Assembly: GCF_003096415.1 (NCBI RefSeq)
Contig: NZ_QEKH01000011.1
Coordinates: 62,001-126,000, forward strand
From: Victivallis vadensis
GTDB lineage: Bacteria > Verrucomicrobiota > Lentisphaeria > Victivallales > Victivallaceae
DNA: 64,000 nt
Reading direction: 5' to 3'
Shown: in pieces, positions 1-64,000 of the stretch
Layout: each line of letters opens with the position of its first letter
Numbering within the stretch: the first letter of the stretch is position 1
Notes under the pieces: model-generated
What the model was told of the DNA's origin: nothing
The model's input: only the letters and a program-made list of their open reading frames with translations
Database searches by the model: none
Position numbers and translations under genes: made by a program

Positions 1-807
1 CTCCGGCTCCGGCTCTCCGGGTTTCAGGGTATCCGCGGCCACACCGCCGCCCAGACCGTATTGGATGGGACGGCCGCCGCTTTGGGCGGGAGTTCCGTAG
101 GCGGTGAGCAGCGTGGCTTTGGCCATTGCAAAACCGGGCCGGGCGAGTTTCCGGGTCACGACGGCGGTTCCGGCCTTGTCGAGCTTCCGGCAGAGCGTTT
201 CGCTTCTGCCGTCGTCACCCGCGCAGACGATCTGAAGGAAGCCGGAAGCCGGTTTGCCATCTCTGGTGAGCCGGAAGGTGAATTTCATCTCCTCACCGGC
301 CCGGTATTCGGCGTTGGCCCGGTCGACGGAACCGGTGAGCCGGTAGCCGCGGCAGTCGGCCGGAATATCTTCGATGATCCGGACATTGCGGAACCGGGCT
401 GTCCCGGAAACCTCCTCCAACGCGAGTTCGATCCGCGCGGAACTGATATCGGCGGGGACTGTCACAGCGACCGCGTGCGGCGTCCACGGCCGGGTTCCCG
501 AAAAATTTCCGGCCTGCGGGTAGCCGGCTTTGCCGTCGGCATGGTTCAGGACCAGCATCAGCTTCACACCGTTCCAGTAATTGGGTTTGGCCGAAACGTC
601 CTGTTGTTCGATTTCAGCGGCGAGCATCACTTTTTTCCCGGCGATCCGTTCCACCGGAACCGGAATGGACGCCGCGCTGCGGCGGCCCGGTTTCGGCAGC
701 GACACGCTCCACTGTCCGGCCGGTCCGGGATCGGGGGCGAACAGTACCGTTTCGGCCGCCAGAGACGCGGCGGACAACAGGACAAGCAGCAGCGGCAACA
801 CTTTCAT
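1..807 (-). CDS. Secreted carbohydrate esterase-like protein, 3' end outside window
   Basis: The frame is open from ATG at 807 to the window edge (269 codons, no stop), so the gene is truncated by the window. A signal peptide (MKVLPLLLVLLSAASLAAE) starts it. Residues about 20-145 form a beta-rich module whose pattern (GYPQA, VPADIS, LEEVSGTARFRN) matches the N-terminus of the GH5 protein encoded just upstream. The last visible residues (GGGVAADTLKPGEPEPE) resemble the linker before the hydrolase domain of acetyl-xylan-esterase-like proteins of related bacteria; the catalytic part is not visible, so esterase is an inference. Its ATG overlaps the GH5 stop (ATGA at 804-807), which implies coupled translation. 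Probably exported and acting on plant or host polysaccharide. Confidence 0.6.
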   Translation of the reverse strand, partial: MKVLPLLLVLLSAASLAAETVLFAPDPGPAGQWSVSLPKPGRRSAASIPVPVERIAGKKVMLAAEIEQQDVSAKPNYWNGVKLMLVLNHADGKAGYPQAGNFSGTRPWTPHAVAVTVPADISSARIELALEEVSGTARFRNVRIIEDIPADCRGYRLTGSVDRANAEYRAGEEMKFTFRLTRDGKPASGFLQIVCAGDDGRSETLCRKLDKAGTAVVTRKLARPGFAMAKATLLTAYGTPAQSGGRPIQYGLGGGVAADTLKPGEPEPE

Positions 808-2384
808 TTTCGTTCTCCGTTCTTCCTGAAGGCCTCCAGCAGGACGCGCTTGCGGTCGGTGTCCCGGGCGGGGACCGGGTGAGCGCCGTCGGGACCGGCA
901 TGTTCGACGCTCCAGTAGTGAGATTCGCGGAACGCATGGTAACTCCAATCCCAGCCGTATTCCTCGAAGATGGAAATCACATCTTTCAGGTATTGTGCGC
1001 CGCCGGGGGCGTAGCGGGCAACGGAAAATTCACCGCAGTAAATCCGCGCACCGTATTTTTTCTGGAATTCCACGACCGGTTTCAGGTACTTTTTCAACAG
1101 TTTTTTATCCGCATACACTCCGTCGATCATTCCGGGATAACGGGTTCCCATCCGGGCGTTTTTGAATATTCCCTGATGGGTGTAGGTTCCCGGATCATAG
1201 AAATGGGTCTGGTAGACGAGGTTTTTGAGCGGAAGCGGCGTGAGGCCGGCAAAACCGCCGGGACCGCCCCAGTTGTTCGGGCTGATCACGATCATGCGTT
1301 CGGGATCGATCTCGCGAATCGCCCGGGCCGCGTCATACTGGATCGAAAGATAATCGTGCGGCATTTCACAACTCTGCACCGGCTCGTTGAAGAGGTCGTA
1401 TCCCATCACGATCGGGTACGGCTTGAAACGGCGGGCGATTTTCCGCCAGGTGTCCAGATAAGCCCGGTAGTATTTCTCCACGCCGAGCGCCCGGTTGGCG
1501 GCGGCATTGCCGTAGGCGGCGACCGCCTCCTCGCCGGCGGTGCCGAGCGGGCCGGCGTAATCGATGCGTCCACCCGGCAGCAGGTGCATGTCGATGATGA
1601 TATGAATGCCGTTCCGCTCAAAGGCGGGCAGCAGTTCTTCCAGCCGGTTCAGCTGACGGTCGATCAGGTTGTTGTAGACTTCGAGGTCGACTGCCTGTTC
1701 GTTGCTTCCTTTCAACTGCCAGCGGATGTTGGTCGCGCCCCATGAACCGAGGTCATCGACATCCTTTTCCGTGACCTTCAACGGATCGGGACTCATCACA
1801 CCGCGGGTTATGGGACGGGCGAGAAATTCCGGGGTATATTCGCAGCGGAAACCGGGCGGCAGCTCCACCGGCGGCTTCAGGAAACCACCCTGGCTGATCA
1901 TGAAGTTGCGGAACCATACCTTGCCGGAGGTTTCCTGCAAACCGGCGACCAGCTCGCCCGATATCGCATCCTGCGGCACCTGAACCTCGAAACTCAGTTT
2001 CCTCCAATCAAACGTCCCGGCGAGTCCCGGCGCCTGCGGATAGCTTTTCCCGGTTTCCGTCCTGACGGCGAACATGTATTTCAAACCGAGGTAATATGCC
2101 GGAGCCCTGGCAATGTTTTCCCCCTTCACAAATACGGTGAACAGCAGTTTCTTGCCGCGGAACGGCTTCAGATCCAGTTGTTTCATCATGATCCAATGCG
2201 AGCCTTGCTTCCGGTTCTCCGGGACGGTCACCACAAGTGCGTCTCCGAAGTCGGTGGCTTCAATGCGGGCGAAGTCCTGTTCGGGCAGCTTGCCGAGCCG
2301 AACCCGCAGCAGGTCGACCATGGAGGCGCTGCAATATAAGCAGACCACGGCCAGCAGCAACAGTTGCAATATCAGTTTTTTCAT
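804..2384 (-). CDS. Secreted GH5-family glycoside hydrolase (cellulase-like)
   Basis: A 526-residue protein with an N-terminal hydrophobic export signal (residues 1-21), a beta-rich accessory module (about 25-165) and a GH5-type TIM barrel (about 190-520). The expected retaining catalytic pair is visible: acid/base Glu334 in DLFNEPV and nucleophile Glu452 in YCGEFSV; IIIDMHLLPGG (about 262-272) is the conserved barrel strand. It should hydrolyse beta-linked glycans outside the cytoplasm; the exact substrate cannot be read from sequence. It lies 57 bp after the metallophosphoesterase gene in the LacI-controlled operon and its stop overlaps the start of the next gene by ATGA. Confidence 0.85.
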   Translation of the reverse strand: MKKLILQLLLLAVVCLYCSASMVDLLRVRLGKLPEQDFARIEATDFGDALVVTVPENRKQGSHWIMMKQLDLKPFRGKKLLFTVFVKGENIARAPAYYLGLKYMFAVRTETGKSYPQAPGLAGTFDWRKLSFEVQVPQDAISGELVAGLQETSGKVWFRNFMISQGGFLKPPVELPPGFRCEYTPEFLARPITRGVMSPDPLKVTEKDVDDLGSWGATNIRWQLKGSNEQAVDLEVYNNLIDRQLNRLEELLPAFERNGIHIIIDMHLLPGGRIDYAGPLGTAGEEAVAAYGNAAANRALGVEKYYRAYLDTWRKIARRFKPYPIVMGYDLFNEPVQSCEMPHDYLSIQYDAARAIREIDPERMIVISPNNWGGPGGFAGLTPLPLKNLVYQTHFYDPGTYTHQGIFKNARMGTRYPGMIDGVYADKKLLKKYLKPVVEFQKKYGARIYCGEFSVARYAPGGAQYLKDVISIFEEYGWDWSYHAFRESHYWSVEHAGPDGAHPVPARDTDRKRVLLEAFRKNGERK

Positions 2385-2441
2385 CTTGATTCCTCAATTC
2401 GCATGTTATAAAGGGATTTCCCGGAAAGAGCGGGACGGCGG

Positions 2442-3785
2442 TTATTTCTCTCCCGGAATTACCGCACGTTCCGGTGTCCTGATCATTATGGAGATCGAGT
2501 TACCGATCTTTCCGAATGACTCCATCGCGCTCACCGTAATCCTGTATTCAGAATTTCCTTTGAAATGTCTGGCTTTTATTGTCAGAACCGGTTGTGAAGT
2601 GATCCGGTCGAGACCGCGGGCGAAGTCGGAAAAGTATAACAAACGGGAGGCTTCACCCCAGGAGCCGTCAGGCCGATATTCCTGCAAGTCGACGATATAG
2701 GTGTGAACGAAATCATCGTGTGTCGCCGCATCGAATTTCAGCCGGATACCTGTGAACGGAATCCGGTCGGGAACGGCTTCGATTTTTGCCCCTTCCGGGA
2801 ATACCGGAGCCTTGCGGCTGTCAGCTCTTTTCTCCGTATAGAAGAACGTCTCTTTGGAGAGCGGCAGAGGGACGCTCCACAATTTTCCGGGCTTGATTTC
2901 CCGGCAGCCATGCAGAAGATTCAGGCGGTGCAGATCGAGCCGATCGTCGAAAACCTCCATATAAAGGAACTCCACACATTCACGCGCGTAAGGTGCTCGG
3001 GGACCATTTTCCCGGCCTTCCTCCAGATCACAATAGTTGAGGCTGGATGTACCGACCGCCGTGAAATCCCGCTGGTGAATCGACCGCTCGTCCTCCAGGG
3101 AAAAATGCGAATGCCCGGCGAAGTGCACCACACCCGGATAAGGGGTCAGGCAGGCCGCGAGGGAGGGATGGCCGCCGTATGACGAACCGTAAACCGTACC
3201 GGCGGCAGGTTCATGGGTAACCACGAAAACCGGCCTCTCCGGGGCACGCTTCAAGGCGGCGCTGATTTTTTCCTTCAGGAACTTCCGGACCGAAGCGCCG
3301 TAGAGTTTGTTCCAGCCGCTCTGGTAGCTGTTTTCCGCGCTCAAGCCGATGAAGTCATATCCTTTCACGACTTTATGGGTATGGATGGAATCCAGCTTCA
3401 TCCCGGCTTTGAATGTGGCGATGGCTTCCGGCCCCGGAGTATTCATGTTGCCGTCTTTCCAGAAATCATGATTTCCCATGATAACCACAGTTTCCGGCTT
3501 TTCTTTTCCGAAAACTTCATCCATGATTTCGTGGTATTCACGATATACCGTCGCATGGCCGTTATTCGCGATGTCTCCCGCGTAGATCAGAACGTCGATC
3601 TCTTTGTTTTTCAGATACCGCAAGGCACCGCAGAGGTTTTTCTGCCCCCAATCCGTTTTGCGCCCCGGATAACTCTGGGTATCGCTGACGATGCCGCCCC
3701 GCAGATTCGGAGTCGTCGCGAAACAGGCGCACGCCATCAAGGCGATTCCGGTCACAAACAAGTATTGACAGGTTGAACGTTTCAA
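2442..3785 (-). CDS. Secreted calcineurin-like metallophosphoesterase
   Basis: A 447-residue protein read from TTG at 3785. This start is chosen because AGGAGG lies 5 nt upstream, the gap to the preceding pilin stop is only 13 bp, and the resulting N-terminus (MKRSTCQYLFVTGIALMACACFA) is a good signal peptide; the longer reading that begins at 4181 would run through the pilin gene in another frame. Metal-ligand motifs appear in order: SDTQ (Asp35), AGDI (Asp71), GNHD (105-107), VVTHEP and AGHSHF. The first motif has Gln where DxH enzymes have His. A C-terminal beta-rich part follows. It probably cleaves a phosphoester or phosphosugar outside the cytoplasm. Confidence 0.82.
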   Translation of the reverse strand: MKRSTCQYLFVTGIALMACACFATTPNLRGGIVSDTQSYPGRKTDWGQKNLCGALRYLKNKEIDVLIYAGDIANNGHATVYREYHEIMDEVFGKEKPETVVIMGNHDFWKDGNMNTPGPEAIATFKAGMKLDSIHTHKVVKGYDFIGLSAENSYQSGWNKLYGASVRKFLKEKISAALKRAPERPVFVVTHEPAAGTVYGSSYGGHPSLAACLTPYPGVVHFAGHSHFSLEDERSIHQRDFTAVGTSSLNYCDLEEGRENGPRAPYARECVEFLYMEVFDDRLDLHRLNLLHGCREIKPGKLWSVPLPLSKETFFYTEKRADSRKAPVFPEGAKIEAVPDRIPFTGIRLKFDAATHDDFVHTYIVDLQEYRPDGSWGEASRLLYFSDFARGLDRITSQPVLTIKARHFKGNSEYRITVSAMESFGKIGNSISIMIRTPERAVIPGEK

Positions 3786-3798
3786 TTGATCCTCCTCA

Positions 3799-4575
3799 TC
3801 AGTGAATTTCCAGTACCAGCCCGTTCGAGCCGGGAAGCACGTAGTAAGCTCCCTGATAACTGCCGAGGTCGTCGTACAGTTCAAAAGTCTTATATATTTT
3901 GTCTTTGTATTCCTCTTTGGAATTGGCCGCGACATGGGAATCCGCGAACAGCAGGTTGCCCCGGCTGCTGTGGCACAGCCCGATCTGCTGAATCCAATTT
4001 CTACCGCAATCCGTACCGGAGTAATACTGAATGGTATCGCCGGCAACAATAAAATCACTTGCATTCCTGACCTTCTTGAAATCGATCGGAGCGGCGCCGC
4101 CGTTGAGCGGAGCGACATTGCGCAGGGCGATCGGCGCGGGCAGAGTCCGGGCCGTGCCTCCGGCATAGGTGACCACGCCATAGGGGAACGTCCACTCCCA
4201 GTTTGCAGTGGGAAGCGCCAGTGTCGGGCAATTCAGGAAGGAACTTCTGACTCCGGCCTTTTCCGGAGCATACCCCTGCGCTGCCAGCCCCGCCGCCCAG
4301 GTGGTTGAACCTCCTGATGCACCATGCAGATAGCTTCCGAAAATATCCTTGTTATTGTCCCGGTAAAGCGCAACCACCTGTCCGACCTGTTTGAGATTGC
4401 CGGTGCATTTGATCGCCCGCGCTTTTTCCCGCGCCTTGTTCAGCGCAGGCAACAGCATGGAGGCGAGAATCGCGATGATTGCAATTACAACTAGCAATTC
4501 GATCAATGTAAAGTAATCACACAGCCGCGAATCGCTTCGCGCCGGTTGGGATACATGCGAATTTCGATACTTCAT
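3799..4575 (-). CDS. Prepilin-type N-terminal methylation domain protein (pseudopilin)
   Basis: A 258-residue protein with the type IV pilin/type II secretion signature [19 protein letters not shown] at residues 22-40 after a 21-residue basic leader, then [16 protein letters not shown] and, near the C-terminus, LLFADSHVA, the short motif common in DUF1559/H-X9-DG proteins of PVC bacteria. The residue before the cleavage point is Tyr21, not the usual Gly. Glu26 (the +5 Glu of mature pilins) is present. It overlaps the repressor stop by ATGA and precedes secreted enzymes, so a role in a dedicated surface or secretion assembly for this substrate is plausible but unproven. Confidence 0.85.
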
Positions 4576-5585
4576 ATCGGTTTCTCCAGGGTTGATCGTG
4601 TACTGTTTCGGGCGATATATCCGGAGGGGACGAGCGCAACCTGGCCGGGGCCGCTCTCCCGGTAACGGATCAGAAGTTCGACCGCCTGCTCCATCAGCGC
4701 GGCGGTGTCGTAGTTGATGCAGGAGAGCGCCGGACGGCAGAGCGAAAGCACTTCAAGGTCGCCGACGCCGACGATTTCGAGGTCCCGCGGCACCCGAAGG
4801 CCGAATTGCTCCAGCCGGTTGATCAGCCGGACCGCCGTGACCGAACCGTTTACGATAAAGGCGGAAATATCCGAAGCACGGACGTAATCGGCGATCTCCT
4901 CCACGCACTCCGGCAGGCCGATTCCTTCAAACCGGCGTTCGATCAATTCGACTCCGGCCAGCCGGCAGGCGGTCTTCACGGATTCCTGCAGGTTGCGATA
5001 GCAAGTACTGACGGAGGAGATATGGCCGATACGGCGGTGCCGCCCTGCGAGATCCGCCACCGCCAGTCGAAAACCCTTGCTGTAATCGATTGCCGCCGTC
5101 GCGAAATCAGACTCGTCCGTACAGTAGGTGATCAGCGGAAAACGCTGGTCACGCAATGTTTCATAAAGTGCCGGATCGCGTTTCAGCGAACCGGGCACGT
5201 AAAAGACGCCGTCCACGTTGCGGTCGTAGAGCATCCGCAGCAGTTCAACCTCCTTCTGCGGGTCCCAGCCGGTCGCGCAGGTCAGCACCTGATAGCCGCG
5301 CGCCTGTGCCGCTGCGATCATGTGATAAGCCAGCATCGAATAATAGGGATCGCGCAGGTCGCCGACCACCATCCCGAATGCGCCGCTCCGCCCGGTTTTC
5401 AGCGTCCGCGCCGCGAACGACGGCTGGTAGTTCAGTTCCCGTGCCGCCGCGAAAACCCGTTCCCGGGTTTCGGCGGAAAGGCGTTCCGCCAGCGGTTTGC
5501 GGTTCAGCACCAGCGAAACCGTCGAGCTGTCCACTTTCGCCAGCCGCGCGATATCCGCCAGCGTCGCCCTGCCGTTGCGTCCCAT
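4572..5585 (-). CDS. LacI family transcriptional regulator
   Basis: 337 residues. The N-terminal helix-turn-helix ([21 protein letters not shown], read as [11 protein letters not shown] then [11 protein letters not shown]) and hinge helix ([12 protein letters not shown]) are followed by a periplasmic-binding-protein-like sensor domain ([13 protein letters not shown] to the end), a normal LacI/PurR layout and length. It is the first gene of an operon with a pseudopilin and secreted hydrolases, so the effector is probably a sugar released by those enzymes. A consensus promoter lies at 5644-5672 and a CG-centred palindrome at 5623-5636, suggesting autorepression. GAGGTAAGG precedes the ATG. Confidence 0.93.
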
Positions 5586-5622
5586 ATATCCTTACCTCAT
5601 TCAGCTATTCAAAAAAAACAAA

Positions 5623-5636
5623 TTAAAACGTTTGAA
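5623..5636. promoter_or_regulatory. Putative LacI-family operator
   Basis: TTAAAACGTTTGAA is a 14-bp imperfect palindrome with a perfect AAACGTTT core and a central CG, the usual form of LacI/PurR-family sites. It sits at the predicted transcription start of the operon, a position suited to autorepression. Binding by the adjacent repressor is inferred. Confidence 0.55.
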
Positions 5637-5643
5637 CAATTAT

Positions 5644-5672
5644 ATTATACCAAAGAAGACCACTAAAGTCAA
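5644..5672 (-). promoter_or_regulatory. Promoter of the lacI-pilin-hydrolase operon
   Basis: On the minus strand TTGACT (5667-5672), a 17-bp spacer and TATAAT (5644-5649). The predicted start site, near 5637, is at the edge of the palindrome 5623-5636. Confidence 0.75.
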
Positions 5673-5715
5673 GACTCAAACCGATTTTTTTCGTTAAATT
5701 TCAGTGTGCGCCGGT

Positions 5716-5840
5716 TTGCTCCTGCGACGCGAAGCGTCTTTGGAGTGCGTCGCCTTTAGGCTTGCTCCTGCGACGCGAAGCGTCTTTGGAGTGCGTCGCC
5801 TTTGGGCTTGCTCCTGCGACGCGAAGCGTCTTTGAAGTGC
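5716..5840 (+). repeat. 46-bp tandem repeat, about 2.7 units
   Basis: Units begin with TTGCTCCTGCGACGCGAAGC at 5716, 5762 and 5808. Units one and two differ at about one position; the third diverges after about 30 bp. Each unit carries the small hairpin GCGACGCgaaGCGTC. There are no spacers, so it is not a CRISPR. Confidence 0.9.
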
Positions 5841-6263
5841 GGAGATTCATCTCCGCTTTCAAATCGCACGCAAGTCTTATATTTGATTTTGCATCGAAAC
5901 AAGAACAGGCATGGTTCCCGGAGGTACTGCTTTATTAAGTGCAAAAACAGGCATGGTGCCCGGAGGGTAGTGAGCACGGGCTTGGTGTTTTGCGGATGGC
6001 TCCGGGGGACGTCGCGCACGTCCCCCGGACCCCCTCGCCGGTGGCGGGGGCCGGGCCGGTTGCGGAGCACTTCCGCTCGCGGGCGCGGCTTCGCCGCTTA
6101 CTTGTCCGCCTGCGGCGGCCAACCCCTTCAGCGTTCGCTGCGCTCACTACGCCAGGGGGGCTTCGCTCTCTACGTTCGGCTTCGTCACTATCGTTCCTCG
6201 TTATTTTGCGACCGCAAAATAATACCCTCACATTCGTTCGCGGCGCGAACCCGCGCTTATTGT

Positions 6264-6359
6264 GCGCCGCGTAAATGGAGACTTGGCCTTACTCTGCGCC
6301 GCGTAAATGGGAACTTGGCCTTACTCTGCGCCGCGTAAATGGGAACTTGGCCTTACTCC
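6264..6359 (+). repeat. 32-bp tandem repeat, three units
   Basis: Units start at 6264, 6296 and 6328 with GCGCCGCGTAAATGG and end with a CTTGGCCTTACTC stretch. The second long-element copy has two similar units (45608 and 45641) with a 33-bp period and changed distal halves. Confidence 0.88.
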
Positions 6360-6360
6360 T

Positions 6361-6505
6361 CCGGTTTTGAAATTTTTTGCGTAGCAAAAATTTCAAAACC
6401 GTATCCGGCACCGGCACCTTGCCGGTCGGGGGGCCAGGGGGGCCGGGGGGCGAAGCGCCCCCGGTGGGGTTCCGGAACAACGCCCCGGGCCGCCGCAGGC
6501 GAAAT
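6361..6505 (-). repeat. Short gene-flanking hairpin element, copy 1
   Basis: Minus-oriented copy of a family also seen at 15236, 17097, 29949, 30401, 33737 and 59700. It has a T/A-rich stem (GGTTTTGAAATTTTTTGC paired with its reverse complement across GTA), a CCGGCACCTTGCCGG hairpin and a GGGGGCGAAGCGCCCCC hairpin. The GC-rich head end faces the esterase gene that starts at 6588. Confidence 0.8.
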
Positions 6506-6587
6506 CCCCGGGAAATTCTTATAGAATGGTTGCAAACTGTTTTTCGGCTGGTATATTTCAGAAGCCAAACCGGAAAGGAGAGCGATC

Positions 6588-7340
6588 ATGAAAAGTTGGA
6601 AATTGTTGCTGTTTTGTCTGGCTGCCGTGCTGCTGCCGGGAGCCGTCGCCAAAGGAGAGACCATGAAATCCGCCGGAACCGAACCGTTGCCGTACCGTCA
6701 ATTTGTGACCAACTCCGACCAGCGGGGAGGGTATGCACTGGTGCTTTTCCTGCATGGCGCGGGCGAGCGGGGCAATGACAACGAAGCGCAGCTTCGGCAC
6801 GGTTATCGCGAACTGCTCGCTTATTGCGAGAAAAATAAAATCAAGGCAGTGCTGCTGTTTCCGCAATGCCCCGCCGGAAAGCAATGGGTCGACGAACCGT
6901 GGAATGCGCTGCGCCATACGATGCACGAAACTCCATCCGCCCCCCTGGCCGCCGCGATGAAGCTGCTCGACCTGAAGGAGGCCGAATTCAAGCCGGACCG
7001 GCTCTATGTGGCCGGGATTTCGATGGGGGGCTACGGTACGTGGGATCTGATTTCGCGTCAGCCGGATCGATTTGCCGCGGCGCTGCCGATCTGCGGCGGC
7101 GGTGATGTCGCGCAGGCTCCGAAGTTGGTGAAACTGCCGATTCTGGCAGTTCACGGCAACGCGGATGTGACAGTCCCGGTTTCACGTTCCCGCGATATGG
7201 TGCGGGCCATCTGGAACGCCGGCGGCAGTCAGATTATCTATCAGGAACTTCCCGAAGTCGGCCACGGTTCGTGGGGACCGGCCTTCGGGAACACAAACAC
7301 CTGGAAGTGGCTTTTCTCACAGCCGAAACCACAAAAATAA
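6588..7340 (+). CDS. Exported alpha/beta hydrolase (PHB-depolymerase/LpqC-like esterase)
   Basis: 250 residues with a signal peptide (1-22). The alpha/beta hydrolase layout is clear: an oxyanion-strand motif LFLHGAGERG (53-62), nucleophile Ser145 in GISMGG, acid Asp193 in HGNADVTVP and His226 in EVGHGSW. The short single-domain form matches prolyl-oligopeptidase-like esterases of the LpqC/feruloyl esterase type, so it probably hydrolyses esters on polysaccharides or similar substrates outside the cytoplasm. GGAGAG lies 5 nt before the ATG. It stands alone between a repeat block and the convergent ahcY gene, with a hairpin terminator in the gap. Confidence 0.83.
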   Translation: MKSWKLLLFCLAAVLLPGAVAKGETMKSAGTEPLPYRQFVTNSDQRGGYALVLFLHGAGERGNDNEAQLRHGYRELLAYCEKNKIKAVLLFPQCPAGKQWVDEPWNALRHTMHETPSAPLAAAMKLLDLKEAEFKPDRLYVAGISMGGYGTWDLISRQPDRFAAALPICGGGDVAQAPKLVKLPILAVHGNADVTVPVSRSRDMVRAIWNAGGSQIIYQELPEVGHGSWGPAFGNTNTWKWLFSQPKPQK

Positions 7341-7369
7341 TCTTCCGCAATCAAGCAGTGCGGCAGAGG

Positions 7370-7400
7370 GGGGATTTCGCTCCGTTGGAACGAAATCCCC
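7370..7400. terminator. Hairpin terminator between esterase and ahcY genes
   Basis: GGGGATTTCG (7370-7379) pairs with CGAAATCCCC (7391-7400); TCC/GGA extends the stem inside. It lies between convergent genes and can serve both. A close relative of this hairpin lies at 56937-56969. Confidence 0.7.
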
Positions 7401-7412
7401 GGCCGATGGTTT

Positions 7413-8822
7413 TCAGTAGCGGTAGCTGTCGCTTTTGAAGGGGCCGTCCACCGGAACACCGATGTAGTCCGCCTGTTCCTGCGTCAGTTTCGTCAGCTTC
7501 GCACCCAGCTTTTCCAGATGCAGCCGCGCCACTTCCTCGTCGAGCTTCTTCTCGATCAGGTAGACGCCGACTTTGCGGTCCGAATGGCGGGCGATATCGA
7601 TCTGCGCCAGCGTCTGGTTCGTAAAGCTGTTCGACATCACGAAAGACGGATGGCCCGTCGCGCAGCCGAGGTTTACCAGCCGGCCTTCCGCAAGCAGGTA
7701 GATGCTGTGGCCGTCCGGGAACGTGAAGCGGCTGACCGGGCAGAAGCTGCCCTTGATCTCGACCTTTTTGATCCCCGGATAGGCTTCCAGCTTCGCGACT
7801 TCAATTTCGTCGTCGAAGTGGCCGATATTGCAGACGATCGCCTGATCCTTCATTTTAGCCATGTGCTCGACCGTGATGATCCGGCAGTTGCCGGTCGTGG
7901 TCACGTACAAATCGGCGTAAGGCAGCGCATCCTCGACCGTGCAGACCTGGAATCCGGCCATGCACGCCTGCAACGCGCAGATCGGGTCGACTTCGCTGAC
8001 CATCACCCGGGCGCGTTCGTTGTGCAGCGCCTCGGCGCATCCCTTGCCCACGTCGCCGTAGCCGCAGACCATCACGGTTTTGCCGGAGAGCATCACGTCG
8101 AGGGCGCGCTTGATGCCGTCGGTCAGGCTGTGGCGGCAGCCGTAGATATTGTCGAACTTGCTCTTGGTCACGGAGTCGTTCACGTTGATCGCCGGGAACA
8201 GCAGCTCGCCGCGCTCCTGCATCTGGATCAGGCGGTGCACTCCGGTGGTGGTCTCCTCCGACACGCCCTTCACCTTCGCGGCCACCTTGTGCCAGTGCTG
8301 CGCATCCTCCCTGAGGACTTTCTTCAGCAGGTTGTTGATGATCTGAAGCTCAAGCACATCGGTCGGCTCGTCGAGAATCGCCGGATTGTCCTCGGCCTTC
8401 ACGCCGCGATGGATCAGCAGCGTCGCGTCGCCGCCGTCGTCAACGATCTGATCCGGGCCGGAACCGTCCGGCCAGGTCAGCGCCCTGTAGGTGCACTCCC
8501 AATACTCTTCAAGGGTTTCGCCCTTCCACGCGAAAACCGGAACGCCGTCGGCGGCGATCGCAGCGGCGGCATGATCCTGCGTCGAAAAGATATTGCAGCT
8601 CGCCCAGCGCACATCCGCGCCCAGCGCCTTCAAAGTCTCGATCAGCACCGCGGTCTGGATGGTCATGTGCAGACTGCCCATGATCTTCACGCCCTTCAGC
8701 GGCTGCTGCGGGCCGTATTTGGCGCGGGTCGCCATCAGGCCGGGCATCTCCTGCTCGGCAATTTCAATCTCCTTGCGGCCGAAGTCGGCCAGAGTGATAT
8801 CCTTGACCTGATATTCCATCAT
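7413..8822 (-). CDS. ahcY: Adenosylhomocysteinase
   Basis: 469 residues, the usual bacterial length including the insertion loop. It hydrolyses S-adenosylhomocysteine to adenosine and homocysteine with bound NAD. The NAD-binding motif [13 protein letters not shown], the substrate region [11 protein letters not shown] and the C-terminal KSDSYRY are all present. It is the last gene of metK-adenosine kinase-ahcY; its ATG overlaps the kinase stop (ATGA at 8819-8822). The three together make SAM, then hydrolyse the methylation by-product and clear the adenosine. Confidence 0.98.
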
Positions 8823-9847
8823 CGTTTCCTTTCCAGTTTCATCCGATTTGCGATTTCATTCCAAACGTTGTCCGCGAGCTCCGAACCGAACACCTTCACC
8901 ACCTCATGGGAGATCAGCGAACCGTACCAGGCCGCCTCCGCCAGCGGTTTGTTTTTCAACACGCCGTACAGGAATCCGGCGGCCCACAGGTCGCCGGCGG
9001 CCGTCGTGTCGACCGGACGTTCCACAACCAGAGCCGGAACCTTCACGATTTCGTTGCCGCAGCGGACCATGCAGCCGCGCCGCCCCAGCTTGATCGCCGC
9101 GACCTCGCACCACGAGGCCAGCCGCATCAGCCGGTCCTCCGTCGAAAGCTCCGGGAACAGCTCGGCGGCCTCTTCCTCATTGGCCATCACCACATCCACG
9201 TAATTTTTCAGGATATCCGGCAAGTCCTCGCGGAAAGTCCGGACCACCTCGAAACTCGCCATATCCAGCCCGATCCGGCAACCAGCCGCCTTCGCATTGC
9301 GCATCACCGTCGGCAGGACTGCCGAAAAGAGCATATACCCCTCGATATACACAAAATCGTATTTCGAGAAATCAATTGTCTCCGCCTCTTCCGGGCGCAA
9401 CAGCAAGGAAGCGGCCAGACAGGAACGCATCGTGCGTTCCGCATCGGGCGTCACCATCGAAAGACAGGTTCCCGTCGGCTGCTCGTCGGTCACGAAAAAC
9501 GCTTCATCGCTGCCGCCAAGCTCCTTCAACCGGTTCCGGTAGAAGCGGCCATTGTCGTCGTTGCCGAGCTTGCCGAACATCGCGCAATCCAATCCGAGCC
9601 GGGCCAGCGCGAACACGGTATTGCCGGCGGAACCGCCCGGCACCAGCCGGGGCTTGCCGGGAAGCTGCGCCAGAATCGCCTGCTGCGCCGCGGCATCCAC
9701 CATCTCCATGCCGCCCTTGTCGCCGGAAACCCGTTCCGCCAGAAACACGTCATCCACTTCGACCAGAATATCCAGCAGAGGAGAGCCGACGCCCAACAAT
9801 TTAAAACTCCCCCCGCGGGAGGAGTTGCAGTTCGAATCCGTCATCAT
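8819..9847 (-). CDS. PfkB-family kinase, probable adenosine kinase
   Basis: 342 residues from ATG 9847 (the next ATG, 9844, is equally possible; no strong ribosome-binding site). Ribokinase-fold signatures are seen: [16 protein letters not shown] near the N-terminus and [16 protein letters not shown] with the catalytic Asp near the C-terminus. PfkB kinases act on several sugars or nucleosides; the position between metK and ahcY points to adenosine, converting it to AMP and so pulling the adenosylhomocysteinase reaction forward. The longer frame reaching 9961 overlaps metK and is rejected. It starts 2-5 bp after the metK stop. Confidence 0.88.
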
Positions 9848-9849
9848 GC

Positions 9850-11046
9850 TTACTTTTGCAGATCGGCGGCGGCAGCCTTGAGTTCGGCGACCTTGTCGGT
9901 CTTTTCCCACGGGAACTGGGAACGGCCGAAGTGACCGTAGGCGGCGGTATCCTGATAGCACCAGCCCGCGCCCGGATGCTTGAGGCCGAGGTGTTTGACG
10001 ATCTCCGCCGGCTTCAGGCAGAACACCTTGCGGATCACCTGCTCCAGATCGCGGTCGTCGGCCAGCTTGCCGGTGCCGTAGGTGTCGACGTTGATCGACA
10101 GCGGGTCAGCCACGCCGATCGCATACGCGACCTGGACTTCGCACTTGTCGGCCAGTCCGGCCGCGACGATGTTCTTCGCGATATAGCGGCACATATAGGC
10201 TGCGGAACGGTCCACCTTGGAGGGGTCCTTGCCCGAGAACGCGCCGCCGCCGTGGCTGCCGACGCCGCCGTAGGTGTCGACGATGATCTTGCGGCCGGTC
10301 AAGCCGGTATCCCCGTGCGGGCCGCCCACTTCGAAGCGGCCGGTCGGATTCACATAGTAGACGATGTTTTCGGAGAGCATCTCCGCCGGAACCACCTTTT
10401 TCACCACATCCTTCACCAGCGCCTCCAGCCACTCGATCGGCATATCGGGAGTGTGCTGGTGGGAGACCACCACCGTTTCGACCGCGACCGGCTTGCCGTG
10501 ACGGTAGCGGATCGACACCTGGCTCTTGGAATCCGGGCGCAGATAGCGGTAGGTCACCGGATCGCTCTTGCGCAGCCGCGCCAGTTCTTCGACGATCTTG
10601 TGCGCATAGTAGATGGTCGCGGGCATCATGTCGGGCGTCTCATTCGACGCATAGCCGAACATCATGCCCTGGTCGCCCGCGCCCTGTTCGGCGAACCGCC
10701 CCTGTCCCTCGGTCACGCCCTGCGAAATATCGGGGGACTGCCGGTGCACGCAGATCATCACCTTGGCCTCATCGGCGCAGAAGCCGACGGTCGGATCGTT
10801 ATAGCCGATTTTGCGGATCGCGTTCAGAGCCACATCCTGCCAGTTGACCTTCGCCTTGGTGGTGATCTCGCCGGAGACGACTACGAGGTTGGTGGTGGTC
10901 AGCGTTTCGCAGGCGACCCGGCTTTCGGGGTCCTGCGCCAGGCAGGCGTCGAGAATCGCATCGGAAATCTGGTCGCAAACCTTGTCGGGATGTCCTTCCG
11001 AAACCGATTCGGAGGTGAACACGTGCTCGGCATGAATCTTACTCAT
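9850..11046 (-). CDS. metK: S-adenosylmethionine synthetase
   Basis: 398 residues, normal family length. It makes SAM from methionine and ATP. Seen motifs are [25 protein letters not shown], the P-loop-like [15 protein letters not shown] and [18 protein letters not shown] lies 11 nt before the ATG. It heads an operon with the adenosine kinase and ahcY genes. No convincing SAM riboswitch fold was recognised in the 11047-11185 leader; the strong hairpin there (11110-11148) looks like a terminator for the upstream Pal gene. Confidence 0.98.
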
Positions 11047-11109
11047 TTGAAAATAAAGCTCCTTATTAGAGTTTAAAAAATATCGGTTTTATTCGGCACA
11101 TAACACAAA

Positions 11110-11148
11110 CCGCCCGACCTCCGGAAACCAAGCCGGAATGTCGAGCGG
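11110..11148 (-). terminator. Probable terminator after the Pal gene
   Basis: On the minus strand CCGCTCGAC pairs with GTCGGGCGG (one G-T pair) and an inner TTCCGG/CCGGAG stem extends it; TTTGTGTTA follows. It lies between the Pal stop and metK. Confidence 0.6.
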
Positions 11149-11185
11149 AACGTATCTAAAAATTCATTTTGGAATCACAGAGGGT

Positions 11186-11836
11186 TCAGCGGCGCGGCAT
11201 CCGCATCGGGACCGGAACGCCGCGGCGGTTCTGCCGCCATGCTTCTTCGTTGTTGCCTTCCACCGCCGGCTTGTCCTCGCCGTAGCTGATGGTCTTCATG
11301 CGGGTATCCGCCAACCCCTTCCCGGCCAGATAGGCGCGGATCGCATTGGCGCGGCGCTCGCCGAGCGCGCGGTTGTACTCCTCGGTGCCGCGCTGGTCGC
11401 AATGGCCTTCCACCAGAAGCCCAAGCTCCGGTTTGTCGGACATGTACGCAGCGATACGGTCGAGGTTCGCGGTTTCGGAGGGCACCAGCACATCCGAATC
11501 GTAGGCGAAGTAGATGATCGGCATATTCAGGCGGTTGCCGGTCGGGTCCGCCGGCACCCAGCCGTCGGCGTCCGCGCCGATTGCGCTGCCCTGCTCCGCG
11601 CCTTCCACCCATTCACCGACACCGGGACCGCCGATTGCGCCGCTGCCGCCATAAGGATTGCCGGAATTGAAATCATTACCGTTGAGCGAAGCGTTGCCGC
11701 CGTTCGGATCGTCGATCGCTTCGGGCACCGGCTGCAGGTCCTCCGTCGGGACATCCGTATCGAAAATTCCGCAACCGGAAGAGAAAAGACCGAGCATCAC
11801 CGCGAGCGCGGCACAACCGACAAAACGTTTCAACAT
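11186..11836 (-). CDS. pal: Peptidoglycan-associated lipoprotein (OmpA C-terminal domain)
   Basis: 216 residues from ATG 11836, chosen because AGGAGG lies 8 nt upstream and the frame then begins with a lipoprotein signal (MLKRFVGCAALAVMLGLFSS) with lipidated Cys22. A Gly/Asn-rich linker (about 35-100) leads to an OmpA-like domain with YFAYDSDVL, EGHCDQRGTEEYN, ALGERRANAIRAYL and the C-terminal RQNRRG region that binds diaminopimelate. It should tether the outer membrane to peptidoglycan. No tol genes are nearby. A good promoter lies at 11895-11923. Confidence 0.92.
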   Translation of the reverse strand: MLKRFVGCAALAVMLGLFSSGCGIFDTDVPTEDLQPVPEAIDDPNGGNASLNGNDFNSGNPYGGSGAIGGPGVGEWVEGAEQGSAIGADADGWVPADPTGNRLNMPIIYFAYDSDVLVPSETANLDRIAAYMSDKPELGLLVEGHCDQRGTEEYNRALGERRANAIRAYLAGKGLADTRMKTISYGEDKPAVEGNNEEAWRQNRRGVPVPMRMPRR

Positions 11837-11894
11837 GACCATAACCTCCTGAAAAATAAATACGAGTATTTCAGTCTCATCCAACTTGTACATT

Positions 11895-11923
11895 AAGATA
11901 AGCTGAATTTCCGAAAAATCCAA
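11895..11923 (-). promoter_or_regulatory. Promoter of pal
   Basis: Minus strand TTGGAT (11918-11923), 17 bp, TATCTT (11895-11900), about 60 bp before the start codon. Confidence 0.6.
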
Positions 11924-11992
11924 TCGGAAAACGATAAAACCGCATTTTTTTTATGAAATCCCCGCAGCGGCCGACAAACCCGGAAAAATTCC

Positions 11993-12021
11993 TTGATATT
12001 GCACTTGTTTTGCGCTATATT
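11993..12021 (+). promoter_or_regulatory. Promoter of ilvE-panC-hisD
   Basis: TTGATA (11993-11998), 17 bp, TATATT (12016-12021), 46 bp before the ilvE ATG and divergent from the pal promoter. Confidence 0.65.
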
Positions 12022-12067
12022 CTTAAATGTATGTTTTTAAACCAACTTCACATAAGGTATCCGCATC

Positions 12068-13075
12068 ATGAACATCGATTGGGAGAATCTCGGCTTCAAA
12101 TTCATGCCGACCCGGAGCAACATCCGGTTCCACTACGAAAACGGCCAGTGGGATGAAGGCAAACTCTACGACACCTACGACATCACCCTCTCCGTCGCCG
12201 CCAACGCATTCCATTACGGCCAGGCGCTTTTCGAAGGCGGCAAGGCATTCCGCTGCAAGGACGGCAAGGTCCGCATCTTCCGGCCGGAAGAGAACGGCAA
12301 ACGCCTGAACAGTTCCGCCCGCCACCTGATGATGCCGGAATTTCCGGTCGACAAATTCGTGGAAGCGGTGAAAACCGTGGTCCGCGACAACGAAGACTAC
12401 ATTCCGCCCTACGGCACCGGCGGCGCGCTCTACATCCGTCCGGTGATGTTCGGCACCACGCCCCAGATCGGCGTCGGCGCCAGCCTCACTTATGAACTCG
12501 TGATCCTAGTGGTCCCGGTGGGCGCCTACTACAAGGGCGGCATCAAGCCGGTGGACGCGATGATTTCACGCGACTACGACCGCGCCGCGCCGCACGGCAC
12601 CGGCCACATCAAGGCTGCCGGCAACTACGCCGCCAGCCTGATCTCCGGCAAGCAGGCCAAGGACCACCACTGCGCGGTGGCGCTCTTCCTCGACCCGGCG
12701 ACCCATACCTACGTCGACGAGTTCGGCACCAGCAATTTCCTGGCGATCACCAGGGACGGCAAATACGTGACCACGCTGTCGGATTCGATCCTGCCGTCGA
12801 TCACCAATAATTCCCTGATGACCATCGCCGCCGACCTCGGCATGCCGACCGAACGCCGCCGCGTGAAAGCGACCGAGTTGCCCGACTTTGCGGAAGTCGC
12901 CGCCTGCGGCACCGCGGTGGTGCTGACCCCGGTGGGACGCATCCTCGACGGCGGCAACATCATCGACTATCACCTCGATACGATCGGCCCGGTGCTCAAA
13001 AAGCTGTATGACGAAATGACCGGAATCCAGCACGGCGAACGGCCCGACAAGCACAACTGGCTCGTGGAGATTTAA
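12068..13075 (+). CDS. ilvE: Branched-chain amino acid aminotransferase
   Basis: 335 residues, class IV PLP aminotransferase. Lys182 in GHIKAAGNYAAS is the expected PLP-binding lysine; HYGQALFEGGKAFR at the N-terminus and the ACGTAVVLTPVG motif near the C-terminus are typical of the larger (type II) BCAT form. It interconverts Leu, Ile and Val with their 2-oxo acids. AAGG precedes the ATG. panC follows after 6 bp and hisD after that, so three biosynthetic genes of different pathways are co-transcribed; valine and pantothenate share the 2-oxoisovalerate precursor. Confidence 0.95.
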   Translation: MNIDWENLGFKFMPTRSNIRFHYENGQWDEGKLYDTYDITLSVAANAFHYGQALFEGGKAFRCKDGKVRIFRPEENGKRLNSSARHLMMPEFPVDKFVEAVKTVVRDNEDYIPPYGTGGALYIRPVMFGTTPQIGVGASLTYELVILVVPVGAYYKGGIKPVDAMISRDYDRAAPHGTGHIKAAGNYAASLISGKQAKDHHCAVALFLDPATHTYVDEFGTSNFLAITRDGKYVTTLSDSILPSITNNSLMTIAADLGMPTERRRVKATELPDFAEVAACGTAVVLTPVGRILDGGNIIDYHLDTIGPVLKKLYDEMTGIQHGERPDKHNWLVEI

Positions 13076-13081
13076 GTTAAA

Positions 13082-13930
13082 ATGCGTATTTTCAAACTGG
13101 CGGCGGAACTGCAGAATTATGCGCTCGAACAAAAGCGCGCAGGCAGAACCATCGGCCTCGTGCCGACCATGGGTTTTCTCCACGCCGGACACGCGTCGCT
13201 GATCGACATCGCCCGGAAAAAGGCCGACATCGTGATCGTTTCGATCTTCGTGAACCCGACCCAGTTCGGGCCGAACGAGGATCTCGACAAATATCCGCGC
13301 GACTTCGAACATGACAAGGCGCTCTGCATCGAACACGGCGCCGACGCGGTCTTCGCGCCGGAACCGGGCGCGATGTACGCTCCGGACGCCTCCACCTGGG
13401 TTGAGGAGACCGTGCTGTCGAAGCCGCTCTGCGGCGCGCGGCGGCCGATCCACTTCCGCGGCGTGACCACCGTGGTCGCGAAGCTCTTCAATCTGGCGCA
13501 GCCGGACTGCGCGGTATTCGGCCGCAAGGATGCGCAGCAGCTGTTCGTGATCAAACGGATGGTGCGCGACCTGAATTTCCCGATCGAAATCATCGCGGCT
13601 CCGCTGGTGCGCGGCGAGGACGGGCTCGCCCTCTCCTCGCGCAACCGCTATCTGACTGAAGACGAACACCGGCGCGCGCTGGTGCTCTCGCGCGCCCTCC
13701 GCGCCGCGGTTCCGGCATTGAAGCGGGCCGGCTATACCGCCGCCGCCGACATTGTCGCCGCCATGAAGCAGGAGATCGCCGCCGCAGGGGGGCAGGTCGA
13801 TTACGTCGAAGCGCTCGATGCCGACACCCTCGCCGCTCCGACCGAAGCGACAAGCGCCATTCTGCTGGCGGTCGCAGTCTACTTCGGCACGACGCGGCTG
13901 ATCGACAACGAACTCGTACAGGTAAAATAA
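13082..13930 (+). CDS. panC: Pantothenate synthetase
   Basis: 282 residues. It condenses pantoate with beta-alanine using ATP, the last step of vitamin B5 synthesis, in the cytoplasm. The nucleotidyltransferase signatures are PTMGFLHAGHASL (HxGH), NPTQFGPNEDLDKYPR, FGRKDAQQL and LALSSRNRYL. Length is normal. It lies 6 bp after ilvE and 1 bp before hisD. No panB or panD is in the window. Confidence 0.97.
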   Translation: MRIFKLAAELQNYALEQKRAGRTIGLVPTMGFLHAGHASLIDIARKKADIVIVSIFVNPTQFGPNEDLDKYPRDFEHDKALCIEHGADAVFAPEPGAMYAPDASTWVEETVLSKPLCGARRPIHFRGVTTVVAKLFNLAQPDCAVFGRKDAQQLFVIKRMVRDLNFPIEIIAAPLVRGEDGLALSSRNRYLTEDEHRRALVLSRALRAAVPALKRAGYTAAADIVAAMKQEIAAAGGQVDYVEALDADTLAAPTEATSAILLAVAVYFGTTRLIDNELVQVK

Positions 13931-13931
13931 A

Positions 13932-15227
13932 ATGAAAAAGCTCTATTTCGGTTCGGCCGACTTTGAAGCCGACCTCAAAAAACTCTATGACCGCCCGAGC
14001 TATCCGCCCGAAATCGAAGCGCAGGCCGCCGCGATCATCGCCGATGTGAAAGCCGAAGGCGATGCGGCGCTGGTCCGTTACGCCGCGAAATTCGACCATG
14101 CGGAGCTTACTCCGGCGCAGTTCCGGGTCACCGGCGACGAGATCGCCGCCGCCGAAAAGCAGCTTCCGGCACGCCTGAAAAGCGCGATCCGCACCGCCCT
14201 CAGACAGGTGCGCGACTTTGCGAAGCTGACCATACCGAAAGGCTGGACCGCTTCGCCGCGCCCGGGCGTGACCCTCGGCGAGAAGTTCGAACCGCTGGAC
14301 CGGGTCGGCGTCTACATTCCCGGCGGCACCGCGCCGCTGGTTTCGACAGTCCTGCATACCGCCGGCATCGCCGGTGCCGCGAAAGTCAAGGAGATCGTCG
14401 CCGTGACTCCGCCGGGCCGCGACGGCAAGGTGCATCCCGCCGTCCTCTACGCGATGAAACTCGCCGGAGTCACCGAAATCTACCGGCTCGGCGGCGTGTA
14501 CGGCGTCGCCGCCCTCGCCTGCGGCACGGAAACCATCGCCAAAGTGGAAAAAATCGTCGGCCCCGGCAACGCCTATGTGACCGCCGCCAAGAAGCTGCTC
14601 TACGGACAGGTCGCGATCGACATGGTCGCCGGCCCCTCCGAAATTCTGGTGATCGCCGACGAAACCGCCGATCCGTCCTTTATCGCCGCCGACCTGCTCA
14701 GCCAGGCCGAGCACGGCAGCGGACTTGAGCAGGCGGTTCTCGTGACCACCGACAAAGCGATGATCGACCGCGTCGAAGCCGAATTCCTGCGCCAGAAAGC
14801 GACGCTGCCCCGGCTCGCGACGGTTGACCGGGTACAGGAGCACGGCCTTTTCCTGATCCATACCCCGGATCTCGACACCGCCGCCGCTATCGCGTCCAGC
14901 TACGCGCCGGAGCATCTGGAAATCCAGACCGCCCGCCCCGAACAGGTTGCCAGAAAGATTACCGCCGCCGGAGCGATGTTCCTCGGCAAGTGGACCCCGG
15001 AACCGGTCGGCGATTTCTGCGCCGGTCCGTCGCACGTGCTGCCGACCGCCTCCAGCGCCCGCTACTTCAACGGCCTCGAAACCGTCAGTTTCTTCCGCCG
15101 TTCCAGCATTGTGAAGTACACCGAAGCCGCGATCAGGCGTGAAGTTTCGATGGTCGAAGCCTTTGCGGAGATGGAGGGCCTCGCCGCCCACGGCCGCAGC
15201 GGAACCATCCGCGTCAAACCGCTGTAA
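13932..15227 (+). CDS. hisD: Histidinol dehydrogenase
   Basis: 431 residues, normal length. It oxidises L-histidinol to L-histidine in two NAD-linked steps with a zinc ion. Motifs include GVYIPGGTAPLVSTVLH, VGPGNAYVTAAKKLLYG, the zinc-site QAEHGSGLEQ and the catalytic SYAPEHLEIQ. It starts 1 bp after panC. The stop is followed 8 bp later by a copy of the short hairpin element (15236) and then a hairpin array. No other his gene is present. Confidence 0.97.
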   Translation: MKKLYFGSADFEADLKKLYDRPSYPPEIEAQAAAIIADVKAEGDAALVRYAAKFDHAELTPAQFRVTGDEIAAAEKQLPARLKSAIRTALRQVRDFAKLTIPKGWTASPRPGVTLGEKFEPLDRVGVYIPGGTAPLVSTVLHTAGIAGAAKVKEIVAVTPPGRDGKVHPAVLYAMKLAGVTEIYRLGGVYGVAALACGTETIAKVEKIVGPGNAYVTAAKKLLYGQVAIDMVAGPSEILVIADETADPSFIAADLLSQAEHGSGLEQAVLVTTDKAMIDRVEAEFLRQKATLPRLATVDRVQEHGLFLIHTPDLDTAAAIASSYAPEHLEIQTARPEQVARKITAAGAMFLGKWTPEPVGDFCAGPSHVLPTASSARYFNGLETVSFFRRSSIVKYTEAAIRREVSMVEAFAEMEGLAAHGRSGTIRVKPL

Positions 15228-15235
15228 CCGGCGGC

Positions 15236-15375
15236 TTGCCTCCGGCGGCCGGGGGGCGCTTCGCCCCCCGGGCCCCCCGACCGGCAAGGTGCCGGCGCCG
15301 GGTACGGTTTCGAGCTTTTTTGCTATGCAAAAATCTCAAAACCGGGGTTATTATCTATCAGTTTATTGGCTCTAG
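15236..15375 (+). repeat. Short gene-flanking hairpin element, copy 2
   Basis: Head TTGCCTCCGGCGGCC, hairpin GGGGGGCGCTTCGCCCCCC, hairpin CCGGCAAGGTGCCGG, then an A/T-rich stem GGTTTCGAGCTTTTTT paired with AAAAATCTCAAAACC and the tail GGTTATTATCTATCAG. Nearly the same 130-bp order recurs at 33737-33871. The head lies 8 bp after the hisD stop. Confidence 0.88.
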
Positions 15376-15390
15376 CGGCTGTACTTGCTG

Positions 15391-15556
15391 CCGGGTGCTA
15401 CCCGGTCGGGGTCAAGGGACGAAGTGCCCTTGTCGTCGAAGACACTTGGGTGCGTAGCGCCCAGCTACCGGAGCCTGATTGAAAATCAGGCCGCGCAGCG
15501 CACAAGGTCTGTCGCACGACAGGGCGGCAGACCCGCCTGCCTTCAAAACGGCAGGC
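15391..15556. other. Cluster of six consecutive small hairpins
   Basis: In 166 bp there are six inverted repeats: CCGGGT/ACCCGG (15391-15405), AAGGG/CCCTT (15414-15431), GGGTGC/GCGCCC (15448-15462), GCCTGATT/AATCAGGC (15473-15491), CTGTCG/CGACAG (15509-15522) and GCCTGCC/GGCAGGC (15535-15556). The last is followed by TTTC and could end hisD transcription. No protein is recognised. Confidence 0.75.
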
Positions 15557-15594
15557 TTTCCCCCCGACTTGCCTCCGGCAACACAACAGATGCC

Positions 15595-16962
15595 TTACCG
15601 GGACAACAGACGGGCGAGCTTCTTCTGCCACTCCCGGAACGGCGGATAACGCACCGGCCAGTCGATCCGGCCGGACTGGACCATCACCGGCTTGTAATGA
15701 GTAAAGGTTTCAAAGCTGTATTTGCCGTGATAACGTCCCATCCCGGAGTTGCCGACGCCGCCGAACGGCATCGCCGGATTCACAAAGTGCATCACCACGT
15801 CATTGAACGACACGGCTCCGGAGGAGGTCTCCTCCGTCACTCTCCGGCGCATCTCCCGATCGCCGCCGAAGCAGTAGAGCGCCAGCGGCTTCGGCAGTTT
15901 CCGGACCAAGTCGAGCGCTTCTTCATTCTCCGAAAATTCCAACACCGGCAGAATGGGACCGAAAATTTCCCCGGCCATCAGCGGATCGTCCGGCGTCACT
16001 TCGTCCACGATGGCGGGAGCGATACAGAGCCGATCCGGATCACGCTCCGCCGGACGGTCGCCGAGCAGCTTGCAGAGCCGGTCGTAATGGGTACGGTTCA
16101 CGATATGCGCATAATCGGGATTTTCGAGCGGTTTTTCACCGTAAAATTCCCGGACCCGTTTCCGCATTTCGTCCAGCAGACGGGATTTGACACTCCGATG
16201 AACCAGCAGATAGTCGGGAGCGACGCAGGTCTGTCCTGCATTGGTGAATTTTCCCCACACGATCCGTTTGGCCGCCACTGCGAGATCGGCATCGGCGCAG
16301 ACGATGCAGGGACTTTTCCCCCCCAGCTCCAGCGTCACCGGCGTCAGGTGCGGCGCGGCGGCGGCCAGTACCTTGCGGCCGCCGTATTCGCTGCCGGTGT
16401 AGAAAATGTAGTCGAACCTCTCCTTTAAAATCTCCTCAAAGGAGAACTCATCGCCGACCGTGACCACCTGACCGAATGCCGAAACCCGCTCCAGCAGTTC
16501 CGCAATCAGGTTCATGGTCGCCTTCGACTTGTCGGAGAGCTTCAGCACCACCGAATTTCCGGCGGCGACCGCGCCGATCACCGGCTCCAATGCGAGCAGC
16601 AGCGGATAGTTCCAGGTCGCGCAGACCAACACCACCCCGTACGGTTCCGGCACCAGCCGCCCCCGCGCGGGAAAATTCATCGGCGAAACCGCCGCCCGCC
16701 GCGTTTTCGCCAGACGCGGCAGCTTGCGGATCATAAAGCGGAGCGCCTCCAGCAGCGGGATGAATTCAGTCACCGAGGCCTCAAATTCGGATTTGTGCAA
16801 ATCGATATAAAGCGCCGCCATGATTTTTTCGCGGTTCGCCTGAAGTTCCGCCAGCAGCCGGCGCAGCAACGCCCGGCGCTGCTCGATTGAATAGCGGCCG
16901 CCCACGGCATGATAGTTCCGGTTCTCCCGGAGCCGTTCCCGAATATTGTCGATCTGGTCCAT
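15595..16962 (-). CDS. Aldehyde dehydrogenase (class 3-like)
   Basis: 455 residues from ATG 16962, chosen because GGAGG lies 4 nt upstream; the longer frame to 17019 has no good site. It oxidises an aldehyde to the acid with NAD(P). Glu212 in TLELGGKSP is the general base and Cys246 in NAGQTCVAPDY the nucleophile; FTHYKPVM near the C-terminus and the overall length of about 455 match the class 3/fatty-aldehyde group rather than the 490-residue betaine-aldehyde group. A C-terminal hydrophobic anchor is not evident. The substrate is unknown and the gene stands alone between repeat elements. Confidence 0.9.
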   Translation of the reverse strand: MDQIDNIRERLRENRNYHAVGGRYSIEQRRALLRRLLAELQANREKIMAALYIDLHKSEFEASVTEFIPLLEALRFMIRKLPRLAKTRRAAVSPMNFPARGRLVPEPYGVVLVCATWNYPLLLALEPVIGAVAAGNSVVLKLSDKSKATMNLIAELLERVSAFGQVVTVGDEFSFEEILKERFDYIFYTGSEYGGRKVLAAAAPHLTPVTLELGGKSPCIVCADADLAVAAKRIVWGKFTNAGQTCVAPDYLLVHRSVKSRLLDEMRKRVREFYGEKPLENPDYAHIVNRTHYDRLCKLLGDRPAERDPDRLCIAPAIVDEVTPDDPLMAGEIFGPILPVLEFSENEEALDLVRKLPKPLALYCFGGDREMRRRVTEETSSGAVSFNDVVMHFVNPAMPFGGVGNSGMGRYHGKYSFETFTHYKPVMVQSGRIDWPVRYPPFREWQKKLARLLSR

Positions 16963-17096
16963 CCTGCCTCCGCTGTTATATTTGTAGAAAAAAGCCATGC
17001 CGCATTCGCGGCAGGCCATTTGTACGCTTCGCCCGGTTGCCGAAGCCGATGTTCAGCCCCGCCTGATAATATGCCGGCACGATAAAATGCCGACAG

Positions 17097-17256
17097 TACA
17101 AATAAACCTATAGATACTATCCCCGGTTTTGTAATTTTTACACAGTAAAAATTCAAAACCGTACCCTGCTCCGGCACCTTGCCGATCGGGAGGCCCGGGG
17201 GACGAAGTGCTCCCGGTGGCGTCCCGGGGCAACGCCCCGGACCGCCGAAGGCAATG
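17097..17256 (-). repeat. Short gene-flanking hairpin element, copy 3
   Basis: Minus-oriented copy: tail with CTATAGATACTATCCCCGG, an A/T-rich stem (GGTTTTGTAATTTTTAC against its complement), a CCGGCACCTTGCCGATCGGG hairpin and a GC hairpin. The head reaches within 3 bp of the alr stop. The rest of 16963-17096 shows nothing recognisable. Confidence 0.78.
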
Positions 17257-17258
17257 CG

Positions 17259-18401
17259 TCAGCCGGCGACAGGCCGGTTGACATAGCGGCGGCGCACCCG
17301 CGTGCCGAAGGAACAGAGCAGGTCGTAGACATGGGTTCCCTTCAGCTGCGCCCAGTCCTCCAGCGAGACGAACCGGCCGTCCTGCCCGCCGATGCAGACC
17401 ACCTCGTCGCCAGGCTGCGCCTCCGGTGCATTTTCCAGCGAGATCGTGGTGTAATCCATCGAAATCCGCCCGAGCACCGGACAGAGCACTCCGTTCACCA
17501 GCACATAGCCCCGATTGGAGAGCGCCAGCGGCAGGCCGTCCGCGTATCCGGCGGCAATGGTCCCGACGCGGGTATCCTTCTGCAGCCGATGCATCCGGCC
17601 GTAGCCGATGCAGGACCCGGCCGCCAGCATCCGCACCGCCGCCAGCCGGGTCTTCAGCTCGACCACCGGAGCCAGCCGCATCGACTGATGCACTTCGTTG
17701 TCGTAATAGCCGTACATATTGATGCCGCAGCGGGCAAGCGTGAACGGGGGCCGCGTACTGTCCGGGAAATTATTCAGCGCGTCGCTGGCCGCCATGTGCA
17801 CATTCGGGAACTCCAGACCGGCCCCCTTCAGCTCGGCCAGCAGCGTTTTGAAGCTCGCCAGCTGACCGAGGCTGTAGTCGTCATAGCGCATGAAAGCCGA
17901 GGAGAAGTGCGAATAAATGCCGTCCAGCTTCAGGTTCGGCAAGCCGCGCATCGCCAGAATCTGTTCCGCGGCCTCCGCGGCGGGCATGCCGAGCCGCCCC
18001 ATGCCGGAATCCACAGTCACCGCACCGGTCGCGGTTTTCCCCTGCCGGACCGCTTCGGCGCTGATCTTCTTCGCCATTTCAAGGTCGTTCAGCGGGCAGA
18101 TGACGCCGTACTCCACCGCCGGGGCGATCTCGTCCGGCAGCAGGTTGCCGAGAATCTGCACCGGCAGCCCGAGCGGAACCAGCTCGACCGCCTCATTGAT
18201 CTCCGCCACGCCGAACGCGGCGGCTCCCGCCTGCTTCACCACCTCCGCCACCGGCTGCACGCCGAGGCCGTAGGCGTTCGCCTTCAGCACCGCCATCAGC
18301 CGGCAGGGGGAAACCCGCCGCCGGATTTCATGGAAATTATCCGCCAGTTTTTTCAAGTCGACTTCAAGGTTGACCCGACTTTCCAGATTCATCTTTCGCA
18401 C
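17259..18401 (-). CDS. alr: Alanine racemase
   Basis: 380 residues if read from GTG 18401; ATG 18392 is an alternative that shortens it by 3. It interconverts L- and D-alanine with PLP for peptidoglycan. Lys40 in VLKANAYGLG binds PLP, and the second catalytic Tyr is in GSCIGYGRMH. GTIAAGYADGLP and GRISMDYTTI are the expected C-terminal-domain motifs. It follows rny on the same strand after 88 bp. A repeat element abuts its stop. Confidence 0.96.
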   Translation of the reverse strand: MRKMNLESRVNLEVDLKKLADNFHEIRRRVSPCRLMAVLKANAYGLGVQPVAEVVKQAGAAAFGVAEINEAVELVPLGLPVQILGNLLPDEIAPAVEYGVICPLNDLEMAKKISAEAVRQGKTATGAVTVDSGMGRLGMPAAEAAEQILAMRGLPNLKLDGIYSHFSSAFMRYDDYSLGQLASFKTLLAELKGAGLEFPNVHMAASDALNNFPDSTRPPFTLARCGINMYGYYDNEVHQSMRLAPVVELKTRLAAVRMLAAGSCIGYGRMHRLQKDTRVGTIAAGYADGLPLALSNRGYVLVNGVLCPVLGRISMDYTTISLENAPEAQPGDEVVCIGGQDGRFVSLEDWAQLKGTHVYDLLCSFGTRVRRRYVNRPVAG

Positions 18402-18489
18402 CAGATTCCGTTAAAGAGCCATTATGAATACGGCGGGAAACCGGAGCCGCCGCCCCGCGCTTCCCGCCGCAGTTATTCCAGTCCGCAAA

Positions 18490-20061
18490 TTACTTCGCGT
18501 ATTCCACCGAACGGGTTTCGCGAATCACCGTACACTTGATCTGGCCGGGATAGGTCATCTCCTTTTCGATGCGCGCACAGATATCCTTGGCCAGCATCTG
18601 CGCTTCACCCTCACCGATCTTTTCCGGCAGCACCACCACGCGGATCTCGCGGCCCGCCTGCAGCGCGAAACAGGATTCCACGCCCGAAAACTCGTGCGCG
18701 ATCGTCTCAAGCTGCTCCAGCCGCTTCAAATACAGCTCGGTGGTTTCGCTGCGGGCGCCGGGACGCGACGCGCTCAGAGTGTCGCAGGCGCTGATCAGGA
18801 TATCGTACAAACTCTCCGGCTCCACCTCGCCGTGGTGCGCGGCCACCGCGTGGACCACATCTTTCGCCTCGTTGTGCTTACGCAGCAGATCGGCGCCGAT
18901 CTGGGCGTGCGGCCCCTCGACCTCGTGGTCGATCGCCTTGCCGAGGTCGTGGAAAAGGCCGATCCGCTTGGCTTTCTGCTCGTCCAGTCCCAGCTCCGCC
19001 GCGATGATCCCCATGAAATAGGAGGTTTCCAGCGAGTGCTGCAACACATTCTGCGAGAAGCTGTACCGGTACTTCAGGCGGCCGAGCAGCTTCATGATCT
19101 GCGGCGAAACGCCCTGGATGCCGGTTTCGAGCACCGCGGCCTCGCCGACCTGATAGAGTTCTTCCTCAAGATCCTTGCTGATCTTCTTGGCCAGCTCCTC
19201 GACGCGGGTCGGATGAATCCGGCCGTCGGCGATCAGCCGCTCCATCAACTGGCGCGCGACCTCCTTGCGGACCGGGTCGAAGCAGCTGATCACCACCGCT
19301 TCCGGCGTATCGTCGATCAGGATGCTGACGCCGGTCGCGGCTTCAATCGCGCGGATGTTGCGCCCCTCGCGGCCGATGATCCGCCCCTTCATCTCGTCGG
19401 TCGGCAGCGGAATCGTCGCAGTGGTGCGCTCGTAGGTGCAGTCGCTGGCGTAACGCTGGATCGCGTAGGTCAGAATGCGGCGCGCCTCGCGCTCGCTCCG
19501 GGCCTTCGCCTCCTCAAGCTGGTTGCGCACCATCAGGCCGGACTCGTTCTTGATCTCGTTCTTCAGCTTTTCCAGCAGGATTTCACGGGCCTCGTCGCGG
19601 TTCATCCCCGCGATGCGTTCCAGCTCATCGATCTGGCGGGAGATGCTCTTCGCCAGCTCCTGCTCCCGGCCGGTCAGCCGTTCGCGCAGCGTTTCGATCT
19701 CTTTTTCCTGCTTCTCGATATTCTTGGACTTCGCATCCATCGAATCGGCGCGACGGTCGAGCAGCTCCTCGCGCTGGGCCAGACGTTTCTCGTTGGTGGT
19801 CTGCTCCCGGCGGCGCTCCTTCAGCTCCAATTCACACTCTTCGCGCATTTTCAAGGTTTCGGCCTTGGCGGAAACCCGTGCATCGCGCAGCAGATGCTCC
19901 GCCTCGCGTTCGGCGTCTTTTTTGATTTTATCGGCGCTTTTGATCGCCGAATCCTTCTGGATCTTCTGGATCCAACTGTTCAGCATGATCCCCGCCGCAA
20001 TGCCGATCGCGGTAAAGATGCACGCCACGGCGATCATCGCCCAAAGCTCTGCGTGTCCCAT
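18490..20061 (-). CDS. rny: Ribonuclease Y
   Basis: 523 residues, the standard RNase Y layout: N-terminal membrane helix (about 7-27), a long coiled coil (about 35-195), a KH RNA-binding domain around GRIIGREGRNIRAIE (226-240) and an HD domain with His371-Asp372 in LFHDLGKAIDHE. It is an endoribonuclease that starts mRNA decay at the membrane. The stop is TAA after SVEYAK. It lies upstream of alr on the same strand and 116 bp after the folate cyclo-ligase gene. Confidence 0.97.
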   Translation of the reverse strand: MGHAELWAMIAVACIFTAIGIAAGIMLNSWIQKIQKDSAIKSADKIKKDAEREAEHLLRDARVSAKAETLKMREECELELKERRREQTTNEKRLAQREELLDRRADSMDAKSKNIEKQEKEIETLRERLTGREQELAKSISRQIDELERIAGMNRDEAREILLEKLKNEIKNESGLMVRNQLEEAKARSEREARRILTYAIQRYASDCTYERTTATIPLPTDEMKGRIIGREGRNIRAIEAATGVSILIDDTPEAVVISCFDPVRKEVARQLMERLIADGRIHPTRVEELAKKISKDLEEELYQVGEAAVLETGIQGVSPQIMKLLGRLKYRYSFSQNVLQHSLETSYFMGIIAAELGLDEQKAKRIGLFHDLGKAIDHEVEGPHAQIGADLLRKHNEAKDVVHAVAAHHGEVEPESLYDILISACDTLSASRPGARSETTELYLKRLEQLETIAHEFSGVESCFALQAGREIRVVVLPEKIGEGEAQMLAKDICARIEKEMTYPGQIKCTVIRETRSVEYAK

Positions 20062-20177
20062 TCTCTATTTTCATCCCCTTTTTTATGGCAAACTCCGAAT
20101 TCATCCGGCAGAACGACACCCCCGTGCCGCCGTGCCGCCCGAATTCCGGAATCAACACCAACTGTTGTTCTTGTTAC

Positions 20178-20765
20178 TCAATTCATCGAGGAAACCGCCG
20201 TTGTTTCAACGACTTCCTCTTCCGTCACCACCACCTCCACCGGACGGTCATGCGCTTCCACGGGAAGCGCCTCCGCCAGTTGGCAGCAGTAAATCACTCC
20301 TATCACCGGACGAACCGCCCCGGCCAGCATCCGGTCGTAAAAACCGCCGCCGCGTCCGAGCCGGACACCCGCTTTCGTACAGGCCACCGCCGGCGTCAGG
20401 AACAGCAGCTCACGCGCCGCGAACTCCGGCGCAGCCGCCGCCAGTTCCGGGCGCGGCTCCAGCAGCCCGTACTTTCCCGCAACCAGCTCCCGCTCCCGGT
20501 CCGCGACCTCCACAAGCTCGTACCGCTTCAGGTCCGCCCGGTAACGGGGCAGGAAAAAACGTTTTTCGCCCCACAGGCCGAACAGATCCGGCTCCTCGCC
20601 GTCGGTCGCGTAGATTGCGACGCACTCCGACCGCCGGTAACACTCCAGAGCCCGGATGTTCCGGCAGATCGCGGCATCCTTTTCCCGGCGTTCCGCCGGG
20701 GCGATCGCCCGCCGCAGCGCCAGAAAACGCTCCCGCAGCTCCCGTTTAACGGTCGGCTCCGTCAT
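20178..20765 (-). CDS. 5-formyltetrahydrofolate cyclo-ligase
   Basis: 195 residues from ATG 20765 (GGGAG 10 nt upstream; ATG 20774 is possible but too near that site). It converts 5-formyl-THF and ATP to 5,10-methenyl-THF. The family motif GRGGGFYDRML is present near the C-terminus, and KRELRERFLALR fits the N-terminus. The length is normal. The start lies within the last codons of rarA (20-nt overlap), so the two are translationally linked. The longer frame to 20864 is an overlap artefact. Confidence 0.9.
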   Translation of the reverse strand: MTEPTVKRELRERFLALRRAIAPAERREKDAAICRNIRALECYRRSECVAIYATDGEEPDLFGLWGEKRFFLPRYRADLKRYELVEVADRERELVAGKYGLLEPRPELAAAAPEFAARELLFLTPAVACTKAGVRLGRGGGFYDRMLAGAVRPVIGVIYCCQLAEALPVEAHDRPVEVVVTEEEVVETTAVSSMN

Positions 20766-22113
20766 CTTTTCCATACTCCCGGAGCGAACGCCAATATTCG
20801 ACCCGCTCTTTGATCTTGCTCTCGTAGCCGCTGTTTTTCGGCTCGTAATAGCGCTTTTCCACACTCAGGTAATCCTGCACCACAAATCCGCCCTCATGAT
20901 CGTGCGGATACTGATAGCCGACGCCGTTGCCCATCTCTCTGGCTCCCGCGTAGTGCGAATCACGCAGATGCAGCGGCACCGGCTGCACCCGGTCCTTCTC
21001 CACATCCGCCTGCGCCGCGATGATTGCGGTCGTCGCCGAATTGCTCTTGGGAGCGGTCGCACAGTAAAGCGTCGCCTGCGACAGAATCAGATTCGCCTCG
21101 GGCAGCCCGATCATCTCCACCGCCTGCATCGCCGACGTCGCCAGCTGCAGCGCCCGCGGATCGGCATTGCCGACATCCTCGGCGGCGAAGATCACCAGCC
21201 GCCGGGCGATGAACCGGATATCCTCGCCTGCGTGCAGCATCTTCGCCAGATAGTAAATTGCCGCATCGGCGTCCGAACCGCGCATGCTTTTGATAAAGGC
21301 CGAAGCCGTATCGTAATGCCCGTCGTCGCCGTAGACGATCATCTTCTTCTGGACCGAGGACTCCGCGACCTCCCGGGTGACCCGGGTCACTCCGTCCGCG
21401 CCGGGATCGCTGGTCAATACCGCGATTTCCAGCGCGTTCAGCGAGCGCCGCCCGTCTCCTTCGCAGGTGCGGGCGATGAACTCCGCCGCGTCCGGCTCAA
21501 GTTCGACCCGCCGCCCCGGAAAGGAACGCGGATCGGCGACCGCCCGGCGCAGCAGCGTCAGGATATCATCCTCCGTCAACGGCTGCAGCAGAAAAACCAG
21601 CGACCGTGACAGCAGCGCCCCGACCACATAAAACTGCGGATTGTGGGTCGTCGCCCCGATCAGGCGGACATTGCCGTTCTCGACGTCCGGCAGCAGCGAA
21701 TCCTGCTGCGAACGGCTGAAACGGTGGATCTCATCGACAAAGAGAATCGTCCGGCGCCCGTTGATCCGGCGGCGGGTGACCGCCTGCGCGATCTCTTTGC
21801 GCACATCCGCGACGCTGGAGGTCACGCCAGAAAGCCGCACGAATTCCGAATTGGAAACCCGCGCGATCACCTCGGCCAGACTGGTCTTGCCGGTTCCCGG
21901 CGGTCCCGACAGGATAACCGAACTGAACCGGTCCGCGTCGATCGCCCGCCGCAACAGCTTGCCGGGGGCGAGCAGATGATTCTGCCCGATGTATTCGTCG
22001 AGAGAACGGGGACGCAGACGGGCCGGCAGCGGCATCCCGGAATCGGAATCCGTCGCCGGAATTTCGGAATGCCCCGGCTCTTCCGCGCCGAAGCTGAATA
22101 AATTCTCTTCCAT
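20746..22113 (-). CDS. rarA: Replication-associated recombination protein A (AAA ATPase)
   Basis: 455 residues from ATG 22113 (a TTG at 22134 would add 7). It is a clamp-loader-like AAA ATPase acting at stalled replication forks. Walker A GPPGTGKTS (about 70-78), Walker B LFVDEIHRFS and sensor residues in GATTHNPQF are seen; the C-terminal half (RGSDADAAIYYLAKML, ALYHLRD-type motifs such as PLHLRDSHYAGA) is the RarA-specific tetramerisation region. It overlaps the folate cyclo-ligase start. A promoter with TATAAT lies at 22379-22407, giving a long leader of about 260 nt. Confidence 0.95.
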   Translation of the reverse strand: MEENLFSFGAEEPGHSEIPATDSDSGMPLPARLRPRSLDEYIGQNHLLAPGKLLRRAIDADRFSSVILSGPPGTGKTSLAEVIARVSNSEFVRLSGVTSSVADVRKEIAQAVTRRRINGRRTILFVDEIHRFSRSQQDSLLPDVENGNVRLIGATTHNPQFYVVGALLSRSLVFLLQPLTEDDILTLLRRAVADPRSFPGRRVELEPDAAEFIARTCEGDGRRSLNALEIAVLTSDPGADGVTRVTREVAESSVQKKMIVYGDDGHYDTASAFIKSMRGSDADAAIYYLAKMLHAGEDIRFIARRLVIFAAEDVGNADPRALQLATSAMQAVEMIGLPEANLILSQATLYCATAPKSNSATTAIIAAQADVEKDRVQPVPLHLRDSHYAGAREMGNGVGYQYPHDHEGGFVVQDYLSVEKRYYEPKNSGYESKIKERVEYWRSLREYGKDDGADR

Positions 22114-22378
22114 TGGCCCGTCCGTGAATTTCAATCAGCCGAGGAAGAACGGCCGCACCTGAAATCCACAGGACGGAAACACAAAGGCAGACCGGCCTCC
22201 GCCGGCGGATTTTCTCCGCACCGGCCGGGCTGACGGACAATCCCGGATTGTCGATCTATCTTAAAGTACAAGTACTGTAAGCTGCTCATCTGAATTTCCG
22301 GCTCCCCGAAGCTTTCCGCCCCGCGCCGTTTCCTCACTTATTCCAACTGTTATATCAAAGCGTCAATCGCTGTCTATA

Positions 22379-22407
22379 ATTATAGCACAAAAAGCGCAAT
22401 ATGAAAA
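22379..22407 (-). promoter_or_regulatory. Candidate promoter of rarA
   Basis: Minus strand TATAAT (22379-22384), 17 bp from a weak TTTTCA (22402-22407). Confidence 0.45.
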
Positions 22408-22558
22408 TACTTTTTGAGCATTTTTACTCAAAAAAGTAACGGCTATCAAAAAATGTTCATCGTTTCCGCCCGCCGGGAAGGAAAACGGAACGTTTTGCCG
22501 CGGCCGGGCCGCATCCCGCCGGCATGAAAGAAATATGACCGATTCTTAAACTTTCCGA

Positions 22559-22587
22559 TTGCAATCTCCGCCGGAATGAAGTATGTT
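22559..22587 (+). promoter_or_regulatory. Promoter candidate of the WaaP-like gene
   Basis: TTGCAA (22559-22564), 17 bp, TATGTT (22582-22587); the leader to the ATG at 22765 would be about 170 nt. Confidence 0.45.
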
Positions 22588-22764
22588 AACCGCGTGGAAT
22601 CCCGCCGTCCGGTCCATTCGCCGGCGGGACGGTTTTCAATCATGGACCAGCCGCAGTTCGTCTCCGGGAGCAACAGCCGCCATCACGGCGGGAAACGCTT
22701 TCCCGGGGGATTCGCCGGTCCGGCCGGAGCGGACACGGTTCGGTAAAAATTTTACAGTTTGGAT

Positions 22765-23604
22765 ATGCGGATTATATCACCGGCCGAAGCCATTCCCATC
22801 TGGTTGCCGTTCTGGTTCCTTTATCACCGGAACTGGTCGACGCCCGACTTTACGGAAGGACTGGAGTACCTCCGGCGCAATCCGGCCCTTTTCGACCGCC
22901 GCCATCTGCTCTCGGACCATAACGGCAAGCAGGTCTGGCACATCCAGCTGCCTCCCGAATACGGCGGGAGGAACGTGGTCTACAAATCCTGCAGCACCCC
23001 GAAATCGGGGCGCTACTGGTTCCAGCTTTCCCAGGCGGCGCGCGAACACCGCAATTACCAGCTGCTGTACCGGCTCGGAATCCCCGCGGCCCGCATCCTC
23101 GCCATCGGGGAAAGCCGCCGCCTTTTCAACCTGAAAAGCTTCTTCATCGTCACGGAATTCATCCCCGGCGCCCGCGATGGCCGGGATTTCATGTGCGGCG
23201 GGAACCTCCGGGAGGACACCGCCCGGAGACGGCAGTTCTGGGAACGGAACATGCCTTATCTCGCGCAGATCCACCGGCGCGGTTTTCTGCACAAGGCCTT
23301 CCACCCGCGGAACATCCTGTGGCGGGAGAACGCCGCCGGGGAAATGGAGATTTTCTGGATCGACATGGCGCGCGGCCGGTTCCGCCTCCCCAGCCAGATG
23401 AAGCCCGGAATCGCCTTCGACCTCTACACGCTGCTGAAAGACCTGCAGCTTCTCCCCGAGGAGGGCGAAGAACTGCTGAACTGCTATTTGAAACACAATC
23501 CGGAATGCGGTTTCACCCTCCCGGAGCTGTTCGGAGCAATGCGCAACTTCCGCCGCCGCAGCAGCGACCCGACGCTGCGCAACGCATTCGGCAACGGGCA
23601 ATAA
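22765..23604 (+). CDS. WaaP/KdkA-like lipopolysaccharide kinase-family protein
   Basis: 279 residues from ATG 22765 (a TTG 6 bp upstream is also in frame). The fold resembles lipopolysaccharide core heptose/Kdo kinases: EHRNYQLLYRLGIPAAR (helix C region), FIVTEFIPGA (hinge), FLHKAFHPRNILW (catalytic loop, 175-187) and FWIDMARGRF (metal-binding Asp200). The catalytic-loop Asp of HxD is replaced by Ala178, while Asn183 and Asp200 remain, so activity is in doubt. It may modify LPS core or act as a pseudokinase. It is monocistronic and converges on the MarR gene. Confidence 0.72.
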   Translation: MRIISPAEAIPIWLPFWFLYHRNWSTPDFTEGLEYLRRNPALFDRRHLLSDHNGKQVWHIQLPPEYGGRNVVYKSCSTPKSGRYWFQLSQAAREHRNYQLLYRLGIPAARILAIGESRRLFNLKSFFIVTEFIPGARDGRDFMCGGNLREDTARRRQFWERNMPYLAQIHRRGFLHKAFHPRNILWRENAAGEMEIFWIDMARGRFRLPSQMKPGIAFDLYTLLKDLQLLPEEGEELLNCYLKHNPECGFTLPELFGAMRNFRRRSSDPTLRNAFGNGQ

Positions 23605-23611
23605 ACTCCGG

Positions 23612-24058
23612 TCACTCCGCTTCAACCGCCCTGGCCAGATTAGCGCAGAACCGCCGGGAGAGGCGGATCAGCTGCTGTTGCTCTTCCTCGTTCATTTCCG
23701 CGATGCAGTCCAATTCGATCCGGCCGACCGTCTCCAGCACTTCGCCGCAGAACTTCCGCCCGGCCGGAGTCAGCCTGATCCGCTTGCGGCGGCGGTCGGT
23801 CAGGTTGGGCTCCCGGTACAGGCAGCCGCGCTCCTCCAGGTCGTTCAGCACTACGGTCACCGTCTGCCGCAGCGTATGGGTCAATTCCGCGATCACCGCC
23901 GGTTCCACCCCTTCCGGGTGGCGGTACAGCAGATCGATCACCCACAGCGCATTCAGCGAAAGGTTCCACCGCTTCAGCAGTTTGCTGTAGGCGGCATCGG
24001 TCACGTGCCACAATTCGAGATATTCAGCCAGATATTGCTTCGCTTTTCCGTCAGGCAT
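23612..24058 (-). CDS. MarR-family transcriptional regulator
   Basis: 148 residues from ATG 24058, placed by AGGGAG upstream and by the 8-nt overlap with the MATE stop; the longer frame to 24226 overlaps the MATE gene and is rejected. A winged helix is seen: SLNALWVIDLLYRHPEG, AELTHTLRQTVTVVLNDLEERGCL (recognition helix) and the wing LTDRRRKRIRLTPAGR with its conserved DxRxxR. It is co-transcribed behind an efflux pump, so it probably represses the pump in response to a small aromatic or toxic compound. Confidence 0.88.
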   Translation of the reverse strand: MPDGKAKQYLAEYLELWHVTDAAYSKLLKRWNLSLNALWVIDLLYRHPEGVEPAVIAELTHTLRQTVTVVLNDLEERGCLYREPNLTDRRRKRIRLTPAGRKFCGEVLETVGRIELDCIAEMNEEEQQQLIRLSRRFCANLARAVEAE

Positions 24059-25379
24059 TCGCCAGCTCCCTTTGTTTGCCTTTCCAATTGAACCGGTGCC
24101 AGTAGCAGGCCAGCACCGCAAAGAGCAGCACCCGCGACACCGGCATGGCCGCCCACACTCCGTCGATTCCCAGCCATAACGGTAATATAAACAGACAAAG
24201 CGGCAATGCAAGGCAGGTATCTCCATAAATCAGCACGGAAGCCGCGGCAAGCCTGCCGCTGGACTGAAAGTAGTAGCTTCCTACCCGGACCACCCCCAGC
24301 AGCAGGAAGGTCGGCGCACTGATCAGCAGCCCCCGGCCGGCCAGCGACGCCACGTTTCCGTCCAACCCGAACCAGGCCGGAAAAATACGGTATCCGGCAA
24401 TCGAAACGATCATCATCACCACGCCCAGCCCGAAGCCGGTCCACAACCCGTAATAACCGAGCCGGAGCTTGCGCCGGTGCTTGCGCGCCCCGTGAAAATA
24501 ACTGACCAGCGGCTGCACACCCGCCGCCAGGCCGGTCATCAGCATCGAACCCATCGATTCGATCGCGGCGATCAGCGAATAAGCCGCCAGCCCGGCCACC
24601 GCCGCATAGCGCAGTGACTGGTAGTTGTGCATCAGCAGCATGCCGATGATCGACAGTTGTGCCCCGAGCGTCGGGATGCCGTTCCGGAAGCAGATTCCCA
24701 GAATCCTCCAGTCGGGGCGCAGTCCGGCAAGCGTCAGCCGCAGCGCCGTCCTGCCGCTCCGGAAGTAGCAGGCTCCGAACACCACCGTCAGGGACTGGGC
24801 GATCGCCGTGGCCGCCGCCGCTCCCGCCAGTCCCCAGCCGAAGGGGAAGATAAACAAATAGTCCAGTATGATGTTTGAAACCAGCCCGACCACCACCAGC
24901 CACATCGCCAGCACCGGCTGCCCGTCGTTGCGCATCACCGCGATGCAGCCCATCGCCAGCATCGGAAGCATGGAGGTGCTGACCAGGATCAGGGAGTACC
25001 GGTACGCCCCGCCGAACAGCTCAGGCGTCGCTCCCAACCCCCGCAGCACCGCCGGCAGCACCGGAATCAGCAGCGCCGCGAACAGCGCTCCGACCACGAT
25101 TTCAGCCAGAATCATGCAGCAGAACGCCCGGTTCGCCGTCGCATGGTTCCCGGCGCCCCGCTCCTGCGACAGCAGAATCGCCGCACCGGTGCCGATCATA
25201 TCCCCCAGCGCCCCCGACAGCATCACCACCGGCCAGGTGAGCGCCGCCGCCGCCAGCCCGACGGCTCCGACCGCCTTGCCGATGAAAAAGGTGTCGACGA
25301 TGCTGTACAGCCCCGCAATCAGCATGCCCGCCATGGACGGAGTGATGTAGCGGATAAACAGTTTCAAATCGCGGCTCAT
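24051..25379 (-). CDS. MATE-family multidrug efflux transporter
   Basis: 442 residues with about 12 membrane helices arranged as two similar halves; the start SRDLKLFIRYITPSMAGMLIAGLYSIVDTFFIG shows the TM1 pattern (shown here in parts: ITPSMAGMLIAGLYS, IVDTFFIGKAVG). MATE proteins export cationic drugs using a Na+ or H+ gradient. AAAGGAG precedes the ATG. It forms a two-gene unit with the downstream MarR regulator. The promoter at 25416-25443 contains a direct repeat TTTACTAT that may be a regulator site. Confidence 0.92.
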   Translation of the reverse strand: MSRDLKLFIRYITPSMAGMLIAGLYSIVDTFFIGKAVGAVGLAAAALTWPVVMLSGALGDMIGTGAAILLSQERGAGNHATANRAFCCMILAEIVVGALFAALLIPVLPAVLRGLGATPELFGGAYRYSLILVSTSMLPMLAMGCIAVMRNDGQPVLAMWLVVVGLVSNIILDYLFIFPFGWGLAGAAAATAIAQSLTVVFGACYFRSGRTALRLTLAGLRPDWRILGICFRNGIPTLGAQLSIIGMLLMHNYQSLRYAAVAGLAAYSLIAAIESMGSMLMTGLAAGVQPLVSYFHGARKHRRKLRLGYYGLWTGFGLGVVMMIVSIAGYRIFPAWFGLDGNVASLAGRGLLISAPTFLLLGVVRVGSYYFQSSGRLAAASVLIYGDTCLALPLCLFILPLWLGIDGVWAAMPVSRVLLFAVLACYWHRFNWKGKQRELANA

Positions 25380-25415
25380 GGAAAATACTCCTTTATTGGA
25401 TAATAAATTTCATTT

Positions 25416-25443
25416 ACTATACATCATTTTTACTATTTTTCAA
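25416..25443 (-). promoter_or_regulatory. Promoter of the MATE-marR unit
   Basis: Minus strand TTGAAA (25438-25443), 16 bp, TATAGT (25416-25421). The plus strand shows TTTACTAT twice (25413-25420 and 25429-25436), a possible MarR site. Confidence 0.5.
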
Positions 25444-25584
25444 GTTTCCCTTTTCCCTGCTTCCCGCCGTGAAACCGCGCGGAGCTTCCGACTATCGATC
25501 GATAACTTTTTATCGATTGAGCGTAAGGAAGTTACGACAAAAATAAAAAAGCGGTAAAAAGTGTTTTCACGGCTGAATTTCCGC

Positions 25585-25612
25585 TTGAAATCGGGTACTT
25601 TGGCGCTATTCA
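25585..25612 (+). promoter_or_regulatory. Possible promoter of hydCBA
   Basis: TTGAAA (25585-25590), 16 bp, TATTCA (25607-25612), about 70 bp before the hydC ATG. The match is weak. The rest of 25444-25584 is AT-rich, with ATCGATCGAT (25493-25502) and another ATCGAT downstream, and shows no gene. Confidence 0.3.
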
Positions 25613-25682
25613 GTATAAAAAGAACGAAGTCGGGCGTCCTGCTCCGAATCGATTTTTTCAATTTTCACGAAGGAGGGAAGAT

Positions 25683-26213
25683 ATGTGCTGCAACTGCCGG
25701 AACGCATCCGGGACCGTGGCCCGGCCGCCGGAAGAACAACAGAAGTTCGACGAGCTTGAACGGTACATCGGGACCTTGCAGGTCGGGGACAACCCGGACC
25801 GGCGGCGGGGATCGCTGATCCAGATTCTGCACCGCGCCCAGCACCTGTTCGGCTACCTCTCCGAAGAGGTGCAGAGCTTCGTCGCCGCCAGACTGAATAT
25901 CTCCCGCGCCGAAGTCTACGGCGTGATCAGCTTCTATAGTTACTTCATCGACCAGCCGATCGGCCGCTACAAGATCAACGTCTGCACCGGGACCGCCTGC
26001 TTCGTGAAGGGCGCGCCGAAGGTGCTCGACGAATTCAAGCGCCGGCTGGAGATCAGGGAGGGCGAAAGCACTCCCGACGGCAAGTTCTTTCTCGGCGCGC
26101 TGCGCTGCGTCGGAGCCTGCAGCCTCGCCCCGGTGGTGATGGTCAACGAGAAGGTCTACGGCAACGTGACCGCGGAAAAGGTCGCCGACATCCTGCAGGA
26201 TTGCGCCGACTGA
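25683..26213 (+). CDS. hydC: [FeFe] hydrogenase subunit, NuoE-like (HydC)
   Basis: 176 residues, thioredoxin-fold [2Fe-2S] protein of the NuoE/HydC/HndA type. Cluster cysteines are in [11 protein letters not shown] and [11 protein letters not shown], and the N-terminal helical part contains [16 protein letters not shown] typical of NuoE. It passes electrons between NADH at HydB and the rest of the complex. GGAGGG precedes the ATG. It opens the order hydC-hydB-hydA, which matches the Thermotoga-type NAD/ferredoxin-linked bifurcating hydrogenase. Confidence 0.93.
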
Positions 26214-26260
26214 ACCGGCAGGCCGGAAAAACAACCATGGAATCGACTGGAGTTCTGTCA

Positions 26261-28105
26261 ATGAAAATCACTTCACCCGAAGAACTGGCGCAAAACGCCG
26301 CCGCTTTGAAATCCCGGCCCCGGAAGCCGATCAAATTGCTCGTATCGATGGGAACCTGCGGCATCGCCGCCGGAACCGCCGCCGTGCTCAAGGCGATCCA
26401 CCAGGAGATCGCCGAACGCAATCTTGAAAACGCGATCGAAGTCAGTGAAGTCGGCTGCATGGGCCTCTGCCACGCCGAACCGGTGATCATGCTGGCCGAC
26501 GAGGCCACCGGTGAAAAGCTGATCTACGGCGACGTGACGCCGGAGCAGGTTCCGGCGATCCTCGCCGCCGGAACCTCCTCGATCGCCCCCGGCACGCGCA
26601 CGCTCGAACGCAACTGGTATTACCCGGAATTCGAAACCGCGAAGCCCGGCGAACCGCAGGCGCGCATCGTGCTGCGCAACACCGGCCGGCTGAATCCGGA
26701 GAATATCGAGGAGTATCTCGCCGACGACGGCTATGCCGCGCTGGCGAAGGCGGTCACGCAGATGACGCCGCAGCAGGTGATCGACCTGATCACCGCCTCC
26801 GGCCTGCGCGGACGCGGCGGCGGCGGTTTTCCGACCGGCCGCAAGTGGCAGTTCGCCGCCGACCAGAAGTCCGAAGAGAAGTTCATCATCTGCAATGCCG
26901 ACGAGGGCGATCCCGGCGCTTTCATGGACCGGGCGGTGCTTGAAGGCGATCCTCATACCGTCCTCGAAGCGATGGCGATCGGCGGCTACGCGATCGGCGC
27001 GCACACCGGCGTGATCTATATCCGCGCCGAATATCCGCTGGCGGTCAGGCGGCTCGAAATCGCGATCCGGCAGGCGGAGGAACTCGGACTGCTCGGCCGG
27101 AACATCTTCGACAGCGGCTTCGATTTCAGGATCGAAATCAAGTACGGCGCGGGCGCGTTCGTCTGCGGCGAGGAGACCGCGCTGATCCACTCCATCGAGG
27201 GCAAACGCGGCGAGCCGACCGTGAAGCCCCCCTTCCCCGCCGTCGAAGGGCTGTGGAAGAAGCCGACCGTGGTCAACAACGTCGAAACCTACGCCTGCGT
27301 CGGCGCGATCGTCCGCAAAGGAGCGGAGTGGTTCCGCTCGCTCGGCACCGCCGGCTCGCCCGGCACGAAGGTGTTCGCGCTGGCGGGCAAGGTGGCCAAG
27401 GTCGGGCTGGTCGAAGTCCCGATGGGAACGACGCTGCGCGACATCGTGTTCGGCATCGGCGGCGGCATCAAGAACGGCCGCGCCTTCAAGGCGGTCCAGA
27501 CCGGAGGTCCCTCCGGCGGCTGCATCACCCCGGCCAACCTCGATTTGCCGATCGACTACGAGGCGCTCAAAAGCATCGGCTCGATGATGGGCTCCGGCGG
27601 CATGATCGTGATGGACGAGGACGACTGCATGGTCAACATCGCGAAGTTCTTCCTCGAATTCACCCTCGACGAATCCTGCGGCAAATGCACTCCCTGCCGC
27701 ATCGGCAACCGCCGCATGTACGAGATGCTCAACGAGATCACCGAAGGGCGCGCCTCGCTTGACGTGATCGACCGGCTGAAAACCCTGTCGGCGACGATCA
27801 AGGACACCGCGCTCTGCGGGCTCGGCCAGACCTCGCCGAATCCGGTGCTGTCGACGCTGGCGAACTTCGAGGACGAATACCTCGCCCATGTGAAGGACTC
27901 CCGCTGTCCGGCGGGAGTCTGCGCGAAGCTGATCCGGTACGAAATCTCCGACCGCTGCGTCGGCTGCGGACTCTGTCTCCACCGCTGTCCGGTCAACTGC
28001 ATCAGCGGCGAACGCAAGATGCGGCACCGGATCGACCAGTCCCGCTGCATCAAGTGCGGCGTCTGCTTCCAGACCTGCAAATTCCACGCGGTGGAAAAAC
28101 ATTGA
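26261..28105 (+). CDS. hydB: [FeFe] hydrogenase subunit, NuoF-like flavoprotein (HydB)
   Basis: 614 residues from ATG 26261 (TGGAG 9 nt upstream; ATG 26237 is an alternative). Domains in order: thioredoxin-like [2Fe-2S] (about 25-100, GTCGIAAG and [10 protein letters not shown]), NuoF FMN/NADH site ([16 protein letters not shown], 181-196), a [4Fe-4S] site [10 protein letters not shown] with Cys473, 476, 479 and Cys519, and a C-terminal 2[4Fe-4S] ferredoxin ([23 protein letters not shown]). It oxidises or reduces NAD(H) at FMN. It supports an electron-bifurcating complex with HydA and HydC. Confidence 0.96.
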
Positions 28106-28125
28106 ATTACAGGAGTTTTGCCGAT

Positions 28126-29862
28126 ATGAACATCAATCTGAAAATCAACGGACAGCCGGTCAGCGTCGCTCCCGGTTCCACCATACTTGAAGCGGCGGAG
28201 AAGCTCGAAATCAAAATCCCAACCCTCTGCCACTTCAAAATGGACTGCTTTCACGTCGATCACCGCAGCGCCTCCTGCCGCATCTGCGTGGTCGAAGTCA
28301 AGGGACGGCCCAACCTCGCCCCGGCCTGCAGCACTCCGGCCGCGGAAGGGATGGAGGTGCACACCAACACGCTGCGCGCGATCAACGCCCGGCGCACCAT
28401 CCTCGACCTGCTGCTTTCGGACCACCCGAAGGACTGCCTGATCTGCCCGAAAAACCTGAACTGCCAACTCCAGGCGCTCGCGCAGGAGATGGGCCTGCAC
28501 CATTTGTTGTACAAGGGCGAGCAGTCCACCTACAACAAGGACCTCTCCAGCCAGGCGATCGCCCGCGACCTGGACAAGTGCATCATGTGCCGCCGCTGCG
28601 AAACCGCCTGCAACGCGATCCAGACCGTCGGCGTGCTCTCCGGCGTCGGGCGCGGCTTCAACGCGGTGGTCGCCCCGGCCGGGCTGAAACCGCTTGCCGA
28701 AACCGAATGCGTGTTCTGCGGCCAGTGCGTGCAGGCGTGCCCGGTGGGGGCGCTCAGCGAAATCGACTATAAGTATCCGGTCTGGCGCGCGTTGAACGAC
28801 CCGGCCAAGACCGTGGTGGTCCAGACCGCCCCGGCGGTCCGCGTCGCGATCGGCGAAGCCTTCGGCCTGCCTCCCGGTTCGGTCAGCACCGGCAAGATGG
28901 TCACCGCGCTGCGGATGCTCGGCTTCGACCGGGTGTTCGACACTGACTTCGCCGCCGACCTGACCATCATGGAGGAGACCACCGAGCTGATCGAGCGGAT
29001 CAAAAGCGGCAGAAACCTGCCGATCCTGACCAGCTGCTGCCCGGGTTGGGTCAAGTTCCTCGAACACCAGTTCCCGGAGCTGATCTACATGCCCTCCACC
29101 GCGAAGTCGCCGCAGCAGATGTTCGGCGCGATCACCAAGACCTACTTCGCGCAGAAGGCCGGCATCGCCCCGGAAAACCTGACGGTCGTTTCGGTGATGC
29201 CATGCCTCTCCAAGAAATACGAAGCCGCCCGCGAGGAGTTCAGCCGCGACGGCATCCGCGACGTGGACATCGTGATCTCAACGCGCGAACTCGCCGACAT
29301 GATCCGCGAAGCGGGCATCCAGTTCGACCAGCTTGAAGAGGGCGAATACGACTCCCCGCTCGGCGAATCCACCGGAGCCGCCGTGATCTTCGGCGCGACC
29401 GGCGGCGTCCTCGAAGCAGCCCTGCGCACCGCCGCCGACTGGATCGCGGGAGAGGACCTGCAGGAGATCGACTTCACCGGCGTACGCGGCCTCGACGGGA
29501 TCAAGGAAGCCGCCGTGAACATCAACGGCCTCGAACTGCACGTCGCCGTCTGCTCCGGCCTCGGCAACGCCCGCAAACTGCTCGAGAAAATTCAGAAAGG
29601 GGAAGCCGACTATCAGGCCATCGAAATCATGGCCTGTCCCGGCGGCTGCCTGAACGGCGGCGGCCAGCCCTACCACCACGGTGACACCACCATCCTGCAA
29701 AAGCGCCTCGAAGCCCTCTACCGGGACGACAAATCCCAGCCGGTCCGCAAATCGCACCGGAATCCCTCCATTCAGCGTCTCTACGCCGAATTTCTCGGGG
29801 AGCCCGGCAGCCACTTCGCCCACCAGCTGCTGCACACCGCCTATGTCGACCGCCGCAAATAG
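28126..29862 (+). CDS. hydA: [FeFe] hydrogenase catalytic subunit
   Basis: 578 residues from ATG 28126 (AGGAG 9 nt upstream). Domains: plant-type [2Fe-2S] (Cys35, 51, 54, 68), His-ligated [4Fe-4S] (His100, Cys104, 107, 113), two [4Fe-4S] (CIMCRRCETAC, CVFCGQCVQAC) and the H-cluster domain with TSCCPGW (302-308), MPCLSKK (358-364) and MACPGGC (502-508). The C-terminus extends about 60 residues beyond the H domain. It makes or consumes H2 in the cytoplasm; with HydBC it probably re-oxidises NADH and ferredoxin together. No HydEFG maturases are in the window. Confidence 0.97.
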   Translation: MNINLKINGQPVSVAPGSTILEAAEKLEIKIPTLCHFKMDCFHVDHRSASCRICVVEVKGRPNLAPACSTPAAEGMEVHTNTLRAINARRTILDLLLSDHPKDCLICPKNLNCQLQALAQEMGLHHLLYKGEQSTYNKDLSSQAIARDLDKCIMCRRCETACNAIQTVGVLSGVGRGFNAVVAPAGLKPLAETECVFCGQCVQACPVGALSEIDYKYPVWRALNDPAKTVVVQTAPAVRVAIGEAFGLPPGSVSTGKMVTALRMLGFDRVFDTDFAADLTIMEETTELIERIKSGRNLPILTSCCPGWVKFLEHQFPELIYMPSTAKSPQQMFGAITKTYFAQKAGIAPENLTVVSVMPCLSKKYEAAREEFSRDGIRDVDIVISTRELADMIREAGIQFDQLEEGEYDSPLGESTGAAVIFGATGGVLEAALRTAADWIAGEDLQEIDFTGVRGLDGIKEAAVNINGLELHVAVCSGLGNARKLLEKIQKGEADYQAIEIMACPGGCLNGGGQPYHHGDTTILQKRLEALYRDDKSQPVRKSHRNPSIQRLYAEFLGEPGSHFAHQLLHTAYVDRRK

Positions 29863-29948
29863 CTCCGGCCGGCGCATCAGCCCCGGACCGGCACAGCCGT
29901 CGGTCCGGGAGAGTTTATTAACTGATGAAGCAAGCTCACAACGGATTC

Positions 29949-30197
29949 GGGATTTCGCCTTCGGCGACCAAGGCGCTTCGCCCTTGGAACCCGACCGGCA
30001 AGGTGCCGGCGCCGAATACTTGAGATCCGGGAAAACCGGAACGGTTTTCCCTCCGGGTGGGGGAGACTCTACTGTGGACAGGCAGGCAAGTACCTGAGCG
30101 GCACACCGCTCCGGTCGGCGACCGCGTCGGCTTTTTTGCCGACGCCGGGCACTCCCTGCGCCTGCTGCCGCCGGAGGTCACGCGCGGAACCTCCAGA
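29949..30197 (+). repeat. Left arm of large inverted repeat (short hairpin family, copy 4)
   Basis: About 249 bp that recur inverted at 30401-30633. It begins with the family head (GGGATTTCGCCTTCGGCG), an AAGGCGCTTCGCCCTT hairpin and CCGGCAAGGTGCCGG, then continues with a unique part that includes GGAAAACCGGAACGGTTTTCC and GCGTCGGCTTTTTTGCCGACGC, both perfect or near-perfect hairpins. The left arm carries about 17 extra bp near 30148. The head faces the hydA stop. Confidence 0.9.
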
Positions 30198-30400
30198 TGT
30201 TAACCGGATGATGTGAAATTACACTCATGGAGGCTGAACCCTCCCTACCTTTTCATACAGGCAAGGTTCAGTAAGGCTCGTACTCAAAGATATGCTTGCC
30301 TGTGATGTGCCAGTTGTATTGTTGCCTGACCTCGCCTTGCCTATATGGGAGATTAGCTCTTAACAGCCTCCATCAGGGTATTTTTCAATTACCCGGTCAG

Positions 30401-30633
30401 CATCTGGAGGTTCCGCGCGTGACCTCCGGCGGCAGCGGCGTCGGCAAAAAAGCCGACGCGGTCGCCGACCGGAGCGGTGTGCCGCTCCTGTATAACCTTG
30501 CCTGTCTCTACCGGAGCCTCCCCCACCCGGAGGGAAAACCGTTCCGGTTTTCCCGGATCTAAAGTACCCGGCGCCGGCACCTTGCCGGTCGGGTTCCAAG
30601 GGCGAAGCGCCTTGGTCGCCGAAGGCGAAATCC
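30401..30633 (-). repeat. Right arm of large inverted repeat (short hairpin family, copy 5)
   Basis: Reverse complement of 29949-30197 with roughly 85-90 percent agreement by eye. Its head faces the pepF stop at 30673. The 203-bp spacer (30198-30400) contains an inner inverted pair (TGGAGGCTG at 30225-30233 and CAGCCTCCA at 30364-30372) and a small stem GGGTA/TACCC (30376-30394); no gene was found in it. Confidence 0.9.
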
Positions 30634-30672
30634 CTACTCGAAAAACTTGCACACGGCGTTGATTAATCAACT

Positions 30673-32448
30673 CTAAAGGCCGAGGGTTTCGCGGAGGCGG
30701 CCGACCGTGGCGCTGAAGTAGTCCAGCGCGGCGGCCACCGGCGCGGGGGTCGACAGGTCAACTCCCGCGTCTTTCATGATGTCCAGCACATCCTTGGAGT
30801 CCCCCGCCTTCAGGAAGCCGAAATAGGCCTCCCGTTTGGCCGGGTCGCCGGAACGGAGGTTTTCGGCCAGCTTGATCGCGGCGGACATGCCGGTCGCGTA
30901 TTTGTACACGTAGAAGTTGTAGTAGAAGTGTGGAATGCGCGCCCATTCGACCGCGATCAGCGGGTCGGCCTCCACCTCGGGGCCGTAGTAGAGCTTGTTC
31001 AGTTCAAAATACTTCTCGTTCAGCAGGTCGGCCGAGAGCGGCACGCCGGACTCGGCCAGCTCATGAACCATCAGCTCGAATTCCGCGAACATGGTCTGGC
31101 GGTAGATGGTGCCGCGGATTTCATCGGCGAGGTGACCGTACAGGAATGCCCGGAACTCCTGGTCGTCCGACTTCTCCAGCAGATGCTCGAAGAGCAGGAT
31201 TTCGTTGGTGGTGCTGGCGACCTCGGCGACGAAGATGCTGTAGCCCGCGTAGTGATAGGGCTGGGTGCGGTTCGAATAGAAGCTGTGCATCGAGTGGCCC
31301 AGCTCGTGCGCCAGAGTGAACACGTCGTTCAGCGTGCGGTTGTAGTTCAGCAGCAAATAGGGGTAGCTGTCGTAGCAGCCGCTCGAATAAGCTCCCGAGC
31401 GCTTCCCCTTGCGCTCCGGCACGTCAACCCAGCGCTGGGTGAACGCCAGCTCCAGATTCTTCGCGTAATCCTCCCCGAGCGGCTTCAGCGCCTCCCGGAC
31501 CAGTCCGACCGCCTCGGGGAAACTGTATTCGCGGCGGCAGCCCGGCAGCAGCGGGTTGTACATGTCGAACATATCGAGCTTGTCGAGCTTCATCACCTCC
31601 CGGCGCAGCTTCATGTAATCGTAAAAGCCGCCGAGGTGGTCATGGACGGTGGAAATCAGGTTGCGGTACACCGCCTCCGGCACGTTGTCCGAAGCCAGCG
31701 ACTTGGCAAGCGAGGAGGGATAGTGACGGATTTTCGCGGAAACGGCGTGTCGCTTCACCGCTCCGTCCAGCGTGGTCGCAAAGGTGTTGCGGAACTTGCG
31801 GTAGGTGCCGAACATCTTCCTGAACGCCCGTTTGCGCACCTCGCGGTCGGCGCTTTCAAGGAACTTGCGGTAGCTGCCGTGGGTCAGAAGCTCCGGCTTG
31901 CCGGATTCGCCCTTCACCTTGCCGAAATCGAGGTCGGCGTCGTTCAGGATTTCAAAGGTCTTGTCGGGATAGCCGAGCACATCGCCGAGGGTGCCGAGCA
32001 GCCGCTCCTCAGGTTCGGAAAGGGTGTGCGGCTTTTCGCGCAGCAATTCGACGAGACTGCGCCGGTAGAGGGCAAGCTCGGGAGCGTCGAGGAACGCATT
32101 CATCCGCTCTTCCGGGATCGCCATCACTTCCGGATCGAACCACGCGCTGGTTTCGGCCAGCGACGCAAACAATGCCTCGACCCGGTCCACCCGGCTGCGG
32201 TTGGCGTTGTCGGCGGTGTTCTCGTCGGAGCGCAAGTGGGCGAATACATAGACCTTTTCGCCGAGGCGCTCAAAGGCGTCCAGCGCCTCGATCGCCTCTT
32301 TCAGCACCAGCGCCGATTCGGCGAGGCGGCCGCGATAGGCCAGAAACGCCTCGGCCAGCGGTTTGATCCGGTTGAAATCAGCCTCCCAGGCTTCGAGGCT
32401 GGAATAAAGCGGGGAAAGATCCCAGGTCTGTTTTTCAGAAATCATCAT
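30673..32448 (-). CDS. pepF: Oligoendopeptidase F
   Basis: 591 residues from ATG 32448 (AAGGAG 7 nt upstream), usual family length of about 600; the frame to 32610 adds an unrelated N-terminus. It is an M3B zinc metallopeptidase that cuts short peptides in the cytoplasm. His381, Glu382 and His385 in HELGHSMHSF are the zinc/catalytic residues and the downstream VASTTNEILLFEHLL supplies the third ligand. GCYDSYPYLLLNYN precedes the motif, as in the family. A consensus promoter lies at 32485-32513. Confidence 0.96.
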   Translation of the reverse strand: MMISEKQTWDLSPLYSSLEAWEADFNRIKPLAEAFLAYRGRLAESALVLKEAIEALDAFERLGEKVYVFAHLRSDENTADNANRSRVDRVEALFASLAETSAWFDPEVMAIPEERMNAFLDAPELALYRRSLVELLREKPHTLSEPEERLLGTLGDVLGYPDKTFEILNDADLDFGKVKGESGKPELLTHGSYRKFLESADREVRKRAFRKMFGTYRKFRNTFATTLDGAVKRHAVSAKIRHYPSSLAKSLASDNVPEAVYRNLISTVHDHLGGFYDYMKLRREVMKLDKLDMFDMYNPLLPGCRREYSFPEAVGLVREALKPLGEDYAKNLELAFTQRWVDVPERKGKRSGAYSSGCYDSYPYLLLNYNRTLNDVFTLAHELGHSMHSFYSNRTQPYHYAGYSIFVAEVASTTNEILLFEHLLEKSDDQEFRAFLYGHLADEIRGTIYRQTMFAEFELMVHELAESGVPLSADLLNEKYFELNKLYYGPEVEADPLIAVEWARIPHFYYNFYVYKYATGMSAAIKLAENLRSGDPAKREAYFGFLKAGDSKDVLDIMKDAGVDLSTPAPVAAALDYFSATVGRLRETLGL

Positions 32449-32484
32449 TACCATCTCCTTCTTCACGTCGGTCTGATTTCCGTC

Positions 32485-32513
32485 AATGTACTTTAAGTCC
32501 GGCCAAAAGTCAA
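32485..32513 (-). promoter_or_regulatory. Promoter of pepF
   Basis: Minus strand TTGACT (32508-32513), 17 bp, TACATT (32485-32490). Confidence 0.65.
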
Positions 32514-32721
32514 GCTGTGGCCGGAATATCCGAAAAATTGTCCGGCCGGTCTCCGGAAAAAAATTCCGGCTTCCTACTATATGGAAATCAGAGAGAAAGG
32601 GCCGCAGCATACCTCAGGAGAGTCCCTATATCGCGGAACATAAAAACGCATAATGACTTGGATTGCAAAGATTTATCTCCACATTCAAGCCCAAACCCCG
32701 CCTCATTTCCATAACCGCCCA

Positions 32722-33717
32722 TCACGTTCGGCCGAAGCAGGGATCATACCGTGCGATCCGGCCCAGCTGCTCGGCCAGAGCGGCGGTTTCGGAGCGCCAG
32801 AAGGCGTCCGTCCCCCAGTTGGGATAGCGTTCCTGAAAATTGTAGTCATGCCGCTGCCGCGCGCACCAGTCCAGAAAATAGATCATGCGCATCGCGCGCA
32901 GAAGCTCAATCTGACGCAGACCGGACCGGTCGAACTCCCGGATCAGCTGATAACCGGCCAGCAGTCGCTCCAATTCCCCTCCGCACTCCTCGACCGGCCC
33001 CGGCAGCAGCAGCCACAGGTCCTGCACCGGAGGCCCCGAAACCATATCGTCGAAATCGATGACCATCAGTCCCTCGCCGGGGCGCTCCAGAATATTGCCC
33101 TTGTGACAGTCGCCGTGCAGCCGGATCACTTCACCCGCATGAAATTCAGCGAACAGCAGCCGCAGCAGCTCCTTCAGCACCGCAGTCAATTGCGGAAGCA
33201 CCGCCTGAGAAGCGACGCCGCAGGTCAACAGGCGCGCGACTTCGGAAACGGTGGTTTCCCGCGGGTCCAGCCGCAGCCGGTGACGCGCCGGACGCTTCGC
33301 CCCCACCGTGTGCACCCGTCCCAGCAGCGAACCGAGCCGGAACCACACATCGGAATCGTCATCCGCCTCCAACGCCCGCCCCCAGCGCTTCGGAAACACC
33401 GCGTAAAACGTCCCGTCCGCCGCCGTCCCCAGCGTGGAACCGGAAGCGAGCCGCAACGGTGCGATCACCGGGATTTCCGCTGCCAGGCACTCCAGCGTAA
33501 ACAGATGCTCCTCCAGCAGCGCGGCACGGCTCCACCGCCCCGGCCGGTAGAATTTGAAAATATACCGCTGCCGGTCGCGGCTTTCCATCTCATAGACCCG
33601 GTTGATATAACTCGGCAGCGGCATCAGCACGCCGGAAAACCGGCAGTTCAGCGCCTCCTCGGCCGCATCGAAAATCACCTCCGGCGTCAGGGCATCAAAA
33701 TTTCCCAGCTCACTCAT
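32722..33717 (-). CDS. srkA: SrkA/YihE-type serine/threonine protein kinase
   Basis: 331 residues from ATG 33717 (AAAGGG upstream); the frame to 33837 runs into a repeat element and is rejected. The aminoglycoside-phosphotransferase/RIO-like fold is seen: Lys in YIFKFYRPGRW, the catalytic loop HGDCHKGNIL (His201, Asp203, Asn208) and IDFDDMVSGPPVQDLW (Asp221), the last being characteristic of stress response kinase A. N-terminal PLPSYINRVYEM matches SrkA's start. The family counteracts envelope or oxidative stress. The gene is single, with a short hairpin element 20 bp upstream. Confidence 0.88.
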   Translation of the reverse strand: MSELGNFDALTPEVIFDAAEEALNCRFSGVLMPLPSYINRVYEMESRDRQRYIFKFYRPGRWSRAALLEEHLFTLECLAAEIPVIAPLRLASGSTLGTAADGTFYAVFPKRWGRALEADDDSDVWFRLGSLLGRVHTVGAKRPARHRLRLDPRETTVSEVARLLTCGVASQAVLPQLTAVLKELLRLLFAEFHAGEVIRLHGDCHKGNILERPGEGLMVIDFDDMVSGPPVQDLWLLLPGPVEECGGELERLLAGYQLIREFDRSGLRQIELLRAMRMIYFLDWCARQRHDYNFQERYPNWGTDAFWRSETAALAEQLGRIARYDPCFGRT

Positions 33718-33736
33718 ACCAATCCCTTTCCGTACT

Positions 33737-33871
33737 TTGCCTCCGGCGGCCCGGGGCGCTTCGCCCCCGGGACCCCAGACCGGCAAGGTGCCGGCGCCGG
33801 GTACGGTTTCGAGCTTTTTACTGCGCAAAAATCTCAAAACCGGGGTTATTATCCATCAGTTTATTAGCTCT
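33737..33871 (+). repeat. Short gene-flanking hairpin element, copy 6
   Basis: Close match to the 15236 copy: head TTGCCTCCGGCGGCC, GGGGCGCTTCGCCCC, CCGGCAAGGTGCCGG, the A/T-rich stem and the tail GGTTATTATCCATCAG. A second head fragment (TTGCCTCCGGCGGCC) follows at about 33884. The head lies about 20 bp upstream of the srkA start. Confidence 0.88.
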
Positions 33872-33945
33872 GTCGGCGGTACTTGCCTCCGGCGGCCCGG
33901 GCGGGTTCAAAAGGCCACGCGGCCCTCTTACCGTTCCCTTAGAAA

Positions 33946-33979
33946 ACAAAAAGCGGAATGAAGCATTGCTTCACTCCGC
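33946..33979 (-). terminator. Rho-independent terminator of the small basic protein gene
   Basis: Minus strand GCGGAGTGAAGC, loop AAT, GCTTCATTCCGC, then TTTTTG. It begins 24 bp after the stop codon. Confidence 0.88.
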
Positions 33980-34002
33980 GCTTTGTCAACGAAACCGTTC
34001 GC

Positions 34003-34158
34003 TCAGATTTCGGTCGGCTTCGTCTTCGGCAGGCCCAGAACCTTGTCCTCTTTGATCCGGCCGTCGGCCAGAAGGACGTCGATGCGCTCGTAGCGCTTCA
34101 TCACATTGCGGATCTTGCGGATCTTGCCGCCGACGCGGAGACTCGGATGCTGAGACAT
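34003..34158 (-). CDS. Small basic protein of the PVC type
   Basis: 51 residues from ATG 34158 (AGAGG 8 nt upstream). Sequence features are SQHPSLRVGGKIRKIRNVMK, RYERIDVL and GLPKTK, matching the short basic protein family (TIGR04137-type) of Verrucomicrobia, Planctomycetes and relatives. Net positive charge and small size suggest a nucleic-acid or ribosome association, but no function is established. It has its own strong promoter and terminator and is monocistronic, which suggests high expression. Confidence 0.85.
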   Translation of the reverse strand: MSQHPSLRVGGKIRKIRNVMKRYERIDVLLADGRIKEDKVLGLPKTKPTEI

Positions 34159-34225
34159 GTTACAACCTCTTATCGTTAAATATTGAATCAATTCACTATC
34201 TGCCGTCCACAACGGACACGTTTAT

Positions 34226-34255
34226 ATAATATGCCTCAAAAAAGCGGATCGTCAA
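34226..34255 (-). promoter_or_regulatory. Promoter of the small basic protein gene
   Basis: Minus strand TTGACG (34250-34255), 18 bp, TATTAT (34226-34231), giving a leader of about 60 nt. Confidence 0.7.
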
Positions 34256-34332
34256 GTTTTCCCGATCAAAAAAATCGAAGATTTCCCGCGTTTTCGGTTG
34301 AAAGCCGGGGAAAAAGGACGTACATTCCGCCC

Positions 34333-35706
34333 ATGATGAAACTTCTGTTGCTGCCGTTGCTGCTCCTTGCGGCCCTGATCCCGGCCCGGAGCGCCGAGCT
34401 TGAACTTTACTGCACCACCGATCTGCACGGACACGCCGACCGGCTTGCCGCGCTCGGCGGCGCACTCCGGCAGGGCGGCGACGCGGTCCTCCGGGTCGAT
34501 GTCGGCGACACCGCGCAGGGAACGCTGCTTTCGCAATTCTCCGGCGGCAGGATCATGATCGAATCGCTGAACGCACTGAACTTCGACTGCTGGATTCCCG
34601 GCAACCACGATTTCGAGCTGGGCTTCGACCGGTTCCGCACGCTGGCGGAGAGCTTCCGGGGCGCCACGCTCGGCGGCGAATGGCGCTGGAACGGACTCTC
34701 CGGCATCCCGTGGAAGCTGTTCCGCAAAAACGGCGTTTCCACAGCGGTGATCGGCCTTTCCGATCCCAAGATGCCCCGCCGGATGCTGCCGGCCGACGGC
34801 AGCCGGTTCGACGCTCCGTACACCGCTCTGGAGCGGATCATGCCGGAAATCCGCGCCGCCGCGCCCGATGTGGTGATCCTGTTCTGGCACAACGGGCTTT
34901 ACTCCTCGGTCGGCAGCATGGGAAGTTTCCTGCGCCGCTTCCCGGAAATCGATCTGGTCGTCGGCGGGCACAGCCATCAGGAGCATCCCGGCGAACGGGC
35001 CGGACACGTCCATTTCGTGCAGACGGGGCGGTTCGCCGAAGCGGCGGGACGAATCCGGATCACGCTCGACGACCGCACCCGGCGCATCCTGCGGATCGAT
35101 TCGGAGCTGCTGCGCCCCGGCCCCCTCCCCGATCCGGAGGTTGCCGCCGCCCAGCGCCCATTCCGCTCCGGCTTCGACCGCTACGCCTCCGAGCAGGTCA
35201 TCACGTTCCCGGAACCGGTCGAATTTCCGGCGGAAACCATCTGGGATCACCCGTTTTCCCGCCTTGCCGCTGACGCGTACCGCGCGGCGACCGGAGCCGA
35301 CGCCGCGTTTTTCGCAATGTACCGGCCGCAGTCCGAACCATTCCGGCGGCTTGACCGCGCCGGACTTTTCCAGCTGCTGCCCTATGAAAGCCGCCTGTGC
35401 ACCATACGGCTCGGCCATGAACAACTGCGGCAGTTTCTGGAAGAACAGGCCGGACTGGCCAGAAAATGGAACCAGCTCCCGGCGTTTTCCGGAATTTCCC
35501 TGACATTCACCGCCAAACGGGAGCCGCGCCTTGCCGCCGCGCCGGGACAACTGACGCTGGCCGTCACCGACTACACGCTGGTTTCAAGCGCCACGCTGCG
35601 TGCGCTGCTCGACCGGCCGGAAACCGGATGGCGCATCTTCCCGGTGATCGAGCGCGATGCGGTGGAACAATATCTCAAAGCGCGTCGAGCTGGCGCACCA
35701 GAATGA
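34333..35706 (+). CDS. Exported 5'-nucleotidase/UshA-like metallophosphoesterase
   Basis: 457 residues from ATG 34333 (34336 also possible). A signal peptide (1-20) ends in ARSAE. The N-terminal calcineurin-like domain shows DLHGH (Asp30, His32), VDVGDTAQG (Asp59), PGNHDFELG (91-93), LFWHNGL and VGGHSHQ; a 5'-nucleotidase C-terminal domain follows (about 290-440), where NHDFELG and the C-terminal SRLCTIRLGHEQL fit UshA-type enzymes. It probably salvages extracytoplasmic nucleotides. The last 32 bp overlap the convergent VOC gene. Confidence 0.86.
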   Translation: MMKLLLLPLLLLAALIPARSAELELYCTTDLHGHADRLAALGGALRQGGDAVLRVDVGDTAQGTLLSQFSGGRIMIESLNALNFDCWIPGNHDFELGFDRFRTLAESFRGATLGGEWRWNGLSGIPWKLFRKNGVSTAVIGLSDPKMPRRMLPADGSRFDAPYTALERIMPEIRAAAPDVVILFWHNGLYSSVGSMGSFLRRFPEIDLVVGGHSHQEHPGERAGHVHFVQTGRFAEAAGRIRITLDDRTRRILRIDSELLRPGPLPDPEVAAAQRPFRSGFDRYASEQVITFPEPVEFPAETIWDHPFSRLAADAYRAATGADAAFFAMYRPQSEPFRRLDRAGLFQLLPYESRLCTIRLGHEQLRQFLEEQAGLARKWNQLPAFSGISLTFTAKREPRLAAAPGQLTLAVTDYTLVSSATLRALLDRPETGWRIFPVIERDAVEQYLKARRAGAPE

Positions 35707-36037
35707 TATTGCCCTCGGGATCGCAGCCGCGCCAGTACAGGCCGGAATCGCGGCAATCCGGTTCCGGCTCCAGTTCGCACCCGGCGGCAGCCAGCCGCCT
35801 GCGGAGCGATTCAAAGTCGGCGCTGTCGAATTTCCAACCCTGCGCGCAGGAGGAGTGCTCCAGATAGGGGGCATTGCTTTTTTCCAGAGAGAAGGTCAGA
35901 TTCGGCGCCAGCTCGAACACCACGGTGAAGGTGCTGTCCATCACCGGAAGCAGCGGCGCGAAAAGTTCACGGTAAAAGATGCGGCACGCATCGAGATCGT
36001 TGACCTTCACGACAATGCCGAAACGTTGGATTTCCAT
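35675..36037 (-). CDS. Glyoxalase/bleomycin-resistance (VOC) superfamily protein
   Basis: 120 residues, one VOC unit built of two beta-alpha-beta-beta-beta modules: IVVKVNDLDACRIFYRELF at the start and GLYWRGCDPEGNIILVRQL at the end (the conserved DPxGN). Members bind a metal and act on glyoxal adducts, antibiotics or epimers; the substrate is unknown here. The gene overlaps the end of the nucleotidase gene by 32 bp on the opposite strand and is divergent from purB. Confidence 0.82.
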   Translation of the reverse strand: MEIQRFGIVVKVNDLDACRIFYRELFAPLLPVMDSTFTVVFELAPNLTFSLEKSNAPYLEHSSCAQGWKFDSADFESLRRRLAAAGCELEPEPDCRDSGLYWRGCDPEGNIILVRQLDAL

Positions 36038-36058
36038 ACAGATATTTTCCCACTTGCC

Positions 36059-36087
36059 TTGCCAAACGGCGTTTCATGCTTTACATT
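36059..36087 (+). promoter_or_regulatory. Promoter candidate of purB-uxaC
   Basis: TTGCCA (36059-36064), 17 bp, TACATT (36082-36087). The leader carries an inverted repeat AATAATT/AATTATT (36088-36115). Confidence 0.45.
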
Positions 36088-36169
36088 AATAATTAAGCTG
36101 TGCTTTTGAATTATTCAACCGTAATTCGGCGTCGAAGCCGAAGAAAACTTCAGATTTGGGAGAGTTTCC

Positions 36170-37615
36170 GTGAATACCGACAACACCGTCTACCAGAATC
36201 CGCTGACCGGCCGCTACGCCGGAAAGGAGATGAGCTACATCTGGTCGCCCCAGTACAAACACTCCACCTGGCGCCGGCTGTGGCTGACGCTGGCCCGGTG
36301 CGAACAGAAGCTCGGGCTGGACATCACCGACACCCAGATCGAACAGATGAGCGCCCATCTCGAAGACATCGACTTCGACAAAGTCGCCGCCAAAGAAAAA
36401 GAGCTGCGCCACGACGTGATGAGCCACATCCACGTGTTCGGCGAACTTTGCCCGGAAGCGATGCCGATCATCCACCTCGGCGCCACCAGCTGCTTCGTGA
36501 CCGACAACACCGAATTGATCCAGATGCGCGAAGGGTTGAAGGTGATCCGCGGCAAACTGCTCAAGCTGATGGCGCAGCTGGCCGCGTTCTGCGACGAGCA
36601 CCGCGCGATGCCGACCCTCGGCTTCACCCACTTCCAGCCCGCCCAGCTGACCACGGTCGGCAAGCGGTTCAGCCTCTATCTGCAGGACCTGATGCTCGAC
36701 TTCGAGCGGGTCGAGGAGGAGATCGAACGCATTCCGTTCCGCAGCGTGAAAGGCACCACCGGCACGCAGGCGAGCTTCCTCGAACTTTTCGACGGCGACC
36801 ATGCGAAATGCCGCCAACTGGAGCGCGACGTCGCCGCCGGAATGGGCTTTGCCAACGTGGTCGCGGTCTCCGGCCAGACCTACACCCGCAAGATCGACTA
36901 CTTCGTGATGGCGATCCTCTCCGGCATCGCGCAGACCGCCAGCAAGATGGCGACCGACATCCGGCTGATGGCCAATATGAAGGAGGTCGAAGAACCGTTT
37001 GAAAAGAAGCAGATCGGTTCGAGCGCGATGGCCTACAAGCGCAATCCGATGCGCAGCGAACGGGTCTGCTCGCTGGCCCGCTACGTGATGAACCTGCCCG
37101 GCAACGCCGCGATGACCGAGGCGACCCAGTGGTTCGAGCGGACCCTCGACGACTCCGCCAACCGCCGCCTGGTGCTGCCCGAAGGCTTCCTCGCGACCGA
37201 CATCATCCTGTCGCTGCTGATCAACATCACCAACGGCATCCAGCTGTGGCCCAATGTGATCCGGCGCCACATCCAATCGGAACTGCCTTTCATGGCGACC
37301 GAGAACCTGCTGATGGCGGCGGTCAAGAAAGGCGGCAACCGGCAGGAACTGCACGAGGTGATCCGCACGCATTCGATGGCCGCCGCGAAGCGGGTCAAAG
37401 AGGAGGGCGCCGACAACGACCTGCTCGACCGGCTCCGCAACGATCCGGCCTTCGCGTGCATCCGGGATGAATTCGATTCGCTGCTGGACCCGTCCACTTT
37501 CATCGGACGCGCGCCGGAACAGGTCACGGACTTCCTGAACGAGTGCATCCGCCCGATTCTCGGCAGATACAAAGCCGAACTGGACGCCGCCTCCGCCGAC
37601 GCCGTCAACGTATAA
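36170..37615 (+). CDS. purB: Adenylosuccinate lyase
   Basis: 481 residues from GTG 36170 (GGGAGAG 5 nt upstream). It splits adenylosuccinate and SAICAR to release fumarate in purine synthesis. The fumarase/ASL signature GSSAMAYKRNPMRSE is present, with HLGATSCFVTDNTE and the catalytic His in TLGFTHFQPAQ. The length matches the larger, eukaryote-like ASL form. uxaC follows after 24 bp with its own ribosome site, and purM comes next under a separate promoter. Confidence 0.96.
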   Translation: MNTDNTVYQNPLTGRYAGKEMSYIWSPQYKHSTWRRLWLTLARCEQKLGLDITDTQIEQMSAHLEDIDFDKVAAKEKELRHDVMSHIHVFGELCPEAMPIIHLGATSCFVTDNTELIQMREGLKVIRGKLLKLMAQLAAFCDEHRAMPTLGFTHFQPAQLTTVGKRFSLYLQDLMLDFERVEEEIERIPFRSVKGTTGTQASFLELFDGDHAKCRQLERDVAAGMGFANVVAVSGQTYTRKIDYFVMAILSGIAQTASKMATDIRLMANMKEVEEPFEKKQIGSSAMAYKRNPMRSERVCSLARYVMNLPGNAAMTEATQWFERTLDDSANRRLVLPEGFLATDIILSLLINITNGIQLWPNVIRRHIQSELPFMATENLLMAAVKKGGNRQELHEVIRTHSMAAAKRVKEEGADNDLLDRLRNDPAFACIRDEFDSLLDPSTFIGRAPEQVTDFLNECIRPILGRYKAELDAASADAVNV

Positions 37616-37639
37616 CCCGAACGAGAGGAGATCGATATC

Positions 37640-39010
37640 ATGGCTTTTCTGGACGACAACTACCTGATCACCAACGAAACCGGCAAACGCATCTTCAACG
37701 CGGTCAAGGACCTGCCGGTGATCGACCCGCACAACCACGCCGACGTGAAGGAGATCGCCGACAACAACTGTTACAGCAACGCGTGGCAGCTCTTCGCCGC
37801 GACCGACCACTACGTATGGGAGCTTCTGCGCAAACGCGGCGTGCCGGAAGAGCTGATCACCGGCAAGGCCGATCCCAGATCCAAGTTCCTCGCGATGGCG
37901 AAGGTGTTCCCGGAGACGGCGGGCAATCCGCTCTACGAGTGGATCCACCTCGACCTCAGGCGCTACTTCGGCATCGACCTGCTGCTCAACGAAGAGAACG
38001 GCCCGAAAATCTGGGAAGAGGTCAACGCGAAGCTCGCGACCGACGCGTTCCGCCCGCAGGCGCTGCTGACCGGGCCGCTGAACGTCGAAGCGATGAGCTC
38101 CACCGACGACCTGATCGACACCCTCGAAAACCACGACCGCGCCAACAAGGCGTTCGGGCGCACCCTGATCCGTCCGACGTGGCGTCCGGACAAGGCGATG
38201 AAAATTTTCGCTCCGGGCTGGCGCGACTATATCGGACAGGTCGAAAAGCGGTTCGACATGAAGATCGAAACCCTCTCCGACCTGCTCGACGCGACGAAGA
38301 AATCCCACGACTTCTTCGCCGAACACGGCTGCCGTGCCAGCGACCACGGCATCGAATATCCGGTGCGCGCCGACTACCGCTTTGAAGACGCCGACGCCGC
38401 GTTCCGCAAAGCGCTCTCCGGCAAGGAGCTGACGCAGGAGGAAACCGACTGCTACATGGGCACCTTCCTCGCGGAGGCGGCCGCCCTGAACGCCGAAACC
38501 GGCTGGGTCACCCAGCTCCATATCGGCGCGGTGCGCGATGTGCGCAAGACCCTCTTCGACGCGCTCGGGCCCGACGTGGGCGGCGACGTCAGCAGCCACT
38601 TCATCGACTACACCCGCCCGCTGGCGACGCTGCTGAACCGCTTCGACGGCAAGCTCAAGGTGGTGCTGTACTGCATGGATGCGATCCACCAGATGTCGCT
38701 GGCGACGCTGGCGCGCGCGTTCGGCGAAACGGTGTCGCTCGGTTCGGCGTGGTGGCTCAACGACAACCCGATCGGCATGCGCCGACAGCTCGAATACATC
38801 GGTTCGATCGACGCGCTGGCGAATTTCGCGGGCATGGTTTCCGACTCGCGCAAACTGCTGAGCTACGGTTCCCGGTTCGAGATGTTCCGCCGGGTGCTCA
38901 GCGACGTGATCGGCGACATGGTCGAGCGCGGTCAGATCCCGGAAGAGGTAGCGACCGACCTCGCGGTGCGGATGTGCTATTCCGGTCCCAAGGCGTTCTG
39001 GAACTTGTAA
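37640..39010 (+). CDS. uxaC: Glucuronate (uronate) isomerase
   Basis: 456 residues, amidohydrolase-fold uronate isomerase converting D-glucuronate to D-fructuronate and D-galacturonate to D-tagaturonate. The metal-binding DPHNHADVKEIADN lies near the N-terminus, and WQLHIGA-type GWVTQLHIGAVRD and the late FETVSLGSAWWLNDNP region are present. The normal length is about 465. GAGAGGAG precedes the ATG. It is paired with purB without an evident metabolic link; other uronate catabolism genes are not in the window, but the secreted glycan hydrolases at the left edge fit sugar-acid use. Confidence 0.93.
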   Translation: MAFLDDNYLITNETGKRIFNAVKDLPVIDPHNHADVKEIADNNCYSNAWQLFAATDHYVWELLRKRGVPEELITGKADPRSKFLAMAKVFPETAGNPLYEWIHLDLRRYFGIDLLLNEENGPKIWEEVNAKLATDAFRPQALLTGPLNVEAMSSTDDLIDTLENHDRANKAFGRTLIRPTWRPDKAMKIFAPGWRDYIGQVEKRFDMKIETLSDLLDATKKSHDFFAEHGCRASDHGIEYPVRADYRFEDADAAFRKALSGKELTQEETDCYMGTFLAEAAALNAETGWVTQLHIGAVRDVRKTLFDALGPDVGGDVSSHFIDYTRPLATLLNRFDGKLKVVLYCMDAIHQMSLATLARAFGETVSLGSAWWLNDNPIGMRRQLEYIGSIDALANFAGMVSDSRKLLSYGSRFEMFRRVLSDVIGDMVERGQIPEEVATDLAVRMCYSGPKAFWNL

Positions 39011-39033
39011 TTTTTTATACGGCAGTGTATATT
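39005..39033 (+). promoter_or_regulatory. Promoter of purM
   Basis: TTGTAA (39005-39010, overlapping the uxaC stop), 17 bp, TATATT (39028-39033), about 60 bp before the purM start. Confidence 0.6.
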
Positions 39034-39094
39034 CCTTTCAAAATATATACGGCATAAGCCGCAGTCAATGGACCCATCTCTTCAGAGGAATGAA

Positions 39095-40138
39095 ATGAGC
39101 GTAGAAGTAAAGAGCGATTTGTACAAGGCCGCCGGAGTGGATATCGATTTGGCAACCGAGCTGCTCACCCAGGTCAAGCGGAAGTTCGCGCAGACCCGGC
39201 GTCCCGAAATGCTGGCTCCGGTCGGCGGTTTCGGCGGGCTTTTCCAGATCGACCTCTCCAGATACAAGGAGCCGGTGATGGTCTCCAGCATCGACGGAGT
39301 CGGCACCAAGCTGATGATCGCGATGATGATGGAAAAGTACGACACCGTCGGCCACGACATCGTGAACCACTGCATTGACGATATCGCCGTGCAGGGCGCC
39401 GAACCAGTCTACTTCATGGACTACATCGGCATCGGCAAGCTGCGCAGCCCCCTCTATGAGGAAGTGCTGACCGGCATCGCCGACGCCTGCAAAGCCGCCA
39501 ACGTCGCGGTGCTCGGCGGCGAAACCGCTGAAATGCCCGGCATGTACGGCAATGACTTCGACCTGGTCGGCGTGATCACCGGCATCGTGGAGAAATCCAA
39601 GATGATCACCGGCGAGAAGATCCGCCCCGGCCACGTCGCAATCGGTTTCGGCTCGAACGGACTGCACACCAACGGCTTCAGCCTGGCGCGCAAGATCCTG
39701 TTCTCGCAGTGCAGCTACAACGTGCGCACCTATCTGGACGAGCTCGGCGAAACGGTCGGCGAAGCGCTGCTCAAGCCGCACACCAGCTATTATCCGGCCA
39801 TCCGCGAAGCGCAGGAGCGCGGCCTCGCGCTGGACGGCATCGCCCATATCACCGGCGGCGGGCTGTACGACAACGTGCCGCGCATCCTGCCGGAGGACGT
39901 GACGGCGGTCTTCAAGACCGACGTGCTGCCGATCCCGCCGATCTTCAAGGTGCTGGTCGAAAAGGGCCATGTCGATCCGATCGAAGCGTACCGGGTCTTC
40001 AACATGGGCGTCGGCATGGTCTGGTTCGTGCCGGCCAACGCGGCGGATGAAGCGGTCGAAATCGGCCGCAGCAAGGGGTTCACCACCGGCATCATCGGGG
40101 AGATCATCCCCGGACACCGGGACGTGCGGATCCGCTGA
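39095..40138 (+). CDS. purM: Phosphoribosylformylglycinamidine cyclo-ligase
   Basis: 347 residues from ATG 39095 (AGAGGA 5 nt upstream; an earlier ATG at 39068 lacks a site). It closes the imidazole ring to AIR in purine synthesis. DGVGTKLMIA, HCIDDIAVQGAEPVYFMDYI, GGETAEMPGMY and GSNGLHTNGFSLAR are the expected ATP-grasp-like PurM motifs. It lies near purB (same pathway). The membrane-fusion gene follows after 40 bp. Confidence 0.97.
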   Translation: MSVEVKSDLYKAAGVDIDLATELLTQVKRKFAQTRRPEMLAPVGGFGGLFQIDLSRYKEPVMVSSIDGVGTKLMIAMMMEKYDTVGHDIVNHCIDDIAVQGAEPVYFMDYIGIGKLRSPLYEEVLTGIADACKAANVAVLGGETAEMPGMYGNDFDLVGVITGIVEKSKMITGEKIRPGHVAIGFGSNGLHTNGFSLARKILFSQCSYNVRTYLDELGETVGEALLKPHTSYYPAIREAQERGLALDGIAHITGGGLYDNVPRILPEDVTAVFKTDVLPIPPIFKVLVEKGHVDPIEAYRVFNMGVGMVWFVPANAADEAVEIGRSKGFTTGIIGEIIPGHRDVRIR

Positions 40139-40178
40139 ACGGCACCATCGCGCAACGGACTGGAGGAAAGTTGAAAGA

Positions 40179-42149
40179 ATGATGAATTTTTCCAAACTGT
40201 CCGGTTCAGTCCGGCTGCGCGGCCGTCTGGAGCACTCTCTGCGCAACACCATATCCGGGCTCGGATCACTGTTCCGCTTCGCCGGCGAGAACAGCGAGGA
40301 GGCCGCCGCCCGGCGTACTCTGCTGGCGCTGGTCAAAAGCATCCTGCAAAGCCGGGGGCCGCTCTCCGAAGGCGACCTCGACACCCTGCGGCGGATTCTG
40401 TCGGCCGATCACTCCCCGTTTGAAGTGGAGCACTTCGTCACGGAGCTGCGCAGCCTGCATCCGATTCCGGTGGAAGAGGCCGCGCCGGTCTTCCTGCCGC
40501 TGCCCAGACTCGAACGCGAGAAAATCCTCCGCATGCTGCTGGCGCTCGCCGCCGACAGTACCGGGCTTGATGTGAACCACGCGCTGATTTACGGGCTCGG
40601 GCAGCGCCTCGAATTCACGCCGGAAGAATTGGACGCCCTGACTGAAGATGTCGTGGCGCAACGGGTCCGGCGGCAGAAAATCATCCGTTCCGGGGCCGGA
40701 ATCCTGGTCGCGGTGATCGTGGTCGCGGTCTTCATCCTGACCGCGACGCTGCTGCGGTCGGTAATCTTCGGGCTGATCGCCGCTTATCTGCTGCTGCCGG
40801 TGGAAAAATTCTTCGAACGGCGGCTGCGGGCGCGCAAGGGGCTCGGCTATCTGTTCTTCCGCCTGACCGGCTGGCTCGCCCGGCCGCTGCACAGCATCTC
40901 CCGCCGGATCAGCCGCAAAGCGCACGACGCCCCGGAAGAGGACGCCGAATCCGTTCAGCTCAAAGCGGAGCGCAAACTGATCACACAGGCGGTTTCGATG
41001 ACCACCGGCGTGCTGGTGCTGGCACTGTTGGCACTGCTGCTGGTCTTCTCCTCGGTGACCCATCACTATGTATTGAATCTTACCAATTCCGTCAAAGGAT
41101 GGACGGAGCGCACCTTCACCGATCCTCCCCCGGAACCGGCCGTTCCGCCGGTTGCCGCCCCCGCCTCCGCTCCGGTTGCGTCTCCGCCGGCCGACAGCGG
41201 CCGGCAGCTCGGCTTCACCCCCTCCCCCCGTGAAACCCAGCTGGCCGAAACCGGCGCGCAGCGGCTGCTTTCGCAGGGGCAGCTTTATCTGGAACAGTTG
41301 CGCGTCCGGTTCGAGAACCTGCCGCTGGTCCGGTTCGGGCTGGACCAGATCAGCAAGCTGCTGAACGATGAATCCGCCCAGCGCGAGCTGGCCGGCATGC
41401 TGCTCAAACGCACCGGCGGCATCTTCTCTTTCACCGCCGGCGTACTCGGCATGATCGGCGCGATTCTGGCGGACCTGTTGCTGACTGTTTTCTTTTTCCT
41501 GCTCTTCCTGACCAAGTTGGCCGAATTCTGCGAGAAAGGCAGCAGCGCCGACAAGCAGAGCGAATATCTGGTAAGGACCGTCTTCAACGGCAACTGGCTG
41601 CCCGACGCCGACGAGGACACCATCGCCGAAGCGCAGCGGATCATCGGCGGCATGCTGCTCAAGCTGCGGGTCTGGGTGCGCGGCTACCTGACGCTGATGC
41701 TGGTGGACGCGACGGTCTACACCACGGCCTTTTTCTTCCTCGGTGTCCCCTACTTTCCGATCCTCGGCATGCTGGCCGGCTGCGGCATTCTGCTGCCCTA
41801 CATCGGCCCGATCCTGTCGGCGATGCTGACCGTGCTGGTCACATTGGCCGTCGGCGGTTCGAGCGCCACCGGCGCCCAGCTCGCGGCGATCATCGCCGTA
41901 TACCTTATCTATAACGGAGTGATCGAGCAATTCATTCTCTACCCGGCCGTGATCGGGGAGTCGCTCGGGTTGACCACCCTCGAAACCATCATCGTGGTGC
42001 TGCTGGGAGCGATTTTCGCCGGAATCCCCGGCATGATCCTCGCCATTCCGGCCTCCTCGATCATCAAATACCTGGTGCCGCAAATTTACAACTGCTTCGG
42101 TGAACTGAGGCGGGCCCCTTCATCGGGAAAGGATCGTATTCATGGCTAA
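40179..42149 (+). CDS. TerB-like domain fused to an AI-2E family transporter
   Basis: 656 residues from ATG 40179. Residues about 40-155 form an all-helical TerB-like unit (RRTLLALVKSILQSRGPLSEGDLDTLR, read in parts) not usual in this family. Two hydrophobic helices follow (about 171-205), a charged loop, another helix (about 270-292), a Pro/Ala-rich extracytoplasmic stretch (316-340), and the AI-2E (PF01594-type) core with PYIGPILSAML and the terminal GAIFAGIPGMILAIP. It is probably a permease or regulator of unknown cargo. It overlaps the next gene by 8 nt. Confidence 0.78.
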   Translation: MMNFSKLSGSVRLRGRLEHSLRNTISGLGSLFRFAGENSEEAAARRTLLALVKSILQSRGPLSEGDLDTLRRILSADHSPFEVEHFVTELRSLHPIPVEEAAPVFLPLPRLEREKILRMLLALAADSTGLDVNHALIYGLGQRLEFTPEELDALTEDVVAQRVRRQKIIRSGAGILVAVIVVAVFILTATLLRSVIFGLIAAYLLLPVEKFFERRLRARKGLGYLFFRLTGWLARPLHSISRRISRKAHDAPEEDAESVQLKAERKLITQAVSMTTGVLVLALLALLLVFSSVTHHYVLNLTNSVKGWTERTFTDPPPEPAVPPVAAPASAPVASPPADSGRQLGFTPSPRETQLAETGAQRLLSQGQLYLEQLRVRFENLPLVRFGLDQISKLLNDESAQRELAGMLLKRTGGIFSFTAGVLGMIGAILADLLLTVFFFLLFLTKLAEFCEKGSSADKQSEYLVRTVFNGNWLPDADEDTIAEAQRIIGGMLLKLRVWVRGYLTLMLVDATVYTTAFFFLGVPYFPILGMLAGCGILLPYIGPILSAMLTVLVTLAVGGSSATGAQLAAIIAVYLIYNGVIEQFILYPAVIGESLGLTTLETIIVVLLGAIFAGIPGMILAIPASSIIKYLVPQIYNCFGELRRAPSSGKDRIHG

Positions 42150-44052
42150 TATTCTATTCAGGCTGCTCGTCCTTGCCGCGCTGCCGCTGCTGCTGTTGCC
42201 GGCGGGCGGCTGCATGAGCGAAATCACCGTCAGCCGGGTTTCGCCCCGCGAACGGGTCAACTACGGCATCAACACGACCGGCGAAGGCATCACTCAGGAC
42301 ACCAGCAACCTGCTGGCCAACTTCCTGCTGACCGATCTCTACGAGGACGATCCGCCGGCGCTGATCTCCCGGCTCCAGCAGCTGTTCAAAAACGAGCCGC
42401 GGCCGGAATACCTGTGCGCGCTGGCCGATTCCGCCTTGAACCTCGGACTGCGGTACGCTTCCAAACCGGATCTCGCGATCCAGTATTACCTCGCCGCGGC
42501 GCTCTACAGTTACGGCTATCTGGTCGCGCTGGACGATCCCGGTTCCCGCCCCTACAGCGAAGAGCGCGTGACCATGATCCGCATCTACAATGTCGCCATC
42601 ACCGAAATTTTCGCTTATCTGCACAAACGCGACCTCTACCGGAACAACTCTTTCGAGCTTACCTCCATCGGCGGGCAAAAGGTCACCTTCACAGCGCCGC
42701 TCTACCGGCTGCCGCTGCCGGAGAGCAGCTACTCGGACTTCCTGCTCTGCGCCGACTACCGCCCCGAAAACCTGACCCATGTCAGCCGCCGGTTCGGGAT
42801 CGGCGCGCCGCTGATCTGCCAGATCAAACCGCATTCCGAGGCGGATGCCGCCCGGTTCGCCGACCAGCAGGCGCTGCCCGCGACGCTGGCCATCCGCTTC
42901 GATCAGAACAACAACAGGTGGGACGACGTGACCGCCCGGCTGGAATTTCTGGACTCGCGTAATATCGATTCCACCCGGGTCGGACGGAATGAAATTCCGC
43001 TGGAACTGGATTTTTCGACTCCGCTGGCCTACATGGTCCGCAATCCTCCTCCATTCGGCTACCTCGAATACATGCTCAACCCGGATAAAACCCGCCGGAT
43101 GCAGGGGCTCTATATGATGGAGCCGTACAGCGACGACCGGATTCCGGTGGTGTTCGTGCATGGGCTGATGTCCAACACCCGGACCTGGATGCAGATGATC
43201 AACACGCTGCAGAACGATCCGGTGCTGCGCAAATATTATCAGTTCTGGGGATTTTCCTACTCCAGCGGCAATCCGGTGCTCTACTCCGCGCAGATGCTCC
43301 GGGATGACCTCAACACCGAAGCCGAGCGGCTTAAAGCCACCGGCCTCTCCGACAAGATGTTCAACCGGATGGTCGTGGTCGGCCATTCCATGGGCGGGCT
43401 CCTCAGCAAAACCCTGATCATGAATGCCGACAACCGCCTGATCGAGCCCCTGTTGGGCAGCTCCTACAAGGGAACCCTCGACAACCTGTCCCCCGACCAA
43501 CGGGACTTCGTAAGCCGGATGCTGGACTTCAGCGCCCTGCCTTTCGTGAAGCGGGTGATCTTCATCGCGGTGCCGCACCGGGGTTCCACTCTGGCCCGCA
43601 GCACTCTCGGCCAATTCGGCGCTTCCCTGATCCACCTGCCGAGCTCCCTGGTCAAGGACGGCGAAGGGCTCATCGGCAACCTGATGCAGCACGGCTACCT
43701 GATGCCCAACGATTCCAGGCATCACACCGGCATCGACAACCTTGACCCGGATGACAAGACCATGTCGCTGCTGAACAAGATCCCCTTCGTCTCCGGCATT
43801 CCGTATCACTCCATCATCGGCAACCGGAAATTCGCCGGAGCGCCGGGCGGTTCCGACGGAATCGTCCCGTACAGCAGCAGCCACCTCGACGGCGCGGCCA
43901 GCGAACTGGTGGTCAAATCCGACCACAGCGTCCAGCAGAACCCGCTGGCGATCCAGGAGATGCGCCGCATCCTGCTGGAGCATCTCAAGCAGTATCCCGA
44001 CCTCAAAATCGATTCGCCCGAACTTCCCAAGAACCTGAATCCGGAACCATGA
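42142..44052 (+). CDS. Lipoprotein alpha/beta hydrolase (esterase/lipase)
   Basis: 636 residues with a lipoprotein signal (lipid-carrying Cys24 in LPAGGC). An N-terminal helical region (about 45-290, with a DLAIQYYLAAALYSYGYL repeat-like helix) precedes an alpha/beta hydrolase domain: VVFVHGLMSNTRTW (oxyanion) and nucleophile Ser416 in VVGHSMGG; FVSRMLD.. and SDHSVQQNP near the end supply the His. It probably cleaves lipids or acyl groups at the outer membrane. It sits between the AI-2E fusion gene (8-nt overlap) and the DUF4105 gene (ATGA overlap), so the three form one unit. Confidence 0.82.
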   Translation: MANILFRLLVLAALPLLLLPAGGCMSEITVSRVSPRERVNYGINTTGEGITQDTSNLLANFLLTDLYEDDPPALISRLQQLFKNEPRPEYLCALADSALNLGLRYASKPDLAIQYYLAAALYSYGYLVALDDPGSRPYSEERVTMIRIYNVAITEIFAYLHKRDLYRNNSFELTSIGGQKVTFTAPLYRLPLPESSYSDFLLCADYRPENLTHVSRRFGIGAPLICQIKPHSEADAARFADQQALPATLAIRFDQNNNRWDDVTARLEFLDSRNIDSTRVGRNEIPLELDFSTPLAYMVRNPPPFGYLEYMLNPDKTRRMQGLYMMEPYSDDRIPVVFVHGLMSNTRTWMQMINTLQNDPVLRKYYQFWGFSYSSGNPVLYSAQMLRDDLNTEAERLKATGLSDKMFNRMVVVGHSMGGLLSKTLIMNADNRLIEPLLGSSYKGTLDNLSPDQRDFVSRMLDFSALPFVKRVIFIAVPHRGSTLARSTLGQFGASLIHLPSSLVKDGEGLIGNLMQHGYLMPNDSRHHTGIDNLDPDDKTMSLLNKIPFVSGIPYHSIIGNRKFAGAPGGSDGIVPYSSSHLDGAASELVVKSDHSVQQNPLAIQEMRRILLEHLKQYPDLKIDSPELPKNLNPEP

Positions 44053-45047
44053 ACTTCAAAACCCTGTCGACCGTCTGCCGCCGCCGTATCCTGAAACCGC
44101 TTTCCGCCGTCCTGCTCGGACTGGCCGCCCTCTGGTGTACCGGCGCGGTCCACTATACGATCTGGGCCGGCATCGGTCCGGTGATCTTCCTGCTGCTGGC
44201 GGCGGCGCTGCTGACGCTGGGCTTCCGCAACCGCAACTACTGGTACGGGCTGACCGGTCTGGAGCTGGCCGTCATCGTCTGGTTCGCCGCCCTGACGCCG
44301 GAGCGCCAGTTCCGCGACACGAAGTGGCAGCGGCCGTGGGGCCGGATGCCGCAGACGGCGTTCAACGGCACCCTCGCCGCGGTCCGGGACATCCGCGACT
44401 TCAAGTACCGGACGCCCGAGGATTACGACATCCACTATATCGACGGCACCTACGACATCGATCAGGTCCGGACCGTCGACGTCGCGGTCTCCCATTGGGA
44501 CGGCATGGAAAAGATCGCCCATACCATGCTCAGTTTCGGCTTTGCCGACGGCCGTTATCTGGCGTTGTCGATGGAAACCCGCCTGCCGGAAGGCAAGGAG
44601 CAGGGGTTCCTGCCCGGCTTCTACAAGCAGTACGAAATCATCATGGTGCTGGCCACCGAGGAGGACCTTTTCAAGCTGCGCACCGACTACCGGGGCGAAG
44701 AGCTTTATCTCTACCGCACCAACGCGACGCCCGAACAGGCCCGGCAGATGTTCCGGCTGCTGCTGGAAGGCGCCGACCGGCTGTACCGGGAGCCGGCCTA
44801 CTACAACAGCATCACGCAGAACTGCACCACCAGTCTCGCACCGCTGCTGCGGCTGATCAACCCGAGTTTCGAAGGAGACATCCGGCTGCTGCTCAACGGC
44901 GAATCCGACCAGCTCCTCTATGAACTGGGCTATCTGAAACACCGGGACGGCGAGAGTTTTCCCGAGCTGAAGAAGCGGCGTTACGTAAACCAGTATCTGG
45001 GTGCGCCGGTTTCCGACTATTCCGCCGCAATTCGGCAGAATCTCTGA
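44049..45047 (+). CDS. DUF4105 domain membrane protein
   Basis: 332 residues. Two or three hydrophobic helices (about 15-75) anchor it, and a DUF4105-type domain follows with ERQFRDTKWQRPWG, SHWDGMEKIAHTMLSFGF, RLPEGKEQGFLPGFYKQYE and NCTTSLAPLL, where Cys and His could form a catalytic pair (NCTT). DUF4105 is thought to be papain-like; function is unknown. It is the last gene of the AI-2E fusion/esterase unit. Confidence 0.78.
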   Translation: MNFKTLSTVCRRRILKPLSAVLLGLAALWCTGAVHYTIWAGIGPVIFLLLAAALLTLGFRNRNYWYGLTGLELAVIVWFAALTPERQFRDTKWQRPWGRMPQTAFNGTLAAVRDIRDFKYRTPEDYDIHYIDGTYDIDQVRTVDVAVSHWDGMEKIAHTMLSFGFADGRYLALSMETRLPEGKEQGFLPGFYKQYEIIMVLATEEDLFKLRTDYRGEELYLYRTNATPEQARQMFRLLLEGADRLYREPAYYNSITQNCTTSLAPLLRLINPSFEGDIRLLLNGESDQLLYELGYLKHRDGESFPELKKRRYVNQYLGAPVSDYSAAIRQNL

Positions 45048-45145
45048 TTTTACCTCAATCAGTAAGGCCGCGCGGCCCCCTTGGAGCTTCCGTGCTTTCC
45101 GTGCCAGTCCGTGGACACAATGCCCGGAAAGGCCGGACGGCAACC

Positions 45146-45665
45146 TTGGAGTGCGGAGCCCGAAGGGCTTGCTCCCGCTTCGCGGGAGTAAGATTCATCT
45201 CCGCTTTCCAGTCACGCGTGAGTTTTATGGTTGGCTTGTCATTGCATCAAGAACAGGCAAGGTGCCCGGAGGGTAACAACTTTTGAGCGCAAGAACAGGC
45301 AAGGTGCCCGGAGGGTAGCGAGCACCGCACCTCCGGCCTGCGGATGGCTCCGGGGGACGTCGCGCACGTCCCCCGGACCCCCTCGCCGGTGGCGGAGGCC
45401 GGTCCGGTTGCAGGGCACTTCCGCTCGCGGGCGCGGCTTCGCCGCTTACTTGCCGGGCTGCGCCCGTCAACTCCTCAGCGTTCGCTGCGCTCACTACGCC
45501 GGAGGGGCTTCGCTCACTACGTTCGGCTTCGTCACTATCGTTCCTCGTTACTTGCTGCCGCAAGTAATTCCCTCACATTCGTTCGCGGCGCTGACCGCGC
45601 TTGTTGTGCGCCGCGTAAATGGTGTTACGGCCTTATTTGTGCGCCGCGTAAATGGTGTTGCTGAC
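45146..45665 (+). repeat. Long dispersed intergenic hairpin element, copy B
   Basis: Same order as copy A at 5716-6359: TTGGAGTGCGG-type start with a GCTCCCGC/GCGGGAG hairpin in place of tandem units, two ACAGGCAAGGTGCCCGGAGG motifs, the identical CCGGGGGACGT/ACGTCCCCCGG hairpin (45350-45376), a shared stretch including CGCTCGCGGGCGCGGCTTCG, the hairpin TTACTTGC/GCAAGTAA (45548-45567, sequence changed but pairing kept), and two GCGCCGCGTAAATGG units (45608, 45641). It follows the DUF4105 gene and precedes the pilins. 45048-45145 shows no gene. Confidence 0.85.
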
Positions 45666-45738
45666 CGACCGATGCTTCGCCTGTACTAGTTGCCCGCACG
45701 CCCCCCGGAGGGGCATTGGCGGGCGCACCCGGCAGCGG

Positions 45739-45771
45739 CACCTTGCCGCCACCTTGCCGCCACCTTGCCGC
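45739..45771 (+). repeat. 11-bp tandem repeat, three units
   Basis: CACCTTGCCGC repeats exactly three times at 45739, 45750 and 45761. It resembles the CACCTTGCCGG core of the short hairpin element. Confidence 0.9.
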
Positions 45772-45834
45772 ATAAAAAATCGGGATTTTTAAAAAATAAG
45801 GCGAAAATTTTCTAAAAAAAGATGATTTCAGCAC

Positions 45835-45863
45835 TTGCATATCGGGTCTTTTTTAATCATAAT
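45835..45863 (+). promoter_or_regulatory. Promoter of pilin 1
   Basis: TTGCAT (45835-45840), 17 bp, CATAAT (45858-45863), preceded by A/T tracts at 45785-45820. The same TTGCAT-17 layout serves pilin 2 and the gene at 54033. Confidence 0.65.
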
Positions 45864-45952
45864 AATAGTTAGATGGTACTGCTCACATTCCAAACACACT
45901 TGGAATATTTCAACAGGCAGCAGCCCAAAAATGATTATAAGGAGATTGGAAA

Positions 45953-46597
45953 ATGAAGAAAACTCGTGGGTTCACCCTTATTGAGCTGCTCGTCGTTATC
46001 GCGATTATCGCGATTCTGGCGGGCATGCTGCTTCCGGCGTTGAATCAGGCCCGTGAAAAAGCCCGCCGCATTTCCTGCGTCAGCAACTTGAAGCAGATCG
46101 GCACCTCATTGCAGACTTACGCGATCGACTTTGAAAGCCGTTTCCCCTCTCTGGCCGGAGCCGAAGGCTTTGAAGTTCTGCGCGCCAATGATTACCTGAC
46201 CGATTACGCTATTTATGTCTGCCCGTCCTCCACCACCACGAAAGGCTCCGGAACCGACGAACTGGAAGCCGAGAACGCCGACTATGCCTTTGCTGGAAAT
46301 ATGATGGCGGGTGACTCCGCCATGTACGGCAGAGCCGATTCCGGTATTGCAATCGACAAAAGCGGTTACAGCGGCCAAGCCTCTAATGGCGGTCAAGCCA
46401 ACCATTCCAAATATGGTTCAATCCTGTTTCAGGGCGGTCATGTAACCGGTTTTACCGGGACTGCTGCTGAGTCCGTCTCCAAAGGAGGCATTACCGTCAG
46501 TAATGCCGGAGCTTGGAACAGCGTCCAAAATGCCGGTTATACCATGACTTTCTCCGGCGGTACGGACGAAGGCGGTGAAGCGGCAGAAGGTGACTAA
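45953..46597 (+). CDS. Type IV pilin-like / prepilin-type protein 1
   Basis: 214 residues. A 5-residue leader ends in Gly, then [19 protein letters not shown] with Glu+5, the canonical site for prepilin peptidase and N-methylation. [30 protein letters not shown] follows (read in parts). The C-terminal half has [17 protein letters not shown], similar to the H-X9-DG region. AAGGAG precedes the ATG. A homologue lies 343 bp downstream; their N-terminal 60 residues are almost identical and the later parts diverge. It is probably a pilus or pseudopilus subunit. Confidence 0.92.
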
Positions 46598-46620
46598 GTT
46601 TTCAGAAAAAGTAATATCGG

Positions 46621-46639
46621 ACCGGAGGTCTCCTCCGGT
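46621..46639 (+). terminator. Hairpin after pilin 1
   Basis: ACCGGAGG, loop TCT, CCTCCGGT; no T-run follows, so it may stabilise the message rather than stop transcription. The remaining 46640-46940 holds the pilin 2 promoter and no gene. Confidence 0.5.
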
Positions 46640-46817
46640 TTCCGGTAGAAGTAAAACTCAATAAACCGGAGAAAGACCTGAACGACATATAAACTCCTTG
46701 ATAACCTAAATCGGTGTTGAACCGCGTTTCATGCGAATATTTTTTCCCAAAAACCTCAAAAAACGGGGTTTTTATGAAAAAAAGGCAAAAAAAGTCGAAA
46801 AATAAATGGTTTCGGTC

Positions 46818-46846
46818 TTGCATATTTCGGATTTTTTTGCTAAAAT
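46818..46846 (+). promoter_or_regulatory. Promoter of pilin 2
   Basis: TTGCAT (46818-46823), 17 bp with a T-run, TAAAAT (46841-46846), preceded by A-tracts that could act as an UP element. The leader is about 90 nt. Confidence 0.7.
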
Positions 46847-46940
46847 ATAAGCAACGAGCGCGGAGCTGTTCCTATTTGTTCAAATATTGAAACGAATCAG
46901 TGGACGACGCCGAAACAGAAATTATCAAAGGAGATAAAAA

Positions 46941-47594
46941 ATGAAAAAAAGTCGTGGGTTCACCCTTATTGAGCTGCTCGTCGTGATCGCGATTATCGCG
47001 ATTCTGGCGGGTATGCTGCTGCCGGCTCTGAACCAGGCCCGTGAGAAGGCCCGTCGTATTTCCTGCACCAGCAACCTGAAGCAGATCGGTACCTCTCTGA
47101 AGACCTACTCGATCGACTTCGAAAGCCGTCTGCCCTCTGATGCGGGTGTCGATGGTTTTGAAGTTCTGCGTGTCAATGACTACCTGACCGACTACAGCAT
47201 TTACATCTGTCCGTCGTCCACCACCACCAAAGGCAGTGGCACCCAGGCTTTGACTGAGAATGGTACTGCAGGCACGAAAGGCAGCCTCAGTGACTACTAC
47301 TATGCCGGTGGTATGATGGAGGGCGATTCGGCGACTTATGGCCGTGCGGATTCCGGTATCGCTGCCGACAGGATCAAGACTGCAAGTAAGTCGAATGGTG
47401 GCCAGGCCAATCACTCCAAGTATGGCAACGTCCTCTTCCAGGGCGGTCATGTGACTGGTTTTACCGGTCAGAAGGAAATGGCGACTGATGACGCGTTCAT
47501 CACTGATGGCGCTTACTGGCACAGCAAGACCAATGTTGGTGCAACTCAGACCTTTGGTTACGCCAAGGACAAGCGTGTGGGCTCTGGTAGCTAA
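46941..47594 (+). CDS. Type IV pilin-like / prepilin-type protein 2
   Basis: 217 residues, paralogue of the gene at 45953 with the same leader, helix ([20 protein letters not shown]) and [11 protein letters not shown] region, and the same C-terminal [17 protein letters not shown]. Unlike the neighbours it favours CGT, GGT, ACC and AAG codons, a bias usual in very strongly expressed genes. AAGGAG precedes the ATG, and a T-tailed terminator follows. It is probably the major surface fibre subunit. Confidence 0.92.
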
Positions 47595-47630
47595 TAAACT
47601 CAATTTGTGACTTCTGATCACAAATAATGA

Positions 47631-47663
47631 AATGGAGGGCTATTTGAATGCCCTCCATTTTTC
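47631..47663 (+). terminator. Rho-independent terminator after pilin 2
   Basis: AATGGAGGGC (47631-47640), 9-nt loop, GCCCTCCATT (47650-47659), then TTTC. Confidence 0.88.
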
Positions 47664-47680
47664 ATTCTCATTCCAAGTCC

Positions 47681-49477
47681 ATGAACAATAACTTCTTTAC
47701 CTTTCCAACTGCTTCTCTTTTTCTATTGTGTTTTACTGCTTATCCGTTGGGATTTGGAAAAGTATTGTTCGGTTCCGTCCCCTATTTTGGGGATGTGCCT
47801 CTTGTTGACCTGAATGTCCTGCCTTTTTTCGCCGCCGCGCTGATCTTTCTCCGTCCCGGCTTTCTGTCCGGCCTTTGGCTGAAAGATGGCTTATCACGCT
47901 GGCTGCTGCTGACGACCGGAGCGGGAATCCTGCTGGCTACCGTGCAGCAATTCCGGCTATCCGGCCCCTCCGACCGTTTCTGTGTCGCCCTTTTCTACCT
48001 ATTGCTCCCGCTGGCGGGCTGCGCCTGGGCCGACAGCTGGAGACGGCAGCTCCCGTTTTTCTTTACCGGCCTTGCCGTTATTACTCTGATCATCAACTTC
48101 AACGAGTTTTTTCATAAACTGGAACCGATCGGTTTATCCGGGAACTGGAACTGGAATCAGACCCTTCTTGCCGTTTCCCTGCCGTTCCCGTTCCTGCTGC
48201 TGTGCCGGAAACACGCCCGGCTTGTGATCCTGACCGCCGCCTCTTCCGCCGTTTTTCTGCTGTGGCTGCTTTTTCCGGCCAACACCAGCCGCGCCGCCAT
48301 CATCGCGATTCCAGGCGCCGCGCTGGTGCTGCTCTGCTCACAGCTGGGAGCGACCAGCCGGATCAGGGTGCTTCCCGCGATTCTCGTCGCGGCCGGAGGA
48401 GTCGCCCTGTTCCTGACCGTCATGCTTGCGCCCCCGGCTCCGATCGCGGCGGAACTCAATGCGGATTCCCGCATCCAGCTCTGGCGCGGCGCTTTCGACC
48501 TGGTCAACAACAATATTCTTTTCGGAGTGGGACCGGGGCGGTTCGAGGACGTGATTCCCCATTATCTGCCGGAGGATTATTTCCGAACCCCGTTCGTCGC
48601 CGACCGTCACCCCCATCCGCACAACGAGATTCTGCTTTATCTCTCCAACTTCGGCGTCATCGGCCTGATCTGGGCGGTACTGCTGATCACGGTATTGGTC
48701 CGCGGCATTATCCGGCTCAGGAGCTTCGACCGGATCGGGCTCGGACTTGCCTTTGCCGCGCTGGTGCTGCTGCTCCACGGCCAGCTCGACGTATTGCTCT
48801 CCACTCCGCTGGCGGGAGGGATCTTTCTGCTGCTGGCAGGCATGTTCTGGAAGTCCGGCGCTCCCCGCCCGGAACCGGTCCAAACGGCAATCCCCGTTCG
48901 CGCCCGCCGGATCGCCGCTTTGTTCTGCATACTGGCCGGGGTATATATCGCATGGGGAAATTTCGCCTCCGGGCTTGCGTTGCGTTCCGCCCGGCTGGCC
49001 CGGGACCGGGGGGATATTCCGAAAGCGTCGGCTGACCTGCAAAAGAGCCTGAACGTCAAGCCGACGCCGCAGGCTTATCTGTTTCAAGGCTCCATCGAAC
49101 TCTTCGACCGCAAAGATCCGGTCGCCGCGGCAGATGCGTTCGGGGAACTGGAAAAGCGGCTCGGACTTTCCAATTATTCCCACGCCAACGGGCTGATGGC
49201 GCGCGCGCTGGCCTCCTCCGGCCGGGAGAAGGAAGCGCTGGTCTACTTCGAGCGGGAACAGCGCAATTTCCCGTTGAGCGGGCTCAACGCGGGCTTCGCA
49301 CTGATGGTGCTCCGCCGCAACGCTTCGCCGGAGATCGTCAGCGCCGCGGAGGAGCGTTTCCACACCGTGATGGCGGCCAAAGGGCTGACGCCGGCTGATT
49401 TTCCGTTGCTGCTCCGCAATCCCCTCTGGGATGATTCGCCGCTGCTGCTCCGGGAAGGCCTGGAGAAACAGCGATGA
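47681..49477 (+). CDS. O-antigen ligase/oligosaccharyltransferase-like membrane protein with TPR-like tail
   Basis: 598 residues from ATG 47681 (the ATG at 47648 lies in the pilin terminator). About ten membrane helices, then the Wzy_C/WaaL motif HPHNEILLYLSNFGVIGL with the large extracytoplasmic loop before it (RIQLWRGAFDLV, GVGPGRFEDVIPHYL). The C-terminal 150 residues are helical repeats (ASADLQKSLNVKP, AADAFGELEKRL) of TPR type. It transfers glycan from a lipid carrier to LPS or protein. Standing directly behind two pilins, a pilin O-glycosylation role is possible. It overlaps the next gene by ATGA. Confidence 0.82.
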   Translation: MNNNFFTFPTASLFLLCFTAYPLGFGKVLFGSVPYFGDVPLVDLNVLPFFAAALIFLRPGFLSGLWLKDGLSRWLLLTTGAGILLATVQQFRLSGPSDRFCVALFYLLLPLAGCAWADSWRRQLPFFFTGLAVITLIINFNEFFHKLEPIGLSGNWNWNQTLLAVSLPFPFLLLCRKHARLVILTAASSAVFLLWLLFPANTSRAAIIAIPGAALVLLCSQLGATSRIRVLPAILVAAGGVALFLTVMLAPPAPIAAELNADSRIQLWRGAFDLVNNNILFGVGPGRFEDVIPHYLPEDYFRTPFVADRHPHPHNEILLYLSNFGVIGLIWAVLLITVLVRGIIRLRSFDRIGLGLAFAALVLLLHGQLDVLLSTPLAGGIFLLLAGMFWKSGAPRPEPVQTAIPVRARRIAALFCILAGVYIAWGNFASGLALRSARLARDRGDIPKASADLQKSLNVKPTPQAYLFQGSIELFDRKDPVAAADAFGELEKRLGLSNYSHANGLMARALASSGREKEALVYFEREQRNFPLSGLNAGFALMVLRRNASPEIVSAAEERFHTVMAAKGLTPADFPLLLRNPLWDDSPLLLREGLEKQR

Positions 49478-51336
49478 ACCTTGAACTGCATCTCGCCCAG
49501 CTCCAGCAACCGCCGGCGATCGCGCTGATTGCTTCGGTGCTTATGCTGGCGGCGGGGTACGGAATCGGCGTACTGGCGACGCTTCCATTTCCCGCCATCC
49601 GCCGTTCCGTTCTGCGCGTTCTGCTTCTGACGGTGCTGGGGCTCGACCTGATCGCCCTTTGCAGCCTGTTTGCGGCCCCTCTGGTCGCGATGGCTCCCCG
49701 GCCTGTACTCTGGGCCGTTTCGGGAGCTGCGGCTCTCTACGGGGCTTTCCGGCTCCGCCGCGACCTCTCCGGCATCTTCAAGCAGCCGGTGCTGCTGCTG
49801 TTCACCGCCGGCTTCGGCGTGTTCACCCTCGGTTCGGCCCTCTGCCTGCCTTATGCGTGGGATGAACAGGTCTATCAGGCCGCCCTTCCCTTCCGCTATC
49901 TGGCGCAGGGCTCGGCGGCGGTCCTGCCGGACAACCCTTATTCGGCGCTGGCGTCGATGAACCACTTCCTGCTGCTGATCCCCTGCAAGCTCGGCGGAGT
50001 GCTGATGCCCCGGCTGCTGGTATGGAGCAGCTATCTGCTGATTTTCCCGTGGTTCTATCTGTTGCTGGAGCGGCGCGGCAAGGTTGCGGCGGCCATATTG
50101 ACGCTGGCAGTCGTGCTGGCTCCGGTCACGCCGGTGATGAACCGCAACGCCTATGCGGAAGGTTATATCCTGTTGAATCTCCTCGCCGGGCTGACCGCCC
50201 TGCGGCTCTGCCGGAAGCAGCCGCTGCCGATGGCGCTGTACCTCGGATTTTTTTCCGGCATGGCGGCGGCGGTCAAACTGACCGGCGGCGGGGTGTCGCT
50301 GGCGCTTTTCTTCCTGTGGCTCGGCACGCTGGACCGCGACCGTCTCCGGCGTTTCGGCTGTTATGCGGCGGGAGCCGTGCTCGGAATGGCTCCCTTCTAT
50401 TTGCGCACTTTCCTCTGCACCGGCAATCCGTTCTATCCCTACGGCTCGTTCCTGTTCGCCCCCGGAACTCCCGCCGCCGAGGTGGAACTTTACCACACTC
50501 AACTCGGCAGCCACCTTTACGGCCTCTCCGGCATTTCCGGCATTCTGTCAGGCTGGATTCTGGCGGCGTTCGACCGAAAGACGTTCGACGGCGTGACTTT
50601 CGGCTGGCAGTTCCTGCTGATGGCGGCGGCCGCCGCGACGGCGGCATGGCTGACCGGCAGGCGTTCGCCCGGACGGTTCCGAATACTGCGTTACCCGGTT
50701 TTCGCGGTATCGGCGCTCTATTTGTTCTGGGCGTTCAGTTCGCAGCAGACCCGCTTTCTGTACCCGCTGCTCTTTCTCGCCGCCCTCGGCGCCGGTTTCC
50801 TGATGCCGCTTCTTACCATGAAACAGCGGCGGCTCTGTCTGATCGCGATCGGTGCGGCCGCAGCTTTCAGCATCTTCCCGCCCGGCTTCAACCACTACCG
50901 GCAGGCGTGGAAACTGCACACGCTTTCAACACGCGAACCGGTAAAATTCCTGTCGTTCGCCGCGCGCGATCCGGAATATTTCACCATGCTTGAATACATC
51001 GGCAAACATATCCCCGCCGACAGCCGGTTGCTGCTGGTCTTCGAGCGGCGCGGGCTCTACGTTCCCCGTGAATACCGGATCGGCACGCCCTGTTTCCAGC
51101 AGGCGCACTTCACCCCGGTTCCGGCGGATGCCGCCGGAACACTCTCCGCGATCCGGCACTCCGGGGCGGACTACCTGCTGATCGGCGCAAGCAGTCAGGA
51201 CCCGGATTATCTCGAAGCCTACAACGAAGAAAACGCCAGGCTCGCCGGGCACCTCCGCACCCTGCTGCGGGACGGCGCGCTGACTCTCGTGGAAGTTCCG
51301 GGCACGGGGGCTTATACGCTGTTGAAAGTCAACTGA
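49474..51336 (+). CDS. GT39/ArnT-like membrane glycosyltransferase
   Basis: 620 residues, about 11 membrane helices. The acidic motif YAWDEQVYQAALPFRYL near residue 130 matches the first loop DE motif of GT39/ArnT/PMT-type, dolichyl- or undecaprenyl-phosphate-sugar-using enzymes; YLTAF-type helices follow and a soluble C-terminal part has FSFAARDPEYFTMLEYI and VFERRGLYVPREYRIG. It should add a sugar outside the membrane. It pairs with the O-antigen-ligase-like gene upstream (ATGA). The proB promoter is inside its last codons. Confidence 0.78.
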   Translation: MNLELHLAQLQQPPAIALIASVLMLAAGYGIGVLATLPFPAIRRSVLRVLLLTVLGLDLIALCSLFAAPLVAMAPRPVLWAVSGAAALYGAFRLRRDLSGIFKQPVLLLFTAGFGVFTLGSALCLPYAWDEQVYQAALPFRYLAQGSAAVLPDNPYSALASMNHFLLLIPCKLGGVLMPRLLVWSSYLLIFPWFYLLLERRGKVAAAILTLAVVLAPVTPVMNRNAYAEGYILLNLLAGLTALRLCRKQPLPMALYLGFFSGMAAAVKLTGGGVSLALFFLWLGTLDRDRLRRFGCYAAGAVLGMAPFYLRTFLCTGNPFYPYGSFLFAPGTPAAEVELYHTQLGSHLYGLSGISGILSGWILAAFDRKTFDGVTFGWQFLLMAAAAATAAWLTGRRSPGRFRILRYPVFAVSALYLFWAFSSQQTRFLYPLLFLAALGAGFLMPLLTMKQRRLCLIAIGAAAAFSIFPPGFNHYRQAWKLHTLSTREPVKFLSFAARDPEYFTMLEYIGKHIPADSRLLLVFERRGLYVPREYRIGTPCFQQAHFTPVPADAAGTLSAIRHSGADYLLIGASSQDPDYLEAYNEENARLAGHLRTLLRDGALTLVEVPGTGAYTLLKVN

Positions 51337-51350
51337 CCGCGGTGTATATT
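51322..51350 (+). promoter_or_regulatory. Promoter of proB-miaB
   Basis: TTGAAA (51322-51327), 17 bp, TATATT (51345-51350), straddling the stop codon of the GT39-like gene. Confidence 0.65.
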
Positions 51351-51386
51351 ACTTGGATTACTGCAATTCAACAAAACGGAAGTTTT

Positions 51387-52508
51387 ATGGAACATAACAA
51401 TCTCGCCATCCGCCGGGAAGTCGTCAAACAGGCCCGGCAGGTCATCGTCAAGGCCGGCACCCGCCTGCTCACCAGCCAGGAAGCGATCGCGGAGCTGGTC
51501 GAAGGCATCGACGCATTGCGCCGCCACGGCAGCCGGGTGTTGCTGGTCTCCTCCGGCGCGGTCGGCATGGGAATGCGCATCCTCGGGCTCAAAAAACGCC
51601 CGAAGGAGCTCGCGCAGGTACAGGCGCTCGCGGCGATCGGGCAGTCCCGGCTGATGTCGATCTACGACGAGGAGTGCGGCAAGCGGAACTTCAAGACCGC
51701 CCAGCTGCTGCTCACCGCCGACGACCTGCGCAGCCGCAAACGGTATCTGAACGTGATGAACTGCATCAACGCGCTGTGGGAAAACGGCGTGCTGCCGATC
51801 GTGAATGAGAACGACCCGGTTTCGGTCGACGAGCTGAAATTCGGCGACAACGACACGCTCGCCGGAATGCTCGCGTCGCTGACCGATTCGCAACTGACCA
51901 TCATCCTGACCACCGAGCAGGGGTTGCGCGAACGCGTCGACGGCGTGCTCGGCGACCGGATCAGCGTGGTGGAGTCGCTCGACGAAACGGTCAAGGCCAT
52001 GGCGGGCGACACCGACAATTCGGAATTTTCGATCGGCGGCATGAGCTCGAAATTGCGCGCCGCCGAGATCGTGACCGCCGCCGGGGAATATCTGTGGATC
52101 GCCGACGGACGGGTCAAAGGCATCCTCAATTCGATCATGAACGGCGAGGACGTCGGGACGGTCTTCCTGCCGCGCCGCCACCGCCTGACCGGGCGCAAAC
52201 GGTGGATCACTTTTTTCAGCAGGATTTCCGGCGTGCTGCTGGTCGATGCGGGGGCGGCAAGGGCGGTCAAAGAGCAGGGCAAAAGCCTGCTGCCCTCCGG
52301 CGTGAAGTTCGTATCGGGCGTTTTCAAGCGGGGCGACGCGGTCGAAATCTCCGGACCGGACGGCGTCCCCTTCGCGCGCGGGCTGGTCAACTTCGAGGCC
52401 TCCGACTGCCTGAAGATCTGCGGCCGCCACTCCGACGAGATCCACGCCATTCTCGGCCCGAATGTGGACGATGAACTGATCCACCGCGACAACCTGACAC
52501 TGCTGTAA
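51387..52508 (+). CDS. proB: Glutamate 5-kinase
   Basis: 373 residues from ATG 51387 (GGAAG upstream; an upstream ATG at 51342 lacks a site). It phosphorylates glutamate for proline synthesis. The amino-acid-kinase domain shows VKAGTRLLT, LLVSSGAVGMGM, NENDPVSVDELKFGDND and SIGGMSSKLRAAEIV; a PUA domain fills the C-terminal 110 residues (KSLLPSGVKFVSGVFKRGDAVEI). The length is normal. miaB follows after 4 bp. proA is not in the window. Confidence 0.96.
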   Translation: MEHNNLAIRREVVKQARQVIVKAGTRLLTSQEAIAELVEGIDALRRHGSRVLLVSSGAVGMGMRILGLKKRPKELAQVQALAAIGQSRLMSIYDEECGKRNFKTAQLLLTADDLRSRKRYLNVMNCINALWENGVLPIVNENDPVSVDELKFGDNDTLAGMLASLTDSQLTIILTTEQGLRERVDGVLGDRISVVESLDETVKAMAGDTDNSEFSIGGMSSKLRAAEIVTAAGEYLWIADGRVKGILNSIMNGEDVGTVFLPRRHRLTGRKRWITFFSRISGVLLVDAGAARAVKEQGKSLLPSGVKFVSGVFKRGDAVEISGPDGVPFARGLVNFEASDCLKICGRHSDEIHAILGPNVDDELIHRDNLTLL

Positions 52509-52512
52509 ATCC

Positions 52513-53853
52513 ATGAAAATCTTTATCAAAACCTACGGCTGCCAGATGAACGAACGCGACTCCGAAGCGTTCGCCGGGATGCTGGTGGAAGCGGGGCACA
52601 CGATGGTCGACTCCGAAGAACAGGCCGACGTATTGCTCTTCAACACATGCAGCGTCCGTGAGCAGGCCGAGCGCAAGGCGATCGGCAAGATCGGCTTTAT
52701 GAAAAAGCTCAAGGCAAAGCATCCCGAACTGATCATCGGCGCGATGGGCTGCATGGCGCAGCGGCTCGGCAACGACCTCCTGAAAGAGCTGCCCCACCTC
52801 GACTTCGTGCTCGGCACCGGGCAGCTGCATACGCTGGTCCCGCTGATCGAATCGATCCGGGCCGACCGGCGGCAGGTCGCAAGCCTCAATGAATCCGAAG
52901 CGGTGCTGACCGGTATGGGCAGTCATTACCGCCCTGCCGGAGATGTGCGGAACTGGCACGCGCAGATCGCGATCACCCGCGGCTGCAACCGCTTCTGCAG
53001 CTACTGCATCGTGCCGTATGTGCGCGGCCGTGAAATCAGCCGCGATCCCGGCGATGTGGTCCGGGAGGCCCGCGAGCTGGTGGCCGCCGGAGCCCGCGAG
53101 CTCATGCTGCTCGGCCAGAATGTCGCCGCCTACGGACTCGGCGGCAACACCAATCCGCCGGAAGACGGCAGTTCCCCCTTTGCGGAACTGCTCGAAGAAC
53201 TGGACCGGATTCCGGAGCTGCTGCGCATCCGTTTCACCTCGCCCTATCCGACCTACTTCAACGGGCGGCTGATCGACGCGATCGCCAAAAGCCGGACGGT
53301 CTGCCACAACATCCACCTGCCGTTGCAATCGGGTTCGGACCGGATGCTCAAGGCGATGAACCGGCAGTACACCCATGATTCCTATCTGGAGGTAGTGAAC
53401 CGCATCCGCGCCGCCATGCCGGATGTGACTTTCTCCACCGACGTGATCGTCGGCTTCCCCGGCGAAACCGACGGGGATTTCAAGCAGACCCGCGAGGTGA
53501 TGAACACGGTCGGCTTCGACAACTCCTTCATCTTCAAATATTCGCCCCGCCCGGGAGCCAGATCCGCCGCCCTTGCGGATTCGGTTCCGCAGGAGGTCAA
53601 GGAGGAACGCAACCAGATCCTGCTCAATGACCTGAAGCTCCGTGTCGAAGCCTTCCTGAAACAGCAGATCGGCACCACGCAGGAGATATTGGTCGAGGGG
53701 GTCAGCCCCCGGAATCCGGCCCGCTGGTGCGGACGAACCGGCACCAACCGGCTGATCCATTTCGAGCCGGAGGAGGGATTGCAGGCCGGAACGCTGCGCT
53801 CCGTGACCGTGACCCGCGCCGGAAGCGTCTCTCTATTCGGCGAACTGGTTTAG
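52513..53853 (+). CDS. miaB: tRNA-2-methylthio-N6-dimethylallyladenosine synthase
   Basis: 446 residues, radical-SAM methylthiotransferase that modifies A37 of tRNA. The N-terminal cluster uses Cys10, Cys46 and Cys80; the SAM cluster CxxxCxxC is Cys158, 162 and 165 in RGCNRFCSYCIVPYVRG. NIHLPLQSGSDRMLK and VGFPGETD match the MiaB subfamily, and a TRAM domain ends the protein. It is co-transcribed with proB (4-bp gap). Confidence 0.96.
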   Translation: MKIFIKTYGCQMNERDSEAFAGMLVEAGHTMVDSEEQADVLLFNTCSVREQAERKAIGKIGFMKKLKAKHPELIIGAMGCMAQRLGNDLLKELPHLDFVLGTGQLHTLVPLIESIRADRRQVASLNESEAVLTGMGSHYRPAGDVRNWHAQIAITRGCNRFCSYCIVPYVRGREISRDPGDVVREARELVAAGARELMLLGQNVAAYGLGGNTNPPEDGSSPFAELLEELDRIPELLRIRFTSPYPTYFNGRLIDAIAKSRTVCHNIHLPLQSGSDRMLKAMNRQYTHDSYLEVVNRIRAAMPDVTFSTDVIVGFPGETDGDFKQTREVMNTVGFDNSFIFKYSPRPGARSAALADSVPQEVKEERNQILLNDLKLRVEAFLKQQIGTTQEILVEGVSPRNPARWCGRTGTNRLIHFEPEEGLQAGTLRSVTVTRAGSVSLFGELV

Positions 53854-53952
53854 GAGCCGCACGCGCCTGCCGTGCCCGACCTCACATTTTCACGCTGTAT
53901 GCAAATCCCCATTCAGGAAACTTGCACACGGCGTATTTTCGCCCTTTACCAC

Positions 53953-53981
53953 TTGCATATTGCCATACTCTGAGGTATAAT
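53953..53981 (+). promoter_or_regulatory. Promoter of the membrane protein-GT2 unit
   Basis: TTGCAT (53953-53958), 17 bp, TATAAT (53976-53981), 51 bp before the ATG. Confidence 0.75.
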
Positions 53982-54032
53982 AGCATTGAGGGGTCATTGG
54001 GGGCTGTTCAAACGATCATCGGGAGGTGGGTC

Positions 54033-55829
54033 ATGAACGAAATTTCCGGCGAAAAGCAATCCGGAGAACCGGATTCCAATTCCTGTAAAACCAGCTTGCG
54101 TCTTCCGCACCGGGCTTCTTCCGCCCCGCCTCCGGCGGGAGAGTCTTCCACTTTTTTCTCACGCGACCTGACCGCTTCCGAAATCGGCAGGCTGCTGTGG
54201 AGCGGCAACCCGCTCTATCTGGTCAGTGCGGCGCTGGCGCTCTACGCCTCGACCATCCTTTTCGACACGCAGAACATCTGGATGGAAACGGGAGTTCCGG
54301 TCGCGATCCTCGCCGGTTACACCGCACTCTGCGCCCTGACCGCGAATTTCATCGTCCGCCACGGCAAGGTGTGGGAGGATGCGCGTTCGCTGCTCTTCAT
54401 CGTGCTGGCGCTGCCGCTGGCGCTGTCGGCCAGTCTCGACGACAAAGTGATCGACCGCCCCGAAGTCGGCTTCGTCTGGATGGCCGGTTCGCTCTGCTTC
54501 GTCGCCGCGGTCTCCGAATACGTCCGGCGCGGTATCGGCCTGAAGCTCGGCAGATGGCTGTGGATCGTTTATTACCTGCAGCTGGCGCTCTTTTTCCTGT
54601 GGCCCTTTGCGCTGTCGCAGCTGCTGCGGGAGTATCCCGACAGCAAAATGCCGGTGATCCGGGGCATTATCCTGTTTCCGCTGCTCTTTGCCGTCATCCA
54701 GCTGCCGCTGCTGCAGCTGGTGCGCCGGAAGAGTTTCTCCGTGGAAAACGGAACGCCGTGGAAGCTCCTGCCCGCCGTAATGTTCGGCTTTCCCGCCTTC
54801 GCCGCACTGATTCGGACCTACTTGTTGAGCATCTCCTTTTACGGAGGGCGCGGCGTCGGCAATTACAGCCGCATGGAGACCGGCTTCGGGTTCTGGATGG
54901 TTCTGCCGATCGTGCTGGCGGCAACGCTCCTCTTTCTGGAATCGGCGATCACCGCACAACAGCGGCACAAAGCGTCAGTCATTCTCGGAGGCGGCATTTT
55001 CGCATTCTTTCTGCTCGGCAGCTCCCTGACCAGCGAGATGTCCAGTCTGGAATGGTTCTTCTTCCGCACAGTCTGGGGAGAGCACGGCTCCGGCTTCGCG
55101 CCTCCGATGCTGGCGGCGGCAATTTTGACCGGTTATGCCGGATTCCGGGGAATGCGCAAGGCATGGATTCCGGCCGGAATCGCACTGATCTGGTTCCTGT
55201 GGCTCCAGTTCGGCAGCTACCTGAATTCCGGCTCCGGCTCCGTTTCTCCCCGCGCAATCCTGATTCCGGGGGCGGCACTGGTCACTCTGGGCTTGTCGGC
55301 GTGGGCCTGGCTGCAACGGCGCTGGTGGAGTTTGCTGCTGCTGCTCTGTTGGGTCGTCGGAGCAACAGGAGGATATTTCGAGCCCCATTTGCCCGATCTG
55401 CCCTATCCGTTCTTTCTCGGTTTCACCGCCGCGCTGTTGCTGACCGGCTGGATTTACCGTCACCGGATTCTGCAGACGGCGGGGCTGATCGCGGCGGTCG
55501 CCCTGTTCGTGCCGGCCGTTTTCTGGTGCGCCTCCCCCGGCGGGCTCCTGTATTTCTGCTATCTGACGGCGCTCTATCTGACGGCGCTTCTTTTCCTGCT
55601 GCGCCGTTTCTGGATTCCGGCCGCCATTGACACGCTGATCCTGCTGATCTGGGGCTCGATCGCAGTTTACGGCTGGTTCGACCTGCTGCCGTGGCGCGGG
55701 GCGGGCGTGATCTTCTACAGTCTGCTGTTCTTCATCGCGGCCTTCCTGGTCAGTCTGGCCAAAGCGGGCATCCTGCAAAGAAAATTCCGGCCGCTGGCCG
55801 ATGCGATCCGGGCGCGCCTGAAACCATGA
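54033..55829 (+). CDS. Polytopic membrane protein of unknown function
   Basis: 598 residues from ATG 54033 (GGGAGG 7 nt upstream). The first 60 residues are polar and Pro/Ser-rich (cytoplasmic by charge); after that about 15-17 hydrophobic segments alternate with short basic loops, and no motif of a known transporter or enzyme is evident. Strong promoter at 53953-53981. The next gene, a GT2-like protein, overlaps by ATGA, hinting at a role in cell-envelope carbohydrate handling, but nothing in the sequence shows a function. Confidence 0.85.
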   Translation: MNEISGEKQSGEPDSNSCKTSLRLPHRASSAPPPAGESSTFFSRDLTASEIGRLLWSGNPLYLVSAALALYASTILFDTQNIWMETGVPVAILAGYTALCALTANFIVRHGKVWEDARSLLFIVLALPLALSASLDDKVIDRPEVGFVWMAGSLCFVAAVSEYVRRGIGLKLGRWLWIVYYLQLALFFLWPFALSQLLREYPDSKMPVIRGIILFPLLFAVIQLPLLQLVRRKSFSVENGTPWKLLPAVMFGFPAFAALIRTYLLSISFYGGRGVGNYSRMETGFGFWMVLPIVLAATLLFLESAITAQQRHKASVILGGGIFAFFLLGSSLTSEMSSLEWFFFRTVWGEHGSGFAPPMLAAAILTGYAGFRGMRKAWIPAGIALIWFLWLQFGSYLNSGSGSVSPRAILIPGAALVTLGLSAWAWLQRRWWSLLLLLCWVVGATGGYFEPHLPDLPYPFFLGFTAALLLTGWIYRHRILQTAGLIAAVALFVPAVFWCASPGGLLYFCYLTALYLTALLFLLRRFWIPAAIDTLILLIWGSIAVYGWFDLLPWRGAGVIFYSLLFFIAAFLVSLAKAGILQRKFRPLADAIRARLKP

Positions 55830-56920
55830 AACCGCACGATTTCCAGAAGTACCTGCGCAAAAACCCGGCTCCGCAATTGAACCATACCGGCTTCACCCGG
55901 TTTGTGGTGATTCCGGTCTGCGATGAAAACGGTTACATCGATGCGACCCTCGCCGGCCTCGCGGCGGCTCCCGGCATCGAACGGACGCTGGTGGTGCTGG
56001 TCATAAACCACCCGGCGAATGCCTCGCCGGAGCGCAAGGCGGCCAATGCCGGACTCACCGCCCGGCTGGAGCACGGAACGTCTCCGCTGCCGCATCTGGC
56101 GTATTTCACCGCCTTCGACCTCGAAGGAGGCGTCGGGCGCGCCCGCAAGCTCGGCATGGACGCCTGCCTCGCCACGCTGACCCCGGAGAATGTGGAACAG
56201 GCGCTTTTCTGGTCGCTCGATGCGGATTCCCCGGTCGAACCGGAGTACTTCACCGCGACCGAGGCGGAGTTCGATCGGCATCCCGAATACGCCGCGCTGT
56301 CGATCCGTGTCCGCCACCAGCCGGGAGAGACGCCGGAGCTGGAGCGGGCGATCCGCGAATACGAACGCTATCTTGACAACTACGTCGAACGGCTGCGGCA
56401 GGCAGGTTCGCCGTATGCGTTCCAGACCATTGGTTCGGCCTTCGCGGTGCGGGCCACCGCCTATCTGCGCGCCGGCGGGATGCGCGTGCGCGAAGGGGGC
56501 GAGGATTTCTATTTCCTGCAGGCAGTCGCCAAGACCGGAAAGGTCGGAACTCTCGGCCGGGCGCTGGTCCATCCGTCGCCCCGGCCGTCGGACCGGGTTC
56601 CCTTCGGCACCGGTCCGTCGGTGCGCAAGCTGCTCGAAGGCGGCGCGGTGCCGGAAATCCCGGACACCCCCTTTGACGGGCTCAAAACCCTGCTCGCCGC
56701 CGCCGCCCGCCCCGGAGCACTGGAAGAGCCGGCAAAATTCCTCGCCGGCCTTCCCGCCCCCATCCGGCAGTTTCTGACGCAGAACAAATTCGCCGCCAAC
56801 TGGCCGCAGGTACTGGCAAACACTCCCGCCACCGGTGAAGCGCGTCTCGCCGCGTTTCACCAGTGGTTCGACGGACTCAAAACCCTGCGGCTGCTGCACT
56901 CACTTTCCGATAATCGATAA
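55826..56920 (+). CDS. GT2-like glycosyltransferase
   Basis: 364 residues from ATG 55826. RFVVIPVCDENGYIDATLAGL (shown in parts: FVVIPVCDENGYI) is a GT-A nucleotide-binding start, ALFWSLDADSPVEPEYF contains the DxD-like metal site, GSAFAVRATAYLRAGGM and REGGEDFYFLQ match the acceptor and ED motifs of family 2. No membrane segment is obvious. It presumably adds a sugar to an envelope component with the polytopic protein upstream (ATGA overlap). A hairpin terminator follows. Confidence 0.72.
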   Translation: MKPHDFQKYLRKNPAPQLNHTGFTRFVVIPVCDENGYIDATLAGLAAAPGIERTLVVLVINHPANASPERKAANAGLTARLEHGTSPLPHLAYFTAFDLEGGVGRARKLGMDACLATLTPENVEQALFWSLDADSPVEPEYFTATEAEFDRHPEYAALSIRVRHQPGETPELERAIREYERYLDNYVERLRQAGSPYAFQTIGSAFAVRATAYLRAGGMRVREGGEDFYFLQAVAKTGKVGTLGRALVHPSPRPSDRVPFGTGPSVRKLLEGGAVPEIPDTPFDGLKTLLAAAARPGALEEPAKFLAGLPAPIRQFLTQNKFAANWPQVLANTPATGEARLAAFHQWFDGLKTLRLLHSLSDNR

Positions 56921-56936
56921 ACCTCCGCAGTACAAG

Positions 56937-56969
56937 CCGGGATTTCGTTCCGTAGGAGTGAAATCCCGG
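56937..56969 (+). terminator. Terminator after the GT2-like gene
   Basis: CCGGGATTTC (56937-56946) pairs with GAAATCCCGG (56960-56969); TCC/GGA extends it inside, and GGGCTTTTCC follows. It is closely related to the hairpin at 7370-7400. Confidence 0.78.
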
Positions 56970-56986
56970 GGGCTTTTCCGTAAAAA

Positions 56987-57016
56987 TTCGCATTTCGGGG
57001 AATACGGTGTTATATT
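56987..57016 (+). promoter_or_regulatory. Promoter candidate of the dCMP deaminase gene
   Basis: TTCGCA (56987-56992), 18 bp, TATATT (57011-57016), 28 bp before the ATG. Confidence 0.45.
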
Positions 57017-57044
57017 GTAAGGAAATCTTTAAGGAGAAGGCTTT

Positions 57045-57524
57045 ATGAATACAGTTCGTCCGCCGCGCCCGTCCTGGGACCAATATTTCATGGATATCGC
57101 CCATGTCGCCGCCACCCGCAGCAATTGCAGCCGCCGCCAGGTTGCGGCGGTGCTGGTCCGCGACTGCCGCATCATTTCGACCGGATACAACGGCACGCCG
57201 CGCGGAGTGCGCAACTGCTCCGACGGCGGCTGCCCCCGGTGCAACTCCGACGCCCCCTCCGGGACCAATCTGCACCAGTGCGTATGCAGCCATGCGGAAG
57301 AGAACGCGATCGTGCAGGCCGCCTATCACGGGATCGCGGTGAAGGGGGCGACGCTTTACACCACGTTCAGTCCTTGTCTGCTGTGCGCGAAGATGATCAT
57401 CAACGCCGGAATCGTCGAGGTGGTCTATCACCAGCACTATTCGATCGACGATGTCTCGATGGGGCTGCTGCATGAGGCGGGGGTGATCGTGCGCCCGCTG
57501 GAAAAGGAGATGAAACATGAATAA
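57045..57524 (+). CDS. dCMP deaminase
   Basis: 159 residues, zinc cytidine-deaminase fold. WDQYFMDIAHVAATRS starts the protein; the zinc/catalytic motif CSHAEENAIVQAA and the second half SPCLLCAKMIINAG are canonical. The extra CSDGGCPRCN pattern is the additional zinc site of dCMP deaminases. It makes dUMP from dCMP for thymidylate synthesis. AAGGAG precedes the ATG. The adenylyltransferase gene overlaps by 8 nt. Confidence 0.93.
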   Translation: MNTVRPPRPSWDQYFMDIAHVAATRSNCSRRQVAAVLVRDCRIISTGYNGTPRGVRNCSDGGCPRCNSDAPSGTNLHQCVCSHAEENAIVQAAYHGIAVKGATLYTTFSPCLLCAKMIINAGIVEVVYHQHYSIDDVSMGLLHEAGVIVRPLEKEMKHE

Positions 57525-58017
57525 GAATCCGGCCGGCTGCATTATGACGCTGGAAGCGGCGGTCCGGTGGCGGGAGCAGCTGAAGCGGGACGGGAAAACG
57601 CTGGTCGTCACCAACGGCTGCTTCGATATTCTGCACCGCGGCCACGCCGAATACATGTATGAGGCGCGGGAATTGGGGGACGCACTGCTGGTGCTGATCA
57701 ACTCCGATGCGTCGGTGCGGTCGCTGAAGGGGCCGTCGCGGCCGATCATCGATCAATACAACCGCGCCTATATGCTGGCGGCGCTCGCGTCGGTGGATGC
57801 GGTGGTGGTTTTCGACGGCAGCCGCTGCGACCGGGAGCTGGCGGCGCTCGCCGCCGACCGTTATGTGAAGGGCGGCGACTACACGCTCGACAAACTTGAC
57901 CCGACGGAACGGGCCGCGCTGGAAAGCGCCGGAACCGAAGTCTGCTTCAAGCCCTTCATCCCCGGATTTTCCACCACGACGATCGTGGAGCGAATCCGAG
58001 CTTCCGAGACGAAGTGA
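57517..58017 (+). CDS. rfaE2: D-glycero-beta-D-manno-heptose 1-phosphate adenylyltransferase
   Basis: 166 residues, nucleotidyltransferase domain corresponding to the C-terminal half of HldE. VVTNGCFDILHRGHAEYM carries the HxGH motif; INSDASVRSLKG, RPIIDQYNRAYMLAAL and GGDYTLDKL match the family. It makes ADP-heptose for LPS core. Its kinase partner domain is not in the window, so it is the stand-alone form. It starts within the dCMP deaminase gene (8-nt overlap) and its stop is 6 bp from the convergent gene at 58024. Confidence 0.92.
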   Translation: MNKNPAGCIMTLEAAVRWREQLKRDGKTLVVTNGCFDILHRGHAEYMYEARELGDALLVLINSDASVRSLKGPSRPIIDQYNRAYMLAALASVDAVVVFDGSRCDRELAALAADRYVKGGDYTLDKLDPTERAALESAGTEVCFKPFIPGFSTTTIVERIRASETK

Positions 58018-58023
58018 CGGGTT

Positions 58024-58509
58024 TTATTCGTTCCCGGGCGCGCTCCGGGGAATTTCGCCCAGCAACTTCCGCAGTTTCAACAGCCGCTTGGCGCGCCTGG
58101 AGTCGGAGACGCCCAGCAGCAGAAGTCGGATGTCGGTGTTTCCGTAACGGGTGAGACGGGCGAATTCCTGCTCCTGCCGGAAAAGGAGGCGGGTCTTTTT
58201 CAGCTCCCATTTTCTTTGCATATATTCCAGTTTCAGGCGGACTTTCTGGCGGCGGAGGTCGTGGCGGAAGTAGTTCCGCAGAATCCGGATGTCGGCATCG
58301 GTGCGGTGCAGATGGGTCAGAAGCTCTTCGGAGGAGGGATTGCGCTGCAGGATGCTCTGGGCTTTCCGAATCCGGTCGGATTCATCGAGGTTTTGTTGAA
58401 TCCGCGCTCTGAGTTTCTCCATCTCGGGCGATGGACTTTGTGGAACCGGAGTATCTGAGGATTGCTGCGGCTCTTGCGGTGTTTTCCTGCGGGTCAGCCA
58501 TTCCAACAT
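58024..58509 (-). CDS. Small highly basic helical protein of unknown function
   Basis: 161 residues from ATG 58509 (AAAGGAC 7 nt upstream). A short Pro/Gln/Ser-rich N-terminus is followed by about 120 residues rich in Arg, Lys, Glu and Leu, predicted long helices (KLRARIQQNLDESDRIRKAQ and RHDLRRQKVRLKLEYMQRKW, in parts). No catalytic motif, signal or membrane segment is seen. A consensus promoter and a structured leader of about 110 nt precede it. I do not recognise the family. Confidence 0.7.
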   Translation of the reverse strand: MLEWLTRRKTPQEPQQSSDTPVPQSPSPEMEKLRARIQQNLDESDRIRKAQSILQRNPSSEELLTHLHRTDADIRILRNYFRHDLRRQKVRLKLEYMQRKWELKKTRLLFRQEQEFARLTRYGNTDIRLLLLGVSDSRRAKRLLKLRKLLGEIPRSAPGNE

Positions 58510-58626
58510 GTTTGTCCTTTCCGCGTACAAAAAGAGGTACGCCGTCTTTTATGTGGCACCGTAGGCACTTGCAAGCCCGCTCGCAAACACAAAAGAGTGG
58601 CGTACCAAAGCACGCCACATTCCTTT
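58510..58626 (-). promoter_or_regulatory. Structured leader of the basic protein gene
   Basis: The leader between the promoter (58627-58655) and the ATG contains GTGGCGT/ACGCCAC (58597-58618) and, using the same segment, GGTACGCC (58536-58543) with GGCGTACC (58599-58606). The two pairings exclude each other. GCGTAC/GTACGC (58523-58542) is a third alternative. Noncoding; 58656-58875 upstream shows no gene. Confidence 0.5.
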
Positions 58627-58655
58627 ATAATGTGGTAACAATCTTAAATTGTCAA
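58627..58655 (-). promoter_or_regulatory. Promoter of the basic protein gene
   Basis: Minus strand TTGACA (58650-58655), 17 bp, CATTAT (58627-58632). Confidence 0.65.
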
Positions 58656-58875
58656 AAAAACGGATTACCTGGTTCTTATATTCAGCTCCTGCAAAATTGA
58701 TACTCGCTGTTAATCTAACCGCTCAACAATAAAAATCAAGCCGGTGCGATATATTTGTTGCCGTTGCCAAGGCCGGTTTGCCATTTTTGCGGCGTACAAC
58801 TGAACTGCAACCACACGTTCAAGCCCAAATACAGGAGCGGCCATGCGCTTTTCGCCGGGACCTGCCCCCCGGAAC

Positions 58876-58903
58876 TTGAAACTCGGACAATTTGCATTAT
58901 ATT
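58876..58903 (+). promoter_or_regulatory. Promoter of mntA-hepT
   Basis: TTGAAA (58876-58881), 16 bp, TATATT (58898-58903), 42 bp before the mntA ATG. Confidence 0.6.
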
Positions 58904-58945
58904 GCTTGAGAAGCATTCGTGCAACAACTGCAAGGAGATGTGACA

Positions 58946-59239
58946 ATGTGCCAGCTCGACCGATTACAATTGCTGAAAGCGGAAATCCGCCGGATTGCAC
59001 ATCGGCATCATGTTTCCCGCATATTCGTATTCGGCTCGTGCGCCCGCAGAGAAGAAACGCCGGAAAGCGATATTGATTTTCTCGCGGAATTCAATGACAA
59101 TGCGTCCTTATTCGATCAGATCGGAATGCAGCAGGCGCTTTCCGACATGCTGAAATGCAAAGTTGATGTGATCCCATCCACTTCGCTGAGCGATCCTGAC
59201 TTCGGGGCGGGCGTTCAAAAAGACATGGTGGCCCTATGA
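58946..59239 (+). CDS. mntA: MntA-type antitoxin (minimal nucleotidyltransferase)
   Basis: 97 residues from ATG 58946 (AAGGAG 8 nt upstream; the frame from 58919 lacks a site). The nucleotidyltransferase core FGSCARREETPESDIDFLAEF has Gly30-Ser31 and Asp42/Asp44. In the known type VII systems MntA AMPylates a Tyr of HepT and blocks it. Its stop overlaps the hepT start by ATGA, and it is typical that the antitoxin precedes the toxin. Confidence 0.93.
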   Translation: MCQLDRLQLLKAEIRRIAHRHHVSRIFVFGSCARREETPESDIDFLAEFNDNASLFDQIGMQQALSDMLKCKVDVIPSTSLSDPDFGAGVQKDMVAL

Positions 59240-59568
59240 CAAGCGACCGCCAGCGAATCAGCCATATGCTGAAAGCAATTGAAAAAATCTTCGGGGCTAC
59301 GGATTGTACCCGTGAAGATTTCATGGCTTCCCCGCTGCGGCAGGATGCGGTCGCATACAACTTTCTGATCCTCGGAGAAGCGGCAGGCCGCATGTCCCCG
59401 GAAATGTATCAAGCGCACCCGGAAGTGCCGTGGAAGCTCGTGACCGGCATGCGGAATGTCCTGATCCACGATTATGTTCAGACCAATTACCAACTGGTAT
59501 GGACTTCGGCCCAACGGGACCTGCCGGTCCTGTACGAACAACTGCAGAAAATCCGATCCGCCGAATGA
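59236..59568 (+). CDS. hepT: HepT-type HEPN ribonuclease toxin
   Basis: 110 residues, all helical HEPN domain. The RX4HXY motif is Arg73, His78 and Tyr80 in RNVLIHDY, the catalytic and AMPylation site. Length and order match HEPN/MNT pairs. It cuts RNA when free and is silenced by MntA. It has no other neighbours; a partial repeat element follows before the decarboxylase gene. Confidence 0.93.
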   Translation: MTSDRQRISHMLKAIEKIFGATDCTREDFMASPLRQDAVAYNFLILGEAAGRMSPEMYQAHPEVPWKLVTGMRNVLIHDYVQTNYQLVWTSAQRDLPVLYEQLQKIRSAE

Positions 59569-59699
59569 GAGTCCTTCGGAAAATCTTTGCGGTATCGGCC
59601 GGATTCTGATCGCCTGCTGACTGCCGGGCGGTTGTTCGAGAGGGTGAATATTGCGGACATCACCGGCCATCACATTATTCAACCCCTGCTCGGAGCTGG

Positions 59700-59773
59700 T
59701 TCCGCCACACCTCGTCCGGCACCTTGCCGGTCGGGGGACCGGGAGGCGAAACGCCCCCCGGCCGCCGGAGGCA
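59700..59773 (-). repeat. Short gene-flanking hairpin element, copy 7 (partial)
   Basis: CCGGCACCTTGCCGG hairpin, GC hairpin and the head (GGCCGCCGGAGGC) ending directly at the decarboxylase stop codon (59774-59776). The A/T-rich stem and tail are absent. Confidence 0.78.
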
Positions 59774-60940
59774 TTATTTGACGAAGTAGACCGGCAGCGG
59801 CGGGAAGCCGTTGAATTCGACGGAGCAATAGCTGGAGGTGTAAGCTCCGGTGCTGAGCCAGTAGATCCGGTCGCCCGGTTTGATGTAAGCCGGAACCGGA
59901 TTGCGGAAGTATTCGTACATGATGTCCTGACTGTCGCAGGTCGGCCCGGCGATGATGAAGTCCTCGCACGGTTCACCGCGGGCTTCGCAGTAGAGCGGAT
60001 ACTTGATGCTTTCGTCCCAGGTTTCGATCAGGCCGTTGAACTTGCCGGTGTCGAGGTAGAGCCATTTGTCGACGCCCATGCTGGACTTCTGGCTGATCAG
60101 CACGACCTCGGAGACGAGAATGCCGCATTCGCCGACGAGGGAACGGCCGGGTTCGAGGATGATTTCGGGGAAGTCGTCGCCGAAATCCTCTTCGAGGTAA
60201 CGGGTGATCTCCTCCGAATAGACATTCATCTCATTGGTTTTGGAGATGTAATTGGCCGGGAAGCCGCCGCCCATGTTGATCATCGAGAGCTTCAGTCCTT
60301 CGCCTTCGAGGTAGTCGAAGATATAACGTACCTTCGCGATTGCGGAGTCCCACGCACCGATGTCGCGCTGCTGGGAGCCGACATGGAAGCTGATGCCCCA
60401 CGGCTGAAGCCCCAGCTCACGGGCCAGCAGGACGAGGTCTATGGCCATATCGGGGTGGCAGCCGAATTTGCGCGAAAGCGGCCAGTCGGCGGTTTCGCTG
60501 CCTTCGGTCAGGATGCGGCAGAACACGCGCGCGCCGGGAGCCTCTTTGGCGATGTTGCGCAAGTCGGCTTCGCTGTCGGTGGCGAAAAGACGGACGCCCT
60601 TTTCGTAGAAGTAGCGGATGTCGGCGGGCTTTTTGATGGTGTTGCCGTAACTGACGCGCTCCGGCTCGATGCCGAGCGAAAGCACCCGGTCCAGTTCATA
60701 GCGCGAAGCGATGTCGAAACACGAGCCGAGATCGCGGAGCAGTTCCAGAACTTCAGTCGCCGGATTCGCCTTGACGGCGTAATAAATCCTGGAAAAGGGA
60801 AAATGCTGAAGCAGCTCTTCATATTTCATTTTCACGATGTTGAGGTTGACCACCAGAAACGGGGTGGGGTGGCGATCGGCTTCCTGCTTCATCAGCTGCC
60901 AATCCTGCTTCGCGTAATAGTCCAGAACGTCAATCCGCAT
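59774..60940 (-). CDS. Type III-fold PLP amino-acid decarboxylase (ornithine/lysine type)
   Basis: 388 residues from ATG 60940 (AAAGG 13 nt upstream); the frame to 61069 adds 43 poorly supported residues. Fold type III of alanine-racemase shape: Lys57 in YYAVKANP binds PLP; FHVGSQQ, GGGFPANY, LEPGRSLV and the GPTCDSQDI motif with Cys near the C-terminus are seen. The last motif is that of eukaryotic-like ornithine decarboxylases; the broad ODC/LDC group is the best call. It supplies putrescine or cadaverine. The last bases abut a repeat element. Confidence 0.9.
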   Translation of the reverse strand: MRIDVLDYYAKQDWQLMKQEADRHPTPFLVVNLNIVKMKYEELLQHFPFSRIYYAVKANPATEVLELLRDLGSCFDIASRYELDRVLSLGIEPERVSYGNTIKKPADIRYFYEKGVRLFATDSEADLRNIAKEAPGARVFCRILTEGSETADWPLSRKFGCHPDMAIDLVLLARELGLQPWGISFHVGSQQRDIGAWDSAIAKVRYIFDYLEGEGLKLSMINMGGGFPANYISKTNEMNVYSEEITRYLEEDFGDDFPEIILEPGRSLVGECGILVSEVVLISQKSSMGVDKWLYLDTGKFNGLIETWDESIKYPLYCEARGEPCEDFIIAGPTCDSQDIMYEYFRNPVPAYIKPGDRIYWLSTGAYTSSYCSVEFNGFPPLPVYFVK

Positions 60941-61103
60941 TGTTTTTTTCGACCTTTCGTACACTCGAACGTTCTTGTTTCTCAATGACCGGAGCCTTCC
61001 GTTTATTTCGGAACGCGGATTCCCGGTGCGGCTGCAAAGCCCGGCGGACCATGCCGGCTTTTTTGACAACGCCTAAGGTAATTCCTTATTGCGGTAATGC
61101 AAA

Positions 61104-61142
61104 CGGCAAAACGGAAAAAAAGGCTTTTTTTCCGTTTTGCCG
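61104..61142. terminator. Bidirectional terminator with 19-bp perfect stem
   Basis: CGGCAAAACGGAAAAAAAG (61104-61122) and its exact complement (61124-61142), one unpaired G between. It carries A/T runs on both sides and separates the decarboxylase leader from the tiny genes on the minus strand. Confidence 0.85.
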
Positions 61143-61173
61143 GAAGAAGCCGCCGGAATGGCGGCTTCTGGAA

Positions 61174-61347
61174 TCAATTATGAAAACTGTCGCCGTAGGG
61201 ATTGATTTCCCAACTGGCCGGCGTGTTGTGCGGAATGCTGCTGTAACCGCGGCGCTCCGCCTCCGTGCAGCCGGAGAGCAGCGCCAGAATGCAAAAGACC
61301 GCCGCAAGGAAAGCGGCGGTCCCGATTGTCCGAACCGTTCCGGTCAT
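61174..61347 (-). CDS. Very small lipoprotein
   Basis: 57 residues, ATG at 61347 overlapping the stop of the 42-residue gene (ATGA). A signal MTGTVRTIGTAAFLAAVFCI ends at the lipobox LLSGC (Cys27). The mature part, about 30 residues, is polar and aromatic (RGYSSIPHN, PASWEINPYG). It should be anchored to the outer or inner membrane leaflet. It follows the coiled-coil protein and the small membrane protein, so the three may form one envelope unit. Function unknown. Confidence 0.72.
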   Translation of the reverse strand: MTGTVRTIGTAAFLAAVFCILALLSGCTEAERRGYSSIPHNTPASWEINPYGDSFHN

Positions 61348-61472
61348 TTGGAGCCGAACATGGTTTGAAACAGGCTGTATTCGTTCATTTCCAGCGACTG
61401 GAAAACCACGGTGGCTCCCAGCGCCAGAACGGTCAGTATGATCATGACGGTGAAAAATTTCGAGTTGAACAC
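61344..61472 (-). CDS. Very small single-pass membrane protein
   Basis: 42 residues from GTG 61472 (AGGAGA 7 nt upstream). One hydrophobic helix FFTVMIILTVLALGATVVF (6-24) with a basic start and a short polar tail (SLEMNEYSLFQTMFGSK). It lies 24 bp behind the coiled-coil gene and overlaps the lipoprotein gene. It is too short for most gene finders. Function unknown. Confidence 0.68.
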   Translation of the reverse strand: MFNSKFFTVMIILTVLALGATVVFQSLEMNEYSLFQTMFGSK

Positions 61473-61496
61473 GTTGAGTTCTCCTGAACGTTCTCT

Positions 61497-62732
61497 TTAC
61501 TTCTGCTCTTCGGCCTTCGGTTCTTCGGCTTTCGGCTCTTCTTCGTAGTAGACGAAGTCGCCGACCTGCACGCTCTTGCCGTCCTTGGGCAGATTGGCCA
61601 GCAGGCAGTCGTCGGCCACATCGGTGACGGTGACGCGGGCGATGAATTCGGAACCCTTCTTGTCAAGCTCGCCGCGGGTAATCACCAGCTGGAGTCCGGG
61701 AGCGATGCCGGGATCGACTTCCGCGACCTTGTTGCCGATCTGCTGCGGCACCACGCTGTTCTTGCCGAGGTTGATGCAGACATAGCCGTAACGGTCGTTG
61801 ACTTCAAGTACCTTGCCCTGGATCGCCTTGCGCGCTTCCACGGAACCGGCCTTCCACGGAGCCGGGATGGTATCCTTCATATCGATGCCGAGCGCCCGCT
61901 TGAGTTCGTTCAACTGGCCGTCTTTGGTGCCGACGGTCTTGTTCAGCATCGCGATCTTGTTGTCGCGCTCGTTGATCTGGCGTTGCAGGTTCTGGATATT
62001 CTGCTTGGCCTTGTCGACTTCGCTGACCATTCCCTGATACTTGCCCTTGAGGTCGCGAACGGCCTGAAGGGTCTTGTTCAGCGAATTGTTGTAATTTTTG
62101 TCGTCGAAGTTGGGGGCGCCGGCGCCGGTCTGGCTGTTGATGTCGCGGATCTTGGCTTCATAAGCGTTACGGCGGCTCTTGATCTGGTTGAGCGCATCGG
62201 TAAGCTGCTTCATCGCATTGGTATCGCCGTCTTTGAGAGCCCTGGCGTTGAGGTTGACATTGAGGGTGTTGCGCACGAGATTCACGAACTGGTCGATCGT
62301 CCTGTTGCGTTTTGTAATCGCGTCGTTGACCCCCTTCATCACATCCAGCTTGCCGGCGGCATAGGTGTCGAGCCCGGTCAGCCCCTGCTTGTTGATGTTC
62401 CGGAGTTCGGCGGAGGAGGAGACCCGCAGCAGCGCATCGGCGAGCTCGTCGCGCTGGATGGTCAGGTCCTTGACCAATTTGGTGATCTTCCGCAGGTTTT
62501 CATCGAGGGTCGCGTAATTGGTATGGCCGAGAGCTTCCGGAGTCAGTTCCTTGGCGACTTTGGTCCCGCTGTTGCGATCGATTTCGACAGCAGCCTGATT
62601 GATGGCGGTCGCCATCTTGTCCCAGCCGCCGACCAGCTGCCCGCGCTTCTCAAAGAGAAAATAGGAAAAAACTGCGCTGGCTGCGGCCAGGAGAAGAATC
62701 AGGACGCTCAAAATTACGTTAACAACTTTCAT
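61497..62732 (-). CDS. Membrane-anchored coiled-coil protein of unknown function
   Basis: 411 residues. N-terminal membrane helix (7-27), then long coiled-coil stretches (about 70-120 and 190-285, with heptads such as KQNIQNLQRQINERDNKIAM) and a C-terminal beta-rich domain (about 290-395, GYVCINLGKNSVVP, LVITRGELDKKGS, VTDVADDCLLANL) that ends in an acidic tail with the direct repeat PKAEEPKAEE. It resembles conserved envelope proteins of the PVC group with an unknown role. GGAGAG precedes the ATG. TTGACA-type promoter at 62814-62842. Two tiny membrane genes follow. Confidence 0.82.
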   Translation of the reverse strand: MKVVNVILSVLILLLAAASAVFSYFLFEKRGQLVGGWDKMATAINQAAVEIDRNSGTKVAKELTPEALGHTNYATLDENLRKITKLVKDLTIQRDELADALLRVSSSAELRNINKQGLTGLDTYAAGKLDVMKGVNDAITKRNRTIDQFVNLVRNTLNVNLNARALKDGDTNAMKQLTDALNQIKSRRNAYEAKIRDINSQTGAGAPNFDDKNYNNSLNKTLQAVRDLKGKYQGMVSEVDKAKQNIQNLQRQINERDNKIAMLNKTVGTKDGQLNELKRALGIDMKDTIPAPWKAGSVEARKAIQGKVLEVNDRYGYVCINLGKNSVVPQQIGNKVAEVDPGIAPGLQLVITRGELDKKGSEFIARVTVTDVADDCLLANLPKDGKSVQVGDFVYYEEEPKAEEPKAEEQK

Positions 62733-62813
62733 CGGGGCTCTCCAACTGATTTTTTGTTGACTTATACCGTTTATTGATCAAAAAAAATAAATTCAATGCG
62801 CTGTTGCGCTAAA

Positions 62814-62842
62814 ACTGTAGCACCACAAAAATATATTGTCAA
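62814..62842 (-). promoter_or_regulatory. Promoter of the coiled-coil protein unit
   Basis: Minus strand TTGACA (62837-62842), 17 bp, TACAGT (62814-62819). Confidence 0.7.
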
Positions 62843-62913
62843 ATGACATTGAGGTGAGTTTTCGCAAATAAGTTGATTTTTTTTGCCGAAAAGGGATTTT
62901 CCGGCGCTTCGCG

Positions 62914-63192
62914 CTATAAAACGAATTTGACGCCTTCGACCGCAGCCAGGTCGGCGGCGAGCGCCTCCATCATTTCCCGGGAAATCAGGGTGGCGGGAGC
63001 TTTGAAGGTCTGATAGCGTCCGCTGCTGGAATTCAGGCCGTTGTGCAGAAGCGGCGGCTGTTCGTATTTTTCCAGCACCGCGGCCAGAGCGGGGCGGGCG
63101 GCTTCGGCTTTTGCGGTTTCCACGATCACGCGGAATTCCCAGTCGACGGGGAAACGGAGCTCTTGCTTCTGGGGATCAATCTGTTTTGCCAT
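62914..63192 (-). CDS. DUF493 (YbeD-like) family protein
   Basis: 92 residues from ATG 63192 (weak upstream site; TTG 63210 is possible). The ferredoxin-like fold pattern RFPVDWEFRVIVETAKAE, SSSGRYQTFKAP and a terminal VEGVKFVL match the DUF493 group; the family regulates the start of a lipoyl or peptide process in some bacteria but no role is fixed. It lies behind a terminator that follows the cysteine desulfurase gene on the same strand. Confidence 0.72.
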   Translation of the reverse strand: MAKQIDPQKQELRFPVDWEFRVIVETAKAEAARPALAAVLEKYEQPPLLHNGLNSSSGRYQTFKAPATLISREMMEALAADLAAVEGVKFVL

Positions 63193-63220
63193 GATTTGAA
63201 ATACTTTCAATACTGAATTT

Positions 63221-63253
63221 GAAAAACCGGCTCCGGGAAAAACGGAGCCGGTT
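63221..63253 (-). terminator. Rho-independent terminator of the cysteine desulfurase gene
   Basis: AACCGGCTCCG (63225-63235) pairs with CGGAGCCGGTT (63243-63253); minus-strand reading ends in TTTTTC. Confidence 0.88.
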
Positions 63254-63267
63254 GAAGCCTGAATCCT

Positions 63268-64000
63268 TTATTTGCCGCGCTCCTGCCAGTAGGGAGAGAT
63301 TTCCCGGAGCTGGGCGATGATCGGCGGCAGCGCCTCGATCACCTTGTCGATCTCCGCGGCGGTGTTGAAGCGCGACAGGCTGAACCGGATCGTGCCGTGC
63401 GCGGCAGTATAGGGCAGCCCCATCGCACGCAGCACGTGCGAAGGCTCCAGGCTTCCCGTGGTACAGGCCGAACCGCTCGACGCGCAGATGTTCAGCCGGT
63501 CGAGCAGCATCAGGATCGATTCGCCCTCGATATATTCGAAGCTGATCGAAGCGGTGTTCGGCAGGCGGTTCTCGATATCGCCGTTGATCCGCACATTCGG
63601 AATGCGTTCCAGCACTCCCTTTTCCAGCCGGTCGCGCAGCTCCGCGAGCTGGAGGCGTTCGACAGGCAGGTAAGTCTGCGCGAGTTCGCACGCCTTGCCG
63701 AGTCCGATGATCGAAGTGACATTTTCGGTTCCCGCCCGGCGGGAGCGCTCCTGGTGTCCGCCGAAGATCAGCGGCCGGAAACGGAGGCCGCGCCGCACGA
63801 ACAGCGCGCCGACTCCCTTCGGAGCATGCAGTTTATGGCCGGAAATGCTCAGAAAATCGATGTCGAGCCCGTCCACGTCGATCTGCACCTTGCCCGCCGC
63901 CTGCACCGCGTCGGTGTGGAACAGCGCGCCCTTTTCATGGGCGAGGCCGACCAGTTCAGCGATCGGGAAGATCGTGCCGGTTTCGTTGTTGGCCCACATC
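63268..64000 (-). CDS. Cysteine desulfurase (NifS/IscS type), 5' end outside window
   Basis: At least 243 codons are visible; the N-terminal part lies beyond the window edge. It removes sulfur from cysteine for Fe-S clusters and tRNA thiolation. The PLP-lysine motif SISGHKLHAPKG is followed by the catalytic loop SSGSACTTGSLEPSHVL with its Cys, and RAGTENV and GTIRFSLSRFNT are the group I (NifS/IscS) features. It is consistent with the need of the [FeFe] hydrogenase for Fe-S clusters, although not linked to it here. Confidence 0.95.
   Translation of the reverse strand, partial: MWANNETGTIFPIAELVGLAHEKGALFHTDAVQAAGKVQIDVDGLDIDFLSISGHKLHAPKGVGALFVRRGLRFRPLIFGGHQERSRRAGTENVTSIIGLGKACELAQTYLPVERLQLAELRDRLEKGVLERIPNVRINGDIENRLPNTASISFEYIEGESILMLLDRLNICASSGSACTTGSLEPSHVLRAMGLPYTAAHGTIRFSLSRFNTAAEIDKVIEALPPIIAQLREISPYWQERGK

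Follow-up and report, generated by a model that had tools for sequence, protein, structure and literature searches.

A structure-conserved, dispersed hairpin-array repeat in the intergenic DNA of Victivallis vadensis, with one subfamily beside pilin-like genes

Introduction

Two intergenic stretches of Victivallis vadensis DNA, both within the window (the whole stretch of 64,000 nucleotides that was analysed), share many segments, among them hairpins whose arms differ between the two. What kind of element is this, and why is its pairing kept where its sequence is not? A preliminary description, made from the letters alone, proposed either a structured RNA or a DNA element acting as a hairpin, maintained by selection. 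Here the family to which both stretches belong is described, its pairing is examined in the genus and beyond, and the explanations are weighed against each other.

Copies and anatomy of the repeat

The two stretches were found where they had been placed, in the same order and orientation, and the match between copy 1 (the 5716-6359 region) and copy 2 (the 45146-45665 region) has an E-value of about 1e-138, so that chance likeness is excluded by far. They are not an isolated pair. With copy 1 as a genome query 66 matching pieces were obtained; two more queries and a profile search (nhmmer) of the fetched stretches brought the family in the 5.2 Mb genome of V. vadensis (G000, 87 contigs) to 54 copies or more. 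The genome-wide collection suggested at the outset has thus kept both original copies as real and replaced a family of two by one of at least 54. No core midpoint lies inside a predicted gene (0 of 53 in the flanking-gene survey), and the flanking genes run in mixed directions with no orientation rule. The copies fall into two groups, A (29, stand-alone) and B (24, adjoining pilin genes), and on the copy tree group B nests within group A. The family is confirmed as a real, structure-conserved, dispersed intergenic repeat, larger than first described.

Sharp conservation in 30 oriented copies delimits a common core of about 440 positions (about 0.45 kb), running from ...CTTGGAGTGCGGAG to about TGCGCCGCG and corresponding to window positions 5836-6275. 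On its 5' side stands one of at least two kinds of module, and on its 3' side a variable number of modules ending in CGGCACCTTGCCGCC. The location first given therefore holds and the limits do not: the conserved core begins at about 5836, stretches 5713-5842 and 6262-6358 consist of tandem modules that vary in type and number, and the second interval (45146-45665) omits a further 3' module at 45688-45771. The features of the two copies and their surroundings are as follows.

5644..5672, minus strand: promoter-like site of the LacI gene, TTGACT-17-TATAAT, 11/12; points away from copy 1
5713..5850, plus strand: copy 1, 5' modules, three in tandem of 46 nt (GGCTTGCTCCTGCGACGCGAAGCGTCTTTGGAGTGCG...); type and number vary between copies
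5836..6275, plus strand: copy 1, conserved core, defined by conservation in 30 oriented copies, with nhmmer matches for 54 copies
6002..6028, plus strand: copy 1, hairpin A (CCGGGGGACGT/ACGTCCCCCGG), followed by ACCCCC; other alleles CCGGAGGGC/GCCCTCCGG
6085..6097, plus strand: copy 1, hairpin B, GCGGC/GCCGC; arms complementary in 47/48 copies, three alleles
6106..6118, plus strand: copy 1, hairpin C, CCGCC/GGCGG; complementary in 50/53, two alleles
6125..6156, plus strand: copy 1, helix D2, CCT (6125-6127) with AGG (6154-6156); complementary in 49/50, four allele pairs
6201..6222, plus strand: copy 1, hairpin E, TTATTTTGCG/CGCAAAATAA; complementary in 53/53, two alleles
6239..6255, plus strand: copy 1, hairpin F with T-rich tail; a terminator-like scan match, the number of such matches being not above that in shuffles
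6262..6358, plus strand: copy 1, 3' modules, three of 32 nt (TGCGCCGCGTAAATGG...)
6530..6557, plus strand: promoter-like site of the hydrolase gene, TTGCAA-16-TATATT, 9/12; points away from copy 1
45063..45144 (approximate limits), plus strand: copy 2, 5' module of the other type (CTTCCGTGCTTTCCGTGCCAGTCCGTGG...), common to many stand-alone copies
45145..45620, plus strand: copy 2, conserved core
45350..45376, plus strand: copy 2, hairpin A (CCGGGGGACGT/ACGTCCCCCGG), the same as in copy 1, as first noted
45433..45445, plus strand: copy 2, hairpin B
45454..45466, plus strand: copy 2, hairpin C, alternative allele CGGGC/GCCCG
45548..45567, plus strand: copy 2, hairpin E, alternative allele TTACTTGC/GCAAGTAA
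45604..45771, plus strand: copy 2, 3' modules, ending in CACCTTGCCGC repeats

We also noticed several features at the margins of the core. The C-run that follows hairpin A (6029-6034, ACCCCC) varies with the hairpin, to ACCTCCC or ATCCCC (also in L430-L449), a pattern suggestive of a 5' arm with two alternative pairing partners. A perfect 16-bp hairpin (CGGTTTTGAAATTTTT/AAAAATTTCAAAACCG, window 6362-6401) adjoins copy 1 on its right and is followed by another GC-rich block. On the minus strand the 46-nt 5' modules (5708-5833; L107:3709-3834) score 38.8 bits against the Rfam family Fusobacteriales-1, below its cut-off of 52.1.

Paired changes in the hairpin arms

In helices B, C, D2 and E both arms change together, with two to four alleles each. 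The numbers of complementary arms listed above compare with shuffled means of 29.0 (B), 25.3 (C), 21.5 (D2) and 29.9 (E); this shuffle control ignores the relatedness of the copies, which a slid control and counts on a tree do not. When 54 sequences drawn from four species are aligned, 98.4% of 1026 cells are standard pairs, and pairing falls to 41-61% once one side is slid by 1-3 columns. Both-sided changes occur in 12 of the 19 pairs of this alignment, with 141 double-sided changes overall. On a tree of the unpaired columns at least 9 allele changes are needed for B, 13 for C, 17 for D2 and 10 for E, and the 19 helix-allele combinations among 46 copies show that alleles have been shuffled between copies.

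In hairpin E, whose change in both arms (6201-6222 against 45548-45567) was noted in the preliminary description, the exchange TTATTTTG/TTACTTG is a two-allele change in which the arms go together in every one of the 53 copies. At least four helices are shown to have had their arms rewritten as exact Watson-Crick complements. That pairing is kept through paired changes is strongly supported, and the support extends to a second genus.

Occurrence in the genus and order

Diverged copies are present in five congeners (G001, G002, G003, G005 and G006); as contig ends hold many of the copies, the numbers from fragmented assemblies are minimum estimates. Outside Victivallis, a covariance model finds relatives in all five genomes of genus g17, more weakly in g34 and once in g15. 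With a shorter model each g17 genome gives 4-33 matches; at E<=1e-4, 2 of the 48 genera of the order match and the other 46 give none. In g17 the linkers (GGCTTCGCTCaACTCCGgTCGGCTTCG, CCCTCCCAT) and the order of the hairpins are retained, with arms that are many and different, and no pilin gene was found near these copies. A search for a plasmid or phage origin returned no match, nor did an exact-pattern scan of genome_contigs, and a loose linker pattern matched viral contigs only unspecifically. Long tandem repeats of the GTGATGTGGGG type were seen directly left of the only core copy in G003 (L032 1262-1380) and of that in G002 (L033 80-145).

Mobility and ends

The Lnb_N and pilin genes that flank copy 2 are also neighbours in G002, G003 and G005, where a gap of about 300 bp holds no element. 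The site of copy 2 is therefore empty in three congeners, and the simplest reading is that copy 2 was probably inserted in this lineage; the evidence for it is three empty sites, in species whose DNA is about 70% identical, and loss is the less likely alternative. In another Victivallis (L233) the site orthologous to that of copy 1 carries no more than a degenerate form of the element's 5' part. In that stretch, upstream of the orthologous LacI gene, the degenerate part is followed by what appears, read by eye, to be a decayed ketol-acid reductoisomerase gene. The LacI protein beside copy 1 is 90% identical to a protein of an uncultured Victivallis.

G000 has no Y1/RAYT transposase (0 matches to PF01797), in keeping with the report of no transposase at this locus, and a RAYT-driven REP is ruled out by this absence. 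A terminal inverted repeat seen at one stage was an artefact of mixed-orientation alignment and vanished once the copies were oriented, which agrees with the original observation of no clear terminal repeat. The 29 stand-alone copies have no flanking inverted repeat beyond chance 12-14-mers. No target-site duplication or end sequence was recognised, the ends of the element being modular and variable.

Subfamily B and probable pilin inversion switches

A gene for a pilin with an N-methylation motif adjoins 22 of the 24 B copies versus 1 of the 29 A copies. The encoded protein has the beginning of a type IV pilin; 21 B copies adjoin the gene on the left in divergent direction and one on the right, and two are at contig ends. 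In G005 a homologous core is found in cassettes of 0.3-0.5 kb, and the TTCACATACCCGGTATTATGC repeats that bound them lie within the first codons of pilin-like genes. In three of these cassettes ribosome site and ATG lead in frame into the pilin; at least six direct both into a short decoy, and the pilin stands at the other end without a ribosome site.

The inverted sites follow the pattern CATAAT-N4-R-GTATGT-N-AA, which occurs 15 times in G000 and 27 times in G005 and is absent from seven other congeners, the reversed-pattern control giving 0. Paired inverted sites (four pairs found in G000 and nine or more in G005) have a 5-nt centre that is identical within a locus and different between loci, and matching centres within a locus are a requirement of site-specific inversion. 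Homologous cassettes are found in ON and OFF arrangements at different loci in the two species. The first 161 bases of one contig (C45) are identical to the end of a cassette on another (C8). C45 continues into a pilin gene, while C8 continues into the decoy flank already present at the other end of its cassette. Both junctions of one cassette thus appear to be present in the sequenced material, a duplicated locus being the alternative.

From these arrangements the B cassettes appear to be live inversion switches, and they suggest DNA flipping as a means by which Victivallis varies many pilin-like genes; the literature searched contained no report of such flipping in Victivallis. G000 has 13 tyrosine-recombinase matches, which are candidates for the recombinase. 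The stand-alone copies have no inverted sites, which excludes them as inversion switches. Stretches with inversion cassettes are L058-L072 in G005 and L104, L108, L120, L163 and L289 in G000.

Nature of the element

A structured non-coding or cis-acting RNA, read from one strand and with its fold under selection, would account for strong paired changes and conserved unpaired linkers across two genera, and also for hairpin F, whose plus-strand tail is T-rich in both window copies and TTTTT in G005. Selected RNA is expected to show several percent of wobble pairs; wobble is found here in about 4 of the 1026 cells of the 54-sequence alignment (about 0.4%) and, in hairpins C, D' and E of genus g17, in 1 of 446 plus-strand and 5 of 456 minus-strand pairs. 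Helices of selected RNA are usually thought to change through G-U intermediates (PMC8794818), and wobble that is nearly absent on both strands, an indirect argument against RNA, makes exact DNA palindromes the better fit. No promoter-like site was found within either window copy when both were scanned, copy 1 itself lying between two such sites that point outward, and no Rfam family matches the element at gathering score, the sub-threshold matches all lying outside the core. Because of the scarce wobble, the lack of a gene-orientation rule, the missing internal promoter-like site and the missing Rfam match, structured RNA is disfavoured and an RNA function is unlikely, the selected-RNA account as a whole being quite improbable; of the two options first proposed, the DNA hairpin fits best. 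That the core is the decayed coding sequence of a lost mobile element is hardly credible. Chance open frames do cross both window copies, but single-base indels between copies at several columns leave no common reading frame, as first noted, and conservation follows helices and linkers rather than codons.

More weight is due to the proposal that the paired changes arise without selection, template switching in replication copying one arm from the other and gene conversion spreading the alleles of a neutral or selfish repeat. Template switching is documented and can create or repair complementary arms without selection (PMC8794818), and an inverted loop is one of its known footprints (PMC8604942); such an inversion is seen in one case each for hairpins E (TGCC/GGCA) and A. 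The change of whole arms at once into exact complements, and the 19 combinations of helix alleles, would also be expected. Since this mechanism keeps arms complementary without selection, maintenance by selection is not established. Linkers fixed between genera and the same order of hairpins are left unexplained, and we consider this account somewhat unlikely. Less probable again is that the core has a working role in the pilin switch (for example as a one-way terminator, an insulator or a recombination enhancer), with the stand-alone copies as stray derivatives. In its favour, all four intact paired cassettes of G000 contain a B copy, in the G005 order of start codon, core and inverted site, and the terminator-like hairpin F reads toward the pilin in the OFF arrangement only. 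Against it, B nests within A on the tree, the g17 copies are not near pilins, and some paired cassettes of G005 lack most or all of the core, which is therefore not needed for inversion.

The account we favour, and hold with reasonable confidence, is that of a non-autonomous, dispersed, mosaic REP/MITE-like hairpin-array repeat whose hairpins are exact DNA palindromes and whose subfamily B lies in invertible pilin segments. The repeat would spread by copying into intergenic DNA, and its hairpins would matter, or be regenerated, as DNA palindromes rather than as one RNA. Subfamily B would have become part of invertible segments ahead of pilin-like genes. In the ON arrangement, the B core would stand behind a ribosome site and start codon whose reading direction is outward, via the recombination site, into the pilin gene; a flip would disconnect the start from the pilin and bring the hairpin array upstream, where it may also block read-through. 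Inversion is supported by the sequences compared here; the part that the element plays in the switch is inferred. A bolder version, to which we give roughly one chance in a handful, makes the repeat a new class of mobile DNA that is transferred or functions via several single-strand hairpins (free in sequence, with fixed linkers) and now serves as the insulating body in a phase-variable system of pilin switches at many loci in Victivallis.

With more than 100 copies in two genera, the family provides an unusually clean natural test of how pairing persists in DNA repeats, as exactly complementary arms with almost no wobble intermediates could separate selection on RNA from template-switch copying.

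Comparison with known systems

In its behaviour the element is most like REP/BIME or MITE-type elements, and by the features tested it is a member of neither. MITEs, Correia elements and ERIC sequences are non-autonomous, dispersed palindromic repeats with presence or absence at orthologous sites. The Victivallis repeat shares all of these properties, but the terminal inverted repeats of a MITE derived from a DDE transposon were not found at its stand-alone copies, and no target duplication was recognised there. Integron attC sites likewise keep structure while their sequence is free, and act as folded DNA rather than RNA; the hairpins described here do the same in structure and sequence, a resemblance only, and form an array of several.

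DNA inversion decides the joining of pilin and start in Moraxella bovis, as reportedly described by Marrs et al. in 1988 (listed in PMC11868660), and invertible promoters offer a further parallel. Unlike M. bovis, Victivallis has many separate loci with site centres specific to each, and small cassettes of 0.2-0.8 kb that carry a start codon and, mostly, the hairpin array.

With REPs, BIMEs and REPINs the repeat has in common that it is intergenic, high-copy, palindromic, non-coding and a mosaic of modules (PMC3116915, PMC2817692, PMC3733652), and GTAG-type REPs do occur in bacteria of the PVC superphylum (PMC3733652). The repeat unit of a REP, however, is an imperfect palindrome of 20-40 nt with a GTAG/GGAG-type foot. 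Although a 5' hairpin (GGAGTGCGGAGATTCATCTCCGC) is present in the Victivallis element, the conserved unit is nonetheless the 0.45 kb core, in which five or more different hairpins follow each other in a fixed order, in a genome without a RAYT gene, and it is the arms that vary between copies while the linkers are fixed.

Follow-up and report, generated by a model that had tools for sequence, protein, structure and literature searches.

A mosaic family of REP/MITE-like hairpin repeats built around one core motif in the genome of Victivallis vadensis

The genome of Victivallis vadensis, a gut bacterium of the phylum Lentisphaerota, contains a high-copy family of repeats in which one core, CCGGCAAGGTGCCGG, is combined with three different bodies, in which the head of the element follows a strict rule of facing gene ends, and which is absent from orthologous sites in relatives. 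They are probably REP/MITE-type elements, non-autonomous and built of hairpins, which have spread in this Victivallis lineage as a mosaic around the core, with the positions and roles proposed below. Because no Y1 transposase was found in this genome and no canonical terminator at the stop codons concerned, we label them REP/MITE-like and assign no mobiliser to them.

The window, that is, the whole stretch of 64,000 nucleotides analysed here, has a GC content of 60%. Seven copies of a short hairpin element had been named in it, and the core is found at each of these seven places, six times exactly and once, at 17171, with one mismatch. A scan that tolerated two mismatches returned 12 matches in the window, as compared to 0.38 expected from shuffled sequences. 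The genome-wide pattern search that the earlier note had proposed yielded 170 exact cores in 5.2 Mb (86 on one strand and 84 on the other), and the reversed control yielded none; the family thus shows the high number of scattered palindromic stem-loops by which REPs are recognised. We read 100 of the 170 cores, taken in contig order, in 58 regions fetched around them; nine further regions, selected for matching the class B element of the window, were added. Genes were called with a codon-usage script; stop codons are exact and starts are the caller's own. Three architectures, A, B and C, share the core. Sorted by their flanks, 29 of the 100 cores belong to class A, 45 to class B, where they form 22 pairs and leave one core single, and 25 to class C, with one other; these figures are used throughout in place of a previous sorting (27, 41 and 25, with seven others). 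The single class B core, at 14195 of locus L090, combines the head of class B with a body resembling class C and adjoins a prepilin gene, a hybrid that suggests an exchange of modules between classes.

Coordinates of the repeat copies found in the window.
Feature	Position	Strand	Basis
Class A element, nearly full length; head 8 bp past the hisD stop	15236..15563	+	alignment, folding
Core CCGGCAAGGTGCCGG of the 15236 copy	15281..15295	+	motif scan
Class A copy; head toward the start of the 6588 gene, tail entering a different repeat family	6361..6500	-	
Class A copy with one core mismatch; head 3 bp past the alr stop	17097..17257	-	
Class B element, near-complete palindrome with a head at either end, between the convergent hydA and pepF genes	29949..30634	.	
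Class A copy whose tail is shortened; 20 bp separate its head from the start of an APH-family (srkA-like) gene	33737..33892	+	
Truncated class A copy, reduced to head, GC hairpin and core; its head directly adjoins the decarboxylase stop	59700..59773	-	

The copy at 15236 almost fills the intergenic region 15228-15594 and runs from a head hairpin through a GC hairpin, the core, an A/T-rich stem and more hairpins to a TTTCCCC end. It had been delimited at 140 bp; a complete single element measures about 330 bp, and this copy extends to about 15563. The A/T-rich stem of the original description is indeed present in class A, and is restricted to this one of the three architectures, class B arms continuing with other hairpins instead. 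Nor are all seven copies complete, since that at 59700 ends after the core, and those at 29949 and 30401 are not two copies at all: they are the two arms of one palindrome of 686 bp. The distances previously given from the heads to the hisD, alr and decarboxylase stops (8, 3 and 0 bp) and to the srkA-like start (20 bp) all hold, and the flanking genes have domain matches (alr, PF01168/PF00842; decarboxylase, PF02784; srkA-like, APH family). Positions 5713-6358 and 45140-45690 of the window are occupied by another repeat family, about 500-650 bp long, with units carrying TGCGCCGCGTAAATGG and CAGGCAAGGTGCCCGGAGG; the two places are 60-95% alike, and one copy adjoins the class A element at 6361.

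Class A is directional. In its nearly full unit of about 330 bp, which contains multiple hairpins, the core is followed by the A/T-rich stem and further hairpins; tandem copies are found in L074, L078 and L092. The head points toward the 3' end of a gene in 25 of the 29 copies and lies at most 20 bp from the stop in 19 of them, the four copies whose head faces a 5' end including the one at 33737. No tail (0/29) comes within 20 bp of any 3' end, the tail being taken to finish where the A/T stem does and not where the full element does. Random placement in 274 element-free gaps would bring 4.6% (length-weighted) or 23.7% (gap-uniform) of heads to within 20 bp of a 3' end that they face, and even against the more generous of these nulls (0.237) the 19/29 observed has p = 2e-6.

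Folding of the class A copy at 15236 gives energies far below those of shuffled sequences on its own strand (z -5.9) and on the opposite one (z -6.0), and since both strands fold equally well the fold alone does not favour a role as RNA. RNAalifold was applied to an alignment of 20 of the 29 class A copies (the scripts omit L065, L080, L091 and the window copies at 6411 and 59716, whose bodies are incomplete or divergent) and found nine pairs changed on both sides, with a small covariation term of -0.35. No terminal inverted repeats are evident in the class A alignment. The tail contains, at 15470-15510 of the window, CCTGATTGAAAATCAGG, which we take to resemble the anticodon arm of tRNA-Phe; a tRNA origin of the tail is not claimed, because neither ARAGORN on 30 loci nor Rfam on five called a tRNA in the element. 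A tRNA-Glu called by ARAGORN inside hisD, on the minus strand at 14125-14213, is probably false.

Class B consists of two outward-pointing arms whose cores are about 595 bp apart, with a head at each end. The median length of the 31 class B elements, nine extra regions included, is 703 bp; they are self-complementary from end to end (longest inverted match, median 697 bp at 79% identity); where the arms alone align, these measure about 285 bp and are 86-95% identical. With both flanks known, 20 of 30 elements lie between convergent genes, an arrangement seen in 26 of the 274 gaps that have no element (Fisher p = 7e-12). Fifty of the 61 arms point toward a 3' end, and 30 of the 61 do so within 20 bp; the other 11 face a 5' end at 83-338 bp, with the exception of one at 2 bp. 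Random orientation and distance relative to genes had been named by the earlier note as the pattern that would speak against its proposal, and the tabulated positions do not show it, because the heads of both class A and class B mostly face gene 3' ends.

As RNA, the class B element of the window folds into a single hairpin of -580 kcal/mol (z -52, 20 shuffles). We aligned 40 of 56 arms, from the 28 elements that passed a stricter selection than the 31 used for positional counts, and examined six helices named by hand (38 pairs). Pairing reached 98.8% versus 90.6% in shuffled alignments, 11 pairs were changed on both sides versus at most two when partners were slid, and the covariation score was 0.238 versus 0.096 (shuffled) and at most 0.062 (slid). 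The stems of class B are thus kept by paired changes; independent events are few, because the paired changes mostly amount to two or three alleles per stem that are common to many copies, and the core, which through the choice of the sample does not vary, is uninformative. Concerted evolution of the arms was tested for and not found, arms of the same element being 82.0% alike and arms of different elements 81.3%.

Class C, of about 400 bp, is situated inside genes. All 25 copies examined in this genome lie at the codons of an FTLIELLV-type motif of prepilin genes, with the head directed toward the motif and the prepilin gene running in the other direction. In 24 of the 25 copies, core and motif are separated by a distance divisible by three, and the corresponding frame stays open through about 300 nt before the core in 24, the other two frames being closed in 24 and 25 copies; the exception to the in-frame rule is L065. 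In relatives 14 of 15 copies are in frame, a set that is less telling because another frame is also open in 11 of the 15. A second copy of the motif (at least five of eight residues) can be recognised upstream in 16 of the 25 genes, and all 16 inserts between the two motif copies have a length of 3n (381-654 nt) and are open. An ATG is found upstream in 14 of these 16 genes, with a ribosome-binding-like sequence in 14 of 14. The three codon positions have similar numbers of variable columns (27/35/31 at positions 1, 2 and 3), so that the peptide is kept free of stops and not conserved as such. A comparison of the two motifs lends no support to a target-site duplication: copies within a single gene resemble each other about as much as those from different genes do (0.779 versus 0.762; permutation p 0.087).

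Only part of the prepilins carry the insert, because prepilin motifs number at least 150 in the genome (of 308 candidates 150 were scored, every one of them a match). Counts of the class C1 motif, which include tandem repeats inside a single G074 gene, are 33 in this genome, 35 in the same-genus genome G074, 18 in G075 and one in G005. Several of the class C loci among L041-L098 contain a tandem unit of about 130 nt that varies in copy number and keeps the frame, and those of G074 a frame-keeping tandem unit of about 81 nt. In the window, two adjacent prepilin-like genes (N_methyl, DUF1559) at 45953-46597 and 46941-47594 are 84% alike over 300 bp, and the copy that was translated has no class C insert. 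Prepilin peptidase removes the leader from prepilins. Class C presumably sits in this cleaved leader, and the insert would then be removed together with it, as we infer from its place before the second motif.

Other Victivallis genomes have no element, in the sequence read, at the sites orthologous to those of the window copies. No element was found behind hisD in 8/8 loci, behind alr in 6/6 loci with a readable end (of seven; in relatives the next gene follows closely), behind hydA in 4/4 readable loci (of five), behind pepF in 6/6 (one read over just 31 nt) or before the srkA start in 5/5 (two of them with upstream sequence of only about 110 nt). In two relatives the region after hydA has, judged by eye, a simple hairpin with a T tract. 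The 17-base motif GACCGGCAAGGTGCCGG occurs 134 times in this genome, five times in G068, once in G063 and never in the remaining 75 of the 78 family genomes. Together with the empty orthologous sites, these counts indicate a recent expansion of the repeat family in this lineage.

We then turned to enzymes that might move such elements. The RAYT-type (Y1) transposase that the earlier note suggested looking for did not appear: PF01797 gave no match in this genome, although the controls matched in 5 of 14 genomes. The Y1 transposase is present in four of nine genomes of the genus, and CCGGCAAGGTGCCGG is absent from all four Y1 loci fetched from them. The sole reverse transcriptase gene found in the genome (L235, G000:C20:94502-95083, a frame of 328 residues) has no core in its 3.6-kb locus. 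A search for an IS91-type transposase (PF04986) gave no match, and its positive controls likewise gave none. No similar DNA was found in phage records searched with class A or in plasmid records searched with class B. A similar architecture occurs once each in three other Lentisphaeria loci (L031, L112 and L143) and in one contig of a viral collection (L161). The head lies about 10 bp or less from a called stop in L143 and L161, too few cases to generalise, and no gene end was called near the head in L031 and L112. Matches to a 20-base pattern in at least 61 contig stretches were set aside in the case of 36 from other phyla, which by their flanks are chance matches in GC-rich sequence, and four of five viral stretches, which have no element flanks, were judged likewise.

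It stands at close to an even chance that the elements are purely selfish insertions, whose sites behind stops, for instance at existing terminators, are targeted by the mobiliser or tolerated by selection, and which serve no function of the cell. The empty sites in relatives, a class C frame that is kept open with no bias of codon position, and one copy in L078 that lies directly behind a native terminator are all consistent with such insertions. However, the stems are kept by paired changes, and most heads lie too near the stop to leave a native terminator in between.

The short distance to the stop also brings to mind a regulation linked to translation. According to PMC12306157, E. coli REPs located at most 15 nt from a stop cause ribosomes to stall and reduce the expression of the gene before them. 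Elements acting in this way would be expected close to stops, as are the 19 class A heads and 30 class B arms within 20 bp, but many arms are located at 20-40 bp or farther, and we regard such an action as rather unlikely here.

Placement behind genes, and of a palindrome between convergent genes, would equally suit classical rho-independent terminators that have been multiplied throughout the genome. In the class B region 29860-30680 four terminator-like patterns were detected, as compared to 1.1 in shuffled sequences, one per arm at a T run that lies deeper in the arms and is nearly invariant; the same scan of the class A region of the window gave one, on the opposite strand, versus 0.6 expected. 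Nevertheless, element-bearing ends lack the GC hairpin and T tract near the stop that define an intrinsic terminator: such a structure was found within 90 nt of the stop at one of 65 element-bearing ends, and it is infrequent at element-free ends too (19 of 195). Multiplied classical terminators are therefore improbable, while some termination function of the elements is possible. That the repeats are instead a family of structured non-coding RNA genes, as their strong folds and their many hairpins with paired changes might suggest, is very improbable given their strict attachment to gene ends, the absence of promoter-like sites in the two regions scanned, and the results from Rfam: at gathering score the window matched no family, and permissive settings applied to five loci returned just two hits, both below threshold and unconnected with the element.

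Among known systems, the elements most resemble REPs. Like REP/BIME sequences of the GTAG and CGTC super-families, they are dispersed, many-copy hairpins located mostly behind genes. According to PMC3733652, conv-REPs lie less than 20 bp from both 3' ends, uni-REPs lie near the upstream 3' end at a variable distance from the downstream gene, and head-to-head REP dimers are common; the elements described here likewise lie near gene 3' ends, and near both when genes converge, and class B likewise has a head at each end. They differ from REPs in size, with about 330 bp (A) or a median of 703 bp (B) and many hairpins instead of a unit of 20-40 bp. As to the tag, REPs have GTAG or CGTC next to the stem; here CGTC directly precedes the stem in class C1 alone, and CGAC in A and B. 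REPs are mobilised by RAYT, and the search of this genome yielded no Y1/RAYT transposase. The term REP-like used in the earlier note is thus borne out by the number of copies, their hairpins, the emptiness of orthologous sites and the head-to-stop rule, and not by the transposase.

MITEs and pneumococcal BOX/SPRITE elements are described in PMC10969869 as non-autonomous intergenic repeats with transcript hairpins and nested insertion. The present elements are probably also non-autonomous intergenic repeats able to form hairpins in transcripts, and also have a modular build. Modularity is a feature of pneumococcal BOX as well. MITEs carry the terminal inverted repeats of a known transposase and a target-site duplication. 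Class B is self-complementary from end to end, and class A has no terminal inverted repeats evident. RPEs, which according to PMC10969869 and PMC3733652 are palindromic repeats inserted in frame into coding genes of Rickettsia, share the frame-keeping insertion of a palindrome with class C alone. However, RPEs are about 150 bp and hit unrelated genes, whereas class C is about 400 bp, occupies one codon position of the prepilin family and, unlike RPEs, is situated between two FTLIELLV copies. Size, mosaic build, long palindrome and the class C site, together with the missing RAYT, lead us to consider the elements REP-like in behaviour and not members of the RAYT-mobilised REPs. No report of REPs in the phylum Lentisphaerota was found in the literature searched; the portion of PMC12985086 available counts regions of V. 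vadensis rich in reverse-complement triplets and describes no repeat family.

Returning to the REP/MITE-like interpretation, we propose that an enzyme encoded elsewhere may move or copy the elements, and that they would be retained at places where the structure does no harm or is of use. Folded in the transcript behind a stop, an element could act as a 3'-end structure, as a barrier to 3' exonucleases and possibly as an aid to termination, so that a role in the formation of transcript 3' ends seems plausible. The directional class A would fit placement mostly behind co-directional genes, and the two-headed palindrome of class B would fit the gap between convergent genes. Class C, in frame and placed before a complete second processing motif, would be expected to be cut off by prepilin peptidase. 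One mosaic system may thus occupy three niches, behind stops, two-headed between convergent genes and in frame in a prepilin leader where it is tolerated through removal by the peptidase, a scheme that we put forward tentatively and hold somewhat less probable than its opposite.

REP-type repeats are common, and what they do and why they lie right after stops are standing questions in the field. A strict post-stop rule in a genome of the Lentisphaerota in which RAYT was not found is a natural experiment on what fixes this position, and the palindromic form doubles the head where two genes converge. Class C, presumably in the prepilin leader, is the most novel part of the repeat system. If its proposed removal is true, a selfish element would here have found a previously undescribed mode of existence within coding sequence, and it predicts that a cleaved leader may offer a safe harbour for in-frame mobile DNA.
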